64,000 bases of DNA from Acinetobacter colistiniresistens (GTDB lineage: Bacteria; Pseudomonadota; Gammaproteobacteria; Pseudomonadales; Moraxellaceae). A model generated the notes under the pieces. That model was given only the letters and a program-made list of their open reading frames with translations. It did no database searches and was not told the DNA's origin. A program made the position numbers and the translations under genes. The stretch is taken from assembly GCF_024582815.1 (NCBI RefSeq), contig NZ_CP102099.1:1178001-1242000 (forward strand). The letters are read 5' to 3'. Each line of letters begins with the position of its first letter. Within the stretch, counting starts at the first letter, position 1. Shown one piece after another: positions 1 to 64,000 of this stretch.

Positions 1-1
1 A

Positions 2-337
2 GGCCGTACAAGCAGCCATCGTAAGGCGTTGTTCCAAAATTTAACAAATGCTTTAGTAGAGCACGAGTTAATTAAAACAACTTTGCCTAAAGCGAAAGAA
101 CTTCGCCGCGTTGCTGAGCCTTTAATCACTTTAGCTAAAAACGATACAGTAGCAAACCGTCGTTTAGCGTTTGCTCGTACTCGTTCTGCAGCAACTGTTG
201 GTAAATTATTTACCGTTCTTGGCCCTCGTTACAAAGAACGTAACGGCGGTTATCTTCGTGTTCTTAAAGCGGGCTTCCGTGCAGGTGATGCTGCACCGAT
301 GGCTTACGTTGAACTCGTTGACCGTGAAGTAAAATAA
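2..337 (+). CDS. rplQ: 50S ribosomal protein L17, 5'-truncated by window edge
   Basis: Large-subunit ribosomal protein L17. The reading frame is open from base 2 and reads [20 protein letters not shown], the conserved N-terminal stretch of L17. It continues through the [20 protein letters not shown] core to a TAA stop. About ten N-terminal residues lie before the window. The TTG at position 29 is an internal leucine, not a start. In bacteria rplQ normally closes the alpha operon after rpoA, and the strong terminator at 371-400 fits an operon end. Confidence 0.97.
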
Positions 338-370
338 TACTTCTACGTGTAGAACAGTCAGTTGTTCCAA

Positions 371-400
371 AAAAGACCGGTGTAATAACCGGTCTTTTTT
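371..400 (+). terminator. Rho-independent terminator after rplQ
   Basis: Stem AAAAGACCGGT pairs perfectly with ACCGGTCTTTT around a 6-nt loop and is followed by more T. It lies 33 bp after the rplQ stop. Confidence 0.9.
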
Positions 401-532
401 ATTGTCTGGTTTTCATCAGCATTTGAAATAGAAAACTTTTAAATCATAATTTGCTGATCAATTGTCATTCGTAGATCAGGCCGATGTGCTAAATTAAGCC
501 GTGTCACTATAAAAAATTAAATATAGATAAAT

Positions 533-1030
533 ATGTTCGATGTTGAAATTAAAATTCTAACTGTGAATGAGCTCAATGATTTTAGGGCGATTAGACTCTC
601 CGCTTTAGTGAACACCCCAGAAATGTTTGGTTCTACTTATGCCGTAGAAGTGCTGAAACCATTGACGTTTTTTGAAAGCTGCTTATCAAATTCAACTACC
701 TTTGGTGTTTATCACCACAATAGTATTATCGGTTTAGCAGCTTTGACACGAGAGCTTGGGGTAAAGCTTTGTCATAAAGCCTATTTATCCAGCGTATTTA
801 TTGAACCAGAATTTCAAAGACAAGGGATCGCCAGTCAATTACTGGATGCTGTCATTGAATATAGCAAAGACGATGTCGAACAAATTTTACTGAGTGTTGC
901 CGATGATAATCAGCCAGCCATTGATTTCTATCAGAAACGAGGCTTTCAAGTTTATGGTGTAGAATCAAAGGCATTGAAAAATAAGGCAGAATATACAGAT
1001 GAACTGTTAATGAAGCTTTTCTTGCGCTAG
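533..1030 (+). CDS. GNAT-family N-acetyltransferase
   Basis: A 165-residue single-domain GNAT protein that should transfer an acetyl group from acetyl-CoA to an amine; the substrate is unknown. The acetyl-CoA-binding motif A is visible as VFIEPEFQRQGIASQLL (about residues 87-103), with the Q/R-x-x-G-x-A pyrophosphate loop. The motif B region NQPAIDFYQKRGFQVYG follows at about 126-142 and is typical of small-molecule or peptide acetyltransferases. The ATG has only a weak ribosome-binding site. The gene stands alone between the rplQ terminator and the almA promoter region. Confidence 0.85.
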   Translation: MFDVEIKILTVNELNDFRAIRLSALVNTPEMFGSTYAVEVLKPLTFFESCLSNSTTFGVYHHNSIIGLAALTRELGVKLCHKAYLSSVFIEPEFQRQGIASQLLDAVIEYSKDDVEQILLSVADDNQPAIDFYQKRGFQVYGVESKALKNKAEYTDELLMKLFLR

Positions 1031-1219
1031 CATTTATTTGCAGCTGATGAGTTTTTGGATCTATTCTTTCAAATTGCTAACTTGTCCATCGCTACAAATT
1101 TCACCCTTTCATTCATCTCTTTGTTTAAAGAGATCCGATCAAAAAACTCAGGATTTTTTACCCATCAATTTCTTTAAAATGTCCCGAAGTGATATGAAAA
1201 AACCGATGAATGACCAAAC

Positions 1220-1239
1220 TTGACATTGCGTATTGTCAA
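1220..1239. promoter_or_regulatory. Inverted repeat, possible operator or -35 region upstream of almA
   Basis: TTGACA and TGTCAA form a perfect 6-bp inverted repeat separated by 8 bp, 45 bp upstream of the almA ATG. The left arm is also a perfect -35 hexamer, although a matching -10 at standard spacing is not clear. This arrangement suits a repressor-controlled promoter; the regulator is unknown. Confidence 0.4.
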
Positions 1240-1284
1240 ATTTGTGCTTTAATAAAGTCATGGTTTATACAGGGTATAAAAAAA

Positions 1285-2775
1285 ATGGAAAAGCAAGTCG
1301 ATGTATTAATTATTGGTGCAGGTATCTCTGGGATCGGGTTAGCTGTGCATCTGTCTAAGAACTGCCCACAACGTAAATTCGAAATCTTGGAACGTCGTGA
1401 TAGCTTTGGTGGAACTTGGGATTTATTCCGTTACCCTGGGATTCGCTCTGACTCGGATATGTCAACCTTTGGTTTTAATTTTAAACCATGGGCAAAAGAC
1501 AAAGTCTTGGCCAGTGGTGCGGAGATCAAGGGTTATTTAAGCGATGTGATCAGCGAAAATCAGTTAAAAGAGAAAATTCATTTTGGCCATCGTGTATTGT
1601 CTGCAAACTACGATTCAAGCAAGAAAAAATGGTCGGTTGAAATCGAAGACAGCAATAAGAAAAAGCAAATCTGGTCAGCAAATTTTGTGATGGGCTGTAC
1701 CGGTTATTATAACTATGATCAAGGCTATGCACCGAAATTCCCGAAACAAGAAGATTTCAAAGGTCAATTGATTCATCCACAACACTGGCCTGAGAATTTA
1801 GATTACACAGGTAAGAAAGTGGTGATCATTGGGAGTGGTGCTACTGCAATTACCCTTGTTCCTTCAATGGTGAAAGGTGGGGCAGGACATGTCACCATGT
1901 TACAGCGTTCGCCTTCGTATATTGCCACGATTCCTTCAATTGACTTTATTTATGAAAAAACCCGTAAATTTATGTCTGAAGAAACCGCGTATAAATTTAC
2001 CCGTGCACGTAATATCGGTATGCAACGAGGTATCTATGCCCTGGCACAGAAATATCCGAAAACTGTTCGTCGCTTACTGTTAAAAGGCATTGAATTGCAG
2101 TTGAAAGGTAAGGTGGATATGAAACACTTTACCCCGAGCTATAATCCATGGGATCAGCGTCTTTGTGTCGTACCAGATGGTGATTTATTCAAGGCATTAC
2201 GTGAAGGCCATGCTGATGTTGAAACAGATCAAATTGAAAAATTCACTACCAATGGCATCCAGTTAAAATCGGGGAAACACCTAGAGGCCGATATCATTAT
2301 TTCTGCAACAGGCTTGGAAATTCAGATTTTGGGTGGGATAAAAGGTACGATTGATGGCAAGCCAATGGACACCTCTCAACACATGCTCTATCAAGGTGTG
2401 ATGGTCAGTGATATACCCAATATGGCAATGATTATTGGCTATATCAATGCTTCTTGGACATTGAAAGTTGATATTGCAGCGGATTATATCTGTCGCTTGC
2501 TGAATCACATGGATAAAAATGGCTATGACGAAGTGATTGCTCATGCTGATCCGGCATTACGTGAACACGATACAATTATGGGCAAAATGTCTTCGGGCTA
2601 TATCGCACGTGCGGCCAATGTGATGCCGAAGCAAGGGAAAAAGGCACCGTGGAAAATTACCAATAACTATCTAGCCGACCGTAAAGAATTGAAAGATGCA
2701 TCATTCAGTGATGAAGTCTTACACTTCCATAAACGTGGTGAGCAAGTTGAGCGTAAACCAAAGTTAGTGTCATAA
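1285..2775 (+). CDS. almA: AlmA-like flavin-binding monooxygenase
   Basis: A 496-residue class B flavoprotein monooxygenase that uses FAD, NADPH and O2. The protein closely resembles Acinetobacter AlmA, which is implicated in degradation of very-long-chain alkanes. The FAD Rossmann motif GAGISGIG is near residue 11. The Baeyer-Villiger-type fingerprint F-x-G-x-x-x-H-x-x-x-W is present as FKGQLIHPQHW, and the NADPH motif GSGATA follows. I chose the ATG at 1285, which begins MEKQVDVLIIG directly before the FAD motif; a longer in-frame start at 1210 would add a tail lacking family resemblance and would run through the putative promoter. It is monocistronic, with its own terminator. The symbol rests on remembered similarity, and the substrate could be a ketone or other long-chain compound. 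Confidence 0.85.
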   Translation: MEKQVDVLIIGAGISGIGLAVHLSKNCPQRKFEILERRDSFGGTWDLFRYPGIRSDSDMSTFGFNFKPWAKDKVLASGAEIKGYLSDVISENQLKEKIHFGHRVLSANYDSSKKKWSVEIEDSNKKKQIWSANFVMGCTGYYNYDQGYAPKFPKQEDFKGQLIHPQHWPENLDYTGKKVVIIGSGATAITLVPSMVKGGAGHVTMLQRSPSYIATIPSIDFIYEKTRKFMSEETAYKFTRARNIGMQRGIYALAQKYPKTVRRLLLKGIELQLKGKVDMKHFTPSYNPWDQRLCVVPDGDLFKALREGHADVETDQIEKFTTNGIQLKSGKHLEADIIISATGLEIQILGGIKGTIDGKPMDTSQHMLYQGVMVSDIPNMAMIIGYINASWTLKVDIAADYICRLLNHMDKNGYDEVIAHADPALREHDTIMGKMSSGYIARAANVMPKQGKKAPWKITNNYLADRKELKDASFSDEVLHFHKRGEQVERKPKLVS

Positions 2776-2794
2776 CTCATTTATTTCGTTCATG

Positions 2795-2824
2795 AAAACC
2801 CTATGCACCTGCATAGGGTTTTTT
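2795..2824 (+). terminator. Rho-independent terminator after almA
   Basis: AAACCCTATGC pairs with GCATAGGGTTT around the loop ACCT and is followed by a T run, 20 bp past the stop codon. Confidence 0.9.
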
Positions 2825-2901
2825 ATTTGTAATGCGGCTTTAAATCTAGGCAATATCGCGTATATTGAGCAGATTAGAACATTTAGATTAGGGACAATTC
2901 A

Positions 2902-3402
2902 ATGAAGCACATCTTCATCTTGGGGACATTATTACTTAGTACACTCGCCTTTGCAGATGATCTAAAACAAAAACAAGTGATTGCACAAAAGTTGGTATCT
3001 GTAGATGGAACAGAGCAGGGCTTGCAAAATACCGATAAAATGATTGTCGAGCAAATTCGTATGCGTTTGCCGAAAGATTTACCTGAAAGCTTTTATACGG
3101 ACTTAAGCAAGAACCTGAATAGTGAACAGCGTAAGCAATTTATTGTACAGCGTTATGTCGAGAGTTTTAGCGAAAAGGAATTACAGGCGGCTTTGAATTT
3201 CTATCAGTCTGCTGAAGGCAAGGCTTGGGCAAAAAAGGCCAGTGATGTCGGTGCTGAAGTTGCACATTTCACCACTCAGAATGCCCGTACCGCATTAAAT
3301 ACCACCATGCAGCAATATATGGATAATCCTTCCATTAAGCAGCTCTCGGCACGCATGAATCCACAGTCAGCACAAGCCACAGAAAAGGCTGCTAAAAAAT
3401 AA
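2902..3402 (+). CDS. Exported DUF2059-family protein
   Basis: A 166-residue protein with a clear Sec signal peptide (MKHIFILGTLLLSTLAFA, cleavage after about residue 18). The mature part is helical. It contains the DUF2059 core, seen around YVESFSEKELQAALNFYQS (about residues 89-107) with the following GKAWAKK segment. The function of this family is not established; members are periplasmic or secreted. A second DUF2059 protein lies at 59116-59658 in this window. The start ATG follows an AGGGACA-like ribosome-binding site. Confidence 0.8.
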   Translation: MKHIFILGTLLLSTLAFADDLKQKQVIAQKLVSVDGTEQGLQNTDKMIVEQIRMRLPKDLPESFYTDLSKNLNSEQRKQFIVQRYVESFSEKELQAALNFYQSAEGKAWAKKASDVGAEVAHFTTQNARTALNTTMQQYMDNPSIKQLSARMNPQSAQATEKAAKK

Positions 3403-3407
3403 ATAAA

Positions 3408-3439
3408 AATGGGATCATGCATTCGGCGTGATCCCATTT
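3408..3439. terminator. Bidirectional terminator between convergent genes
   Basis: AAATGGGATCA and TGATCCCATTT form a perfect 11-bp stem between the DUF2059 gene (+) and the acyl-CoA dehydrogenase (-). Confidence 0.8.
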
Positions 3440-3461
3440 CGTATTCAATTGGATCGATTGA

Positions 3462-4634
3462 TTAGAGCGTACGTGAAATCAGTTCTTTCATGATTTCATT
3501 GGTACCTGCATAGATACGATTGGCACGATTATCGATATAAGCGCGAGCAATTGGATATTCCAGCATATAGCCATAACCACCATGTAGTTGTAAACAATCA
3601 TCCACGACTTTTGAGAACATATCTGATATCTTGTATTTGGCTGCGGCAGCGGCATCAACCCCCAAGCTTTCTTCAAGTTGTAGTTCCATACATCGATCCA
3701 GATAGGTACGGCAAAAATCAATTTCAGTACGTAATTCTGCCAGCTTAAAGCGAGTATTCTGGAAAGTACTAATCGCTTTGCCAAAGGCTTTACGATCTTT
3801 AGTGTATTGCACGGTATGCGCAAAGGCTGCTTCTGCACCTGCTTGGCAGATAATCGCGACCAGCATGCGCTCCCAAGCCAATTCTTTCATTAACATGATA
3901 AAGCCCATGCCTTCCATTCCCAACAAGTTTTCTTTCGGGACACGGACATTATCAAAGAACAATTCACAGGTATCTTGGCCTTTCATGCCGATTTTATTCA
4001 AAGGTTTGCCTTTGCTAAAGCCCGCACGATCTGCTTCCACAATCAGCAAAGATAAATTAGCTGAACCTTTTTCATTGTTGCCAGTCTTACAGACCACGAT
4101 TGCCATGTCACAGAGATAACCATTGGTAATAAAGATCTTTGAACCATTGATGACATATTCATCGCCATCCAGTACCGCAGTCGTCCGTACTGCTTGAAGG
4201 TCTGAACCTGTTCCAGGCTCAGTCATGGCAATGGCCGTGACTGCTTCACCAGTGGCCATCTTTGGTAACCAGTATTGCTTCTGTGTTTCATTACCAAAGT
4301 TGTTGATATAATTGGCAACAATGTCGGAATGCAAAGAGAAACCAGTACTGGAATCCATGGCATAGGCTTGTTCTTCAATCAGAATCATGCTGTAAAGGCG
4401 GTCGACTCCTGAACCACCATATTGTTCTGGCATGGTCGTACAAAGCAAGCCAAGTTCACCTGCCTTATTCCATAAGTCACGGTCCACATGTTGTTGCTTC
4501 TCATATTTCTCAATATTTGGAACTACTTCTTTTTCATAGAATTTGCGCACGGTCTCGCGGAAGGCTTCATGATCTGAAGTAAACAGTTTGCGTGGAAGCA
4601 TGTTTGGAACTGGACGAATAGCACCTGATTGCAT
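3462..4634 (-). CDS. Acyl-CoA dehydrogenase, LCAD/IVD-type active site
   Basis: A 390-residue FAD-dependent acyl-CoA dehydrogenase that would introduce the alpha-beta double bond in fatty acyl-CoA beta-oxidation. The signature AIAMTEPGTGSDLQ is at about residues 135-147, and QLHGGYGYMLEYPIARAYID forms the C-terminal signature. The usual catalytic Glu of short- and medium-chain enzymes (Y-E-G-T) is Ala here (IYAGTNEIMKELISR). Glu255 in ELAWERMLVA sits where long-chain and isovaleryl-CoA dehydrogenases carry their catalytic base, so the enzyme is probably active on long or branched acyl-CoA. It is divergent from sdhE. The start ATG has a TAGGGAA ribosome-binding site. Confidence 0.9.
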   Translation of the reverse strand: MQSGAIRPVPNMLPRKLFTSDHEAFRETVRKFYEKEVVPNIEKYEKQQHVDRDLWNKAGELGLLCTTMPEQYGGSGVDRLYSMILIEEQAYAMDSSTGFSLHSDIVANYINNFGNETQKQYWLPKMATGEAVTAIAMTEPGTGSDLQAVRTTAVLDGDEYVINGSKIFITNGYLCDMAIVVCKTGNNEKGSANLSLLIVEADRAGFSKGKPLNKIGMKGQDTCELFFDNVRVPKENLLGMEGMGFIMLMKELAWERMLVAIICQAGAEAAFAHTVQYTKDRKAFGKAISTFQNTRFKLAELRTEIDFCRTYLDRCMELQLEESLGVDAAAAAKYKISDMFSKVVDDCLQLHGGYGYMLEYPIARAYIDNRANRIYAGTNEIMKELISRTL

Positions 4635-4821
4635 TTGTTATTTTTCCCTAGTGTGTTGGATTTAAATCATCATGATCACCATACAAGAAATCGAAAATAC
4701 TGAACAATGTGATCAATGCTCAATTTGATTGATGTATTTGGTCACTTGAGAAAAATCTCTAAGAACTTCATTGGCGAGATCAGGTACACTATGGAAAAAT
4801 TGTTACATTGCGGAGCCCATC

Positions 4822-5079
4822 ATGTCTGATGAAATGACACTGGAAGAGCGTAAGGTCGTGTATCGTGCACGTCGTGGTTTAAAAGAAATTGATGTGTATT
4901 TTGACCCGTATGTTAAAAACTACTATTTAACTGCCGATACGGCTGAAAAAGCCTTATTTGCAGAGCTTGTCGATCAAGAAGACCCTGATTTATTGGACTG
5001 GTTTATGGAAGTTGGGGAACCACCTCGTACAGAATTAAAAGACTTTATTCTCAAACTCAAACATTATGTACATGGCTAA
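4822..5079 (+). CDS. sdhE: Succinate dehydrogenase flavinylation factor SdhE
   Basis: An 85-residue SdhE/Sdh5 (DUF339, YgfY) protein that promotes covalent attachment of FAD to the SdhA flavoprotein. The family motif R-G-x-x-E is seen as RGLKE at residues 18-22, and DLLDWFMEVGEPP is typical of the C-terminal half. The start at 4822 was chosen because CGGAG precedes it and MSDEMTLEERKV matches the family N-terminus; an upstream in-frame start would add 17 unrelated residues. It overlaps the next gene by 14 bp, the same sdhE-ygfX order found in Enterobacteria. Confidence 0.92.
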   Translation: MSDEMTLEERKVVYRARRGLKEIDVYFDPYVKNYYLTADTAEKALFAELVDQEDPDLLDWFMEVGEPPRTELKDFILKLKHYVHG

Positions 5080-5461
5080 GCATGTTTTTGAGTTGCAATA
5101 CAGCAGGTTTGCGTTTGTGTTGCAACTCTTGCTGTTAATCTTTCTCCTGAGTTTACTCTATGCGTTAGTCAGCATTGGATGGTGGCTACTTAGTCTTCTA
5201 GGAATGACGATTTCTTGGTTTGTTTTTTTGAGACAGCCTCAGATCAGACGGTTTGAATACTTGGATCATCAGGACTGTTCATTCGAATTTTCGGATCCGA
5301 CATTGAAAATTCAGCGTCGACAGATTGTTAAAATATTGGATCATCAACTCTATATTGCGCTCTATTTTTCTCATAAAAAGCATAAACCTTGCATCGTTTG
5401 GTGGGATCAATTGTCATACGCACAATGGAAAAAGTTAAAAATACGAGCAAAACTCAGCTGA
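5066..5461 (+). CDS. YgfX-like two-helix membrane protein
   Basis: A 131-residue protein with two closely spaced transmembrane segments (about residues 15-52) followed by a soluble C-terminal domain. The position directly downstream of and overlapping sdhE, and the architecture (short N-terminus, hairpin of two helices, basic cytoplasmic tail), match the YgfX/CptA group. That group has been described as an inner-membrane partner of SdhE or a toxin-like protein in E. coli. Sequence identity cannot be judged here, so the assignment rests mainly on context. A second ATG two codons downstream is an equally possible start. Confidence 0.6.
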   Translation: MYMAKHVFELQYSRFAFVLQLLLLIFLLSLLYALVSIGWWLLSLLGMTISWFVFLRQPQIRRFEYLDHQDCSFEFSDPTLKIQRRQIVKILDHQLYIALYFSHKKHKPCIVWWDQLSYAQWKKLKIRAKLS

Positions 5462-5583
5462 TTGTTTGACAATTATACAACTGTGCATAATTTAAAATAA
5501 TATAAATTTCAAAGCCTTAAATTGTTTTTTTGCTATTTTGATTAAATTGTTAGATTAAATACTCTAAAAATCATAAAAGTAAT

Positions 5584-5598
5584 GATTGTCAGACAATC
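5584..5598. promoter_or_regulatory. Perfect 15-bp palindrome upstream of the small-protein pair
   Basis: GATTGTC-A-GACAATC is a perfect 7-1-7 inverted repeat in the 205-bp gap before the gene at 5667. It nests with a second short repeat (TCAGA-CAA-TCTGA). A related repeat, ATTGT-TTG-ACAAT, lies at 5461-5473. The size and symmetry suit a dimeric repressor operator; the regulator is unknown. Confidence 0.4.
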
Positions 5599-5666
5599 TG
5601 ACCATCAAGCCCGATTTATTTTCGTTAAAGTACAAATACCAACGTAAAGGGTGGTGGAGGTTCTAA

Positions 5667-5876
5667 ATGGAAATTCCAACATGGTCGTTTCTGGTGATCG
5701 CAATTATTTTTGCGATTGTAGTAGGAAGAGCAGGAACTTTACTCAGGGAATATCTTGAATCACGTCAATCGCAACATGTTGCAGTGATCAAGAGAAAGAG
5801 ATTGAAAGTGTCGTCAATATATCACTCTCCCGTGAATATCGATGATGAACGCCAATCTAGTATCTATCAAAAATAG
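5667..5876 (+). CDS. Small single-pass membrane protein, copy 1
   Basis: A 69-residue protein whose N-terminal 33 residues form one transmembrane helix (WSFLVIAIIFAIVVGRAG) and a short charged segment. A Lys/Arg-rich, probably cytoplasmic tail follows. The ATG is preceded by a strong GGAGG. The helix and the following VVGRAGTLL motif recur almost unchanged in the gene at 5900, so the two are tandem paralogues, with the second lacking the tail. No known family is recognised. The pair is probably one transcript ending at the terminator at 6036-6074. Confidence 0.7.
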   Translation: MEIPTWSFLVIAIIFAIVVGRAGTLLREYLESRQSQHVAVIKRKRLKVSSIYHSPVNIDDERQSSIYQK

Positions 5877-5899
5877 ATACACAAGTGTAGGAGGTCTCT

Positions 5900-6001
5900 A
5901 TGGAGATTTCAATGTGGATGTTTCTAGTAATTGCAATCGTTATGGCGATCGTAGTAGGAAGAGCTGGGACATTACTCAAGGATTATTTTCAAAAAAACTA
6001 A
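5900..6001 (+). CDS. Very small single-pass membrane protein, copy 2
   Basis: A 33-residue ORF, MEISMWMFLVIAIVMAIVVG followed by RAGTLLKDYFQKN, with an excellent AGGAGG ribosome-binding site 5-6 bp before the ATG. It is nearly identical to the first 33 residues of the protein at 5667 (shared MEI, FLVIAI, AIVVGRAGTLL). Conservation at the protein level with a good ribosome-binding site argues it is a real microprotein, too short for most gene finders. Its function is unknown. A role beside a membrane complex or in stress response is only a guess from size and topology. Confidence 0.7.
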   Translation: MEISMWMFLVIAIVMAIVVGRAGTLLKDYFQKN

Positions 6002-6035
6002 AATATAAAGAGTTTCACGATTTTACCAGTTAATA

Positions 6036-6074
6036 AGTAGCATGTGCTGAACCGTCGCAATGCTACTTTTTTTT
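6036..6074 (+). terminator. Terminator after the small membrane proteins
   Basis: AGTAGCAT pairs with ATGCTACT across a 16-nt loop and is followed by a run of eight T. Confidence 0.7.
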
Positions 6075-6235
6075 GCCTGAAATTTCTGTTGATGTGCCCA
6101 ATTGTCAATTCTTTCGTCTGTGAATTGTGTCAAAATGTCCAAGTTAAAATTAGAGCAATTACTCTTTAATTCAAGTTTTGCATCTGATAATGTACAGCTA
6201 AAAGGAAAAAACAAATTATTAGAGGGACAGGAAGT

Positions 6236-7351
6236 ATGTCTAAACTCCATAAAATTGGACAAGGTGTGGCGGTTACCGTTTTGGCAACATCAATGCTATC
6301 AGGATGTTCATATGTGATTAAAACGGGCGCCAATGTGGCACTTGGTTTTGGTGAGAAACATATTGTTCCACCGATTTTGGCAATGGATGATGCTGAAATG
6401 GTGTGTAATTCAGGTAATGCCTTAACTCCAGCGGTGATGTCAACCAAAGATATGGGGGCTGATCCAACCCGTATGGCTGTTTTACTTTATACGGCATCGG
6501 GTGTTTGTGCGGAAAATCAGGCCCTGGAAGCAGAGTTGCGCTATTTACGTGCATCCAAATCAGGTCAGGTTTCTGAGGCACAAGATGCGCGTATTGAACA
6601 AAAACGTTGGGCTGCGATTGCGGCAGAGCGGCAATATGCGGGTTATCAGTTATTTGCCAACCGTTGGGAAACTAAATACAAATATAAACTAGGTGACTCA
6701 TGTCCAACCATGCGCAATGATCTTGATCAAACCGTGTATTTACTTGGAATGGTGAGTGGCTTGCAAGCTATGACCAATGATATTAACTCGGGTGGTGCAG
6801 TTAACGTGCCTAAAGATATTGCCGGAATTGTTGAACGTGGTATGACCTGCTTGGACAACGAAAAATTCTGGGGCGCGCCAATGGCGACCCGTGCAGTGAT
6901 CTGGACTTTATTGCCAGGAGCGGGTGATGGTAAGCCTGAACCTTATGCAACCATGAAACAATCGATGCAAATTGGCGAGAAAAAAGGGGTACGTCTGGCA
7001 CATGCTTTATATGCTGTTGCAGCCCAGGCGAGCGGTGATGATGCCAAGTTACGCGATGCATTCCGTTCTTATGCGAAGGCGACAAGTGATGATAAGCCTG
7101 CTAATCCACAGTTCCGTTTAATTGATAGAATGGCGGGTCTAATGGTGCGTGGTATTGCAGATCGTTACTGGACTGAGCATACCGGTGTTAGAGCGGGTGA
7201 TGAAGGCTTAACTACTTTCTGGGATGATAAACAAGAAAGTTCGGCAGAATTAGACTCGCTGTTTGATGGTGGTGAGGGGGCTCCTGCGCAAGATCAAGTC
7301 GCTCCAGTACAAGATCAAGCCGCACCAGCACAAGAAACACCAGCTGAGTAA
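6236..7351 (+). CDS. TatT-like TRAP-transporter-associated lipoprotein
   Basis: A 371-residue lipoprotein with signal peptide and lipobox LSGC (acylated Cys24). The mature part is all-helical. The segment after the lipid anchor (IKTGANVALGFG, then AMDDAEMV) resembles the TAtT family (TRAP transporter T component). TatT proteins are TPR-like trimeric lipoproteins that bind periplasmic TRAP substrate-binding proteins. The C-terminus is a low-complexity Ala/Pro/Gln tail (about residues 345-371) with a repeated AP-x-Q-D-Q pattern. The fused TRAP permease downstream at 8991 supports the call, but no DctP/TatP-type binding protein is in the window. The ATG follows AGAGGGACAGG. Confidence 0.65.
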   Translation: MSKLHKIGQGVAVTVLATSMLSGCSYVIKTGANVALGFGEKHIVPPILAMDDAEMVCNSGNALTPAVMSTKDMGADPTRMAVLLYTASGVCAENQALEAELRYLRASKSGQVSEAQDARIEQKRWAAIAAERQYAGYQLFANRWETKYKYKLGDSCPTMRNDLDQTVYLLGMVSGLQAMTNDINSGGAVNVPKDIAGIVERGMTCLDNEKFWGAPMATRAVIWTLLPGAGDGKPEPYATMKQSMQIGEKKGVRLAHALYAVAAQASGDDAKLRDAFRSYAKATSDDKPANPQFRLIDRMAGLMVRGIADRYWTEHTGVRAGDEGLTTFWDDKQESSAELDSLFDGGEGAPAQDQVAPVQDQAAPAQETPAE

Positions 7352-7361
7352 CCTGAATTAA

Positions 7362-7410
7362 ACGACCTTTTATAGGTGAAGCATCTAAACTTATAGAAGG
7401 TCGGTTTTTT
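7362..7410 (+). terminator. Terminator after the TatT-like gene
   Basis: An imperfect long stem with a CGACCTT / AAGGTCG base and a T6 tail lies just before the rhombosortase ribosome-binding site. Confidence 0.65.
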
Positions 7411-7427
7411 CAAAAGGTGAGCGATAA

Positions 7428-7988
7428 ATGAAAGATCAAATATGGATAAGCAAAATCATTTTGATCGCGATATGTATTTCCATATCGGCTTGTCTGCAAG
7501 TTTTTTCTGATCATTTTATTTATTGGCGACCCATCTTGCTTGACGAATTTTGGCGCATCTGGACTGCACACTGGGTACATGTCGGTTGGATTCATTTTCT
7601 GCTCAATATGATGGCCTTTGCTTGTTTGCCTTTTATTTTTCCGCATGTGCGCAATTGGCATCTAGGTGCATTATTGTTGATTTTGCCACCATTCATTAGT
7701 CTGATTTTTTATTTTTATTTACCTTATGTTGATGCTTATGCTGGACTTTCTGGAGTCTTGCATGGTCTCTATACCGCAGTCGGTGTAGTGTATTTGCAAT
7801 ATAAGAATGAACGAAAATTTGCAATCTTGGTGCTGGCATTAATTGCTGCCAAACTCATTTGGGAAAATACCTTTGGACAAACAGGGACAGCACAGTTGAT
7901 CGGGAGTCCTGTGCTGACCGAAGCACATTTGATTGGCGCAATTGGTGGTCTGCTCTGTGGTATGGCTTATTTATTGATAAAAATATAA
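7428..7988 (+). CDS. Rhombosortase (rhomboid-type intramembrane protease)
   Basis: A 186-residue six-helix rhomboid-fold serine protease of the rhombosortase group, which processes GlyGly-CTERM proteins destined for surface display or type II secretion. Diagnostic features are the WRIWTAHWVHVGWIHFLLN segment (residues 42-60), the nucleophile Ser108 in GLSGVLHG, and the catalytic His167 in EAHLIGAIGG. Its length suits the family. It is preceded by AAAGGTGAG and lies between the TatT-like gene and the TRAP genes. No protein with a GlyGly-CTERM tail is encoded in this window, so its substrates are elsewhere. Confidence 0.88.
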   Translation: MKDQIWISKIILIAICISISACLQVFSDHFIYWRPILLDEFWRIWTAHWVHVGWIHFLLNMMAFACLPFIFPHVRNWHLGALLLILPPFISLIFYFYLPYVDAYAGLSGVLHGLYTAVGVVYLQYKNERKFAILVLALIAAKLIWENTFGQTGTAQLIGSPVLTEAHLIGAIGGLLCGMAYLLIKI

Positions 7989-8106
7989 AAATGAGAATGT
8001 AATAATCATTTGATAAATAAACTTAATAATATTTCAGTGGGTGTATAGAGGGATTGGTTATAAAGAGAATAAATCTATTCTCTATTGACCATGTACATTG
8101 AAAACT

Positions 8107-8325
8107 CAGCATCTTCGGAGGGATGTTGATCACAATAAACTGGAATAGATATGCAAGATGATGAACAGAAAAAATCTGGGTTAGGTCTATTAAGTAATAT
8201 TTGGACCGAGTGGATATCAACTTTTATTTTCCTTTTTTTATTGCTTATTCGCTGGATTATTGGTATTGGAGAGATGATCCATGGCCAGTTATTACGGAAG
8301 GGGGAGCTTCTATATGGTGATTATT
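8107..8325 (+). repeat. Diverged duplicate of the TRAP permease 5' region
   Basis: This segment matches 8945-9165 in order, including about 40 bp upstream of the ATG (CATCTTCGG, GATGTTGAT, ACAATAAA, TGGAATAGA) and the first 57 codons. It marks a tandem duplication older than the decay of this copy. Confidence 0.85.
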
Positions 8326-8586
8326 ATAGGAGGTGCTTTTACTTTCTTTATGGTTTATCCGATGAGGCAAGCAACCGATCTGGGCCAGTTGGTTGAAATT
8401 TGAAGTATTTTCCTGAATCTAACCTTGTTTATCTGGGTGGGGATGTTGTTAAAACAGATGTGGATTGTCGATTTGTTTCTCAATATCTGGCGTCCCTGCA
8501 ATCTCGTTTCCTAAACCTTGACCTGATTGATCGAATCGCTGCTAAAAATCAAACAAGCGATTTGTTGATCGGTATAGTGGGTGATT
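8151..8586 (+). pseudogene. Decayed, internally deleted copy of the TRAP permease
   Basis: The N-terminal 57 codons match the intact permease at 8991 (shared KSGL, WISTFI, GEMIHGQ-LR-GE-LYGD). At about 8325 the similarity jumps to the part of the intact gene near 9840-10060: TTTATGGTTTATCC against TTCATGGATTATCC, then alignable sequence through the CGTCC stretch to a GATTGATCG-like segment. Roughly 670 bp of the parent are missing, and the rest carries frameshifts and stops. The first 81 codons remain open by chance. This is a dead duplicate, not a separate gene. Confidence 0.88.
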
Positions 8587-8946
8587 AAGGAGCAGAGAGT
8601 CATAAGAGCTAGGTTGAAACTTATGACAATTATTATGTGATTAAAGATCGATACAGTTATGTTATAAATAGACGGAAAAGATTGAATAGCTTGCTTTAGG
8701 GTTAAACGCTCTGACCGTTTGAACAACGGTAAAAGTTTATTTAGGCTGTTAAATTTGTAATCAAAATAAGGATGAAATGCGAGGGTAGTCGAGAGAGTAC
8801 ATATAAATTGATAAAAACAACCAATAAAAAAGTGATTGCAGTCATTCTTTTTTCTAGAAGTTTGCTGCAAATTTAAGCTGTTAAAAAAGGACTGGTGATT
8901 CGATGGGTAAATGCATTTATCCATCAACCATGGACATCGCATGATT
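8587..8946. other. AT-rich gap with no supported gene
   Basis: About 360 bp between the dead and live TRAP copies. A 143-codon open frame on the minus strand overlaps it, but it has no good ribosome-binding site, recognisable domain or plausible composition. The region is probably further eroded sequence from the duplicated unit. Confidence 0.5.
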
Positions 8947-8968
8947 CAACATCTTCGGATGGATGTTG
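8947..8968. promoter_or_regulatory. Conserved hairpin upstream of the TRAP permease
   Basis: CAACATC and GATGTTG are complementary around an 8-nt loop, 22 bp before the permease ATG. The same element, slightly mutated, sits before the pseudogene at about 8109-8130. It may be an operator or an mRNA leader hairpin. Confidence 0.4.
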
Positions 8969-8990
8969 ATAACAATAAATTGGAATAGAC

Positions 8991-11195
8991 ATGCAAAATG
9001 ATCAAGAGAATAAGTCTGGATTAGCCCGGTTAGGCACTATCTGGAATGATTGGATATCAACCTTCATTATTCTTGCCTTGTTGCTAATGACTTTGCTTAT
9101 TGGTACAGGCGAAATGATTCACGGTCAGATGCTTCGTATGGGGGAGCGTCTTTATGGTGATCAAACAACGGGGATGCAATATTCGTTTTTACGTGCGGAA
9201 CCTGAAAAACCATCTTGTGATCGGCATCCAAACATTGATGCACAAGTTCAAGCGCAGATGAAAGCGAATGCTGCTGATGAGTTTGCGAGTATGTTTGGGG
9301 CTGCCTCTGAATCTGACGTTCGTGCCTCGCTATTAGCGGCACAACAACAATGTGAAGAAAAATATCAGTTCTATGATAAAGCGATGAAGCACTTGGAAGA
9401 GCATCCAAGTATTCGTACTTATCGTAAGGTTGAAACGACTTTCTTCGGTATCTTTAAATACGGTACTGAAAATCAAACAGTTATTTTATTGATTATGGTG
9501 TTGTTTGCTTCTATTACGGCATCTTTACGTTATCACCATATTAGTTTACGTGCACCTAAAACCAAGATTGATTTCCGTGTCTATTCTGCGTTGATGGTTG
9601 CGGGTAATGCATTGCTCAGTTATTCAGTATTGAGTCAATATCATTCAGTATTAAACTCGGGTGTAGAGGTTGCAGGCAAAACGACGGTATTGTACTGCTT
9701 GTGGATCACCTTATTTGTGTCTCTCACCATCATTAGTATCTTCCAGTTCATTTTTATTCCAAAGTCTGCCCAACCGAATGGAAACTTTGGTTTGGCAGTA
9801 TTGAGTGTTCCGCTGTATGCCTTCATGTCTCTGGTAACAGGGATTGTATTTACCTTCTTCATGGATTATCCAATGGGGCAAGGGATCTACTTAGGTATTC
9901 TGGTTGAGTTCTCGGGTATTTTCTTAAATCTGGCATTGTTCATCTGGGCTGGTATGTTGCTGACCCAAACCCGTGTCATGGATTTATTCTTAAACATCTT
10001 GCGTCCTTGGAACTTGGCACCAGAGACCTTAACTTGGTTGATCTTGATTGCAGCCGCGATTCCGACAGCCTATACAGGGGCTTCAGGGATTTTCGTTATT
10101 GCAGCGGGTGCGATCATTTATAAAGAAGTGTGGAACTCGGGTGCACGTCGTCAATATGCCTTAGCGGTCTCCGCAATGTCAGGTTCTTTGGGGGTGGTGA
10201 TTCGTCCATGTTTATTGGTCATCCTGATTTCAATGCTGGATAGCCGTCATGTCACATCGACTGAATTATTTGATCATGGTATCTATGTCTTCTGGTTAAC
10301 TGCATTCATCTTCCTCGGAGTTTCTCTGATTCTTGCTGAAGAAAAATTCCGTGTGAACTCGCCTAAAATTGCGGTTCCTGGCATGTTGCGTGCCTGCGTA
10401 CCCGTGATTCCTTATGTGGTCATTGGTTTTGCGGTGGTGATGTTCTACAAGCTAGCTTTAGATACCTCAATCAATGAATTTACCGCACCAATGATTTTGC
10501 CATTGGTGTTGATTGCCATGATCTTGTTTGACAAGTTATTTGCATCGAAACTTGCACCTGCTCCAGTGGTTGATGTTCAGCATGAAGCCTTGGTTCGTGA
10601 ACACGAGAAAAAATCTGAGTTCCTGAAATCACATGATCCACATGGCAGCAAAAGCCTTGGTTTTGGTGGAGCACTACGTTTTGCAACTTCAGAAACGGTG
10701 GGGCATATCGGCGCTTTAATCTTGCTGATGGCTTTGTCTGCGAGCGTGGGTGGTTTAATCGAACGGGCTGAAGTGGTTGAATTATTACCGACACACTTGG
10801 GCAATATCTATATTTCACTTGCCTTCATTGCGTTGTTACTTGCGATTATTGGGATGACCACTGATCCATTTGGTGCGGTGATTCTAGTTGCTGCGACGGT
10901 TGCACCAGTGGCCTACGAAAATGGTATCCATCCGATCCACTTCTGGATGATCGTATTGGTGGCATTCGAATTTGGTTATGTAACACCACCTGTTGCCTTG
11001 AACCACTTGCTGACGCGACTCTCCGTCGGGGATGAAGAGGTCTCGGCCGCCGATCGGGAAGCAAAAGAAAAATACACCAGTTTCTACTTCCGTTATGAGC
11101 GTTGGTTATTGCCGATTATCGTATTGTTCTCATCTTTGGTATTGGTGACTTATGCACCATATGTCTTCCAGATGTTTGGTTGGTATAAACATTAA
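8991..11195 (+). CDS. TRAP transporter permease, fused DctQ-DctM subunits
   Basis: A 734-residue inner-membrane protein. It joins a small DctQ-like N-terminal part (first helix about residues 20-42, further helices about 160-300) to a large DctM-like C-terminal part (about residues 305-730) carrying typical AYTGASGIFVIAAGAI and GMTTDPFGAVILVAATVAPV re-entrant motifs. TRAP systems use an ion gradient to import a substrate delivered by a periplasmic binding protein. A long polar insertion at about residues 45-150 is probably periplasmic and unusual. The TatT-like lipoprotein at 6236 may be a partner, but the binding protein is missing locally and the substrate is unknown. Confidence 0.85.
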   Translation: MQNDQENKSGLARLGTIWNDWISTFIILALLLMTLLIGTGEMIHGQMLRMGERLYGDQTTGMQYSFLRAEPEKPSCDRHPNIDAQVQAQMKANAADEFASMFGAASESDVRASLLAAQQQCEEKYQFYDKAMKHLEEHPSIRTYRKVETTFFGIFKYGTENQTVILLIMVLFASITASLRYHHISLRAPKTKIDFRVYSALMVAGNALLSYSVLSQYHSVLNSGVEVAGKTTVLYCLWITLFVSLTIISIFQFIFIPKSAQPNGNFGLAVLSVPLYAFMSLVTGIVFTFFMDYPMGQGIYLGILVEFSGIFLNLALFIWAGMLLTQTRVMDLFLNILRPWNLAPETLTWLILIAAAIPTAYTGASGIFVIAAGAIIYKEVWNSGARRQYALAVSAMSGSLGVVIRPCLLVILISMLDSRHVTSTELFDHGIYVFWLTAFIFLGVSLILAEEKFRVNSPKIAVPGMLRACVPVIPYVVIGFAVVMFYKLALDTSINEFTAPMILPLVLIAMILFDKLFASKLAPAPVVDVQHEALVREHEKKSEFLKSHDPHGSKSLGFGGALRFATSETVGHIGALILLMALSASVGGLIERAEVVELLPTHLGNIYISLAFIALLLAIIGMTTDPFGAVILVAATVAPVAYENGIHPIHFWMIVLVAFEFGYVTPPVALNHLLTRLSVGDEEVSAADREAKEKYTSFYFRYERWLLPIIVLFSSLVLVTYAPYVFQMFGWYKH

Positions 11196-11206
11196 GCGTT
11201 GAACCT

Positions 11207-11231
11207 AAAAAGCACCTTCGGGTGCTTTTTT
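11207..11231 (+). terminator. Terminator after the TRAP permease
   Basis: AAAAGCACC-TTCG-GGTGCTTTT with a stable UUCG tetraloop and T tail, 12 bp after the stop. Confidence 0.93.
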
Positions 11232-11259
11232 ATTGTTATTTTATTGAATAGGCTAATCT

Positions 11260-11568
11260 ATGAAAGCATTGAGCCAGAAAGAATATCAGGCAACCTTTTT
11301 CCCTCCCATGTTAGATGTTACGGAGAGTGCCGAGGAAATTGTAGATTTATGGGGCTATGCTGATCTTGTGATTGAACAGTGGTATCATTCCTGTACGGCT
11401 TGGGAATGGTATGTGAAACATATTTATGAAACTCAAGATGGGCAATTCCAGCATATTAATATCCCAGTACCCTTAGATAATACCTATCTTGTGGTCGTTG
11501 TTGATAAGCCGAAACGGGAAATTCTAGGTCATTATGTACTGGATTTACACCCTGATCCAAAGTCATGA
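11260..11568 (+). CDS. Conserved hypothetical protein
   Basis: A 102-residue acidic soluble protein with no signal peptide or membrane segment and many aromatic residues (IEQWYHSCTAWEWYVKHIYE at about residues 43-62). The C-terminal half alternates polar and hydrophobic residues (NTYLVVVVDKPKREILGHYV), suggesting beta strands. No family is recognised. It follows the TRAP terminator and converges with the EamA gene 2 bp away. Codon use looks native. Confidence 0.6.
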   Translation: MKALSQKEYQATFFPPMLDVTESAEEIVDLWGYADLVIEQWYHSCTAWEWYVKHIYETQDGQFQHINIPVPLDNTYLVVVVDKPKREILGHYVLDLHPDPKS

Positions 11569-11570
11569 AC

Positions 11571-12452
11571 TTACAATACTGACTTTTTTGACCTTTGTAT
11601 TAAAGGGCTACATAACAAAATCGCTGAGAGAATAATGCCAAAACCAATCACGCTATATAAATCAGGCACTTCATTCCACAGTAAAAAGCCCCAAAGTCCT
11701 GCAAAGATAATTGCAATATAGTTGACCGGCGCAATCTGCCCAGCAGGGGCCAGACGGTAGGCATGTGACATAAATATCTGGCTGACATTGGCCAGTACAC
11801 CTGCACCAATCAAAAACAATAATTCTTGTAAATGATAAGGGCGCCATACCCAAAACATGGGAATGACAGACAATAAAGAACCAATCAAGCAGAAATAAAA
11901 CACAATACGTTCAGGCGGTTCGGTTTGAGTCAGGGCACGTACTGTGACAAAGGCCATCGAGGCCAACAGGCTGGAGCTGATCCCGACAACAGAAATCCAG
12001 TTGAATAAGCCTTGATCAGGCTTGGCCACACAGAACACCCCGATAAAGCCGAGTACTGCGGCGAGCAACATTGCCGTGGTGACTTTTTCTTTGAGAAACA
12101 ACCAAGCAATCAGCGGAATAAAAATCGGAGATGAGTAGGTAAACACCATGGCATTGGAAAGTTTTAAATGGGCAATCGCATAGAAAAAGCCATACATGGC
12201 AGCAAGCCCGACAATGCTACGCCAAGTATGCATCCACAGTTTTTCTGTTTTTACAAAACTGGTTCCTTGTTTAAATATAAAAGGCAAAAACAGGATCAAC
12301 CCAACCACATTGCGGAAAAATACAATGGTGTAGTTATCGACGCTATGTGAAGCATAACGAATACAAATGCCCATTACAGAAAAAAGCAGCGCAGAAAGGG
12401 TAAGGCAACCAATCGCCATCATTAGGTTGCGATTGGTGTGTTGAGCATCCAT
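11571..12452 (-). CDS. EamA-family (DMT) transporter
   Basis: A 293-residue drug/metabolite transporter with ten predicted transmembrane helices in two EamA repeats (about residues 10-135 and 150-280). The motif AMVFTYSSPIFIPLIAWLFLKEK in repeat one is typical. Such carriers export amino acids, metabolites or drugs, or import S-adenosylmethionine; the substrate cannot be told. It is one of four EamA proteins in the window and the only one not divergent from an AraC regulator, although the AraC gene at 12544 lies just upstream on the same strand. Confidence 0.88.
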   Translation of the reverse strand: MDAQHTNRNLMMAIGCLTLSALLFSVMGICIRYASHSVDNYTIVFFRNVVGLILFLPFIFKQGTSFVKTEKLWMHTWRSIVGLAAMYGFFYAIAHLKLSNAMVFTYSSPIFIPLIAWLFLKEKVTTAMLLAAVLGFIGVFCVAKPDQGLFNWISVVGISSSLLASMAFVTVRALTQTEPPERIVFYFCLIGSLLSVIPMFWVWRPYHLQELLFLIGAGVLANVSQIFMSHAYRLAPAGQIAPVNYIAIIFAGLWGFLLWNEVPDLYSVIGFGIILSAILLCSPLIQRSKKSVL

Positions 12453-12543
12453 AGCGATTCGGGTATTGGAAGATTGCGCTTATTTTATGCTGCTGTAAGG
12501 ATGAAAGGAATGAGATTCTTCACCCAATCTATGCTCAGGACAC

Positions 12544-13323
12544 TTAACTCAATGTGTCAGAAAATTGTTTCAGATAATCACTGGGTGTCATGCTGGTTTC
12601 ACGCTTAAACATGGCACTAAAGGCACTTGGACTGTCATAGCCCAAGTCCAAGGCAACATTTAAAACGGGTTTGTTCAGAGACAAATCAATCATGGCTTGC
12701 ATTAGTTTGGCTTGGCGTACCCAGTGAGAAAAATGCAGACCAGTTTCATTCTGGAAATGCCGTGCCAGAGTTTTACTGCTGATATGCAGTTGCTGTGCTG
12801 TCTCTTCGAGCCCCCAGTCCAAGGCCAAATTGTCTTTAATTCTTTGGCACAGTTGCAAAAGCTTGGGGCTTTGAGGATCTGGCAAATTAAAGGCAAGGGC
12901 TGGCAATATCCGAACTTCGTCTAAGATTAACTGTAACAGTCTTTCATCACGACTATTCGGCTGGATGGCTGTTTTGATCTGCATTGCGCTACTCATTAGC
13001 TCTCGTAGTAAAGCAGGAATGGCAACCACACGGCATTCTGAACTCAGATGGGTTTGTGCTGAGGTTTCTATAAAAATCCCTCGGGCTTTGACATCACCAC
13101 TACTGAGCAGGGCATGTGGTTTATGCGCTGGAATCCAGACCCCACGTCCAGGTGGGGTAATCCAAATCCCTTCATGCGTTTGCAACCGAATCACGCCAGA
13201 AAGAGTATGAATCAATTGAATTCGGTCATGACTATGCCAATCCTCAATATGCCCATGCGGATAGTTTTCCGAAAAAGCATAAACGGGATAATCCATAAAT
13301 CCATGTTGAAAATTTTTTCCCAT
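12544..13323 (-). CDS. AraC-family regulator with N-terminal cupin
   Basis: A 259-residue regulator. A cupin-type sensor domain (about residues 8-100) contains the HSHDRIQLIHTLSG ligand pocket motif. Two helix-turn-helix motifs at the C-terminus follow: ETAQQLHISSKTLARHF and VALDLGYDSPSAFSAMFKRE (about residues 165-255). It is divergent from the EamA gene at 13443 with a 119-bp gap, the standard layout of a local regulator-exporter pair. The ligand and target are unknown. The EamA gene at 11571, 91 bp downstream on the same strand, could be co-regulated. Confidence 0.88.
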   Translation of the reverse strand: MGKNFQHGFMDYPVYAFSENYPHGHIEDWHSHDRIQLIHTLSGVIRLQTHEGIWITPPGRGVWIPAHKPHALLSSGDVKARGIFIETSAQTHLSSECRVVAIPALLRELMSSAMQIKTAIQPNSRDERLLQLILDEVRILPALAFNLPDPQSPKLLQLCQRIKDNLALDWGLEETAQQLHISSKTLARHFQNETGLHFSHWVRQAKLMQAMIDLSLNKPVLNVALDLGYDSPSAFSAMFKRETSMTPSDYLKQFSDTLS

Positions 13324-13442
13324 CTTGGCAGATATCCTGAATAGATTGTCTGTTTTTCGATAGTGGTCGTCTTATTATCGAGGAACAGTGCATTGATTAT
13401 TTTTTAGCATGACTGGTACTGCAATGTATAGGTATCTAGATC

Positions 13443-14357
13443 ATGTTTCAGAAAGCGTATTTTTATCCCTTATTGGCCATTTTGTTTTGGGCGGGCAATG
13501 TGGTGGTGTCGAAAATGGCCAGTCATGCCATTTCGCCTGTGGCGATTACATTTTATCGTCTGGTGCTGGCACTCGCCGTGATGAGTACCTTTGTGCTGAT
13601 TCCAGTCTGGAGAAATCGCAAAACCATTCAGCAGTACTGGAAACAATTGGCATTAGGTGGTTTTCTGTCCGTGTCTCTCTTCCAGTTTTTGTCTTATCAG
13701 GCGGCATCGACCACGACGGCGACCAATATGGCGATTGTAACGGCATTGATTCCTTTGCTGACCATGATTTTAAGTAGTGTGATGCTGAAAGATCGGCTAA
13801 GTTACGGCATGTTGTTTGGCGGTGCCTTATCTTTTTATGGCATCTTGTATTTGCTGAGTCATGGTTCAATTACAGATATCTGGAAGCAAGGAGTGCATTT
13901 GGGTGATGGTTTGATGCTGATTGCTGCGGCTGGTTATGCCCTATATGGGGTGCTATTAAAGCGTTGGAAAATGCCAATTCCTGCATGGCAATCGAATTTT
14001 GTACAATCCTGTTTTGCGATTGTCTATGTATTGCCTTTCTTTATCTTCTTGCCTGCTTCGCAAATGCAATTGAACCAACAGACTATTCCCTTAATTGTCT
14101 ATGCCAGTATTTTTTCGTCAGTATTGTTGTCGTATTTATGGATCGAAGGAGTAAGACATTTAGGGCCAAATCGAAACAGTATTTTTATGAACCTTTTACC
14201 TTTATTTACTGCGTTGATTGCGGTGGCCTTGTTGGGTGAACATTTACAGATGTTCCACTACATTGGCGGTGGTTTAACTTTGCTGGGCATTCTAATTGCA
14301 CAGACGATTCAAAAGCCAATTCAGTTTAAACAGGGTACCAAGCAAATTTTAGATTAA
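13443..14357 (+). CDS. EamA-family (DMT) transporter
   Basis: A 304-residue ten-helix DMT carrier with two EamA domains. It opens with FYPLLAILFWAGNVVVSKMA, the usual first helix with the conserved W-x-x-N-x-V pattern. The repeat-one end carries TTATNMAIVTALIPLLTMIL. It is divergent from the AraC gene at 12544, which is its probable regulator. The substrate is unknown. The stop codon is followed by a bidirectional terminator shared with the convergent gene at 14406. Confidence 0.88.
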   Translation: MFQKAYFYPLLAILFWAGNVVVSKMASHAISPVAITFYRLVLALAVMSTFVLIPVWRNRKTIQQYWKQLALGGFLSVSLFQFLSYQAASTTTATNMAIVTALIPLLTMILSSVMLKDRLSYGMLFGGALSFYGILYLLSHGSITDIWKQGVHLGDGLMLIAAAGYALYGVLLKRWKMPIPAWQSNFVQSCFAIVYVLPFFIFLPASQMQLNQQTIPLIVYASIFSSVLLSYLWIEGVRHLGPNRNSIFMNLLPLFTALIAVALLGEHLQMFHYIGGGLTLLGILIAQTIQKPIQFKQGTKQILD

Positions 14358-14372
14358 AGGGAGATGATATGA

Positions 14373-14400
14373 AAAAGCATTAACTGCTGTTAATGCTTTT
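14373..14400. terminator. Bidirectional terminator
   Basis: AAAAGCATTAAC-TGCT-GTTAATGCTTTT is a perfect 12-bp stem between convergent genes. Confidence 0.9.
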
Positions 14401-14405
14401 ATTTA

Positions 14406-14840
14406 TCAAGATTTACTTTGTGCCGCAATTTGGGCTTCTAGCAGTTTGATTTGATCTTCTTTCAATTTCAGCAGAGTATCAACATCGTGATGTTGCTGCT
14501 TTAATTCATGCTGCTGGTCTTGCAATTGTTGATGAATATCATCCAGTTTGGCAATTTCTTCTTTTGCCAAACTATCATTTACAGGCAAGGGGTCTTTCAC
14601 AATCGATTCTTCAACCAATTGGATTGGAGCAGCAACATCACTTGTTGCGGTGCTCACCTCATCAGACGTGGCAGCTTCTGCTTGCGCAGGAGCAACGGTT
14701 TTTTCTGCAACAGGCTGTGCAGATGGCTGGTCTTTTTGTGCTAGAAACCATTGGACAGCAAGGAACAGCACCACAACAACACTCATTCCACCAATTATTA
14801 TCCATAATAATTTGGAATTTTCTGTTTGGTATGCGGACAT
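14406..14840 (-). CDS. Membrane-anchored coiled-coil protein
   Basis: A 144-residue protein with an N-terminal membrane anchor (WIIIGGMSVVVVLFLAVQWF, about residues 13-32). An Ala/Pro/Gln-rich linker follows, then a C-terminal coiled coil (about residues 95-144) with the heptad-like QLQDQQHELKQQHHDVDTLL. The ATG at 14840 has AGAAGG upstream; a TTG seven codons earlier would overlap the preceding gene's stop. It is probably cotranscribed with yheV and prlC. Function is not recognised. Confidence 0.7.
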   Translation of the reverse strand: MSAYQTENSKLLWIIIGGMSVVVVLFLAVQWFLAQKDQPSAQPVAEKTVAPAQAEAATSDEVSTATSDVAAPIQLVEESIVKDPLPVNDSLAKEEIAKLDDIHQQLQDQQHELKQQHHDVDTLLKLKEDQIKLLEAQIAAQSKS

Positions 14841-14853
14841 CACTTTAAACCTT

Positions 14854-15060
14854 CTAGTCAAAATGACGAGGTTTGAACTGTATCACCCCAATTTCATCTG
14901 GCTCAGCGGATTGCGCCGGTTCCACGTGGGTCGGGCGCTTTTCGCTATAAGCACATTCGATACATTCAATCCACTCGTCATCCACAGTGATGATCTTAAC
15001 CACACGATCTAAGGCTCCACATTTTGGGCATTTTGCGCCCGCGATGAACTGTCTTTTCAT
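14854..15060 (-). CDS. yheV: YheV-family zinc-ribbon protein
   Basis: A 68-residue protein with a four-cysteine zinc ribbon: CPKC at residues 11-14 and CIEC at 33-36. The start RQFIAGAKCPKC matches the YheV (DUF2387) family, whose members often sit beside prlC. The precise function is unknown. It begins 38 bp after the prlC stop on the same strand and is likely in one operon with it. Confidence 0.85.
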   Translation of the reverse strand: MKRQFIAGAKCPKCGALDRVVKIITVDDEWIECIECAYSEKRPTHVEPAQSAEPDEIGVIQFKPRHFD

Positions 15061-15098
15061 GTCAGTTAATTACATCCTGTGAACAATAATGACGTAGT

Positions 15099-17138
15099 TT
15101 AAGCGGTTTTATCGGTGTTCGTCCAACCTTGATGGCGTAATAATGCATCTATTTTCGGTTCTCTTTTTCGGAAATTGCGAAACGCATCAAGTGCTGTATC
15201 TTTTCCGCCAACTGCTAGAATAAACTTTCTAAACTCTTTTCCAGTCTCGGTATTAAAAATACCTTCGCTTTCGAAACGATCGAAGGCATCACTGGCTAAA
15301 ACTTCTGCCCATTTATAAGAGTAGTAACCTGCCGCATAACCACCTGCAAAAATATGACTAAAGCTGTGCTGGAAACGGTTATAAGCTACCGTGGGAACCA
15401 CGGCAAATTGATCACGGATATCGTCCAATGTCGTTTGGATTTGCTGACTGTTTAAGGCTGGTGCTTGGCGGTGAATGCTGAGATCAAACAATGCAAATTC
15501 AATCTGACGCAAGGTTTGCATACCAGACTGGAAGAAACGTGCATTCAACAATGCAGATAGCAATTCTTGCGGTAAAGTCTGTTTAGTTTCGGTGTGCTCA
15601 CTGAGTACATCCAAACTTTCATTGTCCCATGCCCAGAATTCCATAAACTGGCTTGGTAACTCCACTGCATCCCACGCCACGCCGTGAGTACCTGCTACCG
15701 AGATATTATCCACTTCGGTGAGCATATGATGTAAGCCATGACCAAACTCATGGAATAAAGTAATCACTTCATCGTGGGTGAGGAGCGCAGGTTGGTCGCC
15801 AATCGGTGGGGTGAAGTTACACACCATATAGCAAATCGGTTTTTGTAGACCCTTGGCGGTTTGTACACGAGAACGGAAACCGCTCATCCATGCACCACCA
15901 CGTTTTCCGTTACGGGCATATAAATCGAAGTAGAAACCGCCGACCACTTGGCCTTGATCTTCAATTTCGAAATAACGGACATCATCTTGCCAGACAGGGG
16001 CTTGGCGCTCAACGATCTGGATGCCGTAAAGGCGTTGTACGATCTGGAATAAACCTTGTACCACTTTGGGTGCAGGGAAATAGGGTTTCAATGCTTCTTG
16101 AGAAAGATTGAACTGTTGTTGTTTCAGCTTCTCAGAATAGTAGGTTGCATCCCACGGTTTTAACTCTGCAATGCCATCTTGTTGTGCAATCGCTTTCAGT
16201 TCTGCAATTTCGGCAAGCGCTGGGGTACGCGCATGTTCTGCCAGATCAACCAAAAATTGATTCACCGTTTCCACATCAGGTGCCATTTTGCTGGCAAGGG
16301 AATATTCAGCGAAGTTGTTGAAACCAAGCAGTTGCGCCATTTCTTGGCGTAAGCTCAGGATTTCTTCCATCACCGGGGTATTATCAAATTCAGTCTTATC
16401 AGATTGTTCTGAGGCACGGGTAACATAGGCCTTATACAGCTCTTCTCTTAATTCACGATCATCAGCATAGGTCATAATCGCAAAATAAGCGGGGAAGTCG
16501 AGTGTGGCAACGGCTTGTTCAAGCTCACGTTGTTGTCCGTATTGTTTTAACAATTCAACACTGCTTTGCGGCAGACCTTTGAGTTGTGCTTCGGTCAAAG
16601 GCTTGAAGTAGGCTTGGGTTGCATCGAGGACATGATTGGAAAAGTCTGAAGACAGTTGGGATAAACGTGCCGAGATTTCAGCATAACGCTTTTTGGCTTC
16701 ACCTTGGAGTGCAACACCTGACAGTTTAAAGTCACGTAACGCGAGTTTGATTGCGCTTTGTTGTGCTTCGCTCAGCGTTTGAAATACGGCGCTGTCATGG
16801 ATCTGTTGATAGGTTTGATACAACGCCGTATGTTGTCCAAGCTGCGTATAGTACTCACTTAAACTCGGTAACAGCGCTTGATACACTTCACGGGTTTCAG
16901 CATTGTTCATGACCGCATTCAGATGCGACAAAATGCCCCACGATTCACTCATGTTATTTTCAAGTTGGTCGACTTCTGCCAAGGTTGCCAGTTGGGCTTC
17001 AGGGCTTTGCGGAACTTCATTGAGTTGGTTTAAGAAGTTTTGACCGTTTTGAATGGTCTGTTCAATCTGTTGTTTTAAATCGGCAAGTTGAATTTGATTA
17101 AATTGAGGAACGGGAAGCGTTGCTTGTTGGAGTGTCAT
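15099..17138 (-). CDS. prlC: Oligopeptidase A (M3 metallopeptidase)
   Basis: A cytoplasmic zinc endopeptidase of about 679 residues that degrades short peptides, including released signal peptides. The thermolysin-like zinc motif HEFGH is at about residues 463-467. The downstream SVAGTHGVAWDAVELPSQFM segment supplies the third ligand (Glu in VELPSQ) and substrate contacts. The start is uncertain: ATGs also exist at 17168 and 17204. I chose 17138 because MTLQQATLPVP begins near the usual family start, though its ribosome-binding site is weak. It is followed by yheV. Confidence 0.93.
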   Translation of the reverse strand: MTLQQATLPVPQFNQIQLADLKQQIEQTIQNGQNFLNQLNEVPQSPEAQLATLAEVDQLENNMSESWGILSHLNAVMNNAETREVYQALLPSLSEYYTQLGQHTALYQTYQQIHDSAVFQTLSEAQQSAIKLALRDFKLSGVALQGEAKKRYAEISARLSQLSSDFSNHVLDATQAYFKPLTEAQLKGLPQSSVELLKQYGQQRELEQAVATLDFPAYFAIMTYADDRELREELYKAYVTRASEQSDKTEFDNTPVMEEILSLRQEMAQLLGFNNFAEYSLASKMAPDVETVNQFLVDLAEHARTPALAEIAELKAIAQQDGIAELKPWDATYYSEKLKQQQFNLSQEALKPYFPAPKVVQGLFQIVQRLYGIQIVERQAPVWQDDVRYFEIEDQGQVVGGFYFDLYARNGKRGGAWMSGFRSRVQTAKGLQKPICYMVCNFTPPIGDQPALLTHDEVITLFHEFGHGLHHMLTEVDNISVAGTHGVAWDAVELPSQFMEFWAWDNESLDVLSEHTETKQTLPQELLSALLNARFFQSGMQTLRQIEFALFDLSIHRQAPALNSQQIQTTLDDIRDQFAVVPTVAYNRFQHSFSHIFAGGYAAGYYSYKWAEVLASDAFDRFESEGIFNTETGKEFRKFILAVGGKDTALDAFRNFRKREPKIDALLRHQGWTNTDKTA

Positions 17139-17455
17139 TGTATTTTTGCCATATTCATCTTTAAACATAGTTATAGATGTAGGGCTTAGTGGGGAGGAAA
17201 TCAAGTGCGACTATGCTTCATCTCTCATCTTTAGATTAATTTTTTCTATTCATAAACCTGTATATGTATTTTTAAATCATTGATATCTATGATTGATGGG
17301 GAGATTTATGAGTTATGCTGAGGAGCAGACAGTTCATCTCTAGAATGGCAATTTTAATGAAAAATTATTTCGTGATAAACTTATACCAAAGAATAATTTA
17401 ACCAATTAGTTTCTGTTGAACAATTCGAGTCTAGATCAGTAAAACCGTAATCATT

Positions 17456-17866
17456 ATGCTAAAAAAGATCAATGCCCTTATCTTATTTTTGTCTGTTTCT
17501 GTCCAAGTTGAGGCTACAGTAAATAATGCGATATATATTGGCGCTAGGGGAACCGGAAGTTCATCTGCCAATGGTCCAGCCTCGACGCTTTTCTTTCTGG
17601 TATTTGGCGCTGGGGCGCTATATGTTTACTATAGATTATTCCTAAGTTGGATTAAACGTAAGAAAAATAGTGAAGAACCACAACGTTTATATGGTTTGGG
17701 GGATTGGGCAATAATGCTGGCAGTATTTGGGCTGTTAGCACTGTTTGCATCTGGACTCACTTTTGAAATAATGAGTAGTTTCGGTGGGAAAGAATTGGTA
17801 GCTCAGATTTGGTATCTTGTTTTATTGGGCTTTTGGGGAGTACTTGTGTTTTTAGATAGAACTTGA
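17456..17866 (+). CDS. Hypothetical membrane protein
   Basis: A 136-residue protein with a possible signal peptide (about residues 1-20, ending VEA). Three hydrophobic segments follow (about 44-64, 84-104 and 114-131). A Gly/Ser-rich stretch, GARGTGSSSANGPA, follows the signal. No family is recognised. The ATG has little ribosome-binding site, and the gene stands alone between prlC and rnr, with about 250 AT-rich bases upstream in which nothing else was seen. Confidence 0.55.
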   Translation: MLKKINALILFLSVSVQVEATVNNAIYIGARGTGSSSANGPASTLFFLVFGAGALYVYYRLFLSWIKRKKNSEEPQRLYGLGDWAIMLAVFGLLALFASGLTFEIMSSFGGKELVAQIWYLVLLGFWGVLVFLDRT

Positions 17867-17955
17867 TTGATCTTATTTGAACCAAACTGTGTTCAGTGAT
17901 TTTTCTTAACATAATTCAATTTTAAAATAGAAACTAAGTGGTTGAAAAATTTAAT

Positions 17956-17979
17956 AAAAAAGAGAGCCGAAGCTCCCTT
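17956..17979 (-). terminator. Terminator after rnr
   Basis: Read on the minus strand, GGGAGC-TTCG-GCTCTC is followed by TTTTTT, 13 bp after the rnr stop. Confidence 0.85.
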
Positions 17980-17991
17980 GTCTTTTCAAAA

Positions 17992-20427
17992 TTATTCAGC
18001 CTTTGTTTTCGCGTTCGACTTTTTCTTTTTCACTTTCTTTTTGGCCTTTTCTTTGATTTCTGGTTTAGCAGACGCTTTTTTAGCTGGCTTTTTGCTATAA
18101 GAGCTTGGTTTGTTCTTATCCTTTTTCTTACGTACAGGCTTCTCACCATCTTCACTGACTTTAGACTTCGTAGATGCCGGTTTGCCAAAGACTTCTTCAG
18201 TTGTTGAAGTACGATTTGAGCTAGAAGGATTCGCAGTACGAGGGGCTTTCTGGCGAATTACACGGCCTAAATGCGTTAATTGCTGAACCAACTGAAAGTC
18301 AATCTTACGTTCTTCCAGATTTACGCCTGCTACTTGGATCTTCACTTCATCGCCAAGGCTGAATGACTGTCCACGATTCTGACCAATCAAACTTTGGCTG
18401 GCTTGATCATAAAGGAAAAAGTCTTCACCGAGCTGGCTGACATGAATCATGCCATCGACATACAGATCTTTGAGCGTTACGAATAGACCAAATTCTGTCA
18501 CCGCACTAATGATACCAACAAACTCATCACCTAAATGCTGTTGCATATAATGGCACTTCAACCAAGTCGTCACGCTGCGTGAAGCTTCATCGGCACGACG
18601 TTCAGTTTGTGAGAAATGCTCGCCCGCATCATCTAAAGCAGCACCTGACAATGGGTAAGGTTTCTTAGCGAGATAGGCTTTAATGGCACGGTGTAACAAT
18701 AAATCTGGGTAACGACGAATTGGTGAAGTGAAATGCGTATAGGCTTCATAAGCAAGACCGTAATGTCCGGCATTGTTTGCACCATAATAGGCTTGCATCA
18801 TTGAACGTAACAGCACCGCATGGATACTTGGCGCATCTAAACGATCTTTGGTCGCTTCAATCACCGCTTGATAATCAGCTTGAGTGGGTTGTTCTGGGAA
18901 TGGCAAACCGAGTAATTTGACAAAATCACGTACTTTTTGAATACGTGAGAATTCAGGTGCTTCATGCACACGATACAACATCGGAATATCATGTTCTAAC
19001 GAGTATTCAGCTGCGGCAACATTGGCCAACAACATGCATTCTTCAATCAGTTTATGCGCATCATTACGAGTACGTGGCAAGATTTCTTTGATCCCGCCCA
19101 ACTCATCAAAGGTCATGTAGGTTTCAATGGTTTCAAATTCCATTGCATGACGTTTCGCCCGTAACTCTTTCAATGTTTGATAGAGCTGGAATAAGGTATT
19201 CAGTGATTTATGGATGGTCTTGTCTTCAGGAATCGCATCTGTTGCCCCTTCAAAATATTGACCAACTTGGGTATAGGTCAAACGGGCTTTGGAATGCATT
19301 ACTGCAGGGTAGAACTCATAACCTGTCACTTTACCTGCACGAGACAGTTTTAAATCGCAGACCATACATAAACGGTCAACATGTGGATTTAAAGAACAGA
19401 GGCCATTGGATAATGCTTCTGGCAGCATCGGCAGCACGAAATGTGGGAAATAAACAGAGGTTCCACGTTCTTCAGCTTCTTCATTTAAAGGTGAGTCTAA
19501 ACGAACATAGTGACTGACATCTGCAATCGCAACCACAACTCGGTAACCACCACCTGCACGTTTTTCTGCAAAAACGGCATCGTCAAAGTCGCGTGCATCT
19601 TCGCCATCAATGGTGACCAGTGGTAGATCTCGTAAATCAACACGACCTTTAAGATCTTTTGCCGAAGGTTCTTTAAAACTCTCTGCTTCTTTAATCACCG
19701 CTTCCGGGAATTCATAAGGTAGACCAAACTCTAGAATGGTTTGCGGAATAATAATCTCGGTATCGGCTTTATCTGACATCGATTGAACAATGTGACCTGT
19801 CGCCAGCTCTTCACGGGTCGGGTAGTCATCAATCGCGACACGCAGCATATCACCCACTTTGGCATTGGCGTGTTGAATCAATTCTTTTTCAAGGGTAATC
19901 GGTTGATGCTGATTCGGATTACTTGGTTGAATAAAGTATTCACCTTCATGCTCAGACACTTTACCAATAATTTGTTTGACGCGACGTTGCACCACTTCGG
20001 TAATAAAGCCCCATGCTTTACCTTTACGGTCAACTGAGGTCTGACGGACCTTAACGCGATCGCCATTAAAGACCAGACGTAACTCACGTTCAGGCAGCAG
20101 TACATCATTCTGTCCCGCAATGTTGGCAGTCCCCAAACCTTTACTATTAATATAGACCGTTGCTTCGTGGCTTGGTAAATCGGTTGCAGGCTGGTATTTA
20201 AATCCATCCTTCATCAATTGTCCGTCACGGACCATCGCACTTAAACGATGATTCAAGGCATCGATACTTTTTTGATCGGGGATATTAAAGTGGTCGACAA
20301 GCTCTGCATGAGACTGTGCAGTTTTTAGTTGTTCTAATGTAGTTAAAATAAGAGTTCGGCTAGGAATAGGATTATCGTAACGTTGCGCTTCTGCTTTTGC
20401 TTCGGGATCGGCCCAATTTTTAGTCAT
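17992..20427 (-). CDS. rnr: Ribonuclease R
   Basis: An 811-residue processive 3'-5' exoribonuclease that degrades structured RNA and takes part in rRNA and mRNA quality control. Domain order is an N-terminal winged-helix part (about residues 20-80), cold-shock-like RNA-binding domains, the RNB catalytic domain with DGEDARDFDDAV (conserved Asp cluster), then an S1 domain (GIISAVTEFGLFVTLKDLYV). A Lys-rich, probably disordered tail of about 80 residues follows. The tail is characteristic of RNase R rather than RNase II. The start MTKNWADPEAKAEAQRYDNP is plausible for the family. Confidence 0.96.
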   Translation of the reverse strand: MTKNWADPEAKAEAQRYDNPIPSRTLILTTLEQLKTAQSHAELVDHFNIPDQKSIDALNHRLSAMVRDGQLMKDGFKYQPATDLPSHEATVYINSKGLGTANIAGQNDVLLPERELRLVFNGDRVKVRQTSVDRKGKAWGFITEVVQRRVKQIIGKVSEHEGEYFIQPSNPNQHQPITLEKELIQHANAKVGDMLRVAIDDYPTREELATGHIVQSMSDKADTEIIIPQTILEFGLPYEFPEAVIKEAESFKEPSAKDLKGRVDLRDLPLVTIDGEDARDFDDAVFAEKRAGGGYRVVVAIADVSHYVRLDSPLNEEAEERGTSVYFPHFVLPMLPEALSNGLCSLNPHVDRLCMVCDLKLSRAGKVTGYEFYPAVMHSKARLTYTQVGQYFEGATDAIPEDKTIHKSLNTLFQLYQTLKELRAKRHAMEFETIETYMTFDELGGIKEILPRTRNDAHKLIEECMLLANVAAAEYSLEHDIPMLYRVHEAPEFSRIQKVRDFVKLLGLPFPEQPTQADYQAVIEATKDRLDAPSIHAVLLRSMMQAYYGANNAGHYGLAYEAYTHFTSPIRRYPDLLLHRAIKAYLAKKPYPLSGAALDDAGEHFSQTERRADEASRSVTTWLKCHYMQQHLGDEFVGIISAVTEFGLFVTLKDLYVDGMIHVSQLGEDFFLYDQASQSLIGQNRGQSFSLGDEVKIQVAGVNLEERKIDFQLVQQLTHLGRVIRQKAPRTANPSSSNRTSTTEEVFGKPASTKSKVSEDGEKPVRKKKDKNKPSSYSKKPAKKASAKPEIKEKAKKKVKKKKSNAKTKAE

Positions 20428-20644
20428 ATCGTTTCATTTCACATCTGGCAGATCGGTTTAGCATAAGTCATTCAAACTCTAACTGCACGTCAAAGATTGC
20501 AAGATTCTGTTTATTGCCCCGATCCAAATAAAGGAGATAAGCCTATATTAACAAGCACGGCGCTAAAAAATGCTGAAAAAATGCGAAAATTGATTAAAAA
20601 GTATTTGATTGAACTGAAAAAGAAGAAAAAAACAGGAACATCCC

Positions 20645-20673
20645 TTGTGTAATGTGGTTTTAGTTTGTATTAT
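20645..20673 (+). promoter_or_regulatory. Probable promoter of the tRNA-Ser/Arg cluster
   Basis: TTGTGT and TATTAT are separated by exactly 17 bp and followed by a GC-rich discriminator (GCGC), 15 bp before tRNA-Ser. This is typical of a stable-RNA promoter. Confidence 0.65.
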
Positions 20674-20687
20674 TGCGCTCGTGTTAC

Positions 20688-20777
20688 GGTGAGATGGGTG
20701 AGTGGCTGAAACCACATCCCTGCTAAGGATGCATACGGGTAACTGTATCGAGGGTTCGAATCCCTCTCTCACCGCCA
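20688..20777 (+). tRNA. tRNA-Ser (anticodon GCT)
   Basis: A 90-nt class II tRNA. Acceptor GGTGAGA pairs with TCTCACC, the T-arm contains GGTTCGAATCC, the long variable arm fits serine, and the anticodon loop reads CTGCTAA. The encoded 3' end is GCCA. Confidence 0.95.
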
Positions 20778-20788
20778 CTTTACTTAAA

Positions 20789-20865
20789 GCGCTCATAGCT
20801 CAGCTGGATAGAGCACTTGGCTACGAACTAAGGGGTCGGGAGTTCGAATCTCTCTGAGCGCACCA
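20789..20865 (+). tRNA. tRNA-Arg (anticodon ACG), copy 1
   Basis: A 77-nt tRNA. GCGCTCA pairs with TGAGCGC, the T-loop is TTCGAAT, the anticodon loop is CTACGAA, and CCA is encoded. It lies 11 nt after tRNA-Ser. Confidence 0.96.
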
Positions 20866-20911
20866 AGTAAAGATTTAAAGTAACACATGCCTCATTGGCA
20901 ACATAAGTAAT

Positions 20912-20988
20912 GCGCTCATAGCTCAGCTGGATAGAGCACTTGGCTACGAACTAAGGGGTCGGGAGTTCGAATCTCTCTGAGCGCACCA
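20912..20988 (+). tRNA. tRNA-Arg (anticodon ACG), copy 2
   Basis: Identical to copy 1 over all 77 nt and 46 nt downstream of it. It is followed by its own terminator. Confidence 0.96.
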
Positions 20989-21000
20989 ACTTAATAAAAG

Positions 21001-21024
21001 AAACCGCTTAATTGCGGTTTTTTT
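21001..21024 (+). terminator. Terminator of the tRNA-Ser-Arg-Arg unit
   Basis: AAACCGC pairs with GCGGTTT across a 6-nt loop with a T tail. The element after tRNA-Arg copy 3 is almost the same. Confidence 0.85.
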
Positions 21025-21068
21025 GCGCCTGATATTTGTGAACCGCATGTGAGTAATCGCATAAATAT

Positions 21069-21099
21069 AAAAAAGCCGCTGATGACAGCGGCTTTTTTT
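21069..21099. terminator. Terminator after the glycine-rich repeat gene
   Basis: AAAAAAGCCGCT-GATGAC-AGCGGCTTTTTTT is symmetric, so it can stop transcription from both sides. It lies 11 bp beyond the repeat gene's stop. Confidence 0.9.
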
Positions 21100-21535
21100 A
21101 TGAATTGATTTAGAAATGATTCACTGAACTTAATAGATGATCTGTAAGTGAATTTAATGGTGATTGAAGTGACACAAGATCTGTTAAAGAACCACCATTT
21201 GGATGTGGTTCGCCAACAGCAATGCCTGAAGCCACTGTTCCTGTCAACGCATCTAAAATTCCATCTATGCTTCCATGTGCATTGTAATCGCCATGTCCAA
21301 CACTAATATTGATTAGATTATTGAGACTATCTAGTGATCCATCGCTGGCTAAGTGGCCTACATGATTTTGAAGCGCATCAATCGCGATATTACCATTACT
21401 AATGACGGTTTGGATCGGTTGAGCAATACCTGAAATCACATCTGCGCTATTTACACCATGGTTAAGCGTACCCAGAATATCTGTAATTGAGCCAAGATGA
21501 TTGCTACCACCACCTGTAATACCGCCAATGATATC

Positions 21536-22345
21536 GGTAACTGAGCCTAAATGACCGCCAGCACCACCACTAATGCCACCTGTGATACCACCGATAATAT
21601 CGCCAATAGAACCACCGATACTACCTGTACCACCACCTGTAATACCGCCAGTGATACCGCCAATGATATCGGTAACTGAACCTAAATGACCGCCAGCGCC
21701 ACCACTAATGCCACCTGTGATACCACCGATAATATCGCCAATAGAGCCACCGATACTACCTGTACCACCACCTGTAATACCGCCAGTGATACCGCCAATG
21801 ATATCGGTAACTGAACCTAAATGACCGCCAGCGCCACCACTAATGCCACCTGTGATGCCACCGATAATATTGCCGATAGAGCCACCGATACTACCTGTGC
21901 CACCACCTGTAATACCGCCAGTGATACCGCCAATGATATCGGTAACTGAACCTAAATGACCGCCAGCCCCGCCACTAATGCCACCTGTGATGCCACCGAT
22001 AATATTGCCAATAGAGCCGCCGATACTACCTGTACCACCACCTGTAATACCGCCAGTGATACCGCCAATGATATCGGTAACTGAACCTAAATGACCGCCA
22101 GCCCCGCCACTAATGCCACCTGTGATGCCACCGATAATATTGCCAATAGAGCCGCCGATACTACCTGTACCACCACCTGTAATACCGCCAGTGATACCGC
22201 CAATGATATCGGTAACTGAACCTAAATGACCGCCAGCCCCGCCACTAATGCCACCTGTGATGCCACCGATAATATTGCCGATAGAGCCACCGATACTACC
22301 TGTGCCACCACCTGTAATACCGCCGGTAATGCCACCGATAATATT
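21536..22345 (-). repeat. Six tandem 135-bp repeats
   Basis: The marker GGTAACTGA recurs at 21536, 21671, 21806, 21941, 22076 and 22211, an exact 135-bp period. Each unit encodes 45 residues with GGITGG, GTGSIGGSIG and SGGAGGHLGSVTDII blocks. The units are nearly identical in DNA, so they were amplified or homogenised recently. Confidence 0.95.
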
Positions 22346-24283
22346 GCCAATCGAACCAAGTGGACCACCTGTACCGCCACCAATACCGCCGATGAGACCA
22401 CCTACATTGGTAAGATCACCTACCGCATGCTGAACCAGACCCGAGGCAGTAGAGCCATTATGAATCAGTGTACCGACTACACCTGTAAGAGAGCCCACAG
22501 CACCACCGACATCGGCACCTGCCAGATGAGATACTGCTTCAAGTGTGCCGTTTACGGTATCGCGTGAGGTATCAAAGGTAAGGGTACCTAGATGGGTCAG
22601 GTCAGAGATTGGATGAACGCCAGGGAGTGCACCACTTAGCACGCCACCCACTGTGTTAATCCCTGTATTGATAATATTGGTTTTGAGGCTTTCAACGCCC
22701 TGAAGTACATCAATGCCTGTTTGGATAGCGCCAGTGACAGGATTATGGCTCAGGTCACCACCTGTAATACCGCCGATGATGTGTGTAATTGCACCTAAAG
22801 GTCCGCCTGTACCGCCACCGATACTGCCGGTAATACCACCGATAATATTGCCAATCGAACCAAGTGGACCGCCTGTACCGCCACCAATACCGCCGATGAG
22901 ACCACCCACATTGGTAAGATCACCTACCGCATGCTGAACCAGACCCGAGGCAGTAGAGCCATTATGAATCAGTGTACCGACTACACCTGTAAGAGAGCCC
23001 ACAGCACCACCGACATCGGCACCTGCCAGATGAGATACTGCTTCAAGTGTGCCGTTTACGGTATCGCGTGAGGTATCAAAGGTAAGGGTACCTAGATGAG
23101 TCAGGTCAGAGATTGGATGAACGCCAGGGAGTGCACCACTTAGCACGCCACCCACTGTGTTAATCCCTGTATTGATAATATTGGTTTTGAGGCTTTCAAC
23201 GCCCTGAAGTACATCAATGCCTGTTTGGATAGCGCCAGTGACAGGATTATGACTCAGGTCACCACCTGTAATACCGCCGATGATGTGTGTAATTGCACCC
23301 AAAGGTCCGCCTGTACCGCCACCGATACTGCCGGTAATACCACCGATAATATTGCCAATTGAACCAAGTGGACCGCCTGTACCACCACCAATACCGCCGG
23401 TAATGCCACCGATAATATTGCCAATTGAACCAAGTGGACCACCTGTACCGCCACCAATACCACCGATGAGACCACCCACATTGGTAAGATCACCTACCGC
23501 ATGCTGAACCAGACCCGAGGCAGTAGAGCCATTATGAATCAGTGTACCGACTACACCTGTAAGAGAGCCCACAGCACCACCGACATCGGCACCTGCCAGA
23601 TGAGATACTGCTTCAAGTGTGCCGTTTACGGTATCGCGTGAGGTATCAAAGGTAAGGGTACCTAGATGAGTCAGGTCAGAGATTGGATGAACGCCAGGGA
23701 GTGCACCACTTAGCACGCCACCCACTGTGTTAATCCCTGTATTGATAATATTGGTTTTGAGGCTTTCAACGCCCTGAAGTACATCAATGCCTGTTTGGAT
23801 AGCGCCAGTGACAGGATTATGACTCAGGTCACCACCTGTAATACCGCCGATGATGTGTGTAATTGCACCCAAAGGTCCGCCTGTACCGCCACCGATACTG
23901 CCGGTAATACCACCGATAATATTGCCAATTGAACCAAGTGGACCGCCTGTACCGCCACCAATACCGCCGGTAATGCCACCGATAATATTGCCAATCGAAC
24001 CAAGTGGACCACCTGTACCGCCACCAATACCGCCGATGAGACCACCTACATTGGTAAGATCACCTACCGCATGCTGAACCAGACCCGAGGCAGTAGAGCC
24101 ATTATGAATCAGTGTACCGACTACACCTGTAAGAGAGCCCACAGCACCACCGACATCGGCACCTGCCAGATGAGATACTGCTTCAAGTGTGCCGTTTACG
24201 GTATCGCGTGAGGTATCAAAGGTAAGGGTACCTAGATGAGTCAGGTCAGAGATTGGATGAACGCCAGGGAGTGCACCACTTAG
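22346..24283 (-). repeat. Long 570/504-bp tandem repeats
   Basis: The marker TTGGTAAGATCACC recurs with spacings of about 504, 570 and 570 bp. The short unit lacks one 66-bp (22-residue) GGIGGGTGGPLGSIGNIIGG block. Copies differ at only a few positions. The last copy is cut at 24283. Confidence 0.95.
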
Positions 24284-24358
24284 CAGAGTCTATTTCACTC
24301 AAATGATTGAAAAGTGTTGAATCTGTAGCCAGTTGATTACAAGTTTTTGAAAAAAGGC

Positions 24359-24386
24359 TTATCATTGAGTGAAAATTACGTATAAT
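24359..24386 (+). promoter_or_regulatory. Promoter of tRNA-Arg copy 3
   Basis: TTATCA and a consensus TATAAT are 16 bp apart (CTTATC at 17 bp is an alternative), followed by GCGC, 16 bp before the tRNA. Confidence 0.65.
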
Positions 24387-24402
24387 GCGCTCCATCAAAT
24401 AT

Positions 24403-24479
24403 GCGCTCATAGCTCAGCTGGATAGAGCACTTGGCTACGAACTAAGGGGTCGGGAGTTCGAATCTCTCTGAGCGCACCA
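24403..24479 (+). tRNA. tRNA-Arg (anticodon ACG), copy 3
   Basis: Identical to copies 1 and 2 but separated from them by the 3.2-kb repeat gene. It has its own promoter and terminator. Confidence 0.96.
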
Positions 24480-24491
24480 ATTTGAACAAAG

Positions 24492-24516
24492 AAAACCGCT
24501 TAAATGCGGTTTTTTT
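24492..24516. terminator. Terminator after tRNA-Arg copy 3
   Basis: AAAACCGC pairs with GCGGTTTT with a T tail. It can also serve the convergent gene ending at 24522. Confidence 0.85.
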
Positions 24517-24521
24517 GCGTC

Positions 24522-25820
24522 TTATGTTTTTGCTTTGATTTTTTGTACAAACACTGCATTGCCACCGACAGCAGGAAGTACATCATGATAAGGCAAGCTG
24601 CGCATGGCTCTTAACAAGAATGGCGCTTTCTCATCAATTTTCATCGCGCTGGTCATTTTTAATAATGTCCCTTGATTGAAGGTGTGCAACTGCATTTGCC
24701 CCTTAACAAAACGAAGATCTCCACCATTGGCATAAAAATTATTCTCAATTGTCTGTGGGTAGTTAAAGCGCAATCGAAATGCAAAGGGAATATTGATGAC
24801 ACCTAGTCCCACATTGACCTGAATATTGGCATCTTGTCCCTGATTTTGAATGGGGGTGGCAATGACCTTTTTAATCTGCCGAGGAAATAGTTGCTGATAT
24901 GTTAATGGGCTCAGCCATTTTTGTAAGGATTGAACAGGTTGCTGGTAAAATTGATAGGTGGTGGTAAAGCGCATGGACTCTCGCCCATGCGTATAGAGCA
25001 CATTGGTGGGGGCGTGTAGAATACTTACGGGTTGTTGAGCTGCTTGAATCAGTTGGGTAATTTTACTGAGTTGTGCTACATTCAGTTGCGGAGTTGGAAT
25101 TTGTCCTGCATCCAGCGGTGTAACATTGGACTGAATAAAACGGCTTCTTAACGACTCTAAAATAAAAGCATTGCTACTACTCGGAATCCCGAGTTTCGCT
25201 TCTGGAATGGCATTGAGAATCTTCTTAAAAATAAATCTCTTGGGTTGGTTTAAATCGCCCCATTGGGTCAATGTGATTAAGGTGCGGTTCTCGTCTAGCG
25301 CAAACCATTCAAATTTACCGACGCCATAGGGAATCGGTGCATCAATCACCAAGCTGGCAATACTATTCGACTTAATCTGATGTTGTAATGTGACGTCTTC
25401 ATTAAAATTGAGTACAGGAATCGGGGGTGGAATCGAGACCCGATATTTCATTTGAACAATGTTGCCAGACTGTTCTAATGTTTTCGCTGATTTGAGGGTT
25501 GGAAACAAACCGACATACTGATTAAAATCGGTCAGTGTTTTGGCCACTTGTTGGGCATTGACGGGGACAATGATTGCGGCTGAATTAAAACTGACATTGG
25601 GCTGAGGATTACTTTTCAATGTGGGCACGGCTGTTCTGGTGGCAGGGTGACCATACATGAAAATATTGTTTTGGGTATAACTGGCCAACAGTTGTGGATT
25701 GTTTTGAAATGGTTGTAGGGCACTCGGAATATTGTCCGTCCAAGGCACGATCTGTGCAAAACAGCTTTGTGTGAGCCCCAATAACAGACAGGGTAAAATT
25801 AGACCATTCAAATACGCCAT
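24522..25820 (-). CDS. Exported protein with SRPBCC-like domains
   Basis: A 432-residue protein with a Sec signal peptide (LNGLILPCLLLGLTQSCFAQ). The mature part seems to hold two similar halves. About residues 75-225 carry a stretch like the START/polyketide-cyclase (SRPBCC) fold, with a TLTDFNQYVGLFPTLKSA start and a GVGKFEWFALDENRTLIT strand pair. The second half repeats a similar strand-rich pattern. Lipid or hydrophobic ligand binding would follow if the fold is right. The start at 25820 was chosen for its AAGGAATG ribosome-binding site and because the signal peptide begins there; the longer frame adds 36 unlikely residues. Confidence 0.6.
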   Translation of the reverse strand: MAYLNGLILPCLLLGLTQSCFAQIVPWTDNIPSALQPFQNNPQLLASYTQNNIFMYGHPATRTAVPTLKSNPQPNVSFNSAAIIVPVNAQQVAKTLTDFNQYVGLFPTLKSAKTLEQSGNIVQMKYRVSIPPPIPVLNFNEDVTLQHQIKSNSIASLVIDAPIPYGVGKFEWFALDENRTLITLTQWGDLNQPKRFIFKKILNAIPEAKLGIPSSSNAFILESLRSRFIQSNVTPLDAGQIPTPQLNVAQLSKITQLIQAAQQPVSILHAPTNVLYTHGRESMRFTTTYQFYQQPVQSLQKWLSPLTYQQLFPRQIKKVIATPIQNQGQDANIQVNVGLGVINIPFAFRLRFNYPQTIENNFYANGGDLRFVKGQMQLHTFNQGTLLKMTSAMKIDEKAPFLLRAMRSLPYHDVLPAVGGNAVFVQKIKAKT

Positions 25821-26130
25821 CACATTCCTTTGATTTTTATCCGTGATTTTATGCAATGAGTTGATGCGCTTATTCGAGCCATCAATCCTGCTTATTAATA
25901 GAATTTTTTGTGTGTAAAAAATAGGCATGTTGTGTAAAGCTTACTTCGGGCAGCTTCAATCATTCACAGTGAATGTAACGGTGATTTGAGCCATAAAGAA
26001 TGCAGTGCTTGAATCTCAAAACAGAGAAAACATCAGCTTTAAATTTTGTATTAAATCACGATAAATGTGATTGCCCATAAAGTCATTTATGTTCTAATAG
26101 GTCAGTTTTTTCAAATGTTAGAAATTAGAA

Positions 26131-26628
26131 ATGTCTGAACAACGTCCAAGTGTATCGGTGCGCTATTATTTGAATTTAGAAGAATCACAAGATGGTTTTG
26201 CTTTGGTCACGTTTGGCAAAAAAACCTTTAGCCGTTTTTTAACTCCAGTGATCAGTATTGCGATTATTCTATGGGGAATCTATTTAGGTTTTGCTGGCGT
26301 TGGGCGCTATTACGTTGCATTGGGTGCTTTTTTTCTGATCATGCAAGCGGTCATGCGCTATTGGTTATTACCGATGCTGTTTAAGCGTCAATTTGTACGC
26401 TATCAATTTGGAAAAAGCGAACAGGGAATTGATCTTTATCAAGATTATTTTGAACTGTATGCAGCAGGCAAAAAACAAAGTGCGCAATATGCCGAAGTCC
26501 AGTCATTTGCAATTGGCAAGTTGACTTACATGTTGGAGCTAAAAAGCCATACTGTGGTGATCGTACCCAAGCGTGCGTTTAGTGATACAGCAGATCAAAC
26601 AAAATTCGAAAATAGTTTTAAAAAGTAA
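26131..26628 (+). CDS. YcxB-like membrane protein
   Basis: A 165-residue protein with two transmembrane helices (about residues 36-56 and 60-80) between a short N-terminal beta segment and a C-terminal soluble domain. The pattern FELYAAGKKQSAQYAEVQSF followed by VVIVPKRAFS is the hallmark of the YcxB C-terminal domain. Its function is unknown. It lies 33 bp upstream of the FAH-family gene and is probably cotranscribed with it. Confidence 0.7.
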   Translation: MSEQRPSVSVRYYLNLEESQDGFALVTFGKKTFSRFLTPVISIAIILWGIYLGFAGVGRYYVALGAFFLIMQAVMRYWLLPMLFKRQFVRYQFGKSEQGIDLYQDYFELYAAGKKQSAQYAEVQSFAIGKLTYMLELKSHTVVIVPKRAFSDTADQTKFENSFKK

Positions 26629-26661
26629 ATGTATTGACGGTTGAAAGAACAAGGAGTTTTC

Positions 26662-27303
26662 ATGAGTATACGCCCTTCAAAAATTGTATGTGTTGGCCGA
26701 AATTATGCAGAACATGCCAAGGAATTGGGCAATGCCATTCCTGAACGTGCATTATTATTTATTAAACCGCCAAGCAGTATCGGTTCTTTAGCTCAAGGTA
26801 TCAGCTGGAATCTGGCTTTGGGTGAGTGTCATTATGAATGCGAAATATGTTTGCAAATTGCCCATCCATTATCACAAGAAACCGATCCAGCCAAAGCCCT
26901 AGAAGCGATTGGTGCAGTGACTTTGGGTCTGGATTTGACCCTGCGTGATTTACAGGGCGATTTAAAATCTAAGGGTGAGCCGTGGGAACGTGCCAAAGCC
27001 TTTGATGGTGCCTGTATTTTGGCTGACTGGATTGAAGCGGATGAGATTGGCGACCTGCAAGAGTTAGAGTTGATTCTGAACATCAATGGGGTTGACCGTC
27101 AGCATGGCTTCACCAAAGATATGATCTTCGATATTGGCACTTTATTGGTTGAAATTAATCAATCTTTTAGTCTGGAAGCAGGTGATGTGATCATGACGGG
27201 TACACCCGCTGGTGTTGGGGCACTACGTGCCAATGATCAATTGACCATGAAATTGATTACCCAGTCAGGCGAATATGACTGGGATACCTTTGTCAAAGCC
27301 TAA
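26662..27303 (+). CDS. Fumarylacetoacetate hydrolase (FAH) family protein
   Basis: A 213-residue single-domain FAH hydrolase, the size of YcgM/FAHD1-type acylpyruvases or oxaloacetate decarboxylases. KIVCVGRNYAEHAKELGNAI opens the fold. Metal ligands are likely the Glu residues in the HYECEIC segment and Asp in DLTLRDLQ, and VIMTGTPAGVGAL is the conserved C-terminal loop. The ATG at 26662 has AAGGAG upstream; an upstream TTG at 26641 is not needed. The substrate is probably a small acylpyruvate-like acid. Confidence 0.88.
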   Translation: MSIRPSKIVCVGRNYAEHAKELGNAIPERALLFIKPPSSIGSLAQGISWNLALGECHYECEICLQIAHPLSQETDPAKALEAIGAVTLGLDLTLRDLQGDLKSKGEPWERAKAFDGACILADWIEADEIGDLQELELILNINGVDRQHGFTKDMIFDIGTLLVEINQSFSLEAGDVIMTGTPAGVGALRANDQLTMKLITQSGEYDWDTFVKA

Positions 27304-27319
27304 GTTGAAATAAAAGGAG

Positions 27320-27350
27320 GGTGCTGTTCTGAAGAGCAGCGCCATTTTTT
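27320..27350 (+). terminator. Terminator after the FAH gene
   Basis: GGTGCTGTTC and GAGCAGCGCC form a stem with two G-T wobbles, followed by ATTTTTT. Confidence 0.75.
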
Positions 27351-27410
27351 ATATCTAAAAGCATGATTTTTCCACTGAATCAGATATTGGTTAAGGCATG
27401 AATAGCAAAA

Positions 27411-28211
27411 TTAACTGCCTTGATACAGCTTACGAAATTGGTCTGGGGTGAAATGCATCCAGCGTTTAAACATATAAATAAAAGCGGATGAACTGGCGTA
27501 GCCTAAATCTAGTGCAATGCTTTCAATGGTCTTGCCTTGATTTAACATCGACATCGCTTTCATGACTTTTAGGCGCTGTCGCCATTCGTGTAAAGACATG
27601 CCCAATTCTTTCTGGCTATAACGGGCAAGAGTGCGTTCGGTCATATTGATCATCTGTGCAAGCTGTTCCAGTGTGCTGTTATCGGCAGGGAACTCATGTA
27701 AATGTGTCAATATCTTCGCCAGTGCAGGATGCTCGGTGGTCGGTAGATAACTGCCGACCAACTCGGCATGAGTTAGTGAATCGAGTAAAACGTGCAGCAA
27801 GCGTAAATATTCTGGATCGTGTTCAGCAAATGGATGCTGACGAATATGTTCAAGCAGCGCAGAGACCAAGGGCGCAGACAGTAAGATACCTGCCTGTTGC
27901 GGCATGTTGTGACAGAGTGATTCATGCACGTACAGGGTGCAATGGGTCACGTCATTGCGATTGATACCACTATGTTGTAAATGCGGTGGCAACCAGATTC
28001 CATAAGGTGGTGGGGTTAAATAATGAATTTGCTCAATATTGACTTCTAAAACACCGTCGAAGGCATAGATAAATTCACCCCATGCATGGGCATGTTTGGG
28101 ATAAAAAGTCTCCGCAGGTGCATTGCGGATTTGTAGCCATAATGGGGCAGGAATCTCGTTGTAGGTCGGGATGGCCTGAAAATCTTGAATCCTGTATGCT
28201 GATTTTTTCAT
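27411..28211 (-). CDS. AraC-family regulator with N-terminal cupin
   Basis: A 266-residue regulator. The N-terminal cupin holds HAHAWGEFIYAFDGVLEVN (about residues 40-58) and PPYGIWLPPHLQH. The C-terminal double helix-turn-helix contains MINMTERTLARYSQKELGM and IALDLGYASSSAFIYMFKRW. It is divergent from the EamA gene at 28319 (107-bp gap), so it probably controls it. I chose the ATG at 28211 over a GTG at 28235. It resembles the regulator at 12544 in layout, though not closely enough to be a recent duplicate. Confidence 0.88.
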   Translation of the reverse strand: MKKSAYRIQDFQAIPTYNEIPAPLWLQIRNAPAETFYPKHAHAWGEFIYAFDGVLEVNIEQIHYLTPPPYGIWLPPHLQHSGINRNDVTHCTLYVHESLCHNMPQQAGILLSAPLVSALLEHIRQHPFAEHDPEYLRLLHVLLDSLTHAELVGSYLPTTEHPALAKILTHLHEFPADNSTLEQLAQMINMTERTLARYSQKELGMSLHEWRQRLKVMKAMSMLNQGKTIESIALDLGYASSSAFIYMFKRWMHFTPDQFRKLYQGS

Positions 28212-28318
28212 AACATGAGAATTGCCTGAAAACACGCATCTATTGTCGTATTTTCACTATATCATGAAAATCCGACAGCCTTATATTGATGCTCAAGTCA
28301 TAAAATCAGGAACGCGCA

Positions 28319-29224
28319 ATGGATGAGCGTAAAGCATTAGATGCAACCGCATCGGGTCTGATGATCGTACTGTGTATGATTTGGGGACTGCAACAGGTCA
28401 TTTTAAAAATGGCAGCGCCTGACATTTCTCCCTTAATGCAGATCGCGTTGCGTTCAGGGCTGGCTGCACTGCTGTTATTACCACTGTTATATTTGGATAA
28501 AAGCAGTCAGCTCTTCAATCGCCAGAATTTAAAAGCGGGTTTAGTGGTTGCTTTTCTATTTTCTTTGGAATTCTTTTTATTGGCACAGGCCTTACAGCTG
28601 ACCTCGGCTTCGCATGCCGTGGTACTGCTGTATACTGCCCCGATTTTTGTGGCCTTGGGCTTACATTGGAAGCTTCCTTCGGAGCGTCTCAGTCTGTTGC
28701 AATGGACCGGTATCGGGATTGCATTTTTTGGGATTGCCGTGACTTTTCTACGTGCAAATTCAGGCGTATCGATTGTGGATCAACAGATGTTGTGGGGTGA
28801 CTTACTGGCTTTGGCTGGAGGGATTGCCTGGGCAGCCACCACCATTACCGTCCGTTTATCTTCACTGGCACAAGCCGCAGTGACACAAACGTTGTTTTAT
28901 CAATTGGCGGGTAGTTTTGTATTGTTGTTTGGCCTGGCGCTTGTTCTGGGGCAAGCGACCATTCACTTTAGCCCACTGGTGATAGGCAGTCTGGCCTTCC
29001 ATACTTTGGTGGTTTCTTTTGCCAGTTTCTTGGCATGGTTCTGGTTATTAAGGAATTACTTAGCATCACGGCTGGGCGTCTTTTCCTTCCTCACCCCCCT
29101 GTTTGGGATGGCTTTTGGTGTCTGGTTATTGGGTGAAAAAATTGAGCTGAATTTCATTATCGGCTCAGCTCTGGTCTTGCTCGGCATTGTCGTCGTGAGT
29201 TTACAAGGTTGGTTAAAGAAATAA
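28319..29224 (+). CDS. EamA-family (DMT) transporter
   Basis: A 301-residue ten-helix carrier with two EamA repeats. It begins with the classic GLMIVLCMIWGLQQVILKMA first helix. Repeat-one end HAVVLLYTAPIFVALGLHWK and repeat-two end GVFSFLTPLFGMAFGVWLLG are conserved features. It is the divergent partner of the AraC gene at 27411. The exported compound is unknown. Confidence 0.9.
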   Translation: MDERKALDATASGLMIVLCMIWGLQQVILKMAAPDISPLMQIALRSGLAALLLLPLLYLDKSSQLFNRQNLKAGLVVAFLFSLEFFLLAQALQLTSASHAVVLLYTAPIFVALGLHWKLPSERLSLLQWTGIGIAFFGIAVTFLRANSGVSIVDQQMLWGDLLALAGGIAWAATTITVRLSSLAQAAVTQTLFYQLAGSFVLLFGLALVLGQATIHFSPLVIGSLAFHTLVVSFASFLAWFWLLRNYLASRLGVFSFLTPLFGMAFGVWLLGEKIELNFIIGSALVLLGIVVVSLQGWLKK

Positions 29225-29250
29225 AAAAAGGCCTCTTAAGAGGCCTTTTT
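29223..29250. terminator. Bidirectional terminator
   Basis: AAAAAAAGGCCTCTTAAGAG continues into GCCTTTTT as a perfect palindrome between convergent genes. Confidence 0.92.
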
Positions 29251-29252
29251 GC

Positions 29253-30503
29253 TTACTTTTGTTCAAACAGCGTGGAAAGTGGAATCGACAGTTTGGCAGC
29301 TAAATAATCATTGCTTTCAATCAGAGAAGGGCCGAGTCGCTCCATCCATTCATCATCTTGATGGATATGTTCAACATCGGGACGTAAAGGCAGTGGATAA
29401 GGCAGGGCAGTGAAGAAACTCCAGAAATCCACCTGAGCCAGATTACGAACCAGGACATATTCGTCCTTGTCTGTTCGCATAATTAAATTTTGAGCTTCGA
29501 GCTGTAGGATATATGAAGGTAAACGGCCTAGCTCGCCACGACCAATGATTCCTAAAAGCTCTTTTTCACTAACACTTTTTCCGATTTGTTGTTTCTTATA
29601 AAACAATTCCAGAATATCCAGCAGCATTAAAATAGGATGACGTTTTTGTTCTTTGCCCGAATGAAAAGCGGTCAGGGCATAACTGATTTCGACACCCAAT
29701 AAAATAATGTTCCAAGATAAGTAAATCCACAGCAGGAAAATAGGCACTGCGGCAAAGGCGCCATAGACGATTTCGTAGCTGGTAAAATTACTCATCACCC
29801 AACCAAAAAAACGCTTCAAAATTTCAAAGATGGTCGCACTAAAGCAGGCCGCAATCAGGGCTGAAAGTACAGGAACAATACGATTGGGAATGGTCCAATA
29901 TAAAATGAAGAAACCGATAATGGTTAATAAAAATGAAATCAGCCACAGAATAAAAGAACCATCGAGTTGATAACCCGCAAAATTATTACTGAGTACATTG
30001 ATTGAGGCCACCGTGGAGGACAGTACAAAGGCACTGCCTAAAACAATCGGTCCTAATGAAATGATGGTCCAGTAACGCATAAAACCGACCAGACCCGTTC
30101 GGGTCTCCTTCACTCGCCAAATCCGGTTAAATACATTCTCAATTGAAGTCAGCATCAGCACGGTGGTGACAAACAGGAACAGCACACCAATAATGGTCAG
30201 GTTACTGGATTTTTCGGTAAAGGCATTTAAAGCCTTGTCAAAAGCGATGGTACTTTTCGGTAAGAAATTACTATAAATCAATTGTTGTAGTTGCTGTCTG
30301 GCAGGCTCCAAAGCTCTAATCGAGGAGATAATCACTAAAAAAACGGTCAGCATCGGCACGACGGCAAACAGCGTGGTATAGGTCAATCCTCCCGCTTGTT
30401 CACGGCAGCGATCTGCCTCAAAACGGCGTAACACAAATACAATAAATTGAAACCATGTTTTTTCTAAAAAAGGCAGTTTTTTTAGATAACGATTTAGGGT
30501 CAT
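29253..30503 (-). CDS. YihY/virulence factor BrkB family membrane protein
   Basis: A 416-residue inner-membrane protein of the YihY family (formerly mislabelled RNase BN). Six helices cover about residues 35-290. The signature RCREQAGGLTYTTLFAVVPM is at about residues 32-51, followed by a soluble C-terminal part of about 130 residues. The physiological role is unclear. The ATG at 30503 was chosen because the conserved part starts immediately; the longer frame would extend across the divergent wrbA promoter. It is divergent from wrbA. Confidence 0.88.
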   Translation of the reverse strand: MTLNRYLKKLPFLEKTWFQFIVFVLRRFEADRCREQAGGLTYTTLFAVVPMLTVFLVIISSIRALEPARQQLQQLIYSNFLPKSTIAFDKALNAFTEKSSNLTIIGVLFLFVTTVLMLTSIENVFNRIWRVKETRTGLVGFMRYWTIISLGPIVLGSAFVLSSTVASINVLSNNFAGYQLDGSFILWLISFLLTIIGFFILYWTIPNRIVPVLSALIAACFSATIFEILKRFFGWVMSNFTSYEIVYGAFAAVPIFLLWIYLSWNIILLGVEISYALTAFHSGKEQKRHPILMLLDILELFYKKQQIGKSVSEKELLGIIGRGELGRLPSYILQLEAQNLIMRTDKDEYVLVRNLAQVDFWSFFTALPYPLPLRPDVEHIHQDDEWMERLGPSLIESNDYLAAKLSIPLSTLFEQK

Positions 30504-30616
30504 GGGTTCTATCCTAGTTATTTTTAATAAAAATCCTGTGTTATCACAGGATTTACTACAGCTCAAAAAGTAAAAAATGTCGTATAGTGTCCTTTTTAAC
30601 AAAATTCTTGAAAGTG

Positions 30617-31216
30617 ATGCAACCTTACGTTCTTGTTCTTTATTACAGTAAATACGGTGCAACCAAGCAAATGGCGCATCTGATTGCCGATGGAATTGAA
30701 GCGGCAGGTGTGACTGCACGCATCCGAACTGTGCCGAATTTGGCCACCGTGGTCACAGAGGCCGCAGCGAGTATTCCAGCCGATGGCGATATTTATTGCA
30801 CTTTAGAAGATCTTAGTCATTGTTCAGGCTTGGCTTTGGGTTCGCCAACACGATTTGGCAATATGGCCAGTGAGATGAAGTATTTTTGGGATCAAACCAC
30901 CAGCTTATGGTTGAATGGTGCTTTGCATAACAAACCTGCCTGTGTATTTACTTCATCCGGCTCAATGCATGGTGGTCAGGAAAGTACGTTACTTAGTATG
31001 TTACCTCCCTTGTTCCATCATGGCATGATGATCATGGGCTTACCAAACTCAATACCTGCTTTGTCGAATACCAAAACAGGTGGTACGCCGTATGGGGCCA
31101 GTCATGTCAGTGGGCCGCGTCATGACCAAAGTTTGAGTCAAGATGAGAAGATCTTGTGTGAGGCACAAGGCAAGCGTTTAGGTGATGTCGTGCAAGCATT
31201 GGCTGGAAAGTTTTAA
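30617..31216 (+). CDS. wrbA: NAD(P)H:quinone oxidoreductase, WrbA type
   Basis: A 199-residue flavodoxin-fold protein, the normal WrbA length. It reduces quinones by two electrons using FMN. The FMN phosphate loop is YYSKYGATKQMA near residue 10. SPTRFGNMASEMKYFWDQT and FTSSGSMHGGQESTLLSM are further flavin-site motifs, and GGTPYGASHVSG is the C-terminal signature. The ATG at 30617 gives the family N-terminus MQPYVLVLYYSKYG; a GTG ten codons earlier is less likely. Confidence 0.95.
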   Translation: MQPYVLVLYYSKYGATKQMAHLIADGIEAAGVTARIRTVPNLATVVTEAAASIPADGDIYCTLEDLSHCSGLALGSPTRFGNMASEMKYFWDQTTSLWLNGALHNKPACVFTSSGSMHGGQESTLLSMLPPLFHHGMMIMGLPNSIPALSNTKTGGTPYGASHVSGPRHDQSLSQDEKILCEAQGKRLGDVVQALAGKF

Positions 31217-31556
31217 TGTTGCGAAAGTGGTATCGTTGTCCGATGGAGACCAGTTTCCAGAACAGCAGATGATCAGTTGGATAGGGAATTGGAGCTAAAG
31301 CAGGATTCAACAGCTGTATTTCCCCTGTACGTTGCTTTTCCGAGCTTAAGATTGCATAGACATAATCTACGAGATCAACTGCGCTAAATATCTATTTATA
31401 CGCATCTTGTAATTCGGTGTTTTGCTTGGCGAAACAAACCTGAGATGCTGCTTCTTGATGGATAAAAACCAACCGAGACTTTTTTTCTAGGGCAAGGATG
31501 ATGTCCTTATTCAGCGTTAACGGTGCAAGAGAGAGAATGAGATCAGAACTTTTAAC
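31217..31556 (-). pseudogene. Gene remnant convergent with wrbA
   Basis: On the minus strand one frame is protein-like over about 150 codons from 31556 but is interrupted by TAG at 31392-31394. Another TAG sits immediately upstream at 31557-31559. The first block reads SDLILSLAPLTLNKDIILAL and onward to a Phe/Ile/His-rich core. The second contains FSAVDLVDYVYAILSSEKQR and LLNPALAPIPYPTDHLLFWK before running antisense into the end of wrbA. The style is that of the effector-binding half of a LysR-type regulator, but this is uncertain. No start, ribosome-binding site or DNA-binding domain remains. Confidence 0.45.
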
Positions 31557-31657
31557 CTAAGATTGGCTTTGATTATGCTCAGGCAGGCGTGCTTATCCTG
31601 ATAGAGACAAGATCGATATATGCTTTATCTTGGTTTATAAATTTACTGATTGCCATA

Positions 31658-31687
31658 ATAAAAAAGGGAGCTATTGCTCCCATTTTT
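31658..31687 (-). terminator. Terminator after lgt
   Basis: GGGAGC-TATT-GCTCCC is flanked by A/T runs on both sides. On the minus strand it follows the lgt stop. Confidence 0.85.
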
Positions 31688-31688
31688 A

Positions 31689-32501
31689 TTATTTCTTTAA
31701 CTGCCAGTCATAGATATTTTTACGGTAAGCGTACCAGATCATCCACAGACCAATAATAATCATTGGGAAACTGAGAATCTGACCTTTGGTCATCCAGCCA
31801 AATAAGATATAGCCTTGATCTGCATCAGGTTCGCGGAAGAATTCCATAAAGAAGCGTGCGACCCCATAACCGACGAGGAATAAGGCTGAAACGGCCATGC
31901 GTGGGCGAGGCTTAGAACTGAACCACCACAGTACAATAAATAGAATCAAGCCTTCACAAAGGGCTTGATAGATTTGTGACGGATGGCGTACCAATGCCAA
32001 TGGGTCCGTTGGAAAAATCATCCCGAATGGATAGCTTGGATCTTGTACTGGGCGACCATACAGTTCTCCCCCGATAAAGTTACCAAAGCGGCCAAACATC
32101 AAGCCTGTTGGTACACAGGGTGCGATAAAGTCCAAGGTTTGGAACCAGGTTTTTTGGTATTTTTTACACCAAAATAACATCGCAATCATGACACCGAGGA
32201 AGCCGCCGTGGAAGCTCATACCACCAGTCCAGACTTGGAATAACCACAGTGGATTTTCTAAGAATTTACCAAATTCGTAGAACAACACATAACCAACACG
32301 TCCGCCAAGCACAACGCCCAATGCGCCATAGAAGACCAGATCTGACACCATGTCGGCTGTCCAGCCATCACGTTGTTTAGCGCGATACGATGCTAAGCCC
32401 CATGCACAGAGAAAAGCCAACAGATACATGAGTCCGTACCAGTGCACTTTGACTGGTCCTAAGCTCAGTGCAACTGGATCAATATTTGGATAGGTCAGCA
32501 T
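31689..32501 (-). CDS. lgt: Prolipoprotein diacylglyceryl transferase
   Basis: A 270-residue inner-membrane enzyme with seven helices. It transfers diacylglycerol from phosphatidylglycerol to the lipobox cysteine of prolipoproteins. The signature GLMFGRFGNFIGGELYGR is at about residues 133-150, and FHGGFLG near residue 97 carries an essential His. Several lipoproteins in this window (the TatT-like protein, PhoX, one phosphatase and the DUF2846-like protein) would be its substrates. Confidence 0.96.
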   Translation of the reverse strand: MLTYPNIDPVALSLGPVKVHWYGLMYLLAFLCAWGLASYRAKQRDGWTADMVSDLVFYGALGVVLGGRVGYVLFYEFGKFLENPLWLFQVWTGGMSFHGGFLGVMIAMLFWCKKYQKTWFQTLDFIAPCVPTGLMFGRFGNFIGGELYGRPVQDPSYPFGMIFPTDPLALVRHPSQIYQALCEGLILFIVLWWFSSKPRPRMAVSALFLVGYGVARFFMEFFREPDADQGYILFGWMTKGQILSFPMIIIGLWMIWYAYRKNIYDWQLKK

Positions 32502-32610
32502 CGCTGCTCCTCAATTTTATATTTTGAGCAGATTGTAGCGGAATGATATGAAAAATGTTGTACATTCAATGTGAAAGATCAAGGTCCCAAAAGGCGGGAG
32601 AAAAGGATTT

Positions 32611-33393
32611 ATGTGTATTGTCGCTTTTGCATGGCAGGTGCTGGATGAGATGCCTCTATGTTTAATTTCAAATCGTGATGAGTTTTACCATCGACCAAGT
32701 TCTGCCTTGCATGCATGGGAAAATAGCAGCATTGTGGCAGGACAGGATTTGCAATCAGGGGGGACTTGGATGGGGGTGACGGCTTCTGGTCGCTGGGCGA
32801 TTGTGACCAATTTTCGCAATGGCCGGGAGCAGAAAGCTTATGCCACTTCTCGTGGGTATTTGATTCAATCCTTTTTAGAAAGTGACTTGGCGCCGATTCG
32901 ATTTGCCTGGCAACTGGAAAAACAGCAACAGGACTATGCGGGCTTTAACTTGTTTGTGGGGGATCGAACACAAGCGGTATATATGAGTAACCGTGGTGAA
33001 GCGCCGCAACTGCTCGCCAATGGCGTGTATGTGGTATCCAATGGCCTCATGTCTGAAGATTGGGAGAAAACCCGACATTTACGTCAGCGTTTTACCCAAG
33101 AATTTTTACCGATGTTGCAGCAAACACAAATGACTGAATCCGCAATCGATGCCGCCGCTTGGGATATTTTGGAGGATGAACGAAAGGTGATTCCAGATTT
33201 GTTACCCGATACGGGAATCAATACAGAAATGGAAGAATTATTGTCCTCTACTTTCATTCAGAGTCCAGTCTATGGAACACGCTGTTCAAATTTTTTAAGA
33301 CTTAGCCCGACACAGTGGCATTGGCTGGAAAAATCCCAGCAAGGGCCGTCACGAGGTGCAATTGTTGATCTTCAGTTAAAATTAGCGCCTTGA
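32611..33393 (+). CDS. TANGO2-like NRDE-family protein
   Basis: A 260-residue protein of the NRDE/TANGO2 (DUF833) family. The name-giving motif NRDEF is at residues 21-25, the invariant MCIVAF start supplies Cys2, and GGTWMGVTASGRWAIVTNFR follows at about residues 51-70. Eukaryotic relatives are linked to haem or lipid trafficking; the bacterial role is not settled. The gene stands alone, with AGGCGGGAGAAAAGG upstream. Confidence 0.88.
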   Translation: MCIVAFAWQVLDEMPLCLISNRDEFYHRPSSALHAWENSSIVAGQDLQSGGTWMGVTASGRWAIVTNFRNGREQKAYATSRGYLIQSFLESDLAPIRFAWQLEKQQQDYAGFNLFVGDRTQAVYMSNRGEAPQLLANGVYVVSNGLMSEDWEKTRHLRQRFTQEFLPMLQQTQMTESAIDAAAWDILEDERKVIPDLLPDTGINTEMEELLSSTFIQSPVYGTRCSNFLRLSPTQWHWLEKSQQGPSRGAIVDLQLKLAP

Positions 33394-33444
33394 ATTGATA
33401 TGTTATAACATAATTTCAATATAAAACAACAAGATGAAATAATA

Positions 33445-33473
33445 CTGTCATCAAGGTGACATAAAAGGGTCAC
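33445..33473 (+). promoter_or_regulatory. Putative PhoB box upstream of the alkaline phosphatases
   Basis: Three 7-mers spaced exactly 11 bp apart: CTGTCAT, GTGACAT and GGGTCAC, with CAAG and AAAA spacers. The PhoB consensus is CTGTCAT with 4-bp AT-rich spacers. The first copy is a perfect match and the others match at five of seven positions. The box ends 62 bp before the ATG at 33536. Confidence 0.65.
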
Positions 33474-33535
33474 CCAGCATTGTTAAGGTGTAGCCAATCG
33501 AGTTACGTCCAAACAAATAGATCTGGGGATATTTT

Positions 33536-35128
33536 ATGTTCTTATCAAAGATGAGCTTTTCCAAAAAGCTCTTGGCGGTCAGTTTAATGACAGTACTGTC
33601 AGCTGGCATGACTGCATGTAACGACAGTGATAAAAACGACAAAACGGAAGTACCTACAACACCAAAAGCTAAAAATGTGATTTTCTTTTTGGGTGATGGT
33701 ATGGGAATTACTACTTTAACGGCATCACGAATTTATTCTGTTGGGGAAGATGGTGATTTGACCATTGATACACTGCCAGAAACTGCTTTTGTACGCACTT
33801 TTTCGGAAGATGGTCAGGTGACTGATAGCGCGCCGTCTATGGCGGCTTATATGACTGGCGTGAAAATGAAAAATGAAGTCATTTCCATGCAGACCGGAAC
33901 GATCGCATCTGCACCAAAAGCAGATGGAACCAGTACCTGTGATGATGTTGCAGAGAATAAAGGCAAAAAACCTGTTGAAACCTTACTCGAACTTGCCAAA
34001 GCGCAGGGGATGGGTACAGGTGTCGTGACTACCACGCGTATTACCCATGCAACGCCAGCCACAACCTATGCCCATGTTTGCCATCGTGATGCAGAGAATG
34101 ATATTGCGGCACAGCTTGTTCCCGCAGGTAAAGGGACCGGATGGGGCGCTTATAACAGCAAGCTTAAAGATGGTGTAGATGTAGTGTTAGGTGGTGGTTT
34201 ACGTCAGTTTAAACCGACGACTGTTGCAGGCGGTAAACGTGCTGACGGCCGAGACCTAGTAAAAGAAATGCAAGATCAAGGTTATAACTTTGTTTCAAGT
34301 GGTACTGACCTTGCAAAAATTGATCCAAGCAAAACTAAAAAATTATTGGGTCTCTTTAATGCCAGCCATATGAATTATGACTTGGATCGTACTAATAAGA
34401 AGATTGATGAACCTAGCTTAGCGGATATGACTACCAAGGCGATTGATGTCCTACAGGCAAAAAACAAAAGTTTCTTCTTGATGGTTGAGGGTGGCCGTAT
34501 TGACCATGCACTACATGACACCAATGCAAAACGTGCGTTGCAGGATACGGTTGCTTTTGACAATGCGATTAAGGCAGCGATTGATAAAATTAAACTGACC
34601 GATCCAGAGCTCAAAAATACCTTGATCGTGGTGACTGCTGACCATGACCATACCATGGTCTTGAATGGTTATGCGAAGCGTACAGGTAAATATGTAAAAG
34701 GTGCTGAGACCAGTGTCTTGGGCCTAGTGAAGAACTATAACAAAGCGGGATTCTCAACCGATGTCAACGGCAATCCATATCCGATCATTGGCTTTGGTAC
34801 AGGTAAAAAACGTTTAGATAATGACCGTATTGAAGCGCGTGGTGTTTTAGCTGATAACGATAGTTGTAATCCAGCTGCAGGCCCAGCAGGTAAATATACC
34901 GATAGCCGTGGGACGGATATTGATAAAGAGGGTTGGTGTACGGGTACAGCTTCAGATGATTTCCAGCAAGAAGCAGTGGTGCAGACTGGTTTCGCTGATA
35001 GTGAAACGCACGGCGGTACCGATGTATTCCTTGGCGCGATTGGTGTGGGGTCAGACAACTTCCACGGCAGTCTAGAGAATATCGAAGTATTTAATTTAGT
35101 TCGCAAAGCCATTGGCCTAGATAAATAA
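33536..35128 (+). CDS. Alkaline phosphatase, probable lipoprotein (copy 1)
   Basis: A 530-residue PhoA-superfamily phosphomonoesterase. The metal ligand Asp54 lies in FLGDGMG and nucleophile Ser98 in TDSAPSMAAYMTG. VEGGRIDHALHD, TADHDHTM and the late SETHGGTDVFLG supply the remaining zinc and magnesium ligands. The leader ends GMTACNDSDKND, a near-lipobox with Cys28, suggesting an outer-membrane-anchored lipoprotein. It would release phosphate from organic esters in the periplasm. A PhoB-like box lies upstream, and the paralogue at 35143 follows after 14 bp, so the two form an operon. Confidence 0.93.
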   Translation: MFLSKMSFSKKLLAVSLMTVLSAGMTACNDSDKNDKTEVPTTPKAKNVIFFLGDGMGITTLTASRIYSVGEDGDLTIDTLPETAFVRTFSEDGQVTDSAPSMAAYMTGVKMKNEVISMQTGTIASAPKADGTSTCDDVAENKGKKPVETLLELAKAQGMGTGVVTTTRITHATPATTYAHVCHRDAENDIAAQLVPAGKGTGWGAYNSKLKDGVDVVLGGGLRQFKPTTVAGGKRADGRDLVKEMQDQGYNFVSSGTDLAKIDPSKTKKLLGLFNASHMNYDLDRTNKKIDEPSLADMTTKAIDVLQAKNKSFFLMVEGGRIDHALHDTNAKRALQDTVAFDNAIKAAIDKIKLTDPELKNTLIVVTADHDHTMVLNGYAKRTGKYVKGAETSVLGLVKNYNKAGFSTDVNGNPYPIIGFGTGKKRLDNDRIEARGVLADNDSCNPAAGPAGKYTDSRGTDIDKEGWCTGTASDDFQQEAVVQTGFADSETHGGTDVFLGAIGVGSDNFHGSLENIEVFNLVRKAIGLDK

Positions 35129-35142
35129 CAACAGACTGGAGA

Positions 35143-36684
35143 ATGATGATGTTAAAACAATTTAAATTAGGTCAGTTGGGTATGAAAGCATCTGCTTTAA
35201 CTGTTGCACTCTTGGCTGCAAGTACAGGTGTACAGGCGGCGGGCGAAGCTAAAAATATCATTTTCTTTTTAGGTGATGGTATGGGGCCAACTACGGTCAC
35301 GGCAAGCCGTATTTATGGCTATGGTGAATCTGGCAAATTAACCATGGACACCTTGCGCCGTACAGTACGTATCAAGACCTATTCTGAAGATGGTCAAACC
35401 ACAGATAGTGCGCCGTCAATGGCAGCCTATATGACAGGGAAAAAAACCCGTAATGAAGTGATTGGCATGACACCGGGAACTGTTGCTGTTGAGCCAAGCT
35501 CAGGTACGGCACCGGATGGAACGAAAGTGTCGAATGCCGTGAATAACTGCCCAACGCCTGGTTCGAGTGTAGCAGCAGGCAGTCCTGCCGAGACGATTCT
35601 TGAATTGGCCAAGGCCAATGGCAAAAAGGTAGGGGCGATTACCACCACAGAATTAACCCATGCAACCCCAGCTGCAACTTTTGCTCATGTGTGTAACCGT
35701 AATGCGCAATTTGAGATTGCGCGTCAAGTGATTCCTGGTGGTGCAGGATATAACCCTAAACTGCTTGATGGTGTAGATGTGCTCATGGGCGGGGGACGTA
35801 ACCACTTTACCCCATATAACGCGACTGACAATAAAAAGGGTCGTATTGACGGGCGTAATTTGCTGGATGAGCTAAAAGCGAAAAATTATACCGTCGGTGC
35901 AACCAAAGCAGACATGGATGCTGCACCACTGAATAAAAAATATATCGGTCTTTATTCGGCAACTTCACATCTGGAATATGATTTGGATCGCCCTAGAACG
36001 GCACCGAATCAACCAAGTTTGGCTGAAATGACCGCGAAATCGATTGATTTATTGCAGGCACAAGATACCGCAGGCAAAGGCTTCTTCTTGATGGTTGAAG
36101 GTGGACGTATTGACCATGCATTACATGGAACCAATGCCAAACGTGCCTTGCAGGATACTATTGCCTTTGATAATGCGATCAAGACCGCACTGGATAAAAT
36201 CAAGAAAACTGATCCTGAGTTAAAAAATACCTTAATCGTCGTCACGGCTGACCATGACCATACCATGACGTTTAATGGTTATACCGCACGTACTGGCAAA
36301 ACCACGGCGACGAATCCAGGTATCTTGGGTTTAAGCTATAGTTATCAAGAGGCAAAAGCATCAGATACGCGTAGCCGCGTGTTAGAGGATGGCAAGAAAC
36401 ATGCCCCTAACTTTGATGCGAAAGGCAAGACCTCAACCACTTTAGTGTTTGGTAATGGTGGTGGGCCACGTCCAACGTCACGCATCGATATTACGGACAA
36501 TGAGGCAGCAGCCGATGATTATTTACAAGAGGTTGGGGTAAAACTTGGTAGTCCTGGCTCTGAAACACATGGTGGTGGAGATGTCTTATTGTTTGCTGAA
36601 GGTGCAGGTTCACAAGTCTTTAAAGGGACGAGAGAAAATGCATGGGTATTTAGCAAATTAAAAGAAGCATTTGGCTTTAAATAA
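35143..36684 (+). CDS. Alkaline phosphatase, periplasmic (copy 2)
   Basis: A 513-residue paralogue of the preceding enzyme with the same active-site set: FLGDGMG, nucleophile Ser89 in TDSAPS, VEGGRIDHALHG, TADHDHTM and SETHGGGDVLLF. It has a plain Sec signal peptide (about residues 14-33, ending VQAAG) and no lipobox, so it would be soluble. Shared motifs with copy 1 show tandem duplication followed by divergence, above all in the loops at about residues 100-150 and 370-450. ATG codons at 35143, 35146 and 35149 are all possible; CTGGAG best serves the later ones. Confidence 0.93.
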   Translation: MMMLKQFKLGQLGMKASALTVALLAASTGVQAAGEAKNIIFFLGDGMGPTTVTASRIYGYGESGKLTMDTLRRTVRIKTYSEDGQTTDSAPSMAAYMTGKKTRNEVIGMTPGTVAVEPSSGTAPDGTKVSNAVNNCPTPGSSVAAGSPAETILELAKANGKKVGAITTTELTHATPAATFAHVCNRNAQFEIARQVIPGGAGYNPKLLDGVDVLMGGGRNHFTPYNATDNKKGRIDGRNLLDELKAKNYTVGATKADMDAAPLNKKYIGLYSATSHLEYDLDRPRTAPNQPSLAEMTAKSIDLLQAQDTAGKGFFLMVEGGRIDHALHGTNAKRALQDTIAFDNAIKTALDKIKKTDPELKNTLIVVTADHDHTMTFNGYTARTGKTTATNPGILGLSYSYQEAKASDTRSRVLEDGKKHAPNFDAKGKTSTTLVFGNGGGPRPTSRIDITDNEAAADDYLQEVGVKLGSPGSETHGGGDVLLFAEGAGSQVFKGTRENAWVFSKLKEAFGFK

Positions 36685-36717
36685 ACCTTTTATTGAAGTT
36701 TTTCATCATATTGCAAG

Positions 36718-36747
36718 AAACCTCAGTCACTATGACTGAGGTTTTTT
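36718..36747 (+). terminator. Terminator after the phosphatase operon
   Basis: AAACCTCAGTCA pairs with TGACTGAGGTTT and a T7 tail follows. Confidence 0.92.
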
Positions 36748-36762
36748 TATGTAGGAAATAAC

Positions 36763-37413
36763 ATGCGTCTTGTGATTAGTTCGGTCTTACTCTGTTTGGG
36801 AATGACTTGTTTGCATGCGGCACCCTTATTAAGCGCCAGTATTATGCGTGAGACGCAAACCATTGGGAATGATGGTGTGACACGTACCAGTGTGTTTCAG
36901 GAGCGTATGTATCGTAATACACAGAATATCTGGATTGAGCGTGTATTGCCTAAACATCATCAACATGGTCAGGAGAAAGGTGGCCATAAACATTTAGATT
37001 TGGCTGAAGCAGCGCAACATTATTTTATTGATCATAAAAAACAGCCAAAACTCAATTTAGTGTTAATGGAAGATAAAACAGTTGTGCATTTACAGGATGC
37101 CGATGTTGATATGTTAGGCTTAAGTAATTGCTGGTCATGCGTTTATTCATTGATCGACCCTAAAAGTCTAAAAGCAATGACAGTGAAGAAAAAGGATGCA
37201 AACACGACATGGTATGAGACTCAGAATAAGAAAAATAAAATGAGTATTGAATGGGATAATCGCAATAACATTGCCAAACGTGTTGAAGTGCGTAGTCTGG
37301 ATGGTTTGCGCTATGACATCTTAAAAGCCAATATTCAACAGGTGAATATTGCCGAACCTTGGAAAACATATAGTAAGTTTACAACGAAGGACTATTCCGA
37401 TTTTGGGGATTAA
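36763..37413 (+). CDS. Exported protein with His-rich patch and CWSC motif
   Basis: A 216-residue protein with a Sec signal peptide (about residues 1-19, ending LHA). A histidine cluster HHQHGQEKGGHKH lies at about residues 65-77, and a CWSC pair at about 123-126 could form a disulfide or bind metal. No family is recognised. It sits between the phosphatase operon and phoX, 15 bp after the operon's terminator, so read-through expression is possible. A role linked to the zinc-dependent phosphatases is a guess from location and the His patch. Confidence 0.65.
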   Translation: MRLVISSVLLCLGMTCLHAAPLLSASIMRETQTIGNDGVTRTSVFQERMYRNTQNIWIERVLPKHHQHGQEKGGHKHLDLAEAAQHYFIDHKKQPKLNLVLMEDKTVVHLQDADVDMLGLSNCWSCVYSLIDPKSLKAMTVKKKDANTTWYETQNKKNKMSIEWDNRNNIAKRVEVRSLDGLRYDILKANIQQVNIAEPWKTYSKFTTKDYSDFGD

Positions 37414-37440
37414 CTGAACTAAAATTGCATGTTTGAATTT

Positions 37441-37462
37441 AGCCCCTTCTTAAAGGGGCTTT
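37441..37462 (+). terminator. Terminator after the Cys/His exported protein
   Basis: AGCCCCTT-CTTA-AAGGGGCT followed by TT. Confidence 0.7.
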
Positions 37463-37597
37463 ATCATAATAAGACGCATCAAAATAGATTTAGCCAAGTA
37501 ATCAGTATAAATGAGCCAGATCACTCCAATATAATCAGTCGAACATTGCGATATTGCTTATTTGTGTCCGAACGGATCATGATGAATTGATCTAGAC

Positions 37598-37630
37598 ATA
37601 CAAAAGCCGACATGATGTCGGCTTTTGTAT
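37598..37630 (-). terminator. Terminator after phoX
   Basis: ACAAAAGCCGACA-TGA-TGTCGGCTTTTGT, a 13-bp perfect stem 14 bp from the phoX stop. Confidence 0.9.
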
Positions 37631-37643
37631 TTTCAATGCTTGC

Positions 37644-39641
37644 TTATTTCGTTGTTGTAGCTTTCTTTTCTACGGAAGGTGCAATTGGATCTGCAGTAAT
37701 ATAACCCACGGCAGCAGCAAAACGGTCTTTGTAGTTTGCACGGACTAAAGGATCAAGCGTTTTTTGTACTTTGTCGTGTAATGGAGATTCCCAGTCACCC
37801 GGGTGCTGGAAGTTGCTCATGATATAAGTCCAACCATTCACCGCATCTACAGCATGTAGACCTGTTGATTCAGCACCAGCAGGCGTGGATAAGATACGGC
37901 TTAATTGTTTGGTATCGACATGATAAGCCCATAAGAAGTTATTGATGTGCATGCCACTATCTTCACCAATGAAGAGGGTACGTAAATTTTCAGAGAACTT
38001 GATGTTATCTGGGTTGGCAATTTTATCTGCATTGGCAAGGTTACCTAGGGCATCAGCAGTGGCAAGGTCTTCACCAACCAAAGCCGCTGGAGCTTCCATG
38101 TGTACCGAAACCCATTCACTATTAATCAACTGGTTTTTTTGATCAACTTGGCTACCTTTTAAGGTGTGAGCATACACGGCACCTGCTTTCGGACCTTGGA
38201 CTTGGATATCAGTGGTTTTGTCAATCATAGAAGACTGAACATAAGACATTGCAGAATAAGCAATTTTATCCTTAATGTTGACCGTTGTACCTTCCATTTT
38301 GGTAAATCCCATACTTGCACCGACTAACGCTGCATAACGATGGGTTTCAAGGAATGCAGCCTCACGTTCTTTACCTGCAACTAATTTCACCCAGTTATCT
38401 TTGCCACTGAAGCGAATCTTGGTATAGCTTGCATCTTTAGGATCAGCAGTTTTGACATCCATAAGATCAGAAATTTTATATTGATCAGCCCAGCCTTTTA
38501 CTTCATCGCTTGTTGCATGACCAAGATTGATCCAGCTGATATCACCCGCACCTGGGCCTACGCCAGATGTTTGCTTCCATTTAGCAACATAGAGCGTGCC
38601 TGCAGATAAATCTTTTTCTTTATCTGCAACGAACATAAACAAGCCGCCATTGGTTGCATCATCACCCATTAACGCCGTGCGGTTATCTGGCATGACTTGT
38701 ACCAGCTCATGTGAAATACGACCTAAACAGTAATGTTTTTTAATTGAACCCGTACCATCGGTATTAACCGTCACTTCTGGTAAATGACCGTAGTGGTAAG
38801 GATTGCCTGTATTGCTGTCGCCAAATAGGTTTTGACTGAATACAGGTAGATAGCTTGCTGCAACGTTATTTGCATCAGGCTCGTATTCTTCACTCGAAAG
38901 ATGTGTTCCCCATGGCGATAAGCTGGCACCACAAGTAATCCATAAGCCATTGACCTTGGAGGTATCCACATTGTGATATTTCACCAAAGATAAATGACCT
39001 GTTTTAGGGTCTTGATCCAGAGTTAAAATGGCGATGGGGGAAGGTAAAAGACCATACATAGATTTTAGATTTTGATCACGAGTAGTGTATTCAAATTGCA
39101 CCACATGGAAAACAGGATTTCCTGTAACACCTAAGGCTTTCTTATCTGCATCAGTAAAATCTTTACCTGTCGCTTGTTTAAAGCTGATCAACGAACTTCC
39201 ATCTGGACAGTCTGAAAAGAATTGGCGTTCTTGCCCTGCTTTTGATTTATCGATAATCGGTTGGTTATTGATATCAACATAACCTCCAGCAAGAATTTTG
39301 CCGCCTTTGCCATCTGTTACCAAGTCCCCTGTGGTGAAGAATGGCTTATAAGCAAGGGTGTAATCGGTTTTTGAACCATCATCCCAATTGATACTGAGCG
39401 TTGAGGCAACGCTGGTCGTTGCCATTGCGGCAGGGTCAGTTAGATTAGGTGCTGCCATGGGGGTAAATGTTGCATTTTTAAATTTGGCAGCCAGAGGTGC
39501 AGGGGTGGCAGAGTCATTATTGTCATCATTGCAGCCGGTTAAAACGGCGGCGGTACTCATTGCTCCGAGGGGTAAAAAGGGAACGCCTGCGAACCATTTT
39601 AAAATATCACGACGACTTGGCTGATGGGTATTGGCTGTCAT
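37644..39641 (-). CDS. phoX: PhoX-family phosphatase, Tat-exported lipoprotein
   Basis: A 665-residue PhoX (DUF839) alkaline phosphatase, a calcium/iron-dependent beta-propeller enzyme unrelated to PhoA. The N-terminus has a twin-arginine signal SRRDILKWF (residues 9-17) and then LTGC, a canonical lipobox, so it should be exported folded by Tat and lipidated. WITCGASLSPWGTHLSSEEY is the typical PhoX active-site segment. It lies directly downstream of tatABC but is a separate transcription unit with its own four-repeat PhoB-like box. Confidence 0.92.
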   Translation of the reverse strand: MTANTHQPSRRDILKWFAGVPFLPLGAMSTAAVLTGCNDDNNDSATPAPLAAKFKNATFTPMAAPNLTDPAAMATTSVASTLSINWDDGSKTDYTLAYKPFFTTGDLVTDGKGGKILAGGYVDINNQPIIDKSKAGQERQFFSDCPDGSSLISFKQATGKDFTDADKKALGVTGNPVFHVVQFEYTTRDQNLKSMYGLLPSPIAILTLDQDPKTGHLSLVKYHNVDTSKVNGLWITCGASLSPWGTHLSSEEYEPDANNVAASYLPVFSQNLFGDSNTGNPYHYGHLPEVTVNTDGTGSIKKHYCLGRISHELVQVMPDNRTALMGDDATNGGLFMFVADKEKDLSAGTLYVAKWKQTSGVGPGAGDISWINLGHATSDEVKGWADQYKISDLMDVKTADPKDASYTKIRFSGKDNWVKLVAGKEREAAFLETHRYAALVGASMGFTKMEGTTVNIKDKIAYSAMSYVQSSMIDKTTDIQVQGPKAGAVYAHTLKGSQVDQKNQLINSEWVSVHMEAPAALVGEDLATADALGNLANADKIANPDNIKFSENLRTLFIGEDSGMHINNFLWAYHVDTKQLSRILSTPAGAESTGLHAVDAVNGWTYIMSNFQHPGDWESPLHDKVQKTLDPLVRANYKDRFAAAVGYITADPIAPSVEKKATTTK

Positions 39642-39699
39642 AGTAAATCCATTTCTTTAATATAGGGCAAATAAATCCTGATCGATTCTATGAAGCAGA

Positions 39700-39739
39700 G
39701 ATGACATTTTTTGACAGTTTTAATGCAATTTTAAGACAG
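39700..39739 (-). promoter_or_regulatory. Putative PhoB box upstream of phoX
   Basis: Read on the minus strand, four 7-mers at a strict 11-bp period: CTGTCTT, TTGCATT, CTGTCAA and TGTCATC, each separated by AAAA. A TAGAAT -10 hexamer starts 9 bp downstream, where PhoB-activated promoters place it. Confidence 0.75.
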
Positions 39740-39775
39740 TTAATTTTTATAAATAATTAAAAAATATGAAATTAA

Positions 39776-39803
39776 ATAAAAAATCCCTGAGGTTTTTCAG
39801 GGA
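39776..39803 (-). terminator. Terminator after tatC
   Basis: TCCCTGA and TCAGGGA form a stem with a T-rich tail on the minus strand. It separates the tat operon from phoX. Confidence 0.8.
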
Positions 39804-39817
39804 GCTGTAGCCAGTTT

Positions 39818-40582
39818 TCAGTCAGTTACTTTTCTTTTTTCCAGTATTTTTCCGAACAGTAAACCCAGTTCAAACAACATCCACATAGGGACTGCCAGCA
39901 TAATCATCGACAAGGCATCGGGTGGCGTGACAAACATGGCCAAAAAGAAACAGCCCACAATAATGAAGCGGCGTTTTTCAACCAGACTCTGGGTGCTCAC
40001 CACACCAATTAAAATCAGGACGAGGGTAATAATCGGGATTTCAAAGGTAAAGCCAAACACCAAAAACAGCTTTAAACAGAAGCTTAAATAACTATTGATG
40101 TCAGTCATCGGTGCTACAGTTTCAGGGGAAACACTAATAAAGAAATGTAGAATTGCAGGCAGTGTAATAAAATAAGCAAATGCCACGCCTAAATAGAACA
40201 GCACAATACTGCCGAATAAGAGCGGAATGGCCAGATGACGTTCTTTTTCATACAGTGCAGGTTTGATGAAAGACCAGATCTGATAAATGATATAGGGCAT
40301 TGCCAGCATAAATGCGACGAATAGATTCAGCTTAAACGGTGCCATAAATGTAGCAGTGACATCGGTTGCAATCATGGTTGATGTTGCGGGTAACTGCTGT
40401 CTTAACGGTTCAGAGAGCCATTGATAAGTGGTATTTCTAAATGGCAATAAGCAGAAAAAAAGAAGAATCGTTACCCCAACAATCTTAAACAGATATTGTC
40501 GCAGCACAATTAAATGCTGCATCACCGGCATTTGTTGCAGGGATTCTTCAGTACTGGCTGAGGTTGATGGTAATTGGCTCAT
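39818..40582 (-). CDS. tatC: Sec-independent translocase subunit TatC
   Basis: A 254-residue six-helix inner-membrane protein that recognises twin-arginine signals and nucleates the Tat complex. The N-terminal MPVMQHLIVLRQYLFKIVGV corresponds to the conserved H-L-x-E-L-R region, with HLIVLR here, lacking the usual Glu. LNLFVAFMLAMPYIIYQIWS and the FTFEIPIITLVLILIGVV helix are typical. It overlaps tatB by 4 bp, indicating translational coupling. Confidence 0.94.
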   Translation of the reverse strand: MSQLPSTSASTEESLQQMPVMQHLIVLRQYLFKIVGVTILLFFCLLPFRNTTYQWLSEPLRQQLPATSTMIATDVTATFMAPFKLNLFVAFMLAMPYIIYQIWSFIKPALYEKERHLAIPLLFGSIVLFYLGVAFAYFITLPAILHFFISVSPETVAPMTDINSYLSFCLKLFLVFGFTFEIPIITLVLILIGVVSTQSLVEKRRFIIVGCFFLAMFVTPPDALSMIMLAVPMWMLFELGLLFGKILEKRKVTD

Positions 40583-41016
40583 ACGGCAATCTTTAATTCT
40601 GTAGCAAACTTTGGTGCCGATAAGGGCAACTCAAGCTTATGAGGTAAATACTTTTGATAGCTAATACTAAACGGTACAATATGTTGCGTTGAACAAGGGC
40701 TATAAGTCACGGGTGACTGAGTCTTGGTTTCTGCAACTTCTGTCTCTGATGTTGGTGTACCTTTTAGCGCATCAAGTTGTTGTTGCATCCTGCGTTCGAG
40801 CTCAGTAATTTTATCAATTTCTTTTTGCATTTCTTCACGGAACTCAGAAAGGCGGAGTTCTCGATCAATTTCGTTCTGAATGTTGTTGATAAATTTTTTA
40901 ATTTTTCCATACCATTTTGCTACGAACCGTGCAGCTTCTGGTAATTTATCCGGGCCAAGCACCAGCAATGCAATCACTGCAAAGCAAAAGATCTCGGTCA
41001 TTCCCAAATTCAGCAT
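40579..41016 (-). CDS. tatB: Sec-independent translocase subunit TatB
   Basis: A 145-residue protein with one N-terminal transmembrane helix (MTEIFCFAVIALLVLGPDKLPEAA), where the LGP motif distinguishes TatB from TatA. An amphipathic helix and a charged, partly coiled C-terminus follow. It pairs with TatC in the signal receptor. It starts 12 bp after tatA. The C-terminal third (about residues 105-145) is unusually rich in Pro, Ser and Tyr and ends outside the typical acidic pattern. Confidence 0.92.
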   Translation of the reverse strand: MLNLGMTEIFCFAVIALLVLGPDKLPEAARFVAKWYGKIKKFINNIQNEIDRELRLSEFREEMQKEIDKITELERRMQQQLDALKGTPTSETEVAETKTQSPVTYSPCSTQHIVPFSISYQKYLPHKLELPLSAPKFATELKIAV

Positions 41017-41028
41017 AGTCGTGCTCGC

Positions 41029-41244
41029 TTAGCCTTTTACTGAGTTTTCAGTATTTTTAACTTGAGCATCAATGGTGCGAGGTTCATTTAAAGGAGCAGT
41101 TGTTTCTTCTTCTTTCATGGACTTTTTGAAGTCTTTTACTGCACCACCCACATCTTTACCCAAGTTTTTAAGCTTCGATGTACCAAAAAGTAAAATCACG
41201 ACAATTGCAAAAATCAGTACATGCCAAATTGATAAGCCAGCCAT
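41029..41244 (-). CDS. tatA: Sec-independent translocase subunit TatA
   Basis: A 71-residue pore-forming Tat subunit with one transmembrane helix ([16 protein letters not shown]) and the FG hinge, then amphipathic [20 protein letters not shown] and an acidic tail. It is the first gene of tatABC. TAGGAATAGAAG precedes the ATG. A four-repeat PhoB-like box lies 44 bp upstream, unusual for a gene set normally treated as constitutive. Confidence 0.95.
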
Positions 41245-41287
41245 TCTTCTATTCCTATAAAACTTTGCTATATCTCAACAGTTGGGC

Positions 41288-41327
41288 ATGACAAAGATGT
41301 GACACTTGTATTGCAGTTTTAAGACAA
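41288..41327 (-). promoter_or_regulatory. Putative PhoB box upstream of tatABC
   Basis: On the minus strand four 7-mers with an exact 11-bp period: TTGTCTT, CTGCAAT, GTGTCAC and TTGTCAT, with AT-rich 4-bp spacers (AAAA, ACAA, ATCT). Its layout matches the phoX box. A TATAGC-like -10 lies about 15 bp downstream. Confidence 0.65.
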
Positions 41328-41396
41328 AGCAGCTGTTTTCCTGTAAATAGTGCTAGCATAAGCAGCGTATAAATAAGTGATCAAAACTAGATTGAT

Positions 41397-42284
41397 ATGA
41401 CTTTTATCCTCCCAATAGGTGCCTTGTTTTTCGGGTTTTTGATCGCTCAATTCAAAGTCTCAGAACAGACCAAAAAAATCTTGTCTGCTTTATTGGCGCG
41501 GTTATTTATTCCTGTCGTGATTATTTACAATATGGTGTTCTATCAGGCAGGTAGCTTTGCACTTATTCTATTTAGTTTCATTTCATCGATCTTGCTGTTT
41601 TACTTATTTGCGTATTTCTCTAAAGACCGTTTGCAGGCACTTTGTTTGAGTTATAGCAATATTGGTTGGCTTGGTTTTCCATTCGCCATAGCCTTATTTG
41701 GCGAGCAAGTCAGTGCAGCGATGATTGCACTGTATATTGGCGGATCTTTATTTGGCAATATTTGGGCGGTGACTGCCGTTTCAAAAGAATCATCAAACGC
41801 CTCTATGATTTTCCAGAAAGTTTTAAAATCACCGCCAGTCTTGGCCTTGTTGGCAGCATTGATTTTATGGCTATGTGGTATTCAACGTTTACAGGGGAAT
41901 CTTGTTCTAGAAGGGCTGTATGATGTTGCCAAATTTGGGATGAGCTTTGCGGGCATGTGTATTTTAGGGATGTGGCTCCGATATACACGGGTACATCGGG
42001 CTGACTTATGGCTCAGTACGCGCACACTGATGCTGAAATTATTGTGTGGTCTGGTTATTTGTAGCGTGACTTATTATTGCATTGAGATTCCACAGATTAA
42101 CTTCTTGATACCTGTGCTGTTCCTTTTATTTTGTCTGCCGCCTGCCGCTAATATTGTTGCTTTGGAAACGCATTACCAAGGTACAGGCATTTCAGCCCGT
42201 TATATTGCTGCAGGAACTATCGTAAGCTGTGTGGTGATTGTGATCTATGGTCTATTGCTGCATATAAAAAGTGCCCTCATATAG
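41397..42284 (+). CDS. AEC-family (auxin efflux carrier-like) transporter
   Basis: A 295-residue protein with about ten transmembrane helices of the AEC family, related to malate and other carboxylate permeases. ILSALLARLFIPVVIIYNMV (about residues 28-47) and SYSNIGWLGFPFAIALFGEQ (about 86-105) carry the conserved Pro and N-x-G-x-x-G positions of the two crossover regions. The substrate is unknown. It is divergent from tatA, so the PhoB-like box at 41288 lies between them and could act on both. Confidence 0.85.
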   Translation: MTFILPIGALFFGFLIAQFKVSEQTKKILSALLARLFIPVVIIYNMVFYQAGSFALILFSFISSILLFYLFAYFSKDRLQALCLSYSNIGWLGFPFAIALFGEQVSAAMIALYIGGSLFGNIWAVTAVSKESSNASMIFQKVLKSPPVLALLAALILWLCGIQRLQGNLVLEGLYDVAKFGMSFAGMCILGMWLRYTRVHRADLWLSTRTLMLKLLCGLVICSVTYYCIEIPQINFLIPVLFLLFCLPPAANIVALETHYQGTGISARYIAAGTIVSCVVIVIYGLLLHIKSALI

Positions 42285-42295
42285 GAGAGCACTTT
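42267..42295. terminator. Bidirectional terminator overlapping a gene end
   Basis: AAAGTGCCCTC and GAGAGCACTTT form a stem with one mismatch. It covers the AEC stop codon and ends 7 bp from the convergent rdgB stop. Confidence 0.6.
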
Positions 42296-42301
42296 AGGGT
42301 T

Positions 42302-42925
42302 TTAAACCAAACTGGCTTTAAATAGCTGCATCGCTTGACCGCGATGGCTGATCTTATTTTTCTCAGCTTTGCTGAGTTCAGCACTCGAAACATTGAGTTC
42401 TGGCAGCCAAAATAAAGGGTCATAACCAAAACCGTTTTCACCACGTGCAGCGGCTAAAATCTCACCCTTCCAAATACCTTGGAAAATTTGTGGCAAAGGG
42501 TCTTCTGCATGGGTGACCAATGCCAAAACACAAACAAACATGCCTTCAATGGTTTCACCTTCTTTACGCAAAGGTGCAAGATCAGCCAACAGCTTTTGAT
42601 TATTGGCAGCATCATTGCCATGTTCGCCTGCATAACGTGCTGAGTAAATCCCAGGTGCACCACCTAAGATCGGGACACATAGTCCAGAATCATCTGCCAG
42701 TGCAGGTTTACCTGAAAGTTTAGATGCATGACGTGCTTTGATAATGGCATTTTCAACAAAGCTAAGACCATCTTCAATCGCATCTTCAATATCGAGTTTG
42801 CCTTGCGGAATAATCTCGACAGGTAGATTCAGTTGTTGAAACAGATGTTCAAATTCAACAACTTTGCCTTTGTTGTTACTTGCAAGGACAAGACTGCCTT
42901 GGTTGAGCCATGCTTGGGTAGACAT
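42302..42925 (-). CDS. rdgB: dITP/XTP pyrophosphatase RdgB
   Basis: A 207-residue non-canonical purine NTP pyrophosphatase that removes dITP and XTP from the nucleotide pool. LASNNKGKVVEFEHLF (about residues 13-28) is the substrate-binding N-terminus. ADDSGLCVPILGGAPGIYSA contains the catalytic Asp pair, and ENGFGYDPLFWLPE is the C-terminal signature. It uses Mg2+ and acts in the cytoplasm. Confidence 0.95.
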   Translation of the reverse strand: MSTQAWLNQGSLVLASNNKGKVVEFEHLFQQLNLPVEIIPQGKLDIEDAIEDGLSFVENAIIKARHASKLSGKPALADDSGLCVPILGGAPGIYSARYAGEHGNDAANNQKLLADLAPLRKEGETIEGMFVCVLALVTHAEDPLPQIFQGIWKGEILAAARGENGFGYDPLFWLPELNVSSAELSKAEKNKISHRGQAMQLFKASLV

Positions 42926-43001
42926 GCTGAAAATCTCAATATTTTAAATCAGATGAATTGTACTCGATTTGGTGGTCTAAGTCGGTTGTATATCTTTGTG
43001 A

Positions 43002-43441
43002 TTAAACACCGATAATAGTAAGTCCATCAACATCTTGTTCTAATAGTTTGCTGAAGAAACGTATAAGATCATCCATCATTTTGATCACTTCCACTTTATA
43101 TTTTGGATATTTTTCTTAAAAATTTTTGTTTCTTGTTTAAATAAAAGACCAACATTATCGTTATAGCGTAAATATTTTTTAGCTTCTAAGTAAACTTTAT
43201 ATGTATCAAGTTTTGCAATCACTTGCACTATTTCTGCTGCATCAAGATATGTATTTTCCCAGTGTGACCAAGGCTTTTTATCCCCTAAAAATAAGTGTTC
43301 AACTAAAGAAAATGCGATCTCATCAATGACAATTGAATGATCACAATTCGGATTTCGTTGCAAATCATAGGGAATGATCTGCATGTTAAGACCAGCATAA
43401 ATTCCATTTGAATAGGATGTAACGGTAAAAGAAAATTTCAT
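43002..43441 (-). pseudogene. Hypothetical gene with probable frameshift near its 3' end
   Basis: The open frame from the ATG at 43441 encodes 118 residues ending at 43085 (NIQNIKWK). A second frame starting in the A-rich tract just before this stop continues protein-like for about 35 codons (PKYKVEVIKMMDDLIRFF, then SKLLEQDVDGLTIIGV) to a stop at 43002-43004. A one-base change in the AAGAAAAATATCC tract would join them into a protein of about 146 residues. The family is not recognised. It begins 2 bp after the broken methyltransferase gene and was probably co-transcribed with it. Confidence 0.5.
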
Positions 43442-43442
43442 G

Positions 43443-44023
43443 CTAAAGTTTTTTCAAAATCAGTGTGTGGAAATTCCAGAATTTAATTTTTCCGTGAGCA
43501 TTTGGATGTTCTGTTCTGGTTTCTTGATTCAATAAAATTTCATAATCTTCAATGAACAGTTGTTCAATTTGCTGGCGATTAAATCCTCGCATGGTCTGAG
43601 GCCGTTGTAATAACCAAGCATCATCTTGACCTAAAAGTTGTATTAATAAAATCCCGCCTTGCGGCAAGGCATGTTTCATCTTTGCGAGTACATGATCAAT
43701 TTGGTTAGGGGCGCAAAAGAACAGACTGAATAGGGCAATGATAATACTGGCTGATGGAAACGGATAATTTTCAAAAACATGATTTGAGAAAAAGAATTTA
43801 GGATGATTTTTAAATCGATACTGACATACCCGTTGTGCTGCTTCAGAGGGATCAAAGGCATAAACCCGATAGTCATTTTCAGTAAGAAGGCTGCTTCATT
43901 GCCTGCGCCACATCCACAATCAATGGCAACACGAGGGAGGGTCGCATCAACATACTGGAGTGCATATTCCAAGATCGGACGATGTGATTGATCTTGGGTG
44001 AGTTCCGCAAATATCTGAGACAT
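43443..44023 (-). pseudogene. Class I SAM methyltransferase, frameshifted
   Basis: The N-terminal frame carries motif I (VAIDCGCGAGNEAAFLL, about residues 31-47) and then becomes nonsense. From about 43893 another frame reads TENDYRVYAFDPSEAAQRVC and runs without a stop through ALFSLFFCAPNQIDHVLAKM and MKHALPQGGILLIQLLGQDD to the stop at 43443. Adding one base near 43893 restores a continuous methyltransferase of about 194 residues. The frameshift is either a real inactivating mutation or a sequencing error. The methyl acceptor is unknown. Confidence 0.85.
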
Positions 44024-44124
44024 GAGTACTAAAAAATGAACAATTTAAAATAAATAACAGCTTAAGATCTCTTTGTAAAAGTAGAAATTGAACTACATTT
44101 AAATCAATTTGGAATAAAGCCAAT

Positions 44125-44153
44125 AAAAAACCGACTCTCACAAGTCGGTTTTT
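44125..44153 (-). terminator. Terminator after the Sel1 gene
   Basis: AAAAACCGACT-CTCACA-AGTCGGTTTTT, symmetric, lying between the Sel1-repeat gene stop and the methyltransferase start. Confidence 0.88.
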
Positions 44154-44179
44154 ATATCATCCAATAGATCTAAATCAGA

Positions 44180-44767
44180 TTATTGCGCTTGAATCCATTT
44201 ATCAGCACGGTCACGTGCAGTACGGATCTGATCTTGAGTCAAGTTTGCAGCCAATGCGGTTTTCTTCCCTTCAGATAGGCTGATGACTTTAGTATCCAGC
44301 ATGCCATCACGGGTAGATAACTCATACCATTGATAAGCGCCAACAAAGTTTTTCTTTTGCTCTTCCATCATTGCAAGATTGAAGCTGGCACGGTTATCGC
44401 CGTTGCTTGCTGCTTTCTCGAAATATTTACGCGCTAAAGCTTCGTCTTTTTTGGTACCAATACCATCGGCATACATACGACCGACATTCAACTGCGCTGC
44501 AGATAAGCCTTGATCTGCTGCTGCCTTGAATAAAGAGAATGCTTGTTTCTCATCTTTAGCAACGTCTTTACCAAATTGGTAGCGGGTTGCTAAATAAAAC
44601 TGTGCCCCAGCTTGACCAGATCTTGCTGCGCTTTGTAATTCACTGATACTCATGACTGAATATCGCGCTGCCTGTGTTGCCACAGATTGTGGTTGAGCAA
44701 CATAGTCAGCGTGCGCTTGTATACTGATCAGACCAAATAAAAATGTGCTGATTAATGTCTTTTTCAT
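44180..44767 (-). CDS. Exported Sel1-repeat protein
   Basis: A 195-residue protein with a signal peptide (MKKTLISTFLFGLISIQAHA) and about three Sel1-like repeats at about residues 50-150. The repeats are recognisable by GQAGAQFYLATRYQFGKDVA, GLSAAQLNVGRMYADGIGTK and NGDNRASFNLAMMEEQKKNF. Such repeats mediate protein-protein contacts in the periplasm. The start overlaps the metW stop by 4 bp, so the gene is translated as the third member of metX-metW-sel1, though a role in methionine synthesis is not implied. Confidence 0.85.
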   Translation of the reverse strand: MKKTLISTFLFGLISIQAHADYVAQPQSVATQAARYSVMSISELQSAARSGQAGAQFYLATRYQFGKDVAKDEKQAFSLFKAAADQGLSAAQLNVGRMYADGIGTKKDEALARKYFEKAASNGDNRASFNLAMMEEQKKNFVGAYQWYELSTRDGMLDTKVISLSEGKKTALAANLTQDQIRTARDRADKWIQAQ

Positions 44768-45357
44768 AGAGCGCTCACTCGATAAATTGCGACTTCACCA
44801 AATAGGTTCGGCATATGCTTACTGAGCACACTACCTTGTTGGTCACCATTAACGGCAAGTCGATTAATAATTTTAATCCGATTCTCAGCACACAAGGCTT
44901 CAAAGTCACGGAAAGTACATAAATGAATATTCGGGGTGTTATACCACATATATGGCAAAGCTTCCGAAACAGGCATTTTCCCTTTCAAGGCAAGAAAAGA
45001 ACGTGTCTTCCAATGCGCAAAGTTTGGAAAAGTAATAATGGCCTGTTTGCCGACACGCACCATATCACGAAGTAATACATCGGGGGCATCTACAGCTTGC
45101 AAAGCTTGTGCCATGACCACAGAGTCAAAAGACTGGTCGGCAAAACGGCTTAAACCGAGGTTTAAGTCCTGTTGGATAATATTTAACCCCCGACTGATGG
45201 CAATTGCAATCTTTTCTTGATCAATTTCTAGCCCATAGGCACGAATATTGTGCTGTTTACTCATATGAGCCAGCAATTCACCATCACCACAGCCTAAGTC
45301 TAACACGCTAGAGTTCGGGTTGATCCATTTTTCAGCGAGTCGTTGATCTATACGCAT
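44764..45357 (-). CDS. metW: Methionine biosynthesis protein MetW
   Basis: A 197-residue methyltransferase-fold protein. SAM motif I VLDLGCGDGELLAHM is at about residues 19-33, and FDSVVMAQALQAVDAPDVLL follows. MetW partners MetX in many Proteobacteria and is required for full homoserine acyltransferase activity in some; methyltransferase activity is not established. It overlaps metX by one base, giving ATG/stop coupling. Confidence 0.92.
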   Translation of the reverse strand: MRIDQRLAEKWINPNSSVLDLGCGDGELLAHMSKQHNIRAYGLEIDQEKIAIAISRGLNIIQQDLNLGLSRFADQSFDSVVMAQALQAVDAPDVLLRDMVRVGKQAIITFPNFAHWKTRSFLALKGKMPVSEALPYMWYNTPNIHLCTFRDFEALCAENRIKIINRLAVNGDQQGSVLSKHMPNLFGEVAIYRVSAL

Positions 45358-46517
45358 TAGTGCTGCTCCTGCGATGTCGATTGCAACTGTTGTTCTCCAC
45401 CTAAAAATGCGCGTAGGGTTTTCACGTAGAGTGGAATAGGGAAGAGGAAAGAGTCATGCCCTTGTTCAGCATCAATGTCTAAGTAGCTGACAGGCTTATG
45501 ATTATCAATCAAAGCATCCACCAGTTCCTGTGAGCGACTCGGACTAAAACGCCAGTCTGTGGTAAATGAAATCACCAAAAATTGGCACTTCGGTTGACTC
45601 ATGGCTTTCGTCAAAGAATGTTCATATTCACGTGAAGGGTCAAAATAATCCAAGGCCTTGGTCATAATCAAGTAAGTATTTGCATCGAAATTGCGACTAA
45701 ATTGTTCACCTTGGTAACGCAAATAGCTTTCCACTTGGAATTCGACATCAAAGCCATACATAAATTTGCCCGATTTTAAATCGCGACCAAATTTTTGTTT
45801 CATGGCTTCTTCAGACAGGTAGGTGATATGACCGACCATCCGTGCCAGAATCAAACCGCGTTTGGGATAGCTGTCATTTTCAAGATAACGGCCATGATGG
45901 AAATCAGGATCGGAAAGAATTGATTGGCGCGCAACCTCGTTGAAGGCAATATTTTGTGCGGAAAGCTTGGGTGCACTGGCAATAATGGCACATTTTTTTA
46001 AGCGGTCTGGATAATCCAGTGACCATTGTAGTGCCTGCATTCCCCCCAAAGAGCCGCCAATCACTGAATACCAAACTTTAATCCCTAAACGATCTGACAG
46101 CATGGCTTGGGTTTTGACCCAATCGCGAACTGTGACCAATGGAAAGTCTGGGCCATAAGGACGATTTTCATTTTCAGGATTGGGTGAGGTTGGTCCCGTT
46201 GAACCGCTGCAACCCCCGATATTATTTAAGGAAACGACAAAGAAGTGATTGGTATCAATCGCTTTTCCCGGTCCAATACAACTGTCCCACCAACCTGCTT
46301 TTTTGTCATCATCATGATGGTAGCCTGCCGCATGGTGATGTCCTGACAATGCATGACAAATCAGAATGGCATTGGATTGATCTGCATTGAGTGTTCCATA
46401 GGTTTCAACCATTAAATCGAAACGCGGCAATACTCGGCCACATTCAAGTTCTAAAGGTTGTTCAAACTGAAACTTTTGTGGTGTGACTAAACCCACTGAA
46501 TCCGATGGAAAAGACAC
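45357..46517 (-). CDS. metX: Homoserine O-acyltransferase MetX
   Basis: A 386-residue alpha/beta-hydrolase-fold enzyme that acylates homoserine as the first committed step of methionine synthesis. The nucleophile elbow is [12 protein letters not shown] with Ser156, and the catalytic Asp and His lie near [13 protein letters not shown] at the C-terminus. [12 protein letters not shown] forms the oxyanion region. Whether the donor is acetyl-CoA or succinyl-CoA cannot be told from the fold. It lies downstream of leuA behind a terminator, so it has its own promoter. Confidence 0.95.
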
Positions 46518-46553
46518 TGGAATGATTCGCCCTATAATAAATCATTAATAATA

Positions 46554-46580
46554 AAAGGATACCAATTCAGGTATCCTTTC
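46554..46580 (-). terminator. Terminator after leuA
   Basis: AAAGGATACC-AATTCA-GGTATCCTTT with a TTTTATTATT tail on the minus strand, 64 bp past the leuA stop. Confidence 0.88.
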
Positions 46581-46643
46581 CAAAGTCATTTTTTCTGATA
46601 TTACAACTCAGCTTTACTGACGATTATATGATATTTCACTGAT

Positions 46644-48341
46644 CTAAACCGCAGCAGCAACCACTTGATCTGTGGTCAAGACGCCTTGTTCAATCAGACG
46701 GTTGGTACAGGCAATAATGGCCTCGATTGATGACGTCACGATGTTGTCATGCACACCGGCACCGAATGCACTCTTACCTGTGCCTTTGACTTGAAGCTCA
46801 ATCAAGGCAAGGGCTTTGGCATTGGCACCAGAACTGATGCTGCGCTCTTCATAGTTCACCACATCAATTGGTAACTGCAAGGCATTGAGCATGGCTGAAA
46901 TTGGGCCATTACCTTCACCACGGAGGCGTTGAATTTCGCCGTCGATTTCAACGTCTAATTCAATGATTTGTGTACCATTAATATCCGACAATTGATAATG
47001 TTTGGTGTGATAATGACTGTTTTTCACATCCACATAAGTCTTTTCAAATAATGACCAGATTTCATGTGCACTGATTTCAGTCCCGTTTTCATCAGTATGT
47101 TGTTGTACGATCTGACTGAATTCAATTTGGACACGGCGTGGCAAGGCAACGTTGTAGTTCGATTCCAATAAGTAAGCGATACCGCCTTTGCCTGACTGGC
47201 TATTGACACGGATGACCGCATCATAGTCACGACCCAAGTCTTTCGGATCGATTGGCAAGTAAGGCATATCCCAGATCTCTTCGTTTTTCTGGAATTCGAA
47301 GCCTTTTTTAATTGCATCCTGGTGCGAACCAGAGAATGCAGTAAAGACCAAGTCACCTGCATATGGATGACGAGGGTGTACTGGTAAACCTGTACATTCT
47401 TCGACGGTGGCAATCACTTCGTTGATATTTGAGAAGTCTAAGTTTGGTGCAACACCTTGGGTATACATGTTCAAGGCAATTGCAGCAACGTCGACATTAC
47501 CTGTACGCTCACCATTCCCAAACACACAACCTTCAACACGGTCAGCACCCGCCATGATCGCCAATTCAGAGGCTGCAATACCACAGCCACGGTCATTGTG
47601 GCAGTGAACTGAGATAATCACGCCATCACGACGCGCCAAGTTACGGTGCATCCATTCGATTTGATCGGCATAGACATTTGGTGTAGACACTTCGACCGTT
47701 GCAGGCAAGTTCAAAATGACTTTATTGGTCGGTGACGCTTCCCAGATTTCCGTGACAGCATCGCAGACCTCTTTGGCAACCTCTAATTCAGTTGCAGAGA
47801 AACATTCTGGACTGTATTGGAAAATCCAGTCCGTTGCCGGGTATTGTGCTGCATATTCTTTGACTTTTGTTGCGGCATTAATCGCAAGTTGTTTTGAGCC
47901 ATTGGCATCGACATTCAAGACTTTCTTACGGAAAGTAGGCGAGTTTGAGTTGTAGATATGCACAATGGCACGTTCTGCACCAACTAAGGCTTCAAAAGTA
48001 CGTTCGATCAAATGATCACGTGCTTGAACTAAAACCTCGATGTAAACATCTTTAGGGATCAAATTTTCTTCAATCAACTTACGGGTAAAATCAAAGTCGA
48101 TTTGTGAGGCAGAAGGGAAGCCAATTTCAATATGTTTAAAGCCGATTTTAACCAACATGTGGAACATTTTTAATTTTTGATCCATATTCATCGGTTCAAA
48201 AATCGCTTGGTTACCATCACGAAGGTCGGTACTCATCCAGATCGGTGCTTGATTGATTTCATTATTCGGCCACTGGCGATCGGGTAAATCCACGCGCTGG
48301 TACATACGGCGGTATTTTTTGCTTGGGTCAGCCAACATCAT
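46644..48341 (-). CDS. leuA: 2-isopropylmalate synthase
   Basis: A 565-residue long-form LeuA that condenses acetyl-CoA and 2-oxoisovalerate in leucine biosynthesis. The HMGL-like TIM barrel begins WMSTDLRDGNQAIFEP and has the metal motif SVHCHNDRGCGIAASE. A C-terminal regulatory domain for leucine feedback contains SSGANAKALALIELQVKGTG. The start at 48341 was chosen because AAGGAG sits 7 bp upstream and gives MMLADPSKKYRRM; an upstream ATG at 48365 has no ribosome-binding site. A leucine-rich leader ORF precedes it. Confidence 0.95.
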   Translation of the reverse strand: MMLADPSKKYRRMYQRVDLPDRQWPNNEINQAPIWMSTDLRDGNQAIFEPMNMDQKLKMFHMLVKIGFKHIEIGFPSASQIDFDFTRKLIEENLIPKDVYIEVLVQARDHLIERTFEALVGAERAIVHIYNSNSPTFRKKVLNVDANGSKQLAINAATKVKEYAAQYPATDWIFQYSPECFSATELEVAKEVCDAVTEIWEASPTNKVILNLPATVEVSTPNVYADQIEWMHRNLARRDGVIISVHCHNDRGCGIAASELAIMAGADRVEGCVFGNGERTGNVDVAAIALNMYTQGVAPNLDFSNINEVIATVEECTGLPVHPRHPYAGDLVFTAFSGSHQDAIKKGFEFQKNEEIWDMPYLPIDPKDLGRDYDAVIRVNSQSGKGGIAYLLESNYNVALPRRVQIEFSQIVQQHTDENGTEISAHEIWSLFEKTYVDVKNSHYHTKHYQLSDINGTQIIELDVEIDGEIQRLRGEGNGPISAMLNALQLPIDVVNYEERSISSGANAKALALIELQVKGTGKSAFGAGVHDNIVTSSIEAIIACTNRLIEQGVLTTDQVVAAAV

Positions 48342-48474
48342 GAGAGAACTCCTTGTCGTAGCCATGGTTGCTGATTCAAATTTAAGGCAACATGCTACAG
48401 ATATATATGGTGTCTAAAAGAAATAATTTAAAGAGAAGGTGCAGATTGGGCGCCTAAAAGTAGAGGCGAAAAAA

Positions 48475-48561
48475 TTATATGCGCGCGAGGCGCAGCATCA
48501 GGAGAAGTGCAGCGAGATGTGTTGTATGAGACGGGTGGGTAAAGCCGCAATTTGTTTTCAT
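48475..48561 (-). CDS. Leucine-rich leader peptide upstream of leuA
   Basis: A 28-codon ORF, starting MKTNCGFTHPSHTTH, whose last part LAALLLMLRLARI holds six leucines within ten residues (16-25). It ends 133 bp before leuA on the same strand, as expected of a leu attenuator leader. Downstream RNA can pair in alternative ways: GCGCCT near the ORF end with AGGCGC about 45 nt later, or local GCGC pairs before the T6 run at the stop. An ATG directly upstream could be used instead. No classic GC-rich terminator with T tail is obvious, so the exact mechanism is open. Confidence 0.7.
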   Translation of the reverse strand: MKTNCGFTHPSHTTHLAALLLMLRLARI

Positions 48562-48616
48562 CATCTACCATCATTCATATTTGTCATTTAATTTTGCAGT
48601 TATCTTAATCATCTAA

Positions 48617-48631
48617 CTAGACTCAGTCTAG
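48617..48631. promoter_or_regulatory. 15-bp palindrome in the leuA promoter region
   Basis: CTAGACT-C-AGTCTAG is a perfect 7-1-7 inverted repeat about 55 bp upstream of the leader ORF. TTGCAG with a 17-bp spacer places a possible -10 (TAGACT) inside it. It may be an operator. Confidence 0.4.
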
Positions 48632-48686
48632 GTGAAAATACAGACGACTGCAAAGGGCTGTAAAATATTTTAATTTGAATGAATGG

Positions 48687-48735
48687 AAAATATTTCCCTG
48701 TTTTTGCACTATTTTGTGGAACAGGGAAATATTTT
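48687..48735. repeat. 16-bp perfect inverted repeat downstream of piuC
   Basis: AAAATATTTCCCTGTT and AACAGGGAAATATTTT flank a 17-nt loop. It lies between piuC and leuA on their shared strand. It probably acts as a weak terminator or mRNA-stabilising hairpin rather than a transposable remnant. Confidence 0.6.
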
Positions 48736-48802
48736 TCGTTAATTTTATTAATATTGGAAAATAATGTGAGGATCGACTCTAAATGTGACGAGAACTGTTA
48801 AA

Positions 48803-49486
48803 TTATAGCTCAGCCCATTTACGCATGAGATTATGATAAAGATTGGTGAGTTTAATGACTTCTGCATGAGTGTCACCGAGTTGCATACGTAGATTCTGAA
48901 TCGTTTGATCTAAGGTGAACAGCATATTCCGATCAGCGTCATCACGCACCATACTTTGCACCCAAAAGAAGGAAGCAGTTCGGCAGCCGCTACGAATCGC
49001 AGTGACTTCATGCAGACTTGATGACGGGTAAAGTACCATATCACCCGCAGGTAATTTGGCTTCATGGTAGCCATAAGTATCTTCAATGACTAACTCACCC
49101 CCTTCATACTCATCCGGTTCAGATAAAAATAGAGTACAGGAGAGGTCTGTACGTAAACGCTCTTTAGTACCACGAATGCGACGGATTGAATTATCGACAT
49201 GGAAACCAAAAGATTCCTGATTTTCATAACGATTGAAAAGAGGAGGGATAATATCTAGGGGGAGAGCTGCTGAAAGGAAGAGAGGATGTTTCCCCAATTC
49301 CTCTAAAATAATATTACTCAGATGGTGGGTTAAAGGGTGATCTTCAGGCAGTTGCTGATTATTTTTTACTGTGGCAGAGAGGGTGCCTGCGGTAACTTTG
49401 CCATTGGCCCATTCGATTTTATCCATTTCTTCGCGAAAGTACTGAATTTGTTCTTTGCTTAATACATTTGGAATATGATGGATCAC
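48803..49486 (-). CDS. piuC: PiuC-type Fe(II)/2-oxoglutarate-dependent hydroxylase
   Basis: A 227-residue PKHD-type dioxygenase of the PiuC/YbiX family. Iron ligands are His96 and Asp98 in FHVDNS and His159 in SSSLHEVTA, with an Arg in IRSGCRTASFFW for 2-oxoglutarate. Its members are Fur-regulated and sit beside catecholate-siderophore receptors, as here (49593). The substrate is unknown. AAGGTAA precedes the ATG. Confidence 0.92.
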   Translation of the reverse strand: MIHHIPNVLSKEQIQYFREEMDKIEWANGKVTAGTLSATVKNNQQLPEDHPLTHHLSNIILEELGKHPLFLSAALPLDIIPPLFNRYENQESFGFHVDNSIRRIRGTKERLRTDLSCTLFLSEPDEYEGGELVIEDTYGYHEAKLPAGDMVLYPSSSLHEVTAIRSGCRTASFFWVQSMVRDDADRNMLFTLDQTIQNLRMQLGDTHAEVIKLTNLYHNLMRKWAEL

Positions 49487-49517
49487 AATGATTACCTTTA
49501 TAAAAACAATGAATGAT

Positions 49518-49550
49518 AAAAAATAGCCTCATTATTATGAGGCTATTTTT
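49518..49550 (-). terminator. Terminator between the receptor gene and piuC
   Basis: AAAAATAGCCTCAT-TATT-ATGAGGCTATTTTT, a symmetric 14-bp stem 43 bp after the receptor stop. Confidence 0.9.
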
Positions 49551-49592
49551 GCAATAAAATCCATAATTAAATTATGGGTTTTATTGGTGAGA

Positions 49593-51905
49593 TTAGTACT
49601 TAAAGTTTACAGAGAGTACCGCACTGCGGCCTTCAGCCTCTGATGCATAGTGTGATGCATAAGCTTTGGTGAAGTAGCGTTTATCAGATAAGTTGTTGAT
49701 GTTTAATTGTAGGTCAACATTTTTATCTACATTATAACGAGCCATTGCATCGTAGCGAACATAGCCTGGAACCCATTTGGTATTCGCTGCATCACCATAC
49801 ACTCTATCCATAGCCACTGCACCAGCGCCTAAAGTAAGCTGTGGCAAGACTTTATAGGTTGTCCAAAGTGTTGCTGAGTTTTTTGCAACGTTTTGAACTC
49901 GGTTACCATTGGTTGGGCTTGGTTGATAATCTGGTGCAGTTGCAGTTCCCTTATTAACAAAGCCAGCATCTACGATTTCACTGTCTAGATAGGTATAACC
50001 AGCCGATACAGCCCATTTATCTGTGAGGTTACCATTCGCACCAAGCTCAATACCATCCACACGCGTTTTACCAATGTTTCTTGTGAAACCATCCGTATCT
50101 AAGGCACGTGTATTATCTTTCTGTGTACGGAAAATAGCAGCGGTTAAATTTAATTTATTATTTAATAAATCCCATTTAGTACCAATTTCGTATGTTTTCA
50201 CTTCTTCAGGTTTTAAGTTGTTGATTGCACGTGACTGTTCATCCGTAGTGCTTCGCCCTGGAACGCTAATACCCTCTGAACTATCACCAGCATCCACACC
50301 GACAGGGTTGGCAGAAGTTGCATAGCTGATATAAACAGCACCATTCTCAGTTGGTTTGAAAGTAAGGCCAGCCTGATAGTTGAAGAAATCATTGCTTGAA
50401 CTATATTTTGTCCCAGCTTTGACAAGTGTCGCACCTGAACCCGAATCTTGATTGTATTTCATATCAGTTTCGAATTTGTCCCAACGAACACCCAGATCAA
50501 GTAACCATTGTGGGGTGATCGTGATGTTGTCCAGCACATAAACCGATTGAGTTTTTGAGGTAATATTGGTGACATTCGGATTTGCTTTGATATTGCCTAA
50601 CCATGCATCACCAGAATTAGGATTGTTTAGGCTAGTACACCAGCCATTCGAGTTGGATAATGAACAAGCATTATTTGCATTATTATTGCTTGAACTCCCT
50701 CCAATTTTTGAAGTGTTTGGATCGGTAACAATGTTGGTTCCACGATCTGAATCTTGCTTAGAATATTCAACGCCAGTATTGAAACTATGTTTAAGTGAAC
50801 CCGTATCAAACTTACCAGTTAATGCAAGTTGATCCGTAAAGGTATCCGTATTGGTTAAATTGGTATTGACTCGACGCCAAACTTGACCATTTACAATATT
50901 GCCTTGGCTGTCATCTGGTTGAGTCCATAAATAATCGTTTTTAGATTTGCTATAGACGGCTGTATTACGAAGCGTCAAATTTTCGCTTAAATCATGTTCT
51001 AACTTGATGGTACCAATCTGATTTTCTTGTTTTTGGAAATCACGATCTTTCCAACCATAATAAGTACCCTGTTTAACATCTACAGGTTTTCCCGCAGTTG
51101 TTTTCTTAGTCGTATCATATTGATATGGGATACCAGAATCTGGCTCATCATTTGTTTTTAAGTAGTAATAGCTCAAAGTCCCACGAGTGGCAGAATCTAA
51201 ACCGAAGCTAATACTTGGTGCGATACCTGCACGTTTATATTCAGCCCCATCATGTTGGCCCGCTTTTTCATTTTGGTGACCCATCACAACGACACGAGCT
51301 GCAACACCATTACCAAAATCTTTATTACCATCTAAAGTAATACGAGCGTAATTGTCTGTACCCCCAGAAATAGAGCCTTCTAAAGCATCACCTTTTTTAG
51401 CGACTTTAGAAATCATGTTGATGCTACCGCCAGATGTACCTGCACCACCTAAAGCAGATGCTGAACCTTTGGTCACTTCTACTTGTTCGATGGCGAACAT
51501 TTCGCGGTTTTGAGAGGTTGAGCTACGAATGCCATCTACATACATTGAACTTTCAGAGTTATAACCGCGAATGAATGGACGGTCACCATTTGGGTTACCA
51601 CCTTCACCCGCACCGAGGGTAATGCCTGGAACAGTACGTAAAGCATCACTTAAGGTTGTAACTTGCGTGTCTTCAATCAATTGTTTTGAAATCACAGAAA
51701 CCGATTTTGGTGTATCCAGAAGCGGGGCAACAAATTTGCTGTTTGCAGATTTATCTACTTTGAGACTTTGTTCTTGTTCAGCTTGAGCATGAATTGTTGG
51801 GAGTTGCACTGCTTGGTCTTGTGCAATAGCAGGTACTGCAATCACAGAAAGTGAAGATGCAATTGCAGAAGAAACGAGTTTCTTCCGTGATTTAATAAAA
51901 GACAT
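49593..51905 (-). CDS. piuA: TonB-dependent siderophore receptor (PiuA-like)
   Basis: A 770-residue outer-membrane 22-strand barrel. There is a signal peptide at about residues 1-28 (ending AIAQD). A plug domain with LLDTPKSVSVISKQLIEDTQ and GNPNGDRPFIRGYNSESSMY follows, then the barrel ending in a C-terminal aromatic (SVNFKY). It imports ferric catecholate siderophores and often catechol-type antibiotics with TonB energy. The adjacent piuC supports the PiuA assignment. A Fur-like sequence lies 38 bp upstream of the start. Confidence 0.88.
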   Translation of the reverse strand: MSFIKSRKKLVSSAIASSLSVIAVPAIAQDQAVQLPTIHAQAEQEQSLKVDKSANSKFVAPLLDTPKSVSVISKQLIEDTQVTTLSDALRTVPGITLGAGEGGNPNGDRPFIRGYNSESSMYVDGIRSSTSQNREMFAIEQVEVTKGSASALGGAGTSGGSINMISKVAKKGDALEGSISGGTDNYARITLDGNKDFGNGVAARVVVMGHQNEKAGQHDGAEYKRAGIAPSISFGLDSATRGTLSYYYLKTNDEPDSGIPYQYDTTKKTTAGKPVDVKQGTYYGWKDRDFQKQENQIGTIKLEHDLSENLTLRNTAVYSKSKNDYLWTQPDDSQGNIVNGQVWRRVNTNLTNTDTFTDQLALTGKFDTGSLKHSFNTGVEYSKQDSDRGTNIVTDPNTSKIGGSSSNNNANNACSLSNSNGWCTSLNNPNSGDAWLGNIKANPNVTNITSKTQSVYVLDNITITPQWLLDLGVRWDKFETDMKYNQDSGSGATLVKAGTKYSSSNDFFNYQAGLTFKPTENGAVYISYATSANPVGVDAGDSSEGISVPGRSTTDEQSRAINNLKPEEVKTYEIGTKWDLLNNKLNLTAAIFRTQKDNTRALDTDGFTRNIGKTRVDGIELGANGNLTDKWAVSAGYTYLDSEIVDAGFVNKGTATAPDYQPSPTNGNRVQNVAKNSATLWTTYKVLPQLTLGAGAVAMDRVYGDAANTKWVPGYVRYDAMARYNVDKNVDLQLNINNLSDKRYFTKAYASHYASEAEGRSAVLSVNFKY

Positions 51906-52191
51906 TTGGATAAATCCTGTTACAGACCTTAATGGTTTTGTAAATAATAATGATTTCTATTTTTATTGCAGCGATTATTAATTTGTTTTTGCTATTAAAA
52001 AATAGATTATAATTTGTAAAAAGAATGGTAAAGATGATTAAGTTATACGTAAATATTTGATTTTATTTTTATATTAGAAAAAATTCTTATTTTTTAAATT
52101 TTTATGGTTATTTTGGATGGATCGTGAATTGATTGTAAAACTATATCTTTTGATTGTTGTGTTTGGGTGAATTTTCTTCATTTAGAAATAT
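51906..52191. other. AT-rich intergenic region between two receptor genes
   Basis: About 290 bp with a Fur-like box near the downstream gene and no open frame of note. Very AT-rich (long T and A runs), consistent with an upstream promoter region. Confidence 0.6.
51943..51961 (-). promoter_or_regulatory. Possible Fur box upstream of piuA
   Basis: AATAATAATGATTTCTATT aligns with the 19-bp Fur consensus at about 12 positions. It is a weaker match than the box at 54486. Confidence 0.45.
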
Positions 52192-52220
52192 AAAAAAGGG
52201 CTTTCACGAATGAAAGCCCT
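52192..52220 (-). terminator. Terminator after the second receptor
   Basis: AGGGCTTTCA-TTCG-TGAAAGCCCT with a T6 tail on the minus strand. Confidence 0.92.
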
Positions 52221-52232
52221 AGAGCCGATTGA

Positions 52233-54443
52233 TTAGAAACGATAGGTTCCTTTAATTGCAAAAGAGCGACCTGGTGCAACGGTTGAGAAAACACCAACAT
52301 GAGACGCATCATAAATGCGTTCATTGCTTAGATTGTTGATATTCATTTGTAGGCCAAGCTCAGGCATAACTTGATAACTTGCAAAAGCATCAAAACGAGT
52401 GTGTTCTGGTAAGTAATAAGTATTGCTGTCATCTACATAGCGTTTACCAACATAGGTCGCGCCACCGCCTAAACGCAACTTATCGGTCACCGCATAGGTT
52501 GTCCATAAGTTTGCATTATGTTTTGCAATAAATTTCATCTGATTGCCATTATCAGGGTTGCTGACATAGTCAGAGCCTTGTTTAACAAAACCGCCATCCA
52601 GTAATTCGCTATCTAAATAGCTATAGCCAGCTGAAATATCCCAAAGTGGCGTGATTTGGCCAATCGTGCTGAGCTCGACACCACGTACACGGTTTTCGCC
52701 ATCAATGGTTACAAAGCCATGAGGGTCTGTGGTTCTTGCATTGGTTTTACGCGTTTCAAACAAGGCAGCATTGACGGCTAAACGTTGGTTTAAAAGCTCC
52801 CATTTTGTACCCAGTTCAATACTACGACTTTTTTCAGGATCAATATTGTCAGCTAAACGGTTACCACTCGATATGCCATCCGCACCACCAGCTTGACCTA
52901 GATTATCACCACTTGGGTTTAGTGAGGTGGCAAAGTTTGCATAGACGCGACCATTGGGTGCAACTTTGTAAACACTACCAACTTGATAACTAAACATGTT
53001 TTCTGAAACAGTATCTTTAAAGTTGGTCGACTCATAGTCATCGAAACGTAAGCCAAGATTCAAGTCCAGTTTATCGTTTAGACTCACTGTATCAGTAACA
53101 TAGATCCCCGTATTTTCGATTTCACCATCTTTCTTTTTAGCTGCATAGGTGATGTGGAAATTTGGGTGGGTGTTACGGCTTGGATTGTAAAAATCAATAA
53201 TTTCTTTGCCAGCACCGGTAACGGTCATGGCTTTACTGCCAATGCGCTCTTTACTGTAATCGACGCCCGTTACAAGATTATGTTGAATTCCCCAAGTATT
53301 GAATTTCGCTTGTAGGTTTAACTGTCCACTATTGACATGGCTGGTCCGATAAGAGGTACGATCATTTTGCTCATAGGTCAGACCAGAACCTTCCGTTTTA
53401 CAGGCAGCACCGCTGATTGCACTATCACAGCCAAAACTTAAGCGAGTAAAGAAATAGTCTTGAATGGTTTCTAAATCACGGGCAAGAAAGTTCAACTTTA
53501 AGTTTTCATTAAAGTCATGTTCTAAGCGTAAGTCGAAGCTTTCAGAGGTGTAATTTCTAAAATCAATGTCTGGGCGACCAAAATTGGTCTCAAATGGCAT
53601 GCTTTCAATTGGGGTTTTACGATTAGGGTTTTTGGCATTGCTGAAGGGTAATCCCATATCAGGCGTGTCGTTAAACTCTAAACGGCTATAGCCTACAGTG
53701 AAGCGGGTAGGGGTATTGAGGCCAATGGTAATTGATGGTGCAACACCCCAACGATCAACTTCAACATTATCACGGCGGGCAACTTCACCTTGATCCAGCA
53801 TGGCATTAAGGCGCACTGCAATATTGTCATTTATTGCAACATTATTATCTGTGGTAAAGCGATATTTGGTGTGACCTTTACCTGAGTTCTGGTATTCAGA
53901 GGTAACTGTCGATTCAGTTTTATCTTTTGGTTTCTTGGTGATCAGGTTAATTGTGCCGCCCGTAGAGCCACGACCCGTATAAACTGAACCTGGTCCTTTA
54001 GTCACTTCAACGCTTTCTAGGTTAAAGACCTCATGTGAACCACGTGCATAATCTCGCATACCGTCAATCAGAATATCTGTACTGGCTTCATAACCACGAA
54101 TAAATGGGCGATCTCCCATCGGTGTGCCACCCTCACCTGAACCCAAGGTAATTCCTGGTGTGGTACGTAATACATCTTGTAGCGAGCTTGCACCACGCTC
54201 ATCAATTTCTTCTTTTGAAATAATATTAATGGTACGGGCTGTATCTAAAAGCGGGGTGGTAATTTTGGAATTACTGGATTCCTTAGCGTAGTAAGACGTG
54301 TGTTCAGCTTTTGTTTTAATGGTTTCGAGTGTGTGTACGACTTCTTCGTTGGCCATTGCAAAAGGCGTTGCTGTCATGCCAATGAGTGATGCAACTGCTA
54401 ATTTGTTCTGTTTTTTCCTACTCTTAATATAACCCATACCCAT
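52233..54443 (-). CDS. TonB-dependent siderophore receptor, second copy
   Basis: A 736-residue outer-membrane siderophore receptor. A leader (about residues 1-31) ends FAMANEE. The plug carries LLDTARTINIISKEEIDERG and GTPMGDRPFIRGYEASTDIL, and the barrel ends in AIKGTYRF. It is clearly related to the receptor at 49593, sharing PGITLG-GEGG and GDRPFIRGY, but the extracellular loops differ, implying another ferric catecholate ligand. A perfect 7-1-7 Fur palindrome lies 43 bp upstream. An ATG two codons later (54437) is equally plausible. Confidence 0.9.
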   Translation of the reverse strand: MGMGYIKSRKKQNKLAVASLIGMTATPFAMANEEVVHTLETIKTKAEHTSYYAKESSNSKITTPLLDTARTINIISKEEIDERGASSLQDVLRTTPGITLGSGEGGTPMGDRPFIRGYEASTDILIDGMRDYARGSHEVFNLESVEVTKGPGSVYTGRGSTGGTINLITKKPKDKTESTVTSEYQNSGKGHTKYRFTTDNNVAINDNIAVRLNAMLDQGEVARRDNVEVDRWGVAPSITIGLNTPTRFTVGYSRLEFNDTPDMGLPFSNAKNPNRKTPIESMPFETNFGRPDIDFRNYTSESFDLRLEHDFNENLKLNFLARDLETIQDYFFTRLSFGCDSAISGAACKTEGSGLTYEQNDRTSYRTSHVNSGQLNLQAKFNTWGIQHNLVTGVDYSKERIGSKAMTVTGAGKEIIDFYNPSRNTHPNFHITYAAKKKDGEIENTGIYVTDTVSLNDKLDLNLGLRFDDYESTNFKDTVSENMFSYQVGSVYKVAPNGRVYANFATSLNPSGDNLGQAGGADGISSGNRLADNIDPEKSRSIELGTKWELLNQRLAVNAALFETRKTNARTTDPHGFVTIDGENRVRGVELSTIGQITPLWDISAGYSYLDSELLDGGFVKQGSDYVSNPDNGNQMKFIAKHNANLWTTYAVTDKLRLGGGATYVGKRYVDDSNTYYLPEHTRFDAFASYQVMPELGLQMNINNLSNERIYDASHVGVFSTVAPGRSFAIKGTYRF

Positions 54444-54485
54444 TTACGCCCTATTTTAACCAGAATCAAAAAAGGAAAATAATAA

Positions 54486-54500
54486 TGATAAAGTTTATCA
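54486..54500 (-). promoter_or_regulatory. Fur box upstream of the second receptor
   Basis: TGATAAA-G-TTTATCA is a perfect 7-1-7 palindrome very close to the Fur consensus (TGATAAT-A-ATTATCA type). It is placed where it would block the receptor promoter when iron is plentiful. Confidence 0.75.
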
Positions 54501-54591
54501 TTTACAATAAAAATAATTATTTTTAAGGTTGTTTTAAGAAAACTATGATTTTGGCTAAAATGAGAAATATATGTGCTTTTTAGCATCCGAT

Positions 54592-54620
54592 TTTGTATAT
54601 CCAGAAAGTTGTCATATAAT
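54592..54620 (+). promoter_or_regulatory. Promoter of tig
   Basis: TTTGTA and a consensus TATAAT are 17 bp apart, 46 bp before the tig ATG. Confidence 0.6.
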
Positions 54621-54665
54621 GTGGCACTTTAAAAATTGTTATTACTAACTAATATCGAGGAAGCC

Positions 54666-55997
54666 ATGCAAGTAACGACTGAAGCGGTTTCGGGCGTTGC
54701 CCGTCGTTTAAATGTTTCTGTACCGACGAGCCGTGTTAACGAGCAGTTTGAAGCTCGCTTACAACGCACTGCCAAAACTGTGAAGATCAACGGCTTCCGT
54801 CCAGGTAAAGTGCCTTTGAATGTTGTTCGCCGTGAATATGGTGCGAGCATTTATCAAGAAGTTGTGAATGACATCATTCGTGACACTGTATTTGAAGCAA
54901 TTCAACAAGAAAAAATCAATGCGGTCGGTATGCCGAACATTGAGAAAGTTGAAAACAAAGATGATGCTTTAGTTTTTGAAGCGACTGTTGAAGTTTATCC
55001 AGAAGTAGAAGTGAAAGCTTTTGCTGATCTAGAAGTTGAACGTAAATCATCAGAAATCAACGACAAAGACGTTGATGTAATGATCGAAAACTTGCAAAAA
55101 CAACGTCAAACTTGGGCTGTAACTAAAGGTATGGCGAAGAAAGACATGCAAGTAACTTTCGACTTCGAAGGGACTGTTGATGGTGAGAAGTTTGAAGGCG
55201 GCGCTGCTGAAGACTTTAAACTGGTACTTGGTTCAGGTCGTATGATCCCAGGTTTTGAAGACGGTATCGTTGGTATGAAAGCTGGCGAAGAGAAAGTGAT
55301 TGATGTCACTTTCCCTGAAGATTACCAAGCTGAAAACTTAGCGGGTAAAGCGGCTCAATTCAAAATCACTGTGAAGCAAGTTGAAAAAGCAAAACTTCCT
55401 GAGATTGATGCTGAATTCTTAAAAATCTTCGGTTTGACTGAAGAGGAAGGCCTAGACAAGTTAAAAGCTGACGTTCGTAAGAATATGGAACGTGAAGTTC
55501 GCAACGGTCTTCGTAACCAAGTTAAACAAGCTGCATTTGATGCGCTTGTTGCTGCAAACGAAATTGAAGTGCCAGCTTCAATGGTTGCTCAAGAAGTTGA
55601 CCGTCAACGTCAACAAATGATCCAGCAGTTTACGCAACAGTTTGGTGCTCAAGGTGCAGGTGCATTTGACAGCAGCATGCTTCCAGATGAATTGTTCAAA
55701 GAACAAGCTGAAAAATCAGTTAAGCTTGGTGTATTGGTCAGCAAAGTATTGGCTGACGCTAAACTTGAAGTGGATCAAGCACGTGTTGATGCTTATATCG
55801 ATGACATGGCTTCTTCTTATGAAGACCCAACAGAAGTTGTTGAATACTTCAAAAATGACAAACAACAACGTGCTCAAATCGAAGCAGTTGTGTTAGAAGA
55901 TCAAGTGGTTGATCACATCTTAGCTTCGGCTAAAGTAAAAGATGTTGCGATCAGCTATGAAGACTTATTAAAAGAGCAACAAGCTCGTCGTGGCTAA
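54666..55997 (+). CDS. tig: Trigger factor
   Basis: A 443-residue ribosome-associated chaperone and peptidyl-prolyl isomerase. The ribosome-binding loop is GFRPGKVP at residues 43-50. The FKBP-type domain (about 150-240) includes [17 protein letters not shown] and [18 protein letters not shown], and a helical C-terminal chaperone domain follows. The ATG at 54666 has CGAGGAAG upstream and is preferred to an in-frame start ten codons earlier. It heads the common tig-clpP-clpX order, separated from clpP by a terminator. Confidence 0.97.
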
Positions 55998-56017
55998 GCT
56001 TTTAAAAGTTGATTAAA

Positions 56018-56044
56018 GAAAAAGGCGCTTAATGCGCCTTTTTC
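56018..56044 (+). terminator. Terminator after tig
   Basis: AAAAAGGCGC-TTAAT-GCGCCTTTTT. Confidence 0.92.
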
Positions 56045-56265
56045 TTTAGAAGAAGATCGCGTGCCTTCATATCTTTTGTGAGATGCAAAAGCATTCATGT
56101 CAGCTCTTTAAACCCTCTGTTATGAAAGTGTTAATTTAATTCGAAATTGCCAGATTTTAGTCTAAATAATCGAATATTTCAGATTGAACCTTTTGCAATT
56201 TCATTGATTATCCCTCATATTGTTGGCATAGATCGAGTCACAATAATTTAGGAATAAGTAAACGT

Positions 56266-56871
56266 ATGTATGTTCCAACAATTGAAAATGCTTTAGTTCC
56301 TGTTGTCGTTGAACAATCCTCTCGTGGTGAGCGTTCATTTGATATTTATTCACGTCTATTACGTGAGCGTGTTATTTTTCTAACGGGTGAAGTTGAAGAT
56401 AACATGGCGAACTTAATCGTTGCGCAGATGTTATTCTTAGAAGCAGAAAATCCAGAAAAAGATATCCATCTCTATATTAACTCACCGGGTGGTTCTGTGA
56501 CTGCGGGTATGGCGATTTATGACACCATGCAGTTTATCAAACCTGATGTTGTAACTTATTGCATGGGACAAGCAGCATCAATGGGTGCATTCTTATTGAA
56601 TGCAGGTGCAAAAGGCAAACGTTACTGTCTGGAAAATGCACGTGTCATGATTCACCAGCCACTTGGTGGTTTCCGTGGTCAGGCGTCTGATATTGAAATT
56701 CACGCACGTGAAATTCTGTTTATCAAAGAGCGTTTAAATCGTTTGATGGCTGAACACAGTGGCCAAGATTATGAAACGGTTGCACGTGACACAGATCGTG
56801 ACAATTTTATGACTGCTCAAGCAGCCAAAGAATATGGTTTAGTTGACCAGGTACTAAGCAAACGTCCGTAA
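56266..56871 (+). CDS. clpP: ATP-dependent Clp protease proteolytic subunit
   Basis: A 201-residue serine protease subunit forming the 14-mer ClpP chamber. Catalytic Ser105 lies in [11 protein letters not shown] and His130 in [10 protein letters not shown]; the Asp is in the [10 protein letters not shown] region. [20 protein letters not shown] is the conserved substrate-binding part. A possible promoter (TTGATT, 17 bp, CATAGA) lies at 56204-56232. clpX follows after 41 bp. Confidence 0.97.
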
Positions 56872-56912
56872 TTTTTAGGGCCTAAGTTTAAGATTTAAGT
56901 TGTGGAGTAAAT

Positions 56913-58223
56913 ATGTCCGAACATCCTCAAGGACAAAAACATTGTTCATTTTGTGGTAAAACGCAATCTGAAGTTGGAAAGCTGATTGCAGGTGAGGACG
57001 CATATATTTGTAATGAGTGTGTAGATGTCTGCTTGGACTTGGTTCAAACCAGTCAACAAGTGGAAGCAGGGGATTGGGCAACCAAAGCCTTGCCGAAACC
57101 ACATGAAATACGTGCTGCCTTAGACCAATATGTGATTGGGCAAGATGTTGCGAAGAAAACCTTATCGGTTGCAGTATATAACCATTATAAACGTTTGAAA
57201 GTGGGTCAGTCGACTCATGGGCATCAAGAGATTGAAATTGCGAAAAGTAATATTTTGCTGATTGGGCCTACGGGTTCAGGTAAAACATTATTGGCGCAAA
57301 CATTGGCTCGTTTGCTCGATGTTCCCTTTGCGATGGCAGATGCCACCACTTTAACCGAAGCAGGTTATGTCGGTGAAGATGTTGAAAACATCGTGCAAAA
57401 GTTATTGCAAAAAGCGGATTACGATGTAGAGAAAGCACAAAAAGGCATTATCTACATTGATGAGATTGATAAGATTACCCGTAAATCTGAAAATCCATCG
57501 ATTACCCGTGATGTGTCAGGTGAAGGCGTACAACAAGCCTTATTGAAAATGATTGAAGGTACGGTTGCGTCTATTCCACCACAAGGTGGTCGTAAGCACC
57601 CACAGCAAGAATTTATCCAAATCGATACGGCCAATATCCTGTTTATTTGTGGTGGTGCGTTCTCTGGTCTGGAAAAAATTGTCCAACAGCGTCAAGAGAA
57701 AGGTGGGATTGGTTTTACCGCAGATGTGAAAAATAAAGATGACAGCAAAAAAGTCTCTGAATTGTTCCGTCAGGTTGAAGCAACAGACTTGGTTAAATTC
57801 GGTTTGATTCCAGAATTTATTGGTCGTTTGCCTGTGATTGCGACATTAGAGGAACTGGATGAAGAAGCCTTGATGCAGATTTTGACAGAACCGAAAAATG
57901 CATTAACACGTCAGTATCAATATCTGTTTACCATGGAAAATGTAGATCTGGTCTTTGATGAGTCTGCGTTACGTGCCGTGGCGAAAAAAGCACTTGACCG
58001 TAATACAGGGGCACGTGGTTTACGTTCAATTCTGGAAAATGTATTGCTGGAAACCATGTATGACTTACCAAGTCGTACCGATGTTGGAACTGTGATTGTG
58101 GATGCAGCTGTGATTAACGGAACAGCGAAACCAACATTTAAAGCAGAGCGGTTACCGCAGGTTGGGACGCCAGAAGTGATTGAAAAGAAGGATTTGAAGG
58201 TAGTTGATTCTAAATCGGCTTAA
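56913..58223 (+). CDS. clpX: ATP-dependent Clp protease ATP-binding subunit
   Basis: A 436-residue AAA+ unfoldase that feeds ClpP. The N-terminal C4 zinc finger uses Cys11, Cys14, Cys33 and Cys36. Walker A is GPTGSGKT, Walker [11 protein letters not shown], and the sensor and [12 protein letters not shown] C-terminal segments are present. [15 protein letters not shown] contains the ClpP-contact neighbourhood typical of ClpX. It is cotranscribed with clpP. Confidence 0.97.
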
Positions 58224-58236
58224 TTCACATTCATCT

Positions 58237-58275
58237 AAAAAAGCATGAAAGGCTTAGCTTTTCATGCTTTTTTTA
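58237..58275 (+). terminator. Terminator after clpX
   Basis: AAAAAAGCATGAAA and TTTTCATGCTTTTTTT form a long stem around GGCTTAGC. Confidence 0.92.
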
Positions 58276-58376
58276 TTTGCAATTGAACGTTGAGGTGTTA
58301 ATCTTAAAAAATTGAAAAAATCCGCATAGTTTTGCGCAGTTAAAAATAAATCCAAGAAAACGCCTTGAGGGATGTC

Positions 58377-59093
58377 ATGCGTTATTTAATATTGTCATTA
58401 TGTTGTGCAGGGGTGTTGGCTGGCTGTCAAAGTCATAAAACAGTTGAAGAAAAACCAACCGCACTGACTGCAACACTACCATCTGTTGATACAGCAAAAG
58501 AACCAGGCCTATTGGATCAATATCATGTTGGTGGTTTCAGCGCTGGTGGTTGGGTCAATCAAAAGTTAGGCCAATATTACGCACCAATCAAACCACAAAA
58601 TGATCAAGCAGCGATCGTTTATCTGTATCGTCCCGATACCCGTTGGAATCGTCAGGAAATTGCCGCAGCAAATTTGTTTGTTAATGGCTATCGTATCCCC
58701 AGTCTGTTACATAACCACTATTATTGGCTGGAACTTCCTGCAGGTACCTATCGTCTGAGTGTAAGTCGTCCACTGGTGGGACTGCATTTTCAAAAGCCAA
58801 AATATTTAGACTTTACTGTGGATGCTGCACAAACCTATTTCATTAAATATGATGAAGAAAATAAGATTTCACGCAGTGAGCACACGGGCCCTTTTATGAT
58901 TACACCAGAAAAAGTGGCCCATCAGGAAATTGCATTTACCCGTTTAAAATCATCGAGCTATAACTTCGTGGCACAAGATGCATCAGGTAAGGTGCGTTCC
59001 AAACCACAAGAATTAAAGCCAGCCAGATATGATGAGAAATCAGAAGTACATTTGGTGAAACCGTTTAAACTCTGGAATCCTTTGACTTGGTAA
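58377..59093 (+). CDS. Lipoprotein with DUF2846-like domain
   Basis: A 238-residue lipoprotein with signal peptide and lipobox LAGC (Cys16). The mature part includes a beta-rich domain at about residues 75-160. AAIVYLYRPDTRWNRQEIAA and LELPAGTYRLSVSRP fit DUF2846, a domain of unknown function in bacterial envelope proteins. The ATG at 58377 follows GAGGGATGTC; a TTG four codons earlier overlaps that ribosome-binding site. It converges with the DUF2059 gene. Confidence 0.75.
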   Translation: MRYLILSLCCAGVLAGCQSHKTVEEKPTALTATLPSVDTAKEPGLLDQYHVGGFSAGGWVNQKLGQYYAPIKPQNDQAAIVYLYRPDTRWNRQEIAAANLFVNGYRIPSLLHNHYYWLELPAGTYRLSVSRPLVGLHFQKPKYLDFTVDAAQTYFIKYDEENKISRSEHTGPFMITPEKVAHQEIAFTRLKSSSYNFVAQDASGKVRSKPQELKPARYDEKSEVHLVKPFKLWNPLTW

Positions 59094-59115
59094 TCACCAT
59101 CAAGAAAACAGCAGT

Positions 59116-59658
59116 TTATTCCGCTTGAATTAAGGGTTGAAGGATAGTGAGGAACTGCGCTTTCAATTGTGAGCTTTGCTCTGGATCGCTTAAGGTTTTT
59201 TGACTGATGTTGCTCATATATTGAAAAATATTGGTGCTAATCAGCAAGGTTTTTTGATTGATGGATTGACCTTCGGGTGTTTTTAAAAACTTTAAATACG
59301 CCTGTACTTCTTCTTCGCTCAAGGCATCGGCATAAATTTTCTCAATTGCCTGTAGGGTTTCCGGACGAGCAAATACTTTGGAACTGGTCTCTTTGAGAAG
59401 TTGGCTCAGTTCTAAAACCGCGAGATGCTCTTGAGTTGTGGTGAGTTTTTCTTTTCCCAATACCCGCAATAAAATAGTTTCAGCTTCAAGGTCAAGCGTT
59501 GGTTGCATTTCATCAAGTGACGTATTTAGCACATGTTCAAGGTCACTGAGTTGAACCAGTTCTTTGACCGATTTGCTTTGAGCGGGGGATGCAAATGTAT
59601 TTTGTATGCCTGCGAGAAGGCAAAGTCCAGTCACTAAGCTGAACATCGATTTATTCAT
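59116..59658 (-). CDS. Exported DUF2059-family protein, second copy
   Basis: A 180-residue protein with a Sec signal peptide (MFSLVTGLCLLAGIQNTFAS) and the DUF2059 helical core, clearest at IYADALSEEEVQAYLKFLKT followed by PEGQSINQKT (about residues 108-137). The related gene at 2902 has the same core with different flanks. Its function is unknown. Confidence 0.75.
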   Translation of the reverse strand: MNKSMFSLVTGLCLLAGIQNTFASPAQSKSVKELVQLSDLEHVLNTSLDEMQPTLDLEAETILLRVLGKEKLTTTQEHLAVLELSQLLKETSSKVFARPETLQAIEKIYADALSEEEVQAYLKFLKTPEGQSINQKTLLISTNIFQYMSNISQKTLSDPEQSSQLKAQFLTILQPLIQAE

Positions 59659-59713
59659 CTCTATATCGCCTTATTCTTCTCATCTTTTTTATAATCTAGC
59701 AGAAGCTTTAGGC

Positions 59714-59748
59714 AAAAAAATAGCCGAATACGATGATTCGGCTATTTG
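59714..59748 (-). terminator. Terminator after the fumarase gene
   Basis: AAATAGCCGAAT-CATCGT-ATTCGGCTATTT with a T tail on the minus strand. Confidence 0.9.
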
Positions 59749-59761
59749 AATTGTATGAATA

Positions 59762-61288
59762 TTATGACGCAGCAGCATCAACCACTGGAATCTTGCCAAT
59801 CTTGGCTTGCCAGATTTTTGGTGCAGTGGCATGGATTGAAGTACCATTTACATCCACCGCAACGGAAACAGGCATATCTTCAACCACGAATTTGTAGATG
59901 GCTTCCATACCTAAATCAGCAAAGGCCACGACTTCCGCTTCACGAACTGCTTTAGACACGAGGTAAGCCGCACCACCAACAGCCATCAAGTACGTTGCCT
60001 GATTGTCTTTGATCGCTTCAATTGCCGCAGGACCACGATCCGCTTTACCAATCATACCGAACAAGCCAGTTGCTTCTAACACTTGGCGAGTGAACTTATC
60101 CATACGGGTTGCAGTGGTTGGGCCAGCAGGACCAACGACTTCATCACCCACAGGATCAACGGGGCCAACGTAGTAAATAAATTTACCTTTTAAGTCGACT
60201 GGAAGTTCTTCGCCATTGTTTAACATGTCAACCATACGCTTATGCGCAGCATCACGACCTGTATAAATGGTACCGTTCAATAATAAGGTATCGCCTGGTT
60301 TCCAAGCATTCATTTCTTCTTGAGTAATGGTATCGAGGTTGACACGTTTCGATTGTGAAGAATCCCAAGTCACGGCAGGGTAGTCTTCAAGTTTTGGTGC
60401 TTGAATATGCGCAACACCTGAACCGTCTAACTGGAAGTGTGCGTGACGAGTCGCGGCACAGTTCGGAATCATACCGACGGGTTTACCTGCTGCGTGGCAT
60501 GGGTAATCCTTGATTTTAATATCAAGGACTGTAGTTAAACCACCAAGACCTTGTGCACCAATCCCCAACGCATTGACTTTCTCGAAGATCTCGATACGGA
60601 GTTCTTCCATTTTGCTTTGTGGACCACGACGAAGTAATTCGTCCATGTTGATTTCTTCCATGAGTGCTTCTTTTGCAAGCATCATGGCTTTTTCAGCAGT
60701 ACCACCAATCCCGATACCGAGCATACCCGGTGGACACCAGCCTGCACCCATAGTTGGAACAGTTTTCAGTACCCAGTCCACAATTGAATCAGATGGGTTG
60801 AGCATTGCAAGTTTAGATTTATTCTCTGAACCGCCACCCTTCGCTGCAACGGTAATATCAACTTTATTACCAGGAACGAGTTTGTAATGAATCACGGCAG
60901 GGGTATTGTCTTTGGTATTCTTACGACCAAAAGCTGGATCTGCTAAAACTGAGGCACGCAGTACGTTTGAGTTTTCTAGGTAACCTTGGCGTACACCTTC
61001 GTTGACTGCATCATCCAGACTCATGCTTAAATCAAATTTAACATCTAAGCCGACTTCAAGGAAAACGTTAACGATCCCTGTATCCTGACAGATTGGTCGG
61101 TGACCTTCAGCACACATACGTGAGTTGATAAGGATCTGGGCAATAGCGTCTTTTGCAGCTTTATTTTCTTCACGATCATAGGCACGGCTCATCGCTTGGA
61201 TGAAGTCTTGTGGGTGATAGTAAGAAATAAACTGCAGGGCATCCTTGATTGATGTAATCAAGTCATCTTGTTTGATGATCGTTGTCAT
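59762..61288 (-). CDS. Fumarate hydratase, class I (4Fe-4S)
   Basis: A 508-residue class I fumarase interconverting fumarate and malate in the TCA cycle with an oxygen-sensitive 4Fe-4S cluster. Cluster cysteines are likely Cys67 (RPICQDTG), Cys185 (GAGWCPPG) and Cys277 (IPNCAATRHAHF). The single-chain layout corresponds to E. coli FumA/FumB. It is preceded by a clean promoter-sized gap. Confidence 0.94.
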   Translation of the reverse strand: MTTIIKQDDLITSIKDALQFISYYHPQDFIQAMSRAYDREENKAAKDAIAQILINSRMCAEGHRPICQDTGIVNVFLEVGLDVKFDLSMSLDDAVNEGVRQGYLENSNVLRASVLADPAFGRKNTKDNTPAVIHYKLVPGNKVDITVAAKGGGSENKSKLAMLNPSDSIVDWVLKTVPTMGAGWCPPGMLGIGIGGTAEKAMMLAKEALMEEINMDELLRRGPQSKMEELRIEIFEKVNALGIGAQGLGGLTTVLDIKIKDYPCHAAGKPVGMIPNCAATRHAHFQLDGSGVAHIQAPKLEDYPAVTWDSSQSKRVNLDTITQEEMNAWKPGDTLLLNGTIYTGRDAAHKRMVDMLNNGEELPVDLKGKFIYYVGPVDPVGDEVVGPAGPTTATRMDKFTRQVLEATGLFGMIGKADRGPAAIEAIKDNQATYLMAVGGAAYLVSKAVREAEVVAFADLGMEAIYKFVVEDMPVSVAVDVNGTSIHATAPKIWQAKIGKIPVVDAAAS

Positions 61289-61436
61289 ATCAAATTTCTC
61301 TTGAGCGGGCGATTAGCTGGCGGGCTAAATTATATGACAAAAAGCAATGAATGTGGGAGTTTTAGCTTAGATTTGGCGAAAGGTCTAAAGCGAATTTGAG
61401 CTTAAGAAATATTCGAAAAACAACACGGTCTGGATT

Positions 61437-62297
61437 TTAGTTTTTCCTGATGTGTGAAGGTGAATAGCCAAACTGCTTTTTAAAGCGATGGCTGAAATGA
61501 CTGCTGGAGCTAAAGCCAAATTGTACGGCAATCTCAGTCAAATTGGCTGTACTCAGTTCAAGTGCTTGATGGGCTCGCTTAAGACGGCGCTGCATCACGT
61601 ATTGGTGTGGTGGCATCTGCATCGATTGTTTAAACATATGCGCAAAATGATATTCGCTGAGTTGCGCTTGTTGCGCCAGATCAGACAAGGTCAAACTCAA
61701 ATGGAGATGTTGATCAATCCATTCCAAGAGCTGTTTCAGTACATATGGGGACAATCCACCTTTAACATCAGGTGCTTGCCATTGTGCATGACTATAATTC
61801 TTGATCAGATGATTGAGTAATAGCGTGGTCGCCGTACTCATCTGTAAATGATTTTCACGATGTTGCCAAGCACCATTCAGTAAGAAGTGCCGGTAGATCA
61901 TGGAAATGTGCGGGTCAGCCACAAAAATTTGCGGATTTAATATGATCTGGCTGGGCTCGCGATCCCAGACTTGTTCTGCGACGCGGTGTAGATGTTGTTC
62001 GGTATAGTAAAGATGCACAAAGGTCAGTGGATCACGCAAATCCCAAGTGGATTCAAAATCTTGTGGCATCAGGCACATACGATCTGGCCCACCACCATTG
62101 TGCCAGCCTTGAGCCGTCTTTTGGTAGCTTTCATAGCCTCCTTGAATATACATGCTCAAGGTATGATGATTACTACAGACGCTGACACGGTCTTGGTTAT
62201 TTTGCCACATGGCGAGCTGCATACCCGAACCCAGTTCTACCGAGTCGAGCAATTGTGCTTTATATTGCTGTAATTGATCTAGAATCTGATATTTCAT
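61437..62297 (-). CDS. AraC-family transcriptional regulator
   Basis: A 286-residue regulator. The N-terminal sensor domain (about residues 1-170) is rich in His and aromatic residues. The C-terminal double helix-turn-helix (about 185-286) has LSDLAQQAQLSEYHFAHMFK and IAVQFGFSSSSHFSHRFKKQ. The N-terminus differs from the other two AraC proteins in the window, so it is not a recent duplicate. It is divergent from the EamA gene at 62482 (184-bp gap). Confidence 0.88.
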   Translation of the reverse strand: MKYQILDQLQQYKAQLLDSVELGSGMQLAMWQNNQDRVSVCSNHHTLSMYIQGGYESYQKTAQGWHNGGGPDRMCLMPQDFESTWDLRDPLTFVHLYYTEQHLHRVAEQVWDREPSQIILNPQIFVADPHISMIYRHFLLNGAWQHRENHLQMSTATTLLLNHLIKNYSHAQWQAPDVKGGLSPYVLKQLLEWIDQHLHLSLTLSDLAQQAQLSEYHFAHMFKQSMQMPPHQYVMQRRLKRAHQALELSTANLTEIAVQFGFSSSSHFSHRFKKQFGYSPSHIRKN

Positions 62298-62481
62298 CTT
62301 CTATATGCAGTGCCGAATATTCTCCAGTTTAGTGTAGAACTTTCAGCCAGCTTTGTCATCTGCTCAACAAATTCATCTAAAAAACGCAAGGTGATGACAA
62401 TCACCGCAAGATTATGCAAGCAGAGAGAGGGCTCAAACTCGCAAAATAGCCGCTATAGAGATTGAGTTTGGTTTTAAGAAT

Positions 62482-63387
62482 ATGAATGCGCTGTTATATG
62501 CGTTGGTTGTGGTGATCTGGGGAACCACATGGATTGCAATTACCCTGCAACAGCAAAGTGGAATTTCGGCCAGTGTGGCGGTGTTTTGGCGCTTTTTTAT
62601 TTCTGCCATGGTGTTGTTTGCTTTTATTGTATTGAGTCGGAAGTTACAAAAACTGACAGGCAAAGATCATCTGTTTTGTATGTTGCAGGCTTGCTGTATT
62701 TTTGGCTTTAACTTCGTCTGTTTTTATTATGCGGTGCAATATATCAGTAGTGGCTTGGAAGCGGTGATTTTCTCCATGGCGGTGATTTTCAATACCATCA
62801 ACGCCAGATTATTCTTTGCCCAGCAGGTGTCGACGCGTTTTTATCCTGCTGCTTTACTTGGTGTACTTGGGATTATTGCCTTGTTCTGGCATGACGTGGT
62901 GGGAACGACTTTAAATAGTCATACTCTGCTCGGTATCGGGCTGTGTATTCTAGGCACTTATGGTTTCTCTTTGGGCAATATGATCAGTACTCGCCATCAA
63001 AAGCATGGGTTGGATATTTTTACCACCAATGCTTATGCCATGTTGTATGGCTCATTGCTGATGGCGTTGATTTCATGGTTTAGACAGGATGAGTTTTTGC
63101 CGAGTATGCCATTCAGTGCAATCAGTGCTTTATTGTATCTGGCCATTTTTGGTTCTGTGATCGGTTTTACTGCGTATTTCTATTTGGTCGGACGGATAGG
63201 TGCAGGCAAAGCGGCTTATAGTACCTTATTATTCCCTTTGGTGGCTTTAGTGATTTCGACAGTCTGGGAAGGCTATCACTGGCAAATGAATGCGGTGATC
63301 GGTGTGATTTTGATTTTATGTGGCAATGCGATTTTCTTTGTAAAAGGGCCGCAGTTGAAAGCGAATACCGTTTCAAAACAAGCCTGA
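62482..63387 (+). CDS. EamA-family (DMT) transporter
   Basis: A 301-residue ten-helix DMT exporter. It starts NALLYALVVVIWGTTWIAIT, the typical W-G-x-x-W first helix. The repeat-two end is AAYSTLLFPLVALVISTVWE, and a short basic tail follows. It is the divergent partner of the AraC gene at 61437, and is the third such pair in the window. The substrate is unknown. Confidence 0.9.
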   Translation: MNALLYALVVVIWGTTWIAITLQQQSGISASVAVFWRFFISAMVLFAFIVLSRKLQKLTGKDHLFCMLQACCIFGFNFVCFYYAVQYISSGLEAVIFSMAVIFNTINARLFFAQQVSTRFYPAALLGVLGIIALFWHDVVGTTLNSHTLLGIGLCILGTYGFSLGNMISTRHQKHGLDIFTTNAYAMLYGSLLMALISWFRQDEFLPSMPFSAISALLYLAIFGSVIGFTAYFYLVGRIGAGKAAYSTLLFPLVALVISTVWEGYHWQMNAVIGVILILCGNAIFFVKGPQLKANTVSKQA

Positions 63388-63454
63388 GTATGAAATTTGA
63401 TTTAGTTGGTATATGAAGCTGATATATTGAATAAAAAAATATGGAATATGCTTT

Positions 63455-64000
63455 ATGAATAATCAATCAGTCACACAAATAATGATTGATTTGTTGGAAG
63501 AACATGGTGTTTCGGTTCAAACGTTTGATGACTGGATTGTACCTTATGGGCAACTCCCAGCGATGCGGGCCAATTGGTTAGAGCATGAAACACATGGTCG
63601 TCTAGATGTTGAGGTGATGTTAGAGGATAAGCGAATCATCACTGAGAGTTTTGTGGGCATAGGGAGGGGAAATGAGGGGGTGCTGAATGCGCTGCAGAAT
63701 TTTTCTGTTAATTCATTACATGTTTTTCTTGCTGCTTTCTGGAAGCAGCATGACCACACTGAAGTCACTATAGAGCAATGGCAAATAGCGGGAAAAAAAT
63801 ATACAGCTTATATCGGTAATATTGGACAGCGTAGCGATCTTAATAATTCACCAGCGCCACCTAGCGAATTCTTTTCTTCAATTGAACAGGCCATTCTAAA
63901 ACACAAACCAGCTCATGATTTTGCGTGGTATAGAGTATTCTTTTGTGATTTTAAGGGTGAGCAAACGTTTGAAGCACTAGCTGAAAACCAAGACTGGGCA
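63455..64000 (+). CDS. DUF6348-like protein, 3'-truncated by window edge
   Basis: An open frame of 182 codons runs off the window end. It begins MNNQSVTQIMIDLLEEHGVS and contains DDWIVPYGQLPAMRANWLEH, GRLDVEVMLEDKRIITESFV, GIGRGNEGVLNALQNFSVNS and LHVFLAAFWKQ. This combination matches the DUF6348 family as I recall it, whose function is unknown. There is no signal peptide or membrane helix. Relatives may occur in polymorphic-toxin or immunity settings, but nothing here shows that. Confidence 0.6.
   Translation, partial: MNNQSVTQIMIDLLEEHGVSVQTFDDWIVPYGQLPAMRANWLEHETHGRLDVEVMLEDKRIITESFVGIGRGNEGVLNALQNFSVNSLHVFLAAFWKQHDHTEVTIEQWQIAGKKYTAYIGNIGQRSDLNNSPAPPSEFFSSIEQAILKHKPAHDFAWYRVFFCDFKGEQTFEALAENQDWA

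Follow-up and report, generated by a model that had tools for sequence, protein, structure and literature searches.

Tat is usually regarded as a housekeeping pathway, and a phosphate-starvation box in front of its genes would therefore be unexpected. In the stretch of Acinetobacter colistiniresistens DNA studied here (the window, 64 kb; C1:1178001-1242000 of a 3.89-Mb genome), an initial annotation proposed such a box upstream of tatA. The question is whether the translocase itself belongs to the Pho regulon. In our opinion it is very probable, judging from the sequence, that a 40-bp element upstream of tatA is a PhoB binding site placing tatABC in the Acinetobacter Pho regulon.

The features of the locus are listed in Table 1. 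The next gene downstream of tatC is phoX. With a terminator-like hairpin just behind tatC, tatABC and phoX appear to be transcribed separately, and phoX has its own predicted box, so the sequence does not place cargo and translocase in one unit. Terminator-like sites numbered three in the region versus 1.6 in shuffled sequences.

Table 1. Features of the tat-phoX region (positions in the window)
Feature	Position	Strand	Remarks
Pho box (predicted) before the PhoA pair	33434-33473	plus	site found with the E. coli matrix
Two PhoA-type alkaline phosphatase genes	33536-35128, 35143-36684	plus	PF00245
phoX	37644-39641	minus	PhoX-family phosphatase, PF05787; twin-arginine signal SRRDILKWF
Pho box of phoX (predicted)	39700-39739	minus	spacing 11, 11, 10
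Intrinsic-terminator-like hairpin and T run	39784-39803	minus	just 3' of tatC; consensus match
tatC	39818-40582	minus	254 aa, PF00902; sole TatC found in this genome, 98% identical to the TatC of A. colistiniresistens
tatB	40579-41016	minus	145 aa, PF02416
tatA	41029-41244	minus	71 aa, PF02416
Extended -10-like element TGTTGAGATA	41271-41280	minus	conserved, five positions at 0.99; putative -10 role
Pho box of tatABC (predicted)	41288-41327	minus	four direct 7-mers, period 11
Repeats of the tatA box	41321-41327, 41310-41316, 41299-41305, 41288-41294	minus	four 7-mers
Divergent membrane-protein-like gene	41397-42284	plus	no Pfam match; shares the intergenic region with tatA

The repeats read TTGTCTT, CTGCAAT, GTGTCAC and TTGTCAT (5' to 3' on the coding strand of tatA) and are separated by AAAA, ACAA and ATCT; the last one ends 43 bp before the ATG. 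Direct reading agreed with the initial annotation as to the four 7-mers, their strict 11-bp period, their strand and the AT-rich spacers (A+T 4/4, 3/4, and 3/4). With a half-site matrix, the four-repeat score before tatA was 21.4 at period 11, and the best scores at the other periods from 7 to 15 were -19.2 to -3.1. PhoB boxes are built in this way, from direct 7-bp repeats close to CTGTCAT and AT-rich 4-bp spacers. The second repeat, CTGCAAT, departs from the E. coli consensus CTGTCAT, and the phoX box has a similar second repeat. Two details of the annotation had to be corrected. The interval 41244-41327 given for the element includes the leader to the start codon in addition to the box itself, and the geometry, described as matching that of the phoX box, is similar but not identical, the spacing before phoX being 11, 11, 10.

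An IUPAC pattern, useful in tracing the Pho regulon of this genome, had been written when the tatA and phoX boxes were already known and is circular for tatA, so a PhoB matrix from E. coli was used instead. It was built from sixteen 18-mers of eight E. coli K-12 Pho promoters (phoA, phoB, pstS, ugpB, phoE, phnC, psiE, and phoH) and contains no Acinetobacter sequence. These promoters are PhoB-dependent in E. coli. The tatA box reached 25.3, the top four-repeat score of the 64-kb window, followed by the phoA box (13.8) and the phoX box (10.2, ungapped matrix). Maximum scores in 20 simulated Markov-1 windows were 3.9-14.2. In the weight-matrix scoring suggested in the initial annotation, the site hence exceeds chance expectation when the matrix derives from known PhoB promoters. 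As a control, 2,000 random 300-bp stretches of tat loci were scored with the true sites kept; 95% of the best scores were at or below 1.4 and 99% at or below 18.4. Among the E. coli promoters, all of them training sequences, the four-repeat score was 40.6 for pstS, 24.2 for ugpB, 13.8 for phoB, 8.1 for phoA, and 1.3 for phoE; the low values of the last two mark it as an imperfect detector. The tatA box falls just above ugpB and below pstS and resembles the E. coli PhoB promoters in its direct 7-bp repeats with 4-bp spacers; unlike at pstS, ugpB, phoA, and phoB, the target here is the general Tat translocase, and repeat 2 is CTGCAAT. E. coli K-12 tatABC, with the same three genes in the same order, has no PhoB-like site upstream (-16.4).

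When single 18-mers were ranked, the tatA site (14.7) was only third in the window after position 56798 (17.9) and the phoA box (15.7); therefore, it is the four-repeat array and not one pair of repeats that stands out. The top 18-mer (56798-56815, minus strand) is located near the end of a coding region. It was set aside as a Pho box owing to this intragenic position; intragenic PhoB sites have been described in E. coli (available part of PMC10294691).

Conservation was assessed on the tatA upstream regions of 60 Acinetobacter genomes, taken in handle order from G001 to G067 to avoid a bias toward the closest relatives (four handles without TatC were skipped, and three multi-copy handles were treated separately; the species overlap with the 80-locus set below). 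An in-register box was present in 58 of the 60. Its score was 7.4-33.4, and its position relative to the tatA start was -82 to -94. The comparison across the genus proposed in the initial annotation thus found the 11-bp repeats kept. The two genomes without a box, G005 (-7.6) and G059 (-1.0), are sisters in a PhoB-PhoR tree. Among the 55 non-redundant sequences of the boxed genomes, mean pairwise identity was highest for the repeats (0.78), followed by the downstream stretch (0.58), the spacers (0.55), and the 60 bp upstream (0.29). Mean information per position was 1.14 bits within the box, 0.82 bits over the 28 bp that follow it, and 0.10 bits over the 60 bp that precede it. We also examined 80 loci of relatives, 78 of which contain tatA. 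When all positions on both strands of these 78 were ranked, the tatA-upstream site was first in 66 and second in seven, and in the remaining five it ranked 5th, 11th, 59th, 169th, and 339th. The A. baylyi locus (L014) carries the box with a score of 28.6. By sequence criteria, promoter position apart, the element is a predicted PhoB site.

In two loci without a tatA box, L069 and L073 (A. rongchengensis and A. piscicola), PhoX still lies beside tatC. The gap before PhoX scores low there too (5.9 and 5.1), and for this reason the tat and PhoX units may have left PhoB control together.

Some genomes carry more than one tat copy. In all seven for which every listed copy was retrieved (G014, G026, G036, G068, G075, G080, and G085), exactly one copy had the box, and it was the one beside PhoX. 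The matrix scan found no box in any of 13 extra copies (best score 0.7), which include one each from G079 and G096 without the main copy in the same scan; the tatA start was placed roughly in five of them (L206, L216, and L222-L224), and 300 bp upstream were scanned. For other Moraxellaceae, 20 regions were taken and one at a contig end (L236) was dropped, leaving 19 from 10 genera, three of them with a rough tatA start and 300 bp scanned upstream (L225, L235, and L241). No box was found in 16 of the 19 (scores from -16.7 to 3.7). The other three scored 14.7-18.8 and all belong to genus g10. Within the sampled genera, which leave out g3, g4, g6, and g15, the predicted box is a feature of Acinetobacter and g10.

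Conservation downstream of the box is concentrated in CTGTTGANATA. The conserved TGTTGANAT lies 8-16 bp downstream of the box, and its hexamer TGAGAT begins 10 bp past the last repeat, the same spacing as between the E. coli phoA box and its TATAGT. The hexamer is non-consensus: the usual -10 consensus has A at position 2, which is missing here, and a generic sigma-70 scan gave no promoter at the tatA site.

The regulator and its other predicted targets are present in the same genome. PhoB scored 335.3 bits, above the cut-off, and a PhoR-type kinase (PF11808) adjoins phoB; the site upstream of phoB (17.9) is the best of 1.5 kb. Further matrix sites precede genes for a PhoD-type phosphatase (36.1), a porin (35.7), PstS (20.3), a glycosyltransferase (18.3), and a choice-of-anchor I protein (10.7). 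One more lies at the start of a PHO4-type transporter (9.0), inside the longest reading frame, in which the Pfam domain does not start before residue 111. Pattern and matrix also found such sites before PhoX and the PhoA pair. The PhoD-type product carries the motif SRRELIQK. Given their boxes and twin-arginine motifs, PhoX and PhoD are therefore predicted members of the Pho regulon along with their translocase.

The initial annotation saw the tat box as serving PhoX. The phosphatase is indeed next door; it is not the only candidate cargo, since PhoD and three other products have twin-arginine starts, namely a phosphoesterase (PF04185), which we take to be phospholipase C-like, and two solute-binding proteins (PF00496). 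The site of the phosphoesterase gene is moderate (11.9), and the one solute-binding gene of the two that was scored has no PhoB-type site (-9.5); it is therefore likely that Tat also exports some proteins that do not belong to the Pho regulon. A Tat-signal family scan missed phoX and PhoD, so it undercounts the cargo.

A large open reading frame lies within 1.2 kb of tatC in 69 of the 80 relatives' loci, and in every one of the 69 a twin-arginine motif occurs within the N-terminal 75 residues; these frames were called PhoX by place, start, and PF05787 matches next to tatC, and not by a scan of each. Two of the 11 loci without such a frame are at a contig edge, and two are extra copies. PhoX after tatC is of two types, both with twin-arginine starts, one of approximately 660 aa with a weak PF05787 match and one of approximately 740 aa with a strong match, a pattern that an in situ replacement of one type by the other would produce. 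The label "phoX-less" for loci without a homologue of the PhoX of the window was abandoned because most of them have the second, distant type.

Tat and PhoX are retained or lost jointly in Acinetobacter. Among 120 genomes, TatC was found in 112 and PhoX (PF05787) in 111, and all eight TatC-less genomes were also without PhoX. In G090, no PhoX was found, and TatC was represented by two divergent genes alone (46 and 44% identity); with this genome counted as Tat-less, presence and absence agreed in 120 of 120. The PhoX-less genomes fall in seven places of the PhoB-PhoR tree, a number of losses that is approximate, given a single FastTree run with a midpoint root and most supports unexamined. The tree comprised 41 genomes, all nine PhoX-less ones and 32 of the other 111. 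G015, G051, and G088 form one clade; G025, G103, G046, G090, G094, and G073 are separate. G025 stands beside the tat-positive G095 and G103 beside the tat-positive G031, and G094 and G073 are the deepest branches. In a family sample that has some genomes in common with this set, PhoX was found in 42 of 49 Acinetobacter genomes, and the seven others were six TatC-less ones and G090. Outside the genus the tie is loose: in other Moraxellaceae, TatC was found in 98 and PhoX in 74 of 100 genomes (a few matches being weak), and at least 24 of the 26 PhoX-less genomes retain Tat.

A usual housekeeping Tat cargo is the bc1 Rieske protein. It was detected (TIGR01416) in 92 of 149 Moraxellaceae genomes. 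The search found none in 49 Acinetobacter, four g10, and one g8 genomes, and positives made up 92 of the remaining 95. Three genera had no Rieske match at all, among them the two that carry the box. The third, g8, represented by one genome (G126), has Tat and PhoX, no Rieske match, and no tatA box, and is an exception to any strict coupling of the box with loss of Rieske. One g10 genome, G140, gave no match to TatC, PhoX, or Rieske. Because Tat and PhoX are kept or lost jointly and no bc1 Rieske was found in the genus, the translocase looks like a Pho-regulon tool in Acinetobacter. Growth of A. baumannii without tatABC was like that of the wild type (available part of PMC12687288), which is consistent with Tat being dispensable. 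Evenly balanced, in our estimate, is the further proposal that Acinetobacter Tat has been captured by the Pho regulon and is in essence an export arm for PhoX-type enzymes: loss of Rieske would have freed Tat, gain of the box and adjacency to phoX would have followed, and Tat would have been discarded with PhoX in several lineages. The co-loss pattern renders this idea of capture testable.

The best reading of these data is that PhoB activates tatABC so that export capacity would rise together with the Tat-dependent phosphatases. It starts from direct observations: the element matches an independent matrix and is conserved at a nearly constant distance from tatA, the genome encodes PhoB and PhoR, predicted boxes precede PhoX and PhoD, and Tat is retained jointly with PhoX. 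At low phosphate, PhoR would phosphorylate PhoB, dimers of which would bind the four 11-bp repeats head to tail. PhoB would then bring RNA polymerase to the extended -10-like element, 10 bp farther downstream, and TatABC would increase. In parallel, PhoB would induce phoX from its own box and other twin-arginine phosphatases, such as PhoD. Folded in the cytoplasm, PhoX and PhoD would need extra Tat capacity to reach the periplasm. We infer here the binding of PhoB and activation by it, the start site, the Tat dependence of the cargo, and Tat as the limiting step.

In B. subtilis, the phoD-tatAd-tatCd module is regulated by PhoP and lacks TatB. The module is induced by phosphate starvation (available part of PMC3068169), and there, as here, translocase genes adjoin a twin-arginine phosphatase; in Acinetobacter the induction is predicted. 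The differences, for B. subtilis again from that part of PMC3068169, are that phoD is upstream of tatAd-tatCd whereas tatABC precedes phoX, and that B. subtilis has a second, constitutive TatAyCy whereas the Tat of this locus, with one TatC in the genome, is the only one found. Also unlike the Bacillus module, tatABC ends in a terminator-like hairpin, and tatABC and phoX each have their own PhoB-type box. The two arrangements would be convergent. A phosphate-starvation box on the translocase was presented in the initial annotation as a new regulatory link; the mechanism is known in kind from Bacillus and so is not wholly new, but the lineage, the gene set, and the separate boxes differ.

Searches of the open-licence literature, a body that excludes most subscription papers, turned up neither a description of a Pho box upstream of tat in Acinetobacter nor any PhoB-binding or phoB-mutant data on tat. 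A whole-word search of a Pho regulon review (PMC4415409) gave zero occurrences of Tat and tatA. As a precedent, "TatADG" of P. putida BIRD-1, reportedly lost in a PHO mutant, was considered and rejected: in the available part of the report (PMC5082522), tatA and tatG are annotated as general secretion pathway proteins K and G, so that they appear to be type II secretion genes named differently. In Acinetobacter, a box comparable to that of tatA is known for A. baumannii olsB, the product of which makes aminolipids: a predicted Pho box matching the E. coli consensus, phosphate-dependent expression, and PhoR dependence of the aminolipids and olsB are reported in PMC11828411, the available part of which does not mention a Pho box on tat. 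The same part states that Tat-dependent export genes rose in low-phosphate RNA-seq of A. baumannii, in a sentence that does not name tatA, tatB, or tatC.

If PhoB control of tatABC is real, the box would be a direct cis-element behind this published rise. A Gram-negative genus with hospital pathogens would run its only or main Tat as a phosphate-scavenging tool, a general translocase turned into a near-dedicated one after loss of its housekeeping cargo, in parallel to Bacillus. Tat phenotypes of Acinetobacter, for example, adhesion, might then vary with the phosphate state of the medium.

Several other explanations of the element were weighed. The best of them overlaps with ours and is not exclusive of it: PhoB would bind the box and modulate a tat promoter driven mainly by growth rate or another signal. 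We find it possible but rather unlikely as the main account. Its principal support is that tatA, tatB, and tatC were 4.4-9.6-fold higher in the exponential than in the stationary phase in A. baumannii ABC141 grown in LB (available part of PMC12687288). Tat is therefore on in rich medium, and either it responds to more than severe starvation or PhoB is active in fast growth. According to the same part of PMC12687288, a SignalP search for Tat signals in ABC141 "did not yield significant candidates"; together with the growth-phase data, this sits uneasily with a pure starvation switch. In contrast to that result, PhoX and PhoD in the present genome, which is of another species, have plain twin-arginine starts. 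Deletion of tatABC in ABC141 also changed adhesion (PMC12687288, same part), which suggests other cargo. The two twin-arginine solute-binding proteins are not phosphatases, and a certain amount of Tat is therefore probably required when phosphate is not short. Against a promoter of this kind, the four repeats are kept in nearly all species while the 60 bp further upstream are unconserved, so that no second conserved operator is visible there, and the usual Tat is missing wherever PhoX is missing.

A quite improbable alternative is that not PhoB but a different OmpR/PhoB-type regulator uses the repeats as its operator. As many as 12 response regulators of this genome span nearly the whole PhoB model, and the second repeat deviates from the E. 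coli consensus in a way also seen in the phoX box. Only one of the 12, however, passes the PhoB cut-off, and a protein above this curated cut-off is encoded in 120 of 120 Acinetobacter genomes. The matrix that recovers the site comes from E. coli PhoB promoters alone, and the same type of site precedes pstS, PhoX, PhoA, and PhoD.

The box could also belong to the divergent gene at 41397, with which tatA shares an intergenic region of 152 bp, but this is more doubtful still. The distance to tatA is nearly fixed in the 58 boxed genomes, the -10-like element is on the tatA side, and the 60 bp on the other side are unconserved. The divergent gene adjoins tatA in 63 of 78 loci. Among the 15 loci in which it does not, 11 keep the box; the four exceptions comprise two extra tat copies (L034 and L060) and the pair of sisters without a box, L069 and L073.

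A fortuitous match in an AT-rich region, for which one could cite the 18-mer of 17.9 inside the coding region at 56798 and the pattern matches inside other reading frames, is practically refuted already by the genus-wide conservation, and the four-repeat score is far above those of simulated windows with the other periods negative. The IUPAC pattern gave 25 matches in this genome at up to two mismatches versus two with a reversed control, and 10 of the 25 lie within open reading frames without an evident phosphate link. Two of the 25 are overlapping plasmid repeats (L087/L088; G000 contig C2, 3907-3955). These are 22-bp direct repeats beside a Rep3 gene on a 10-kb contig, probably replication iterons, and mimic a Pho box.
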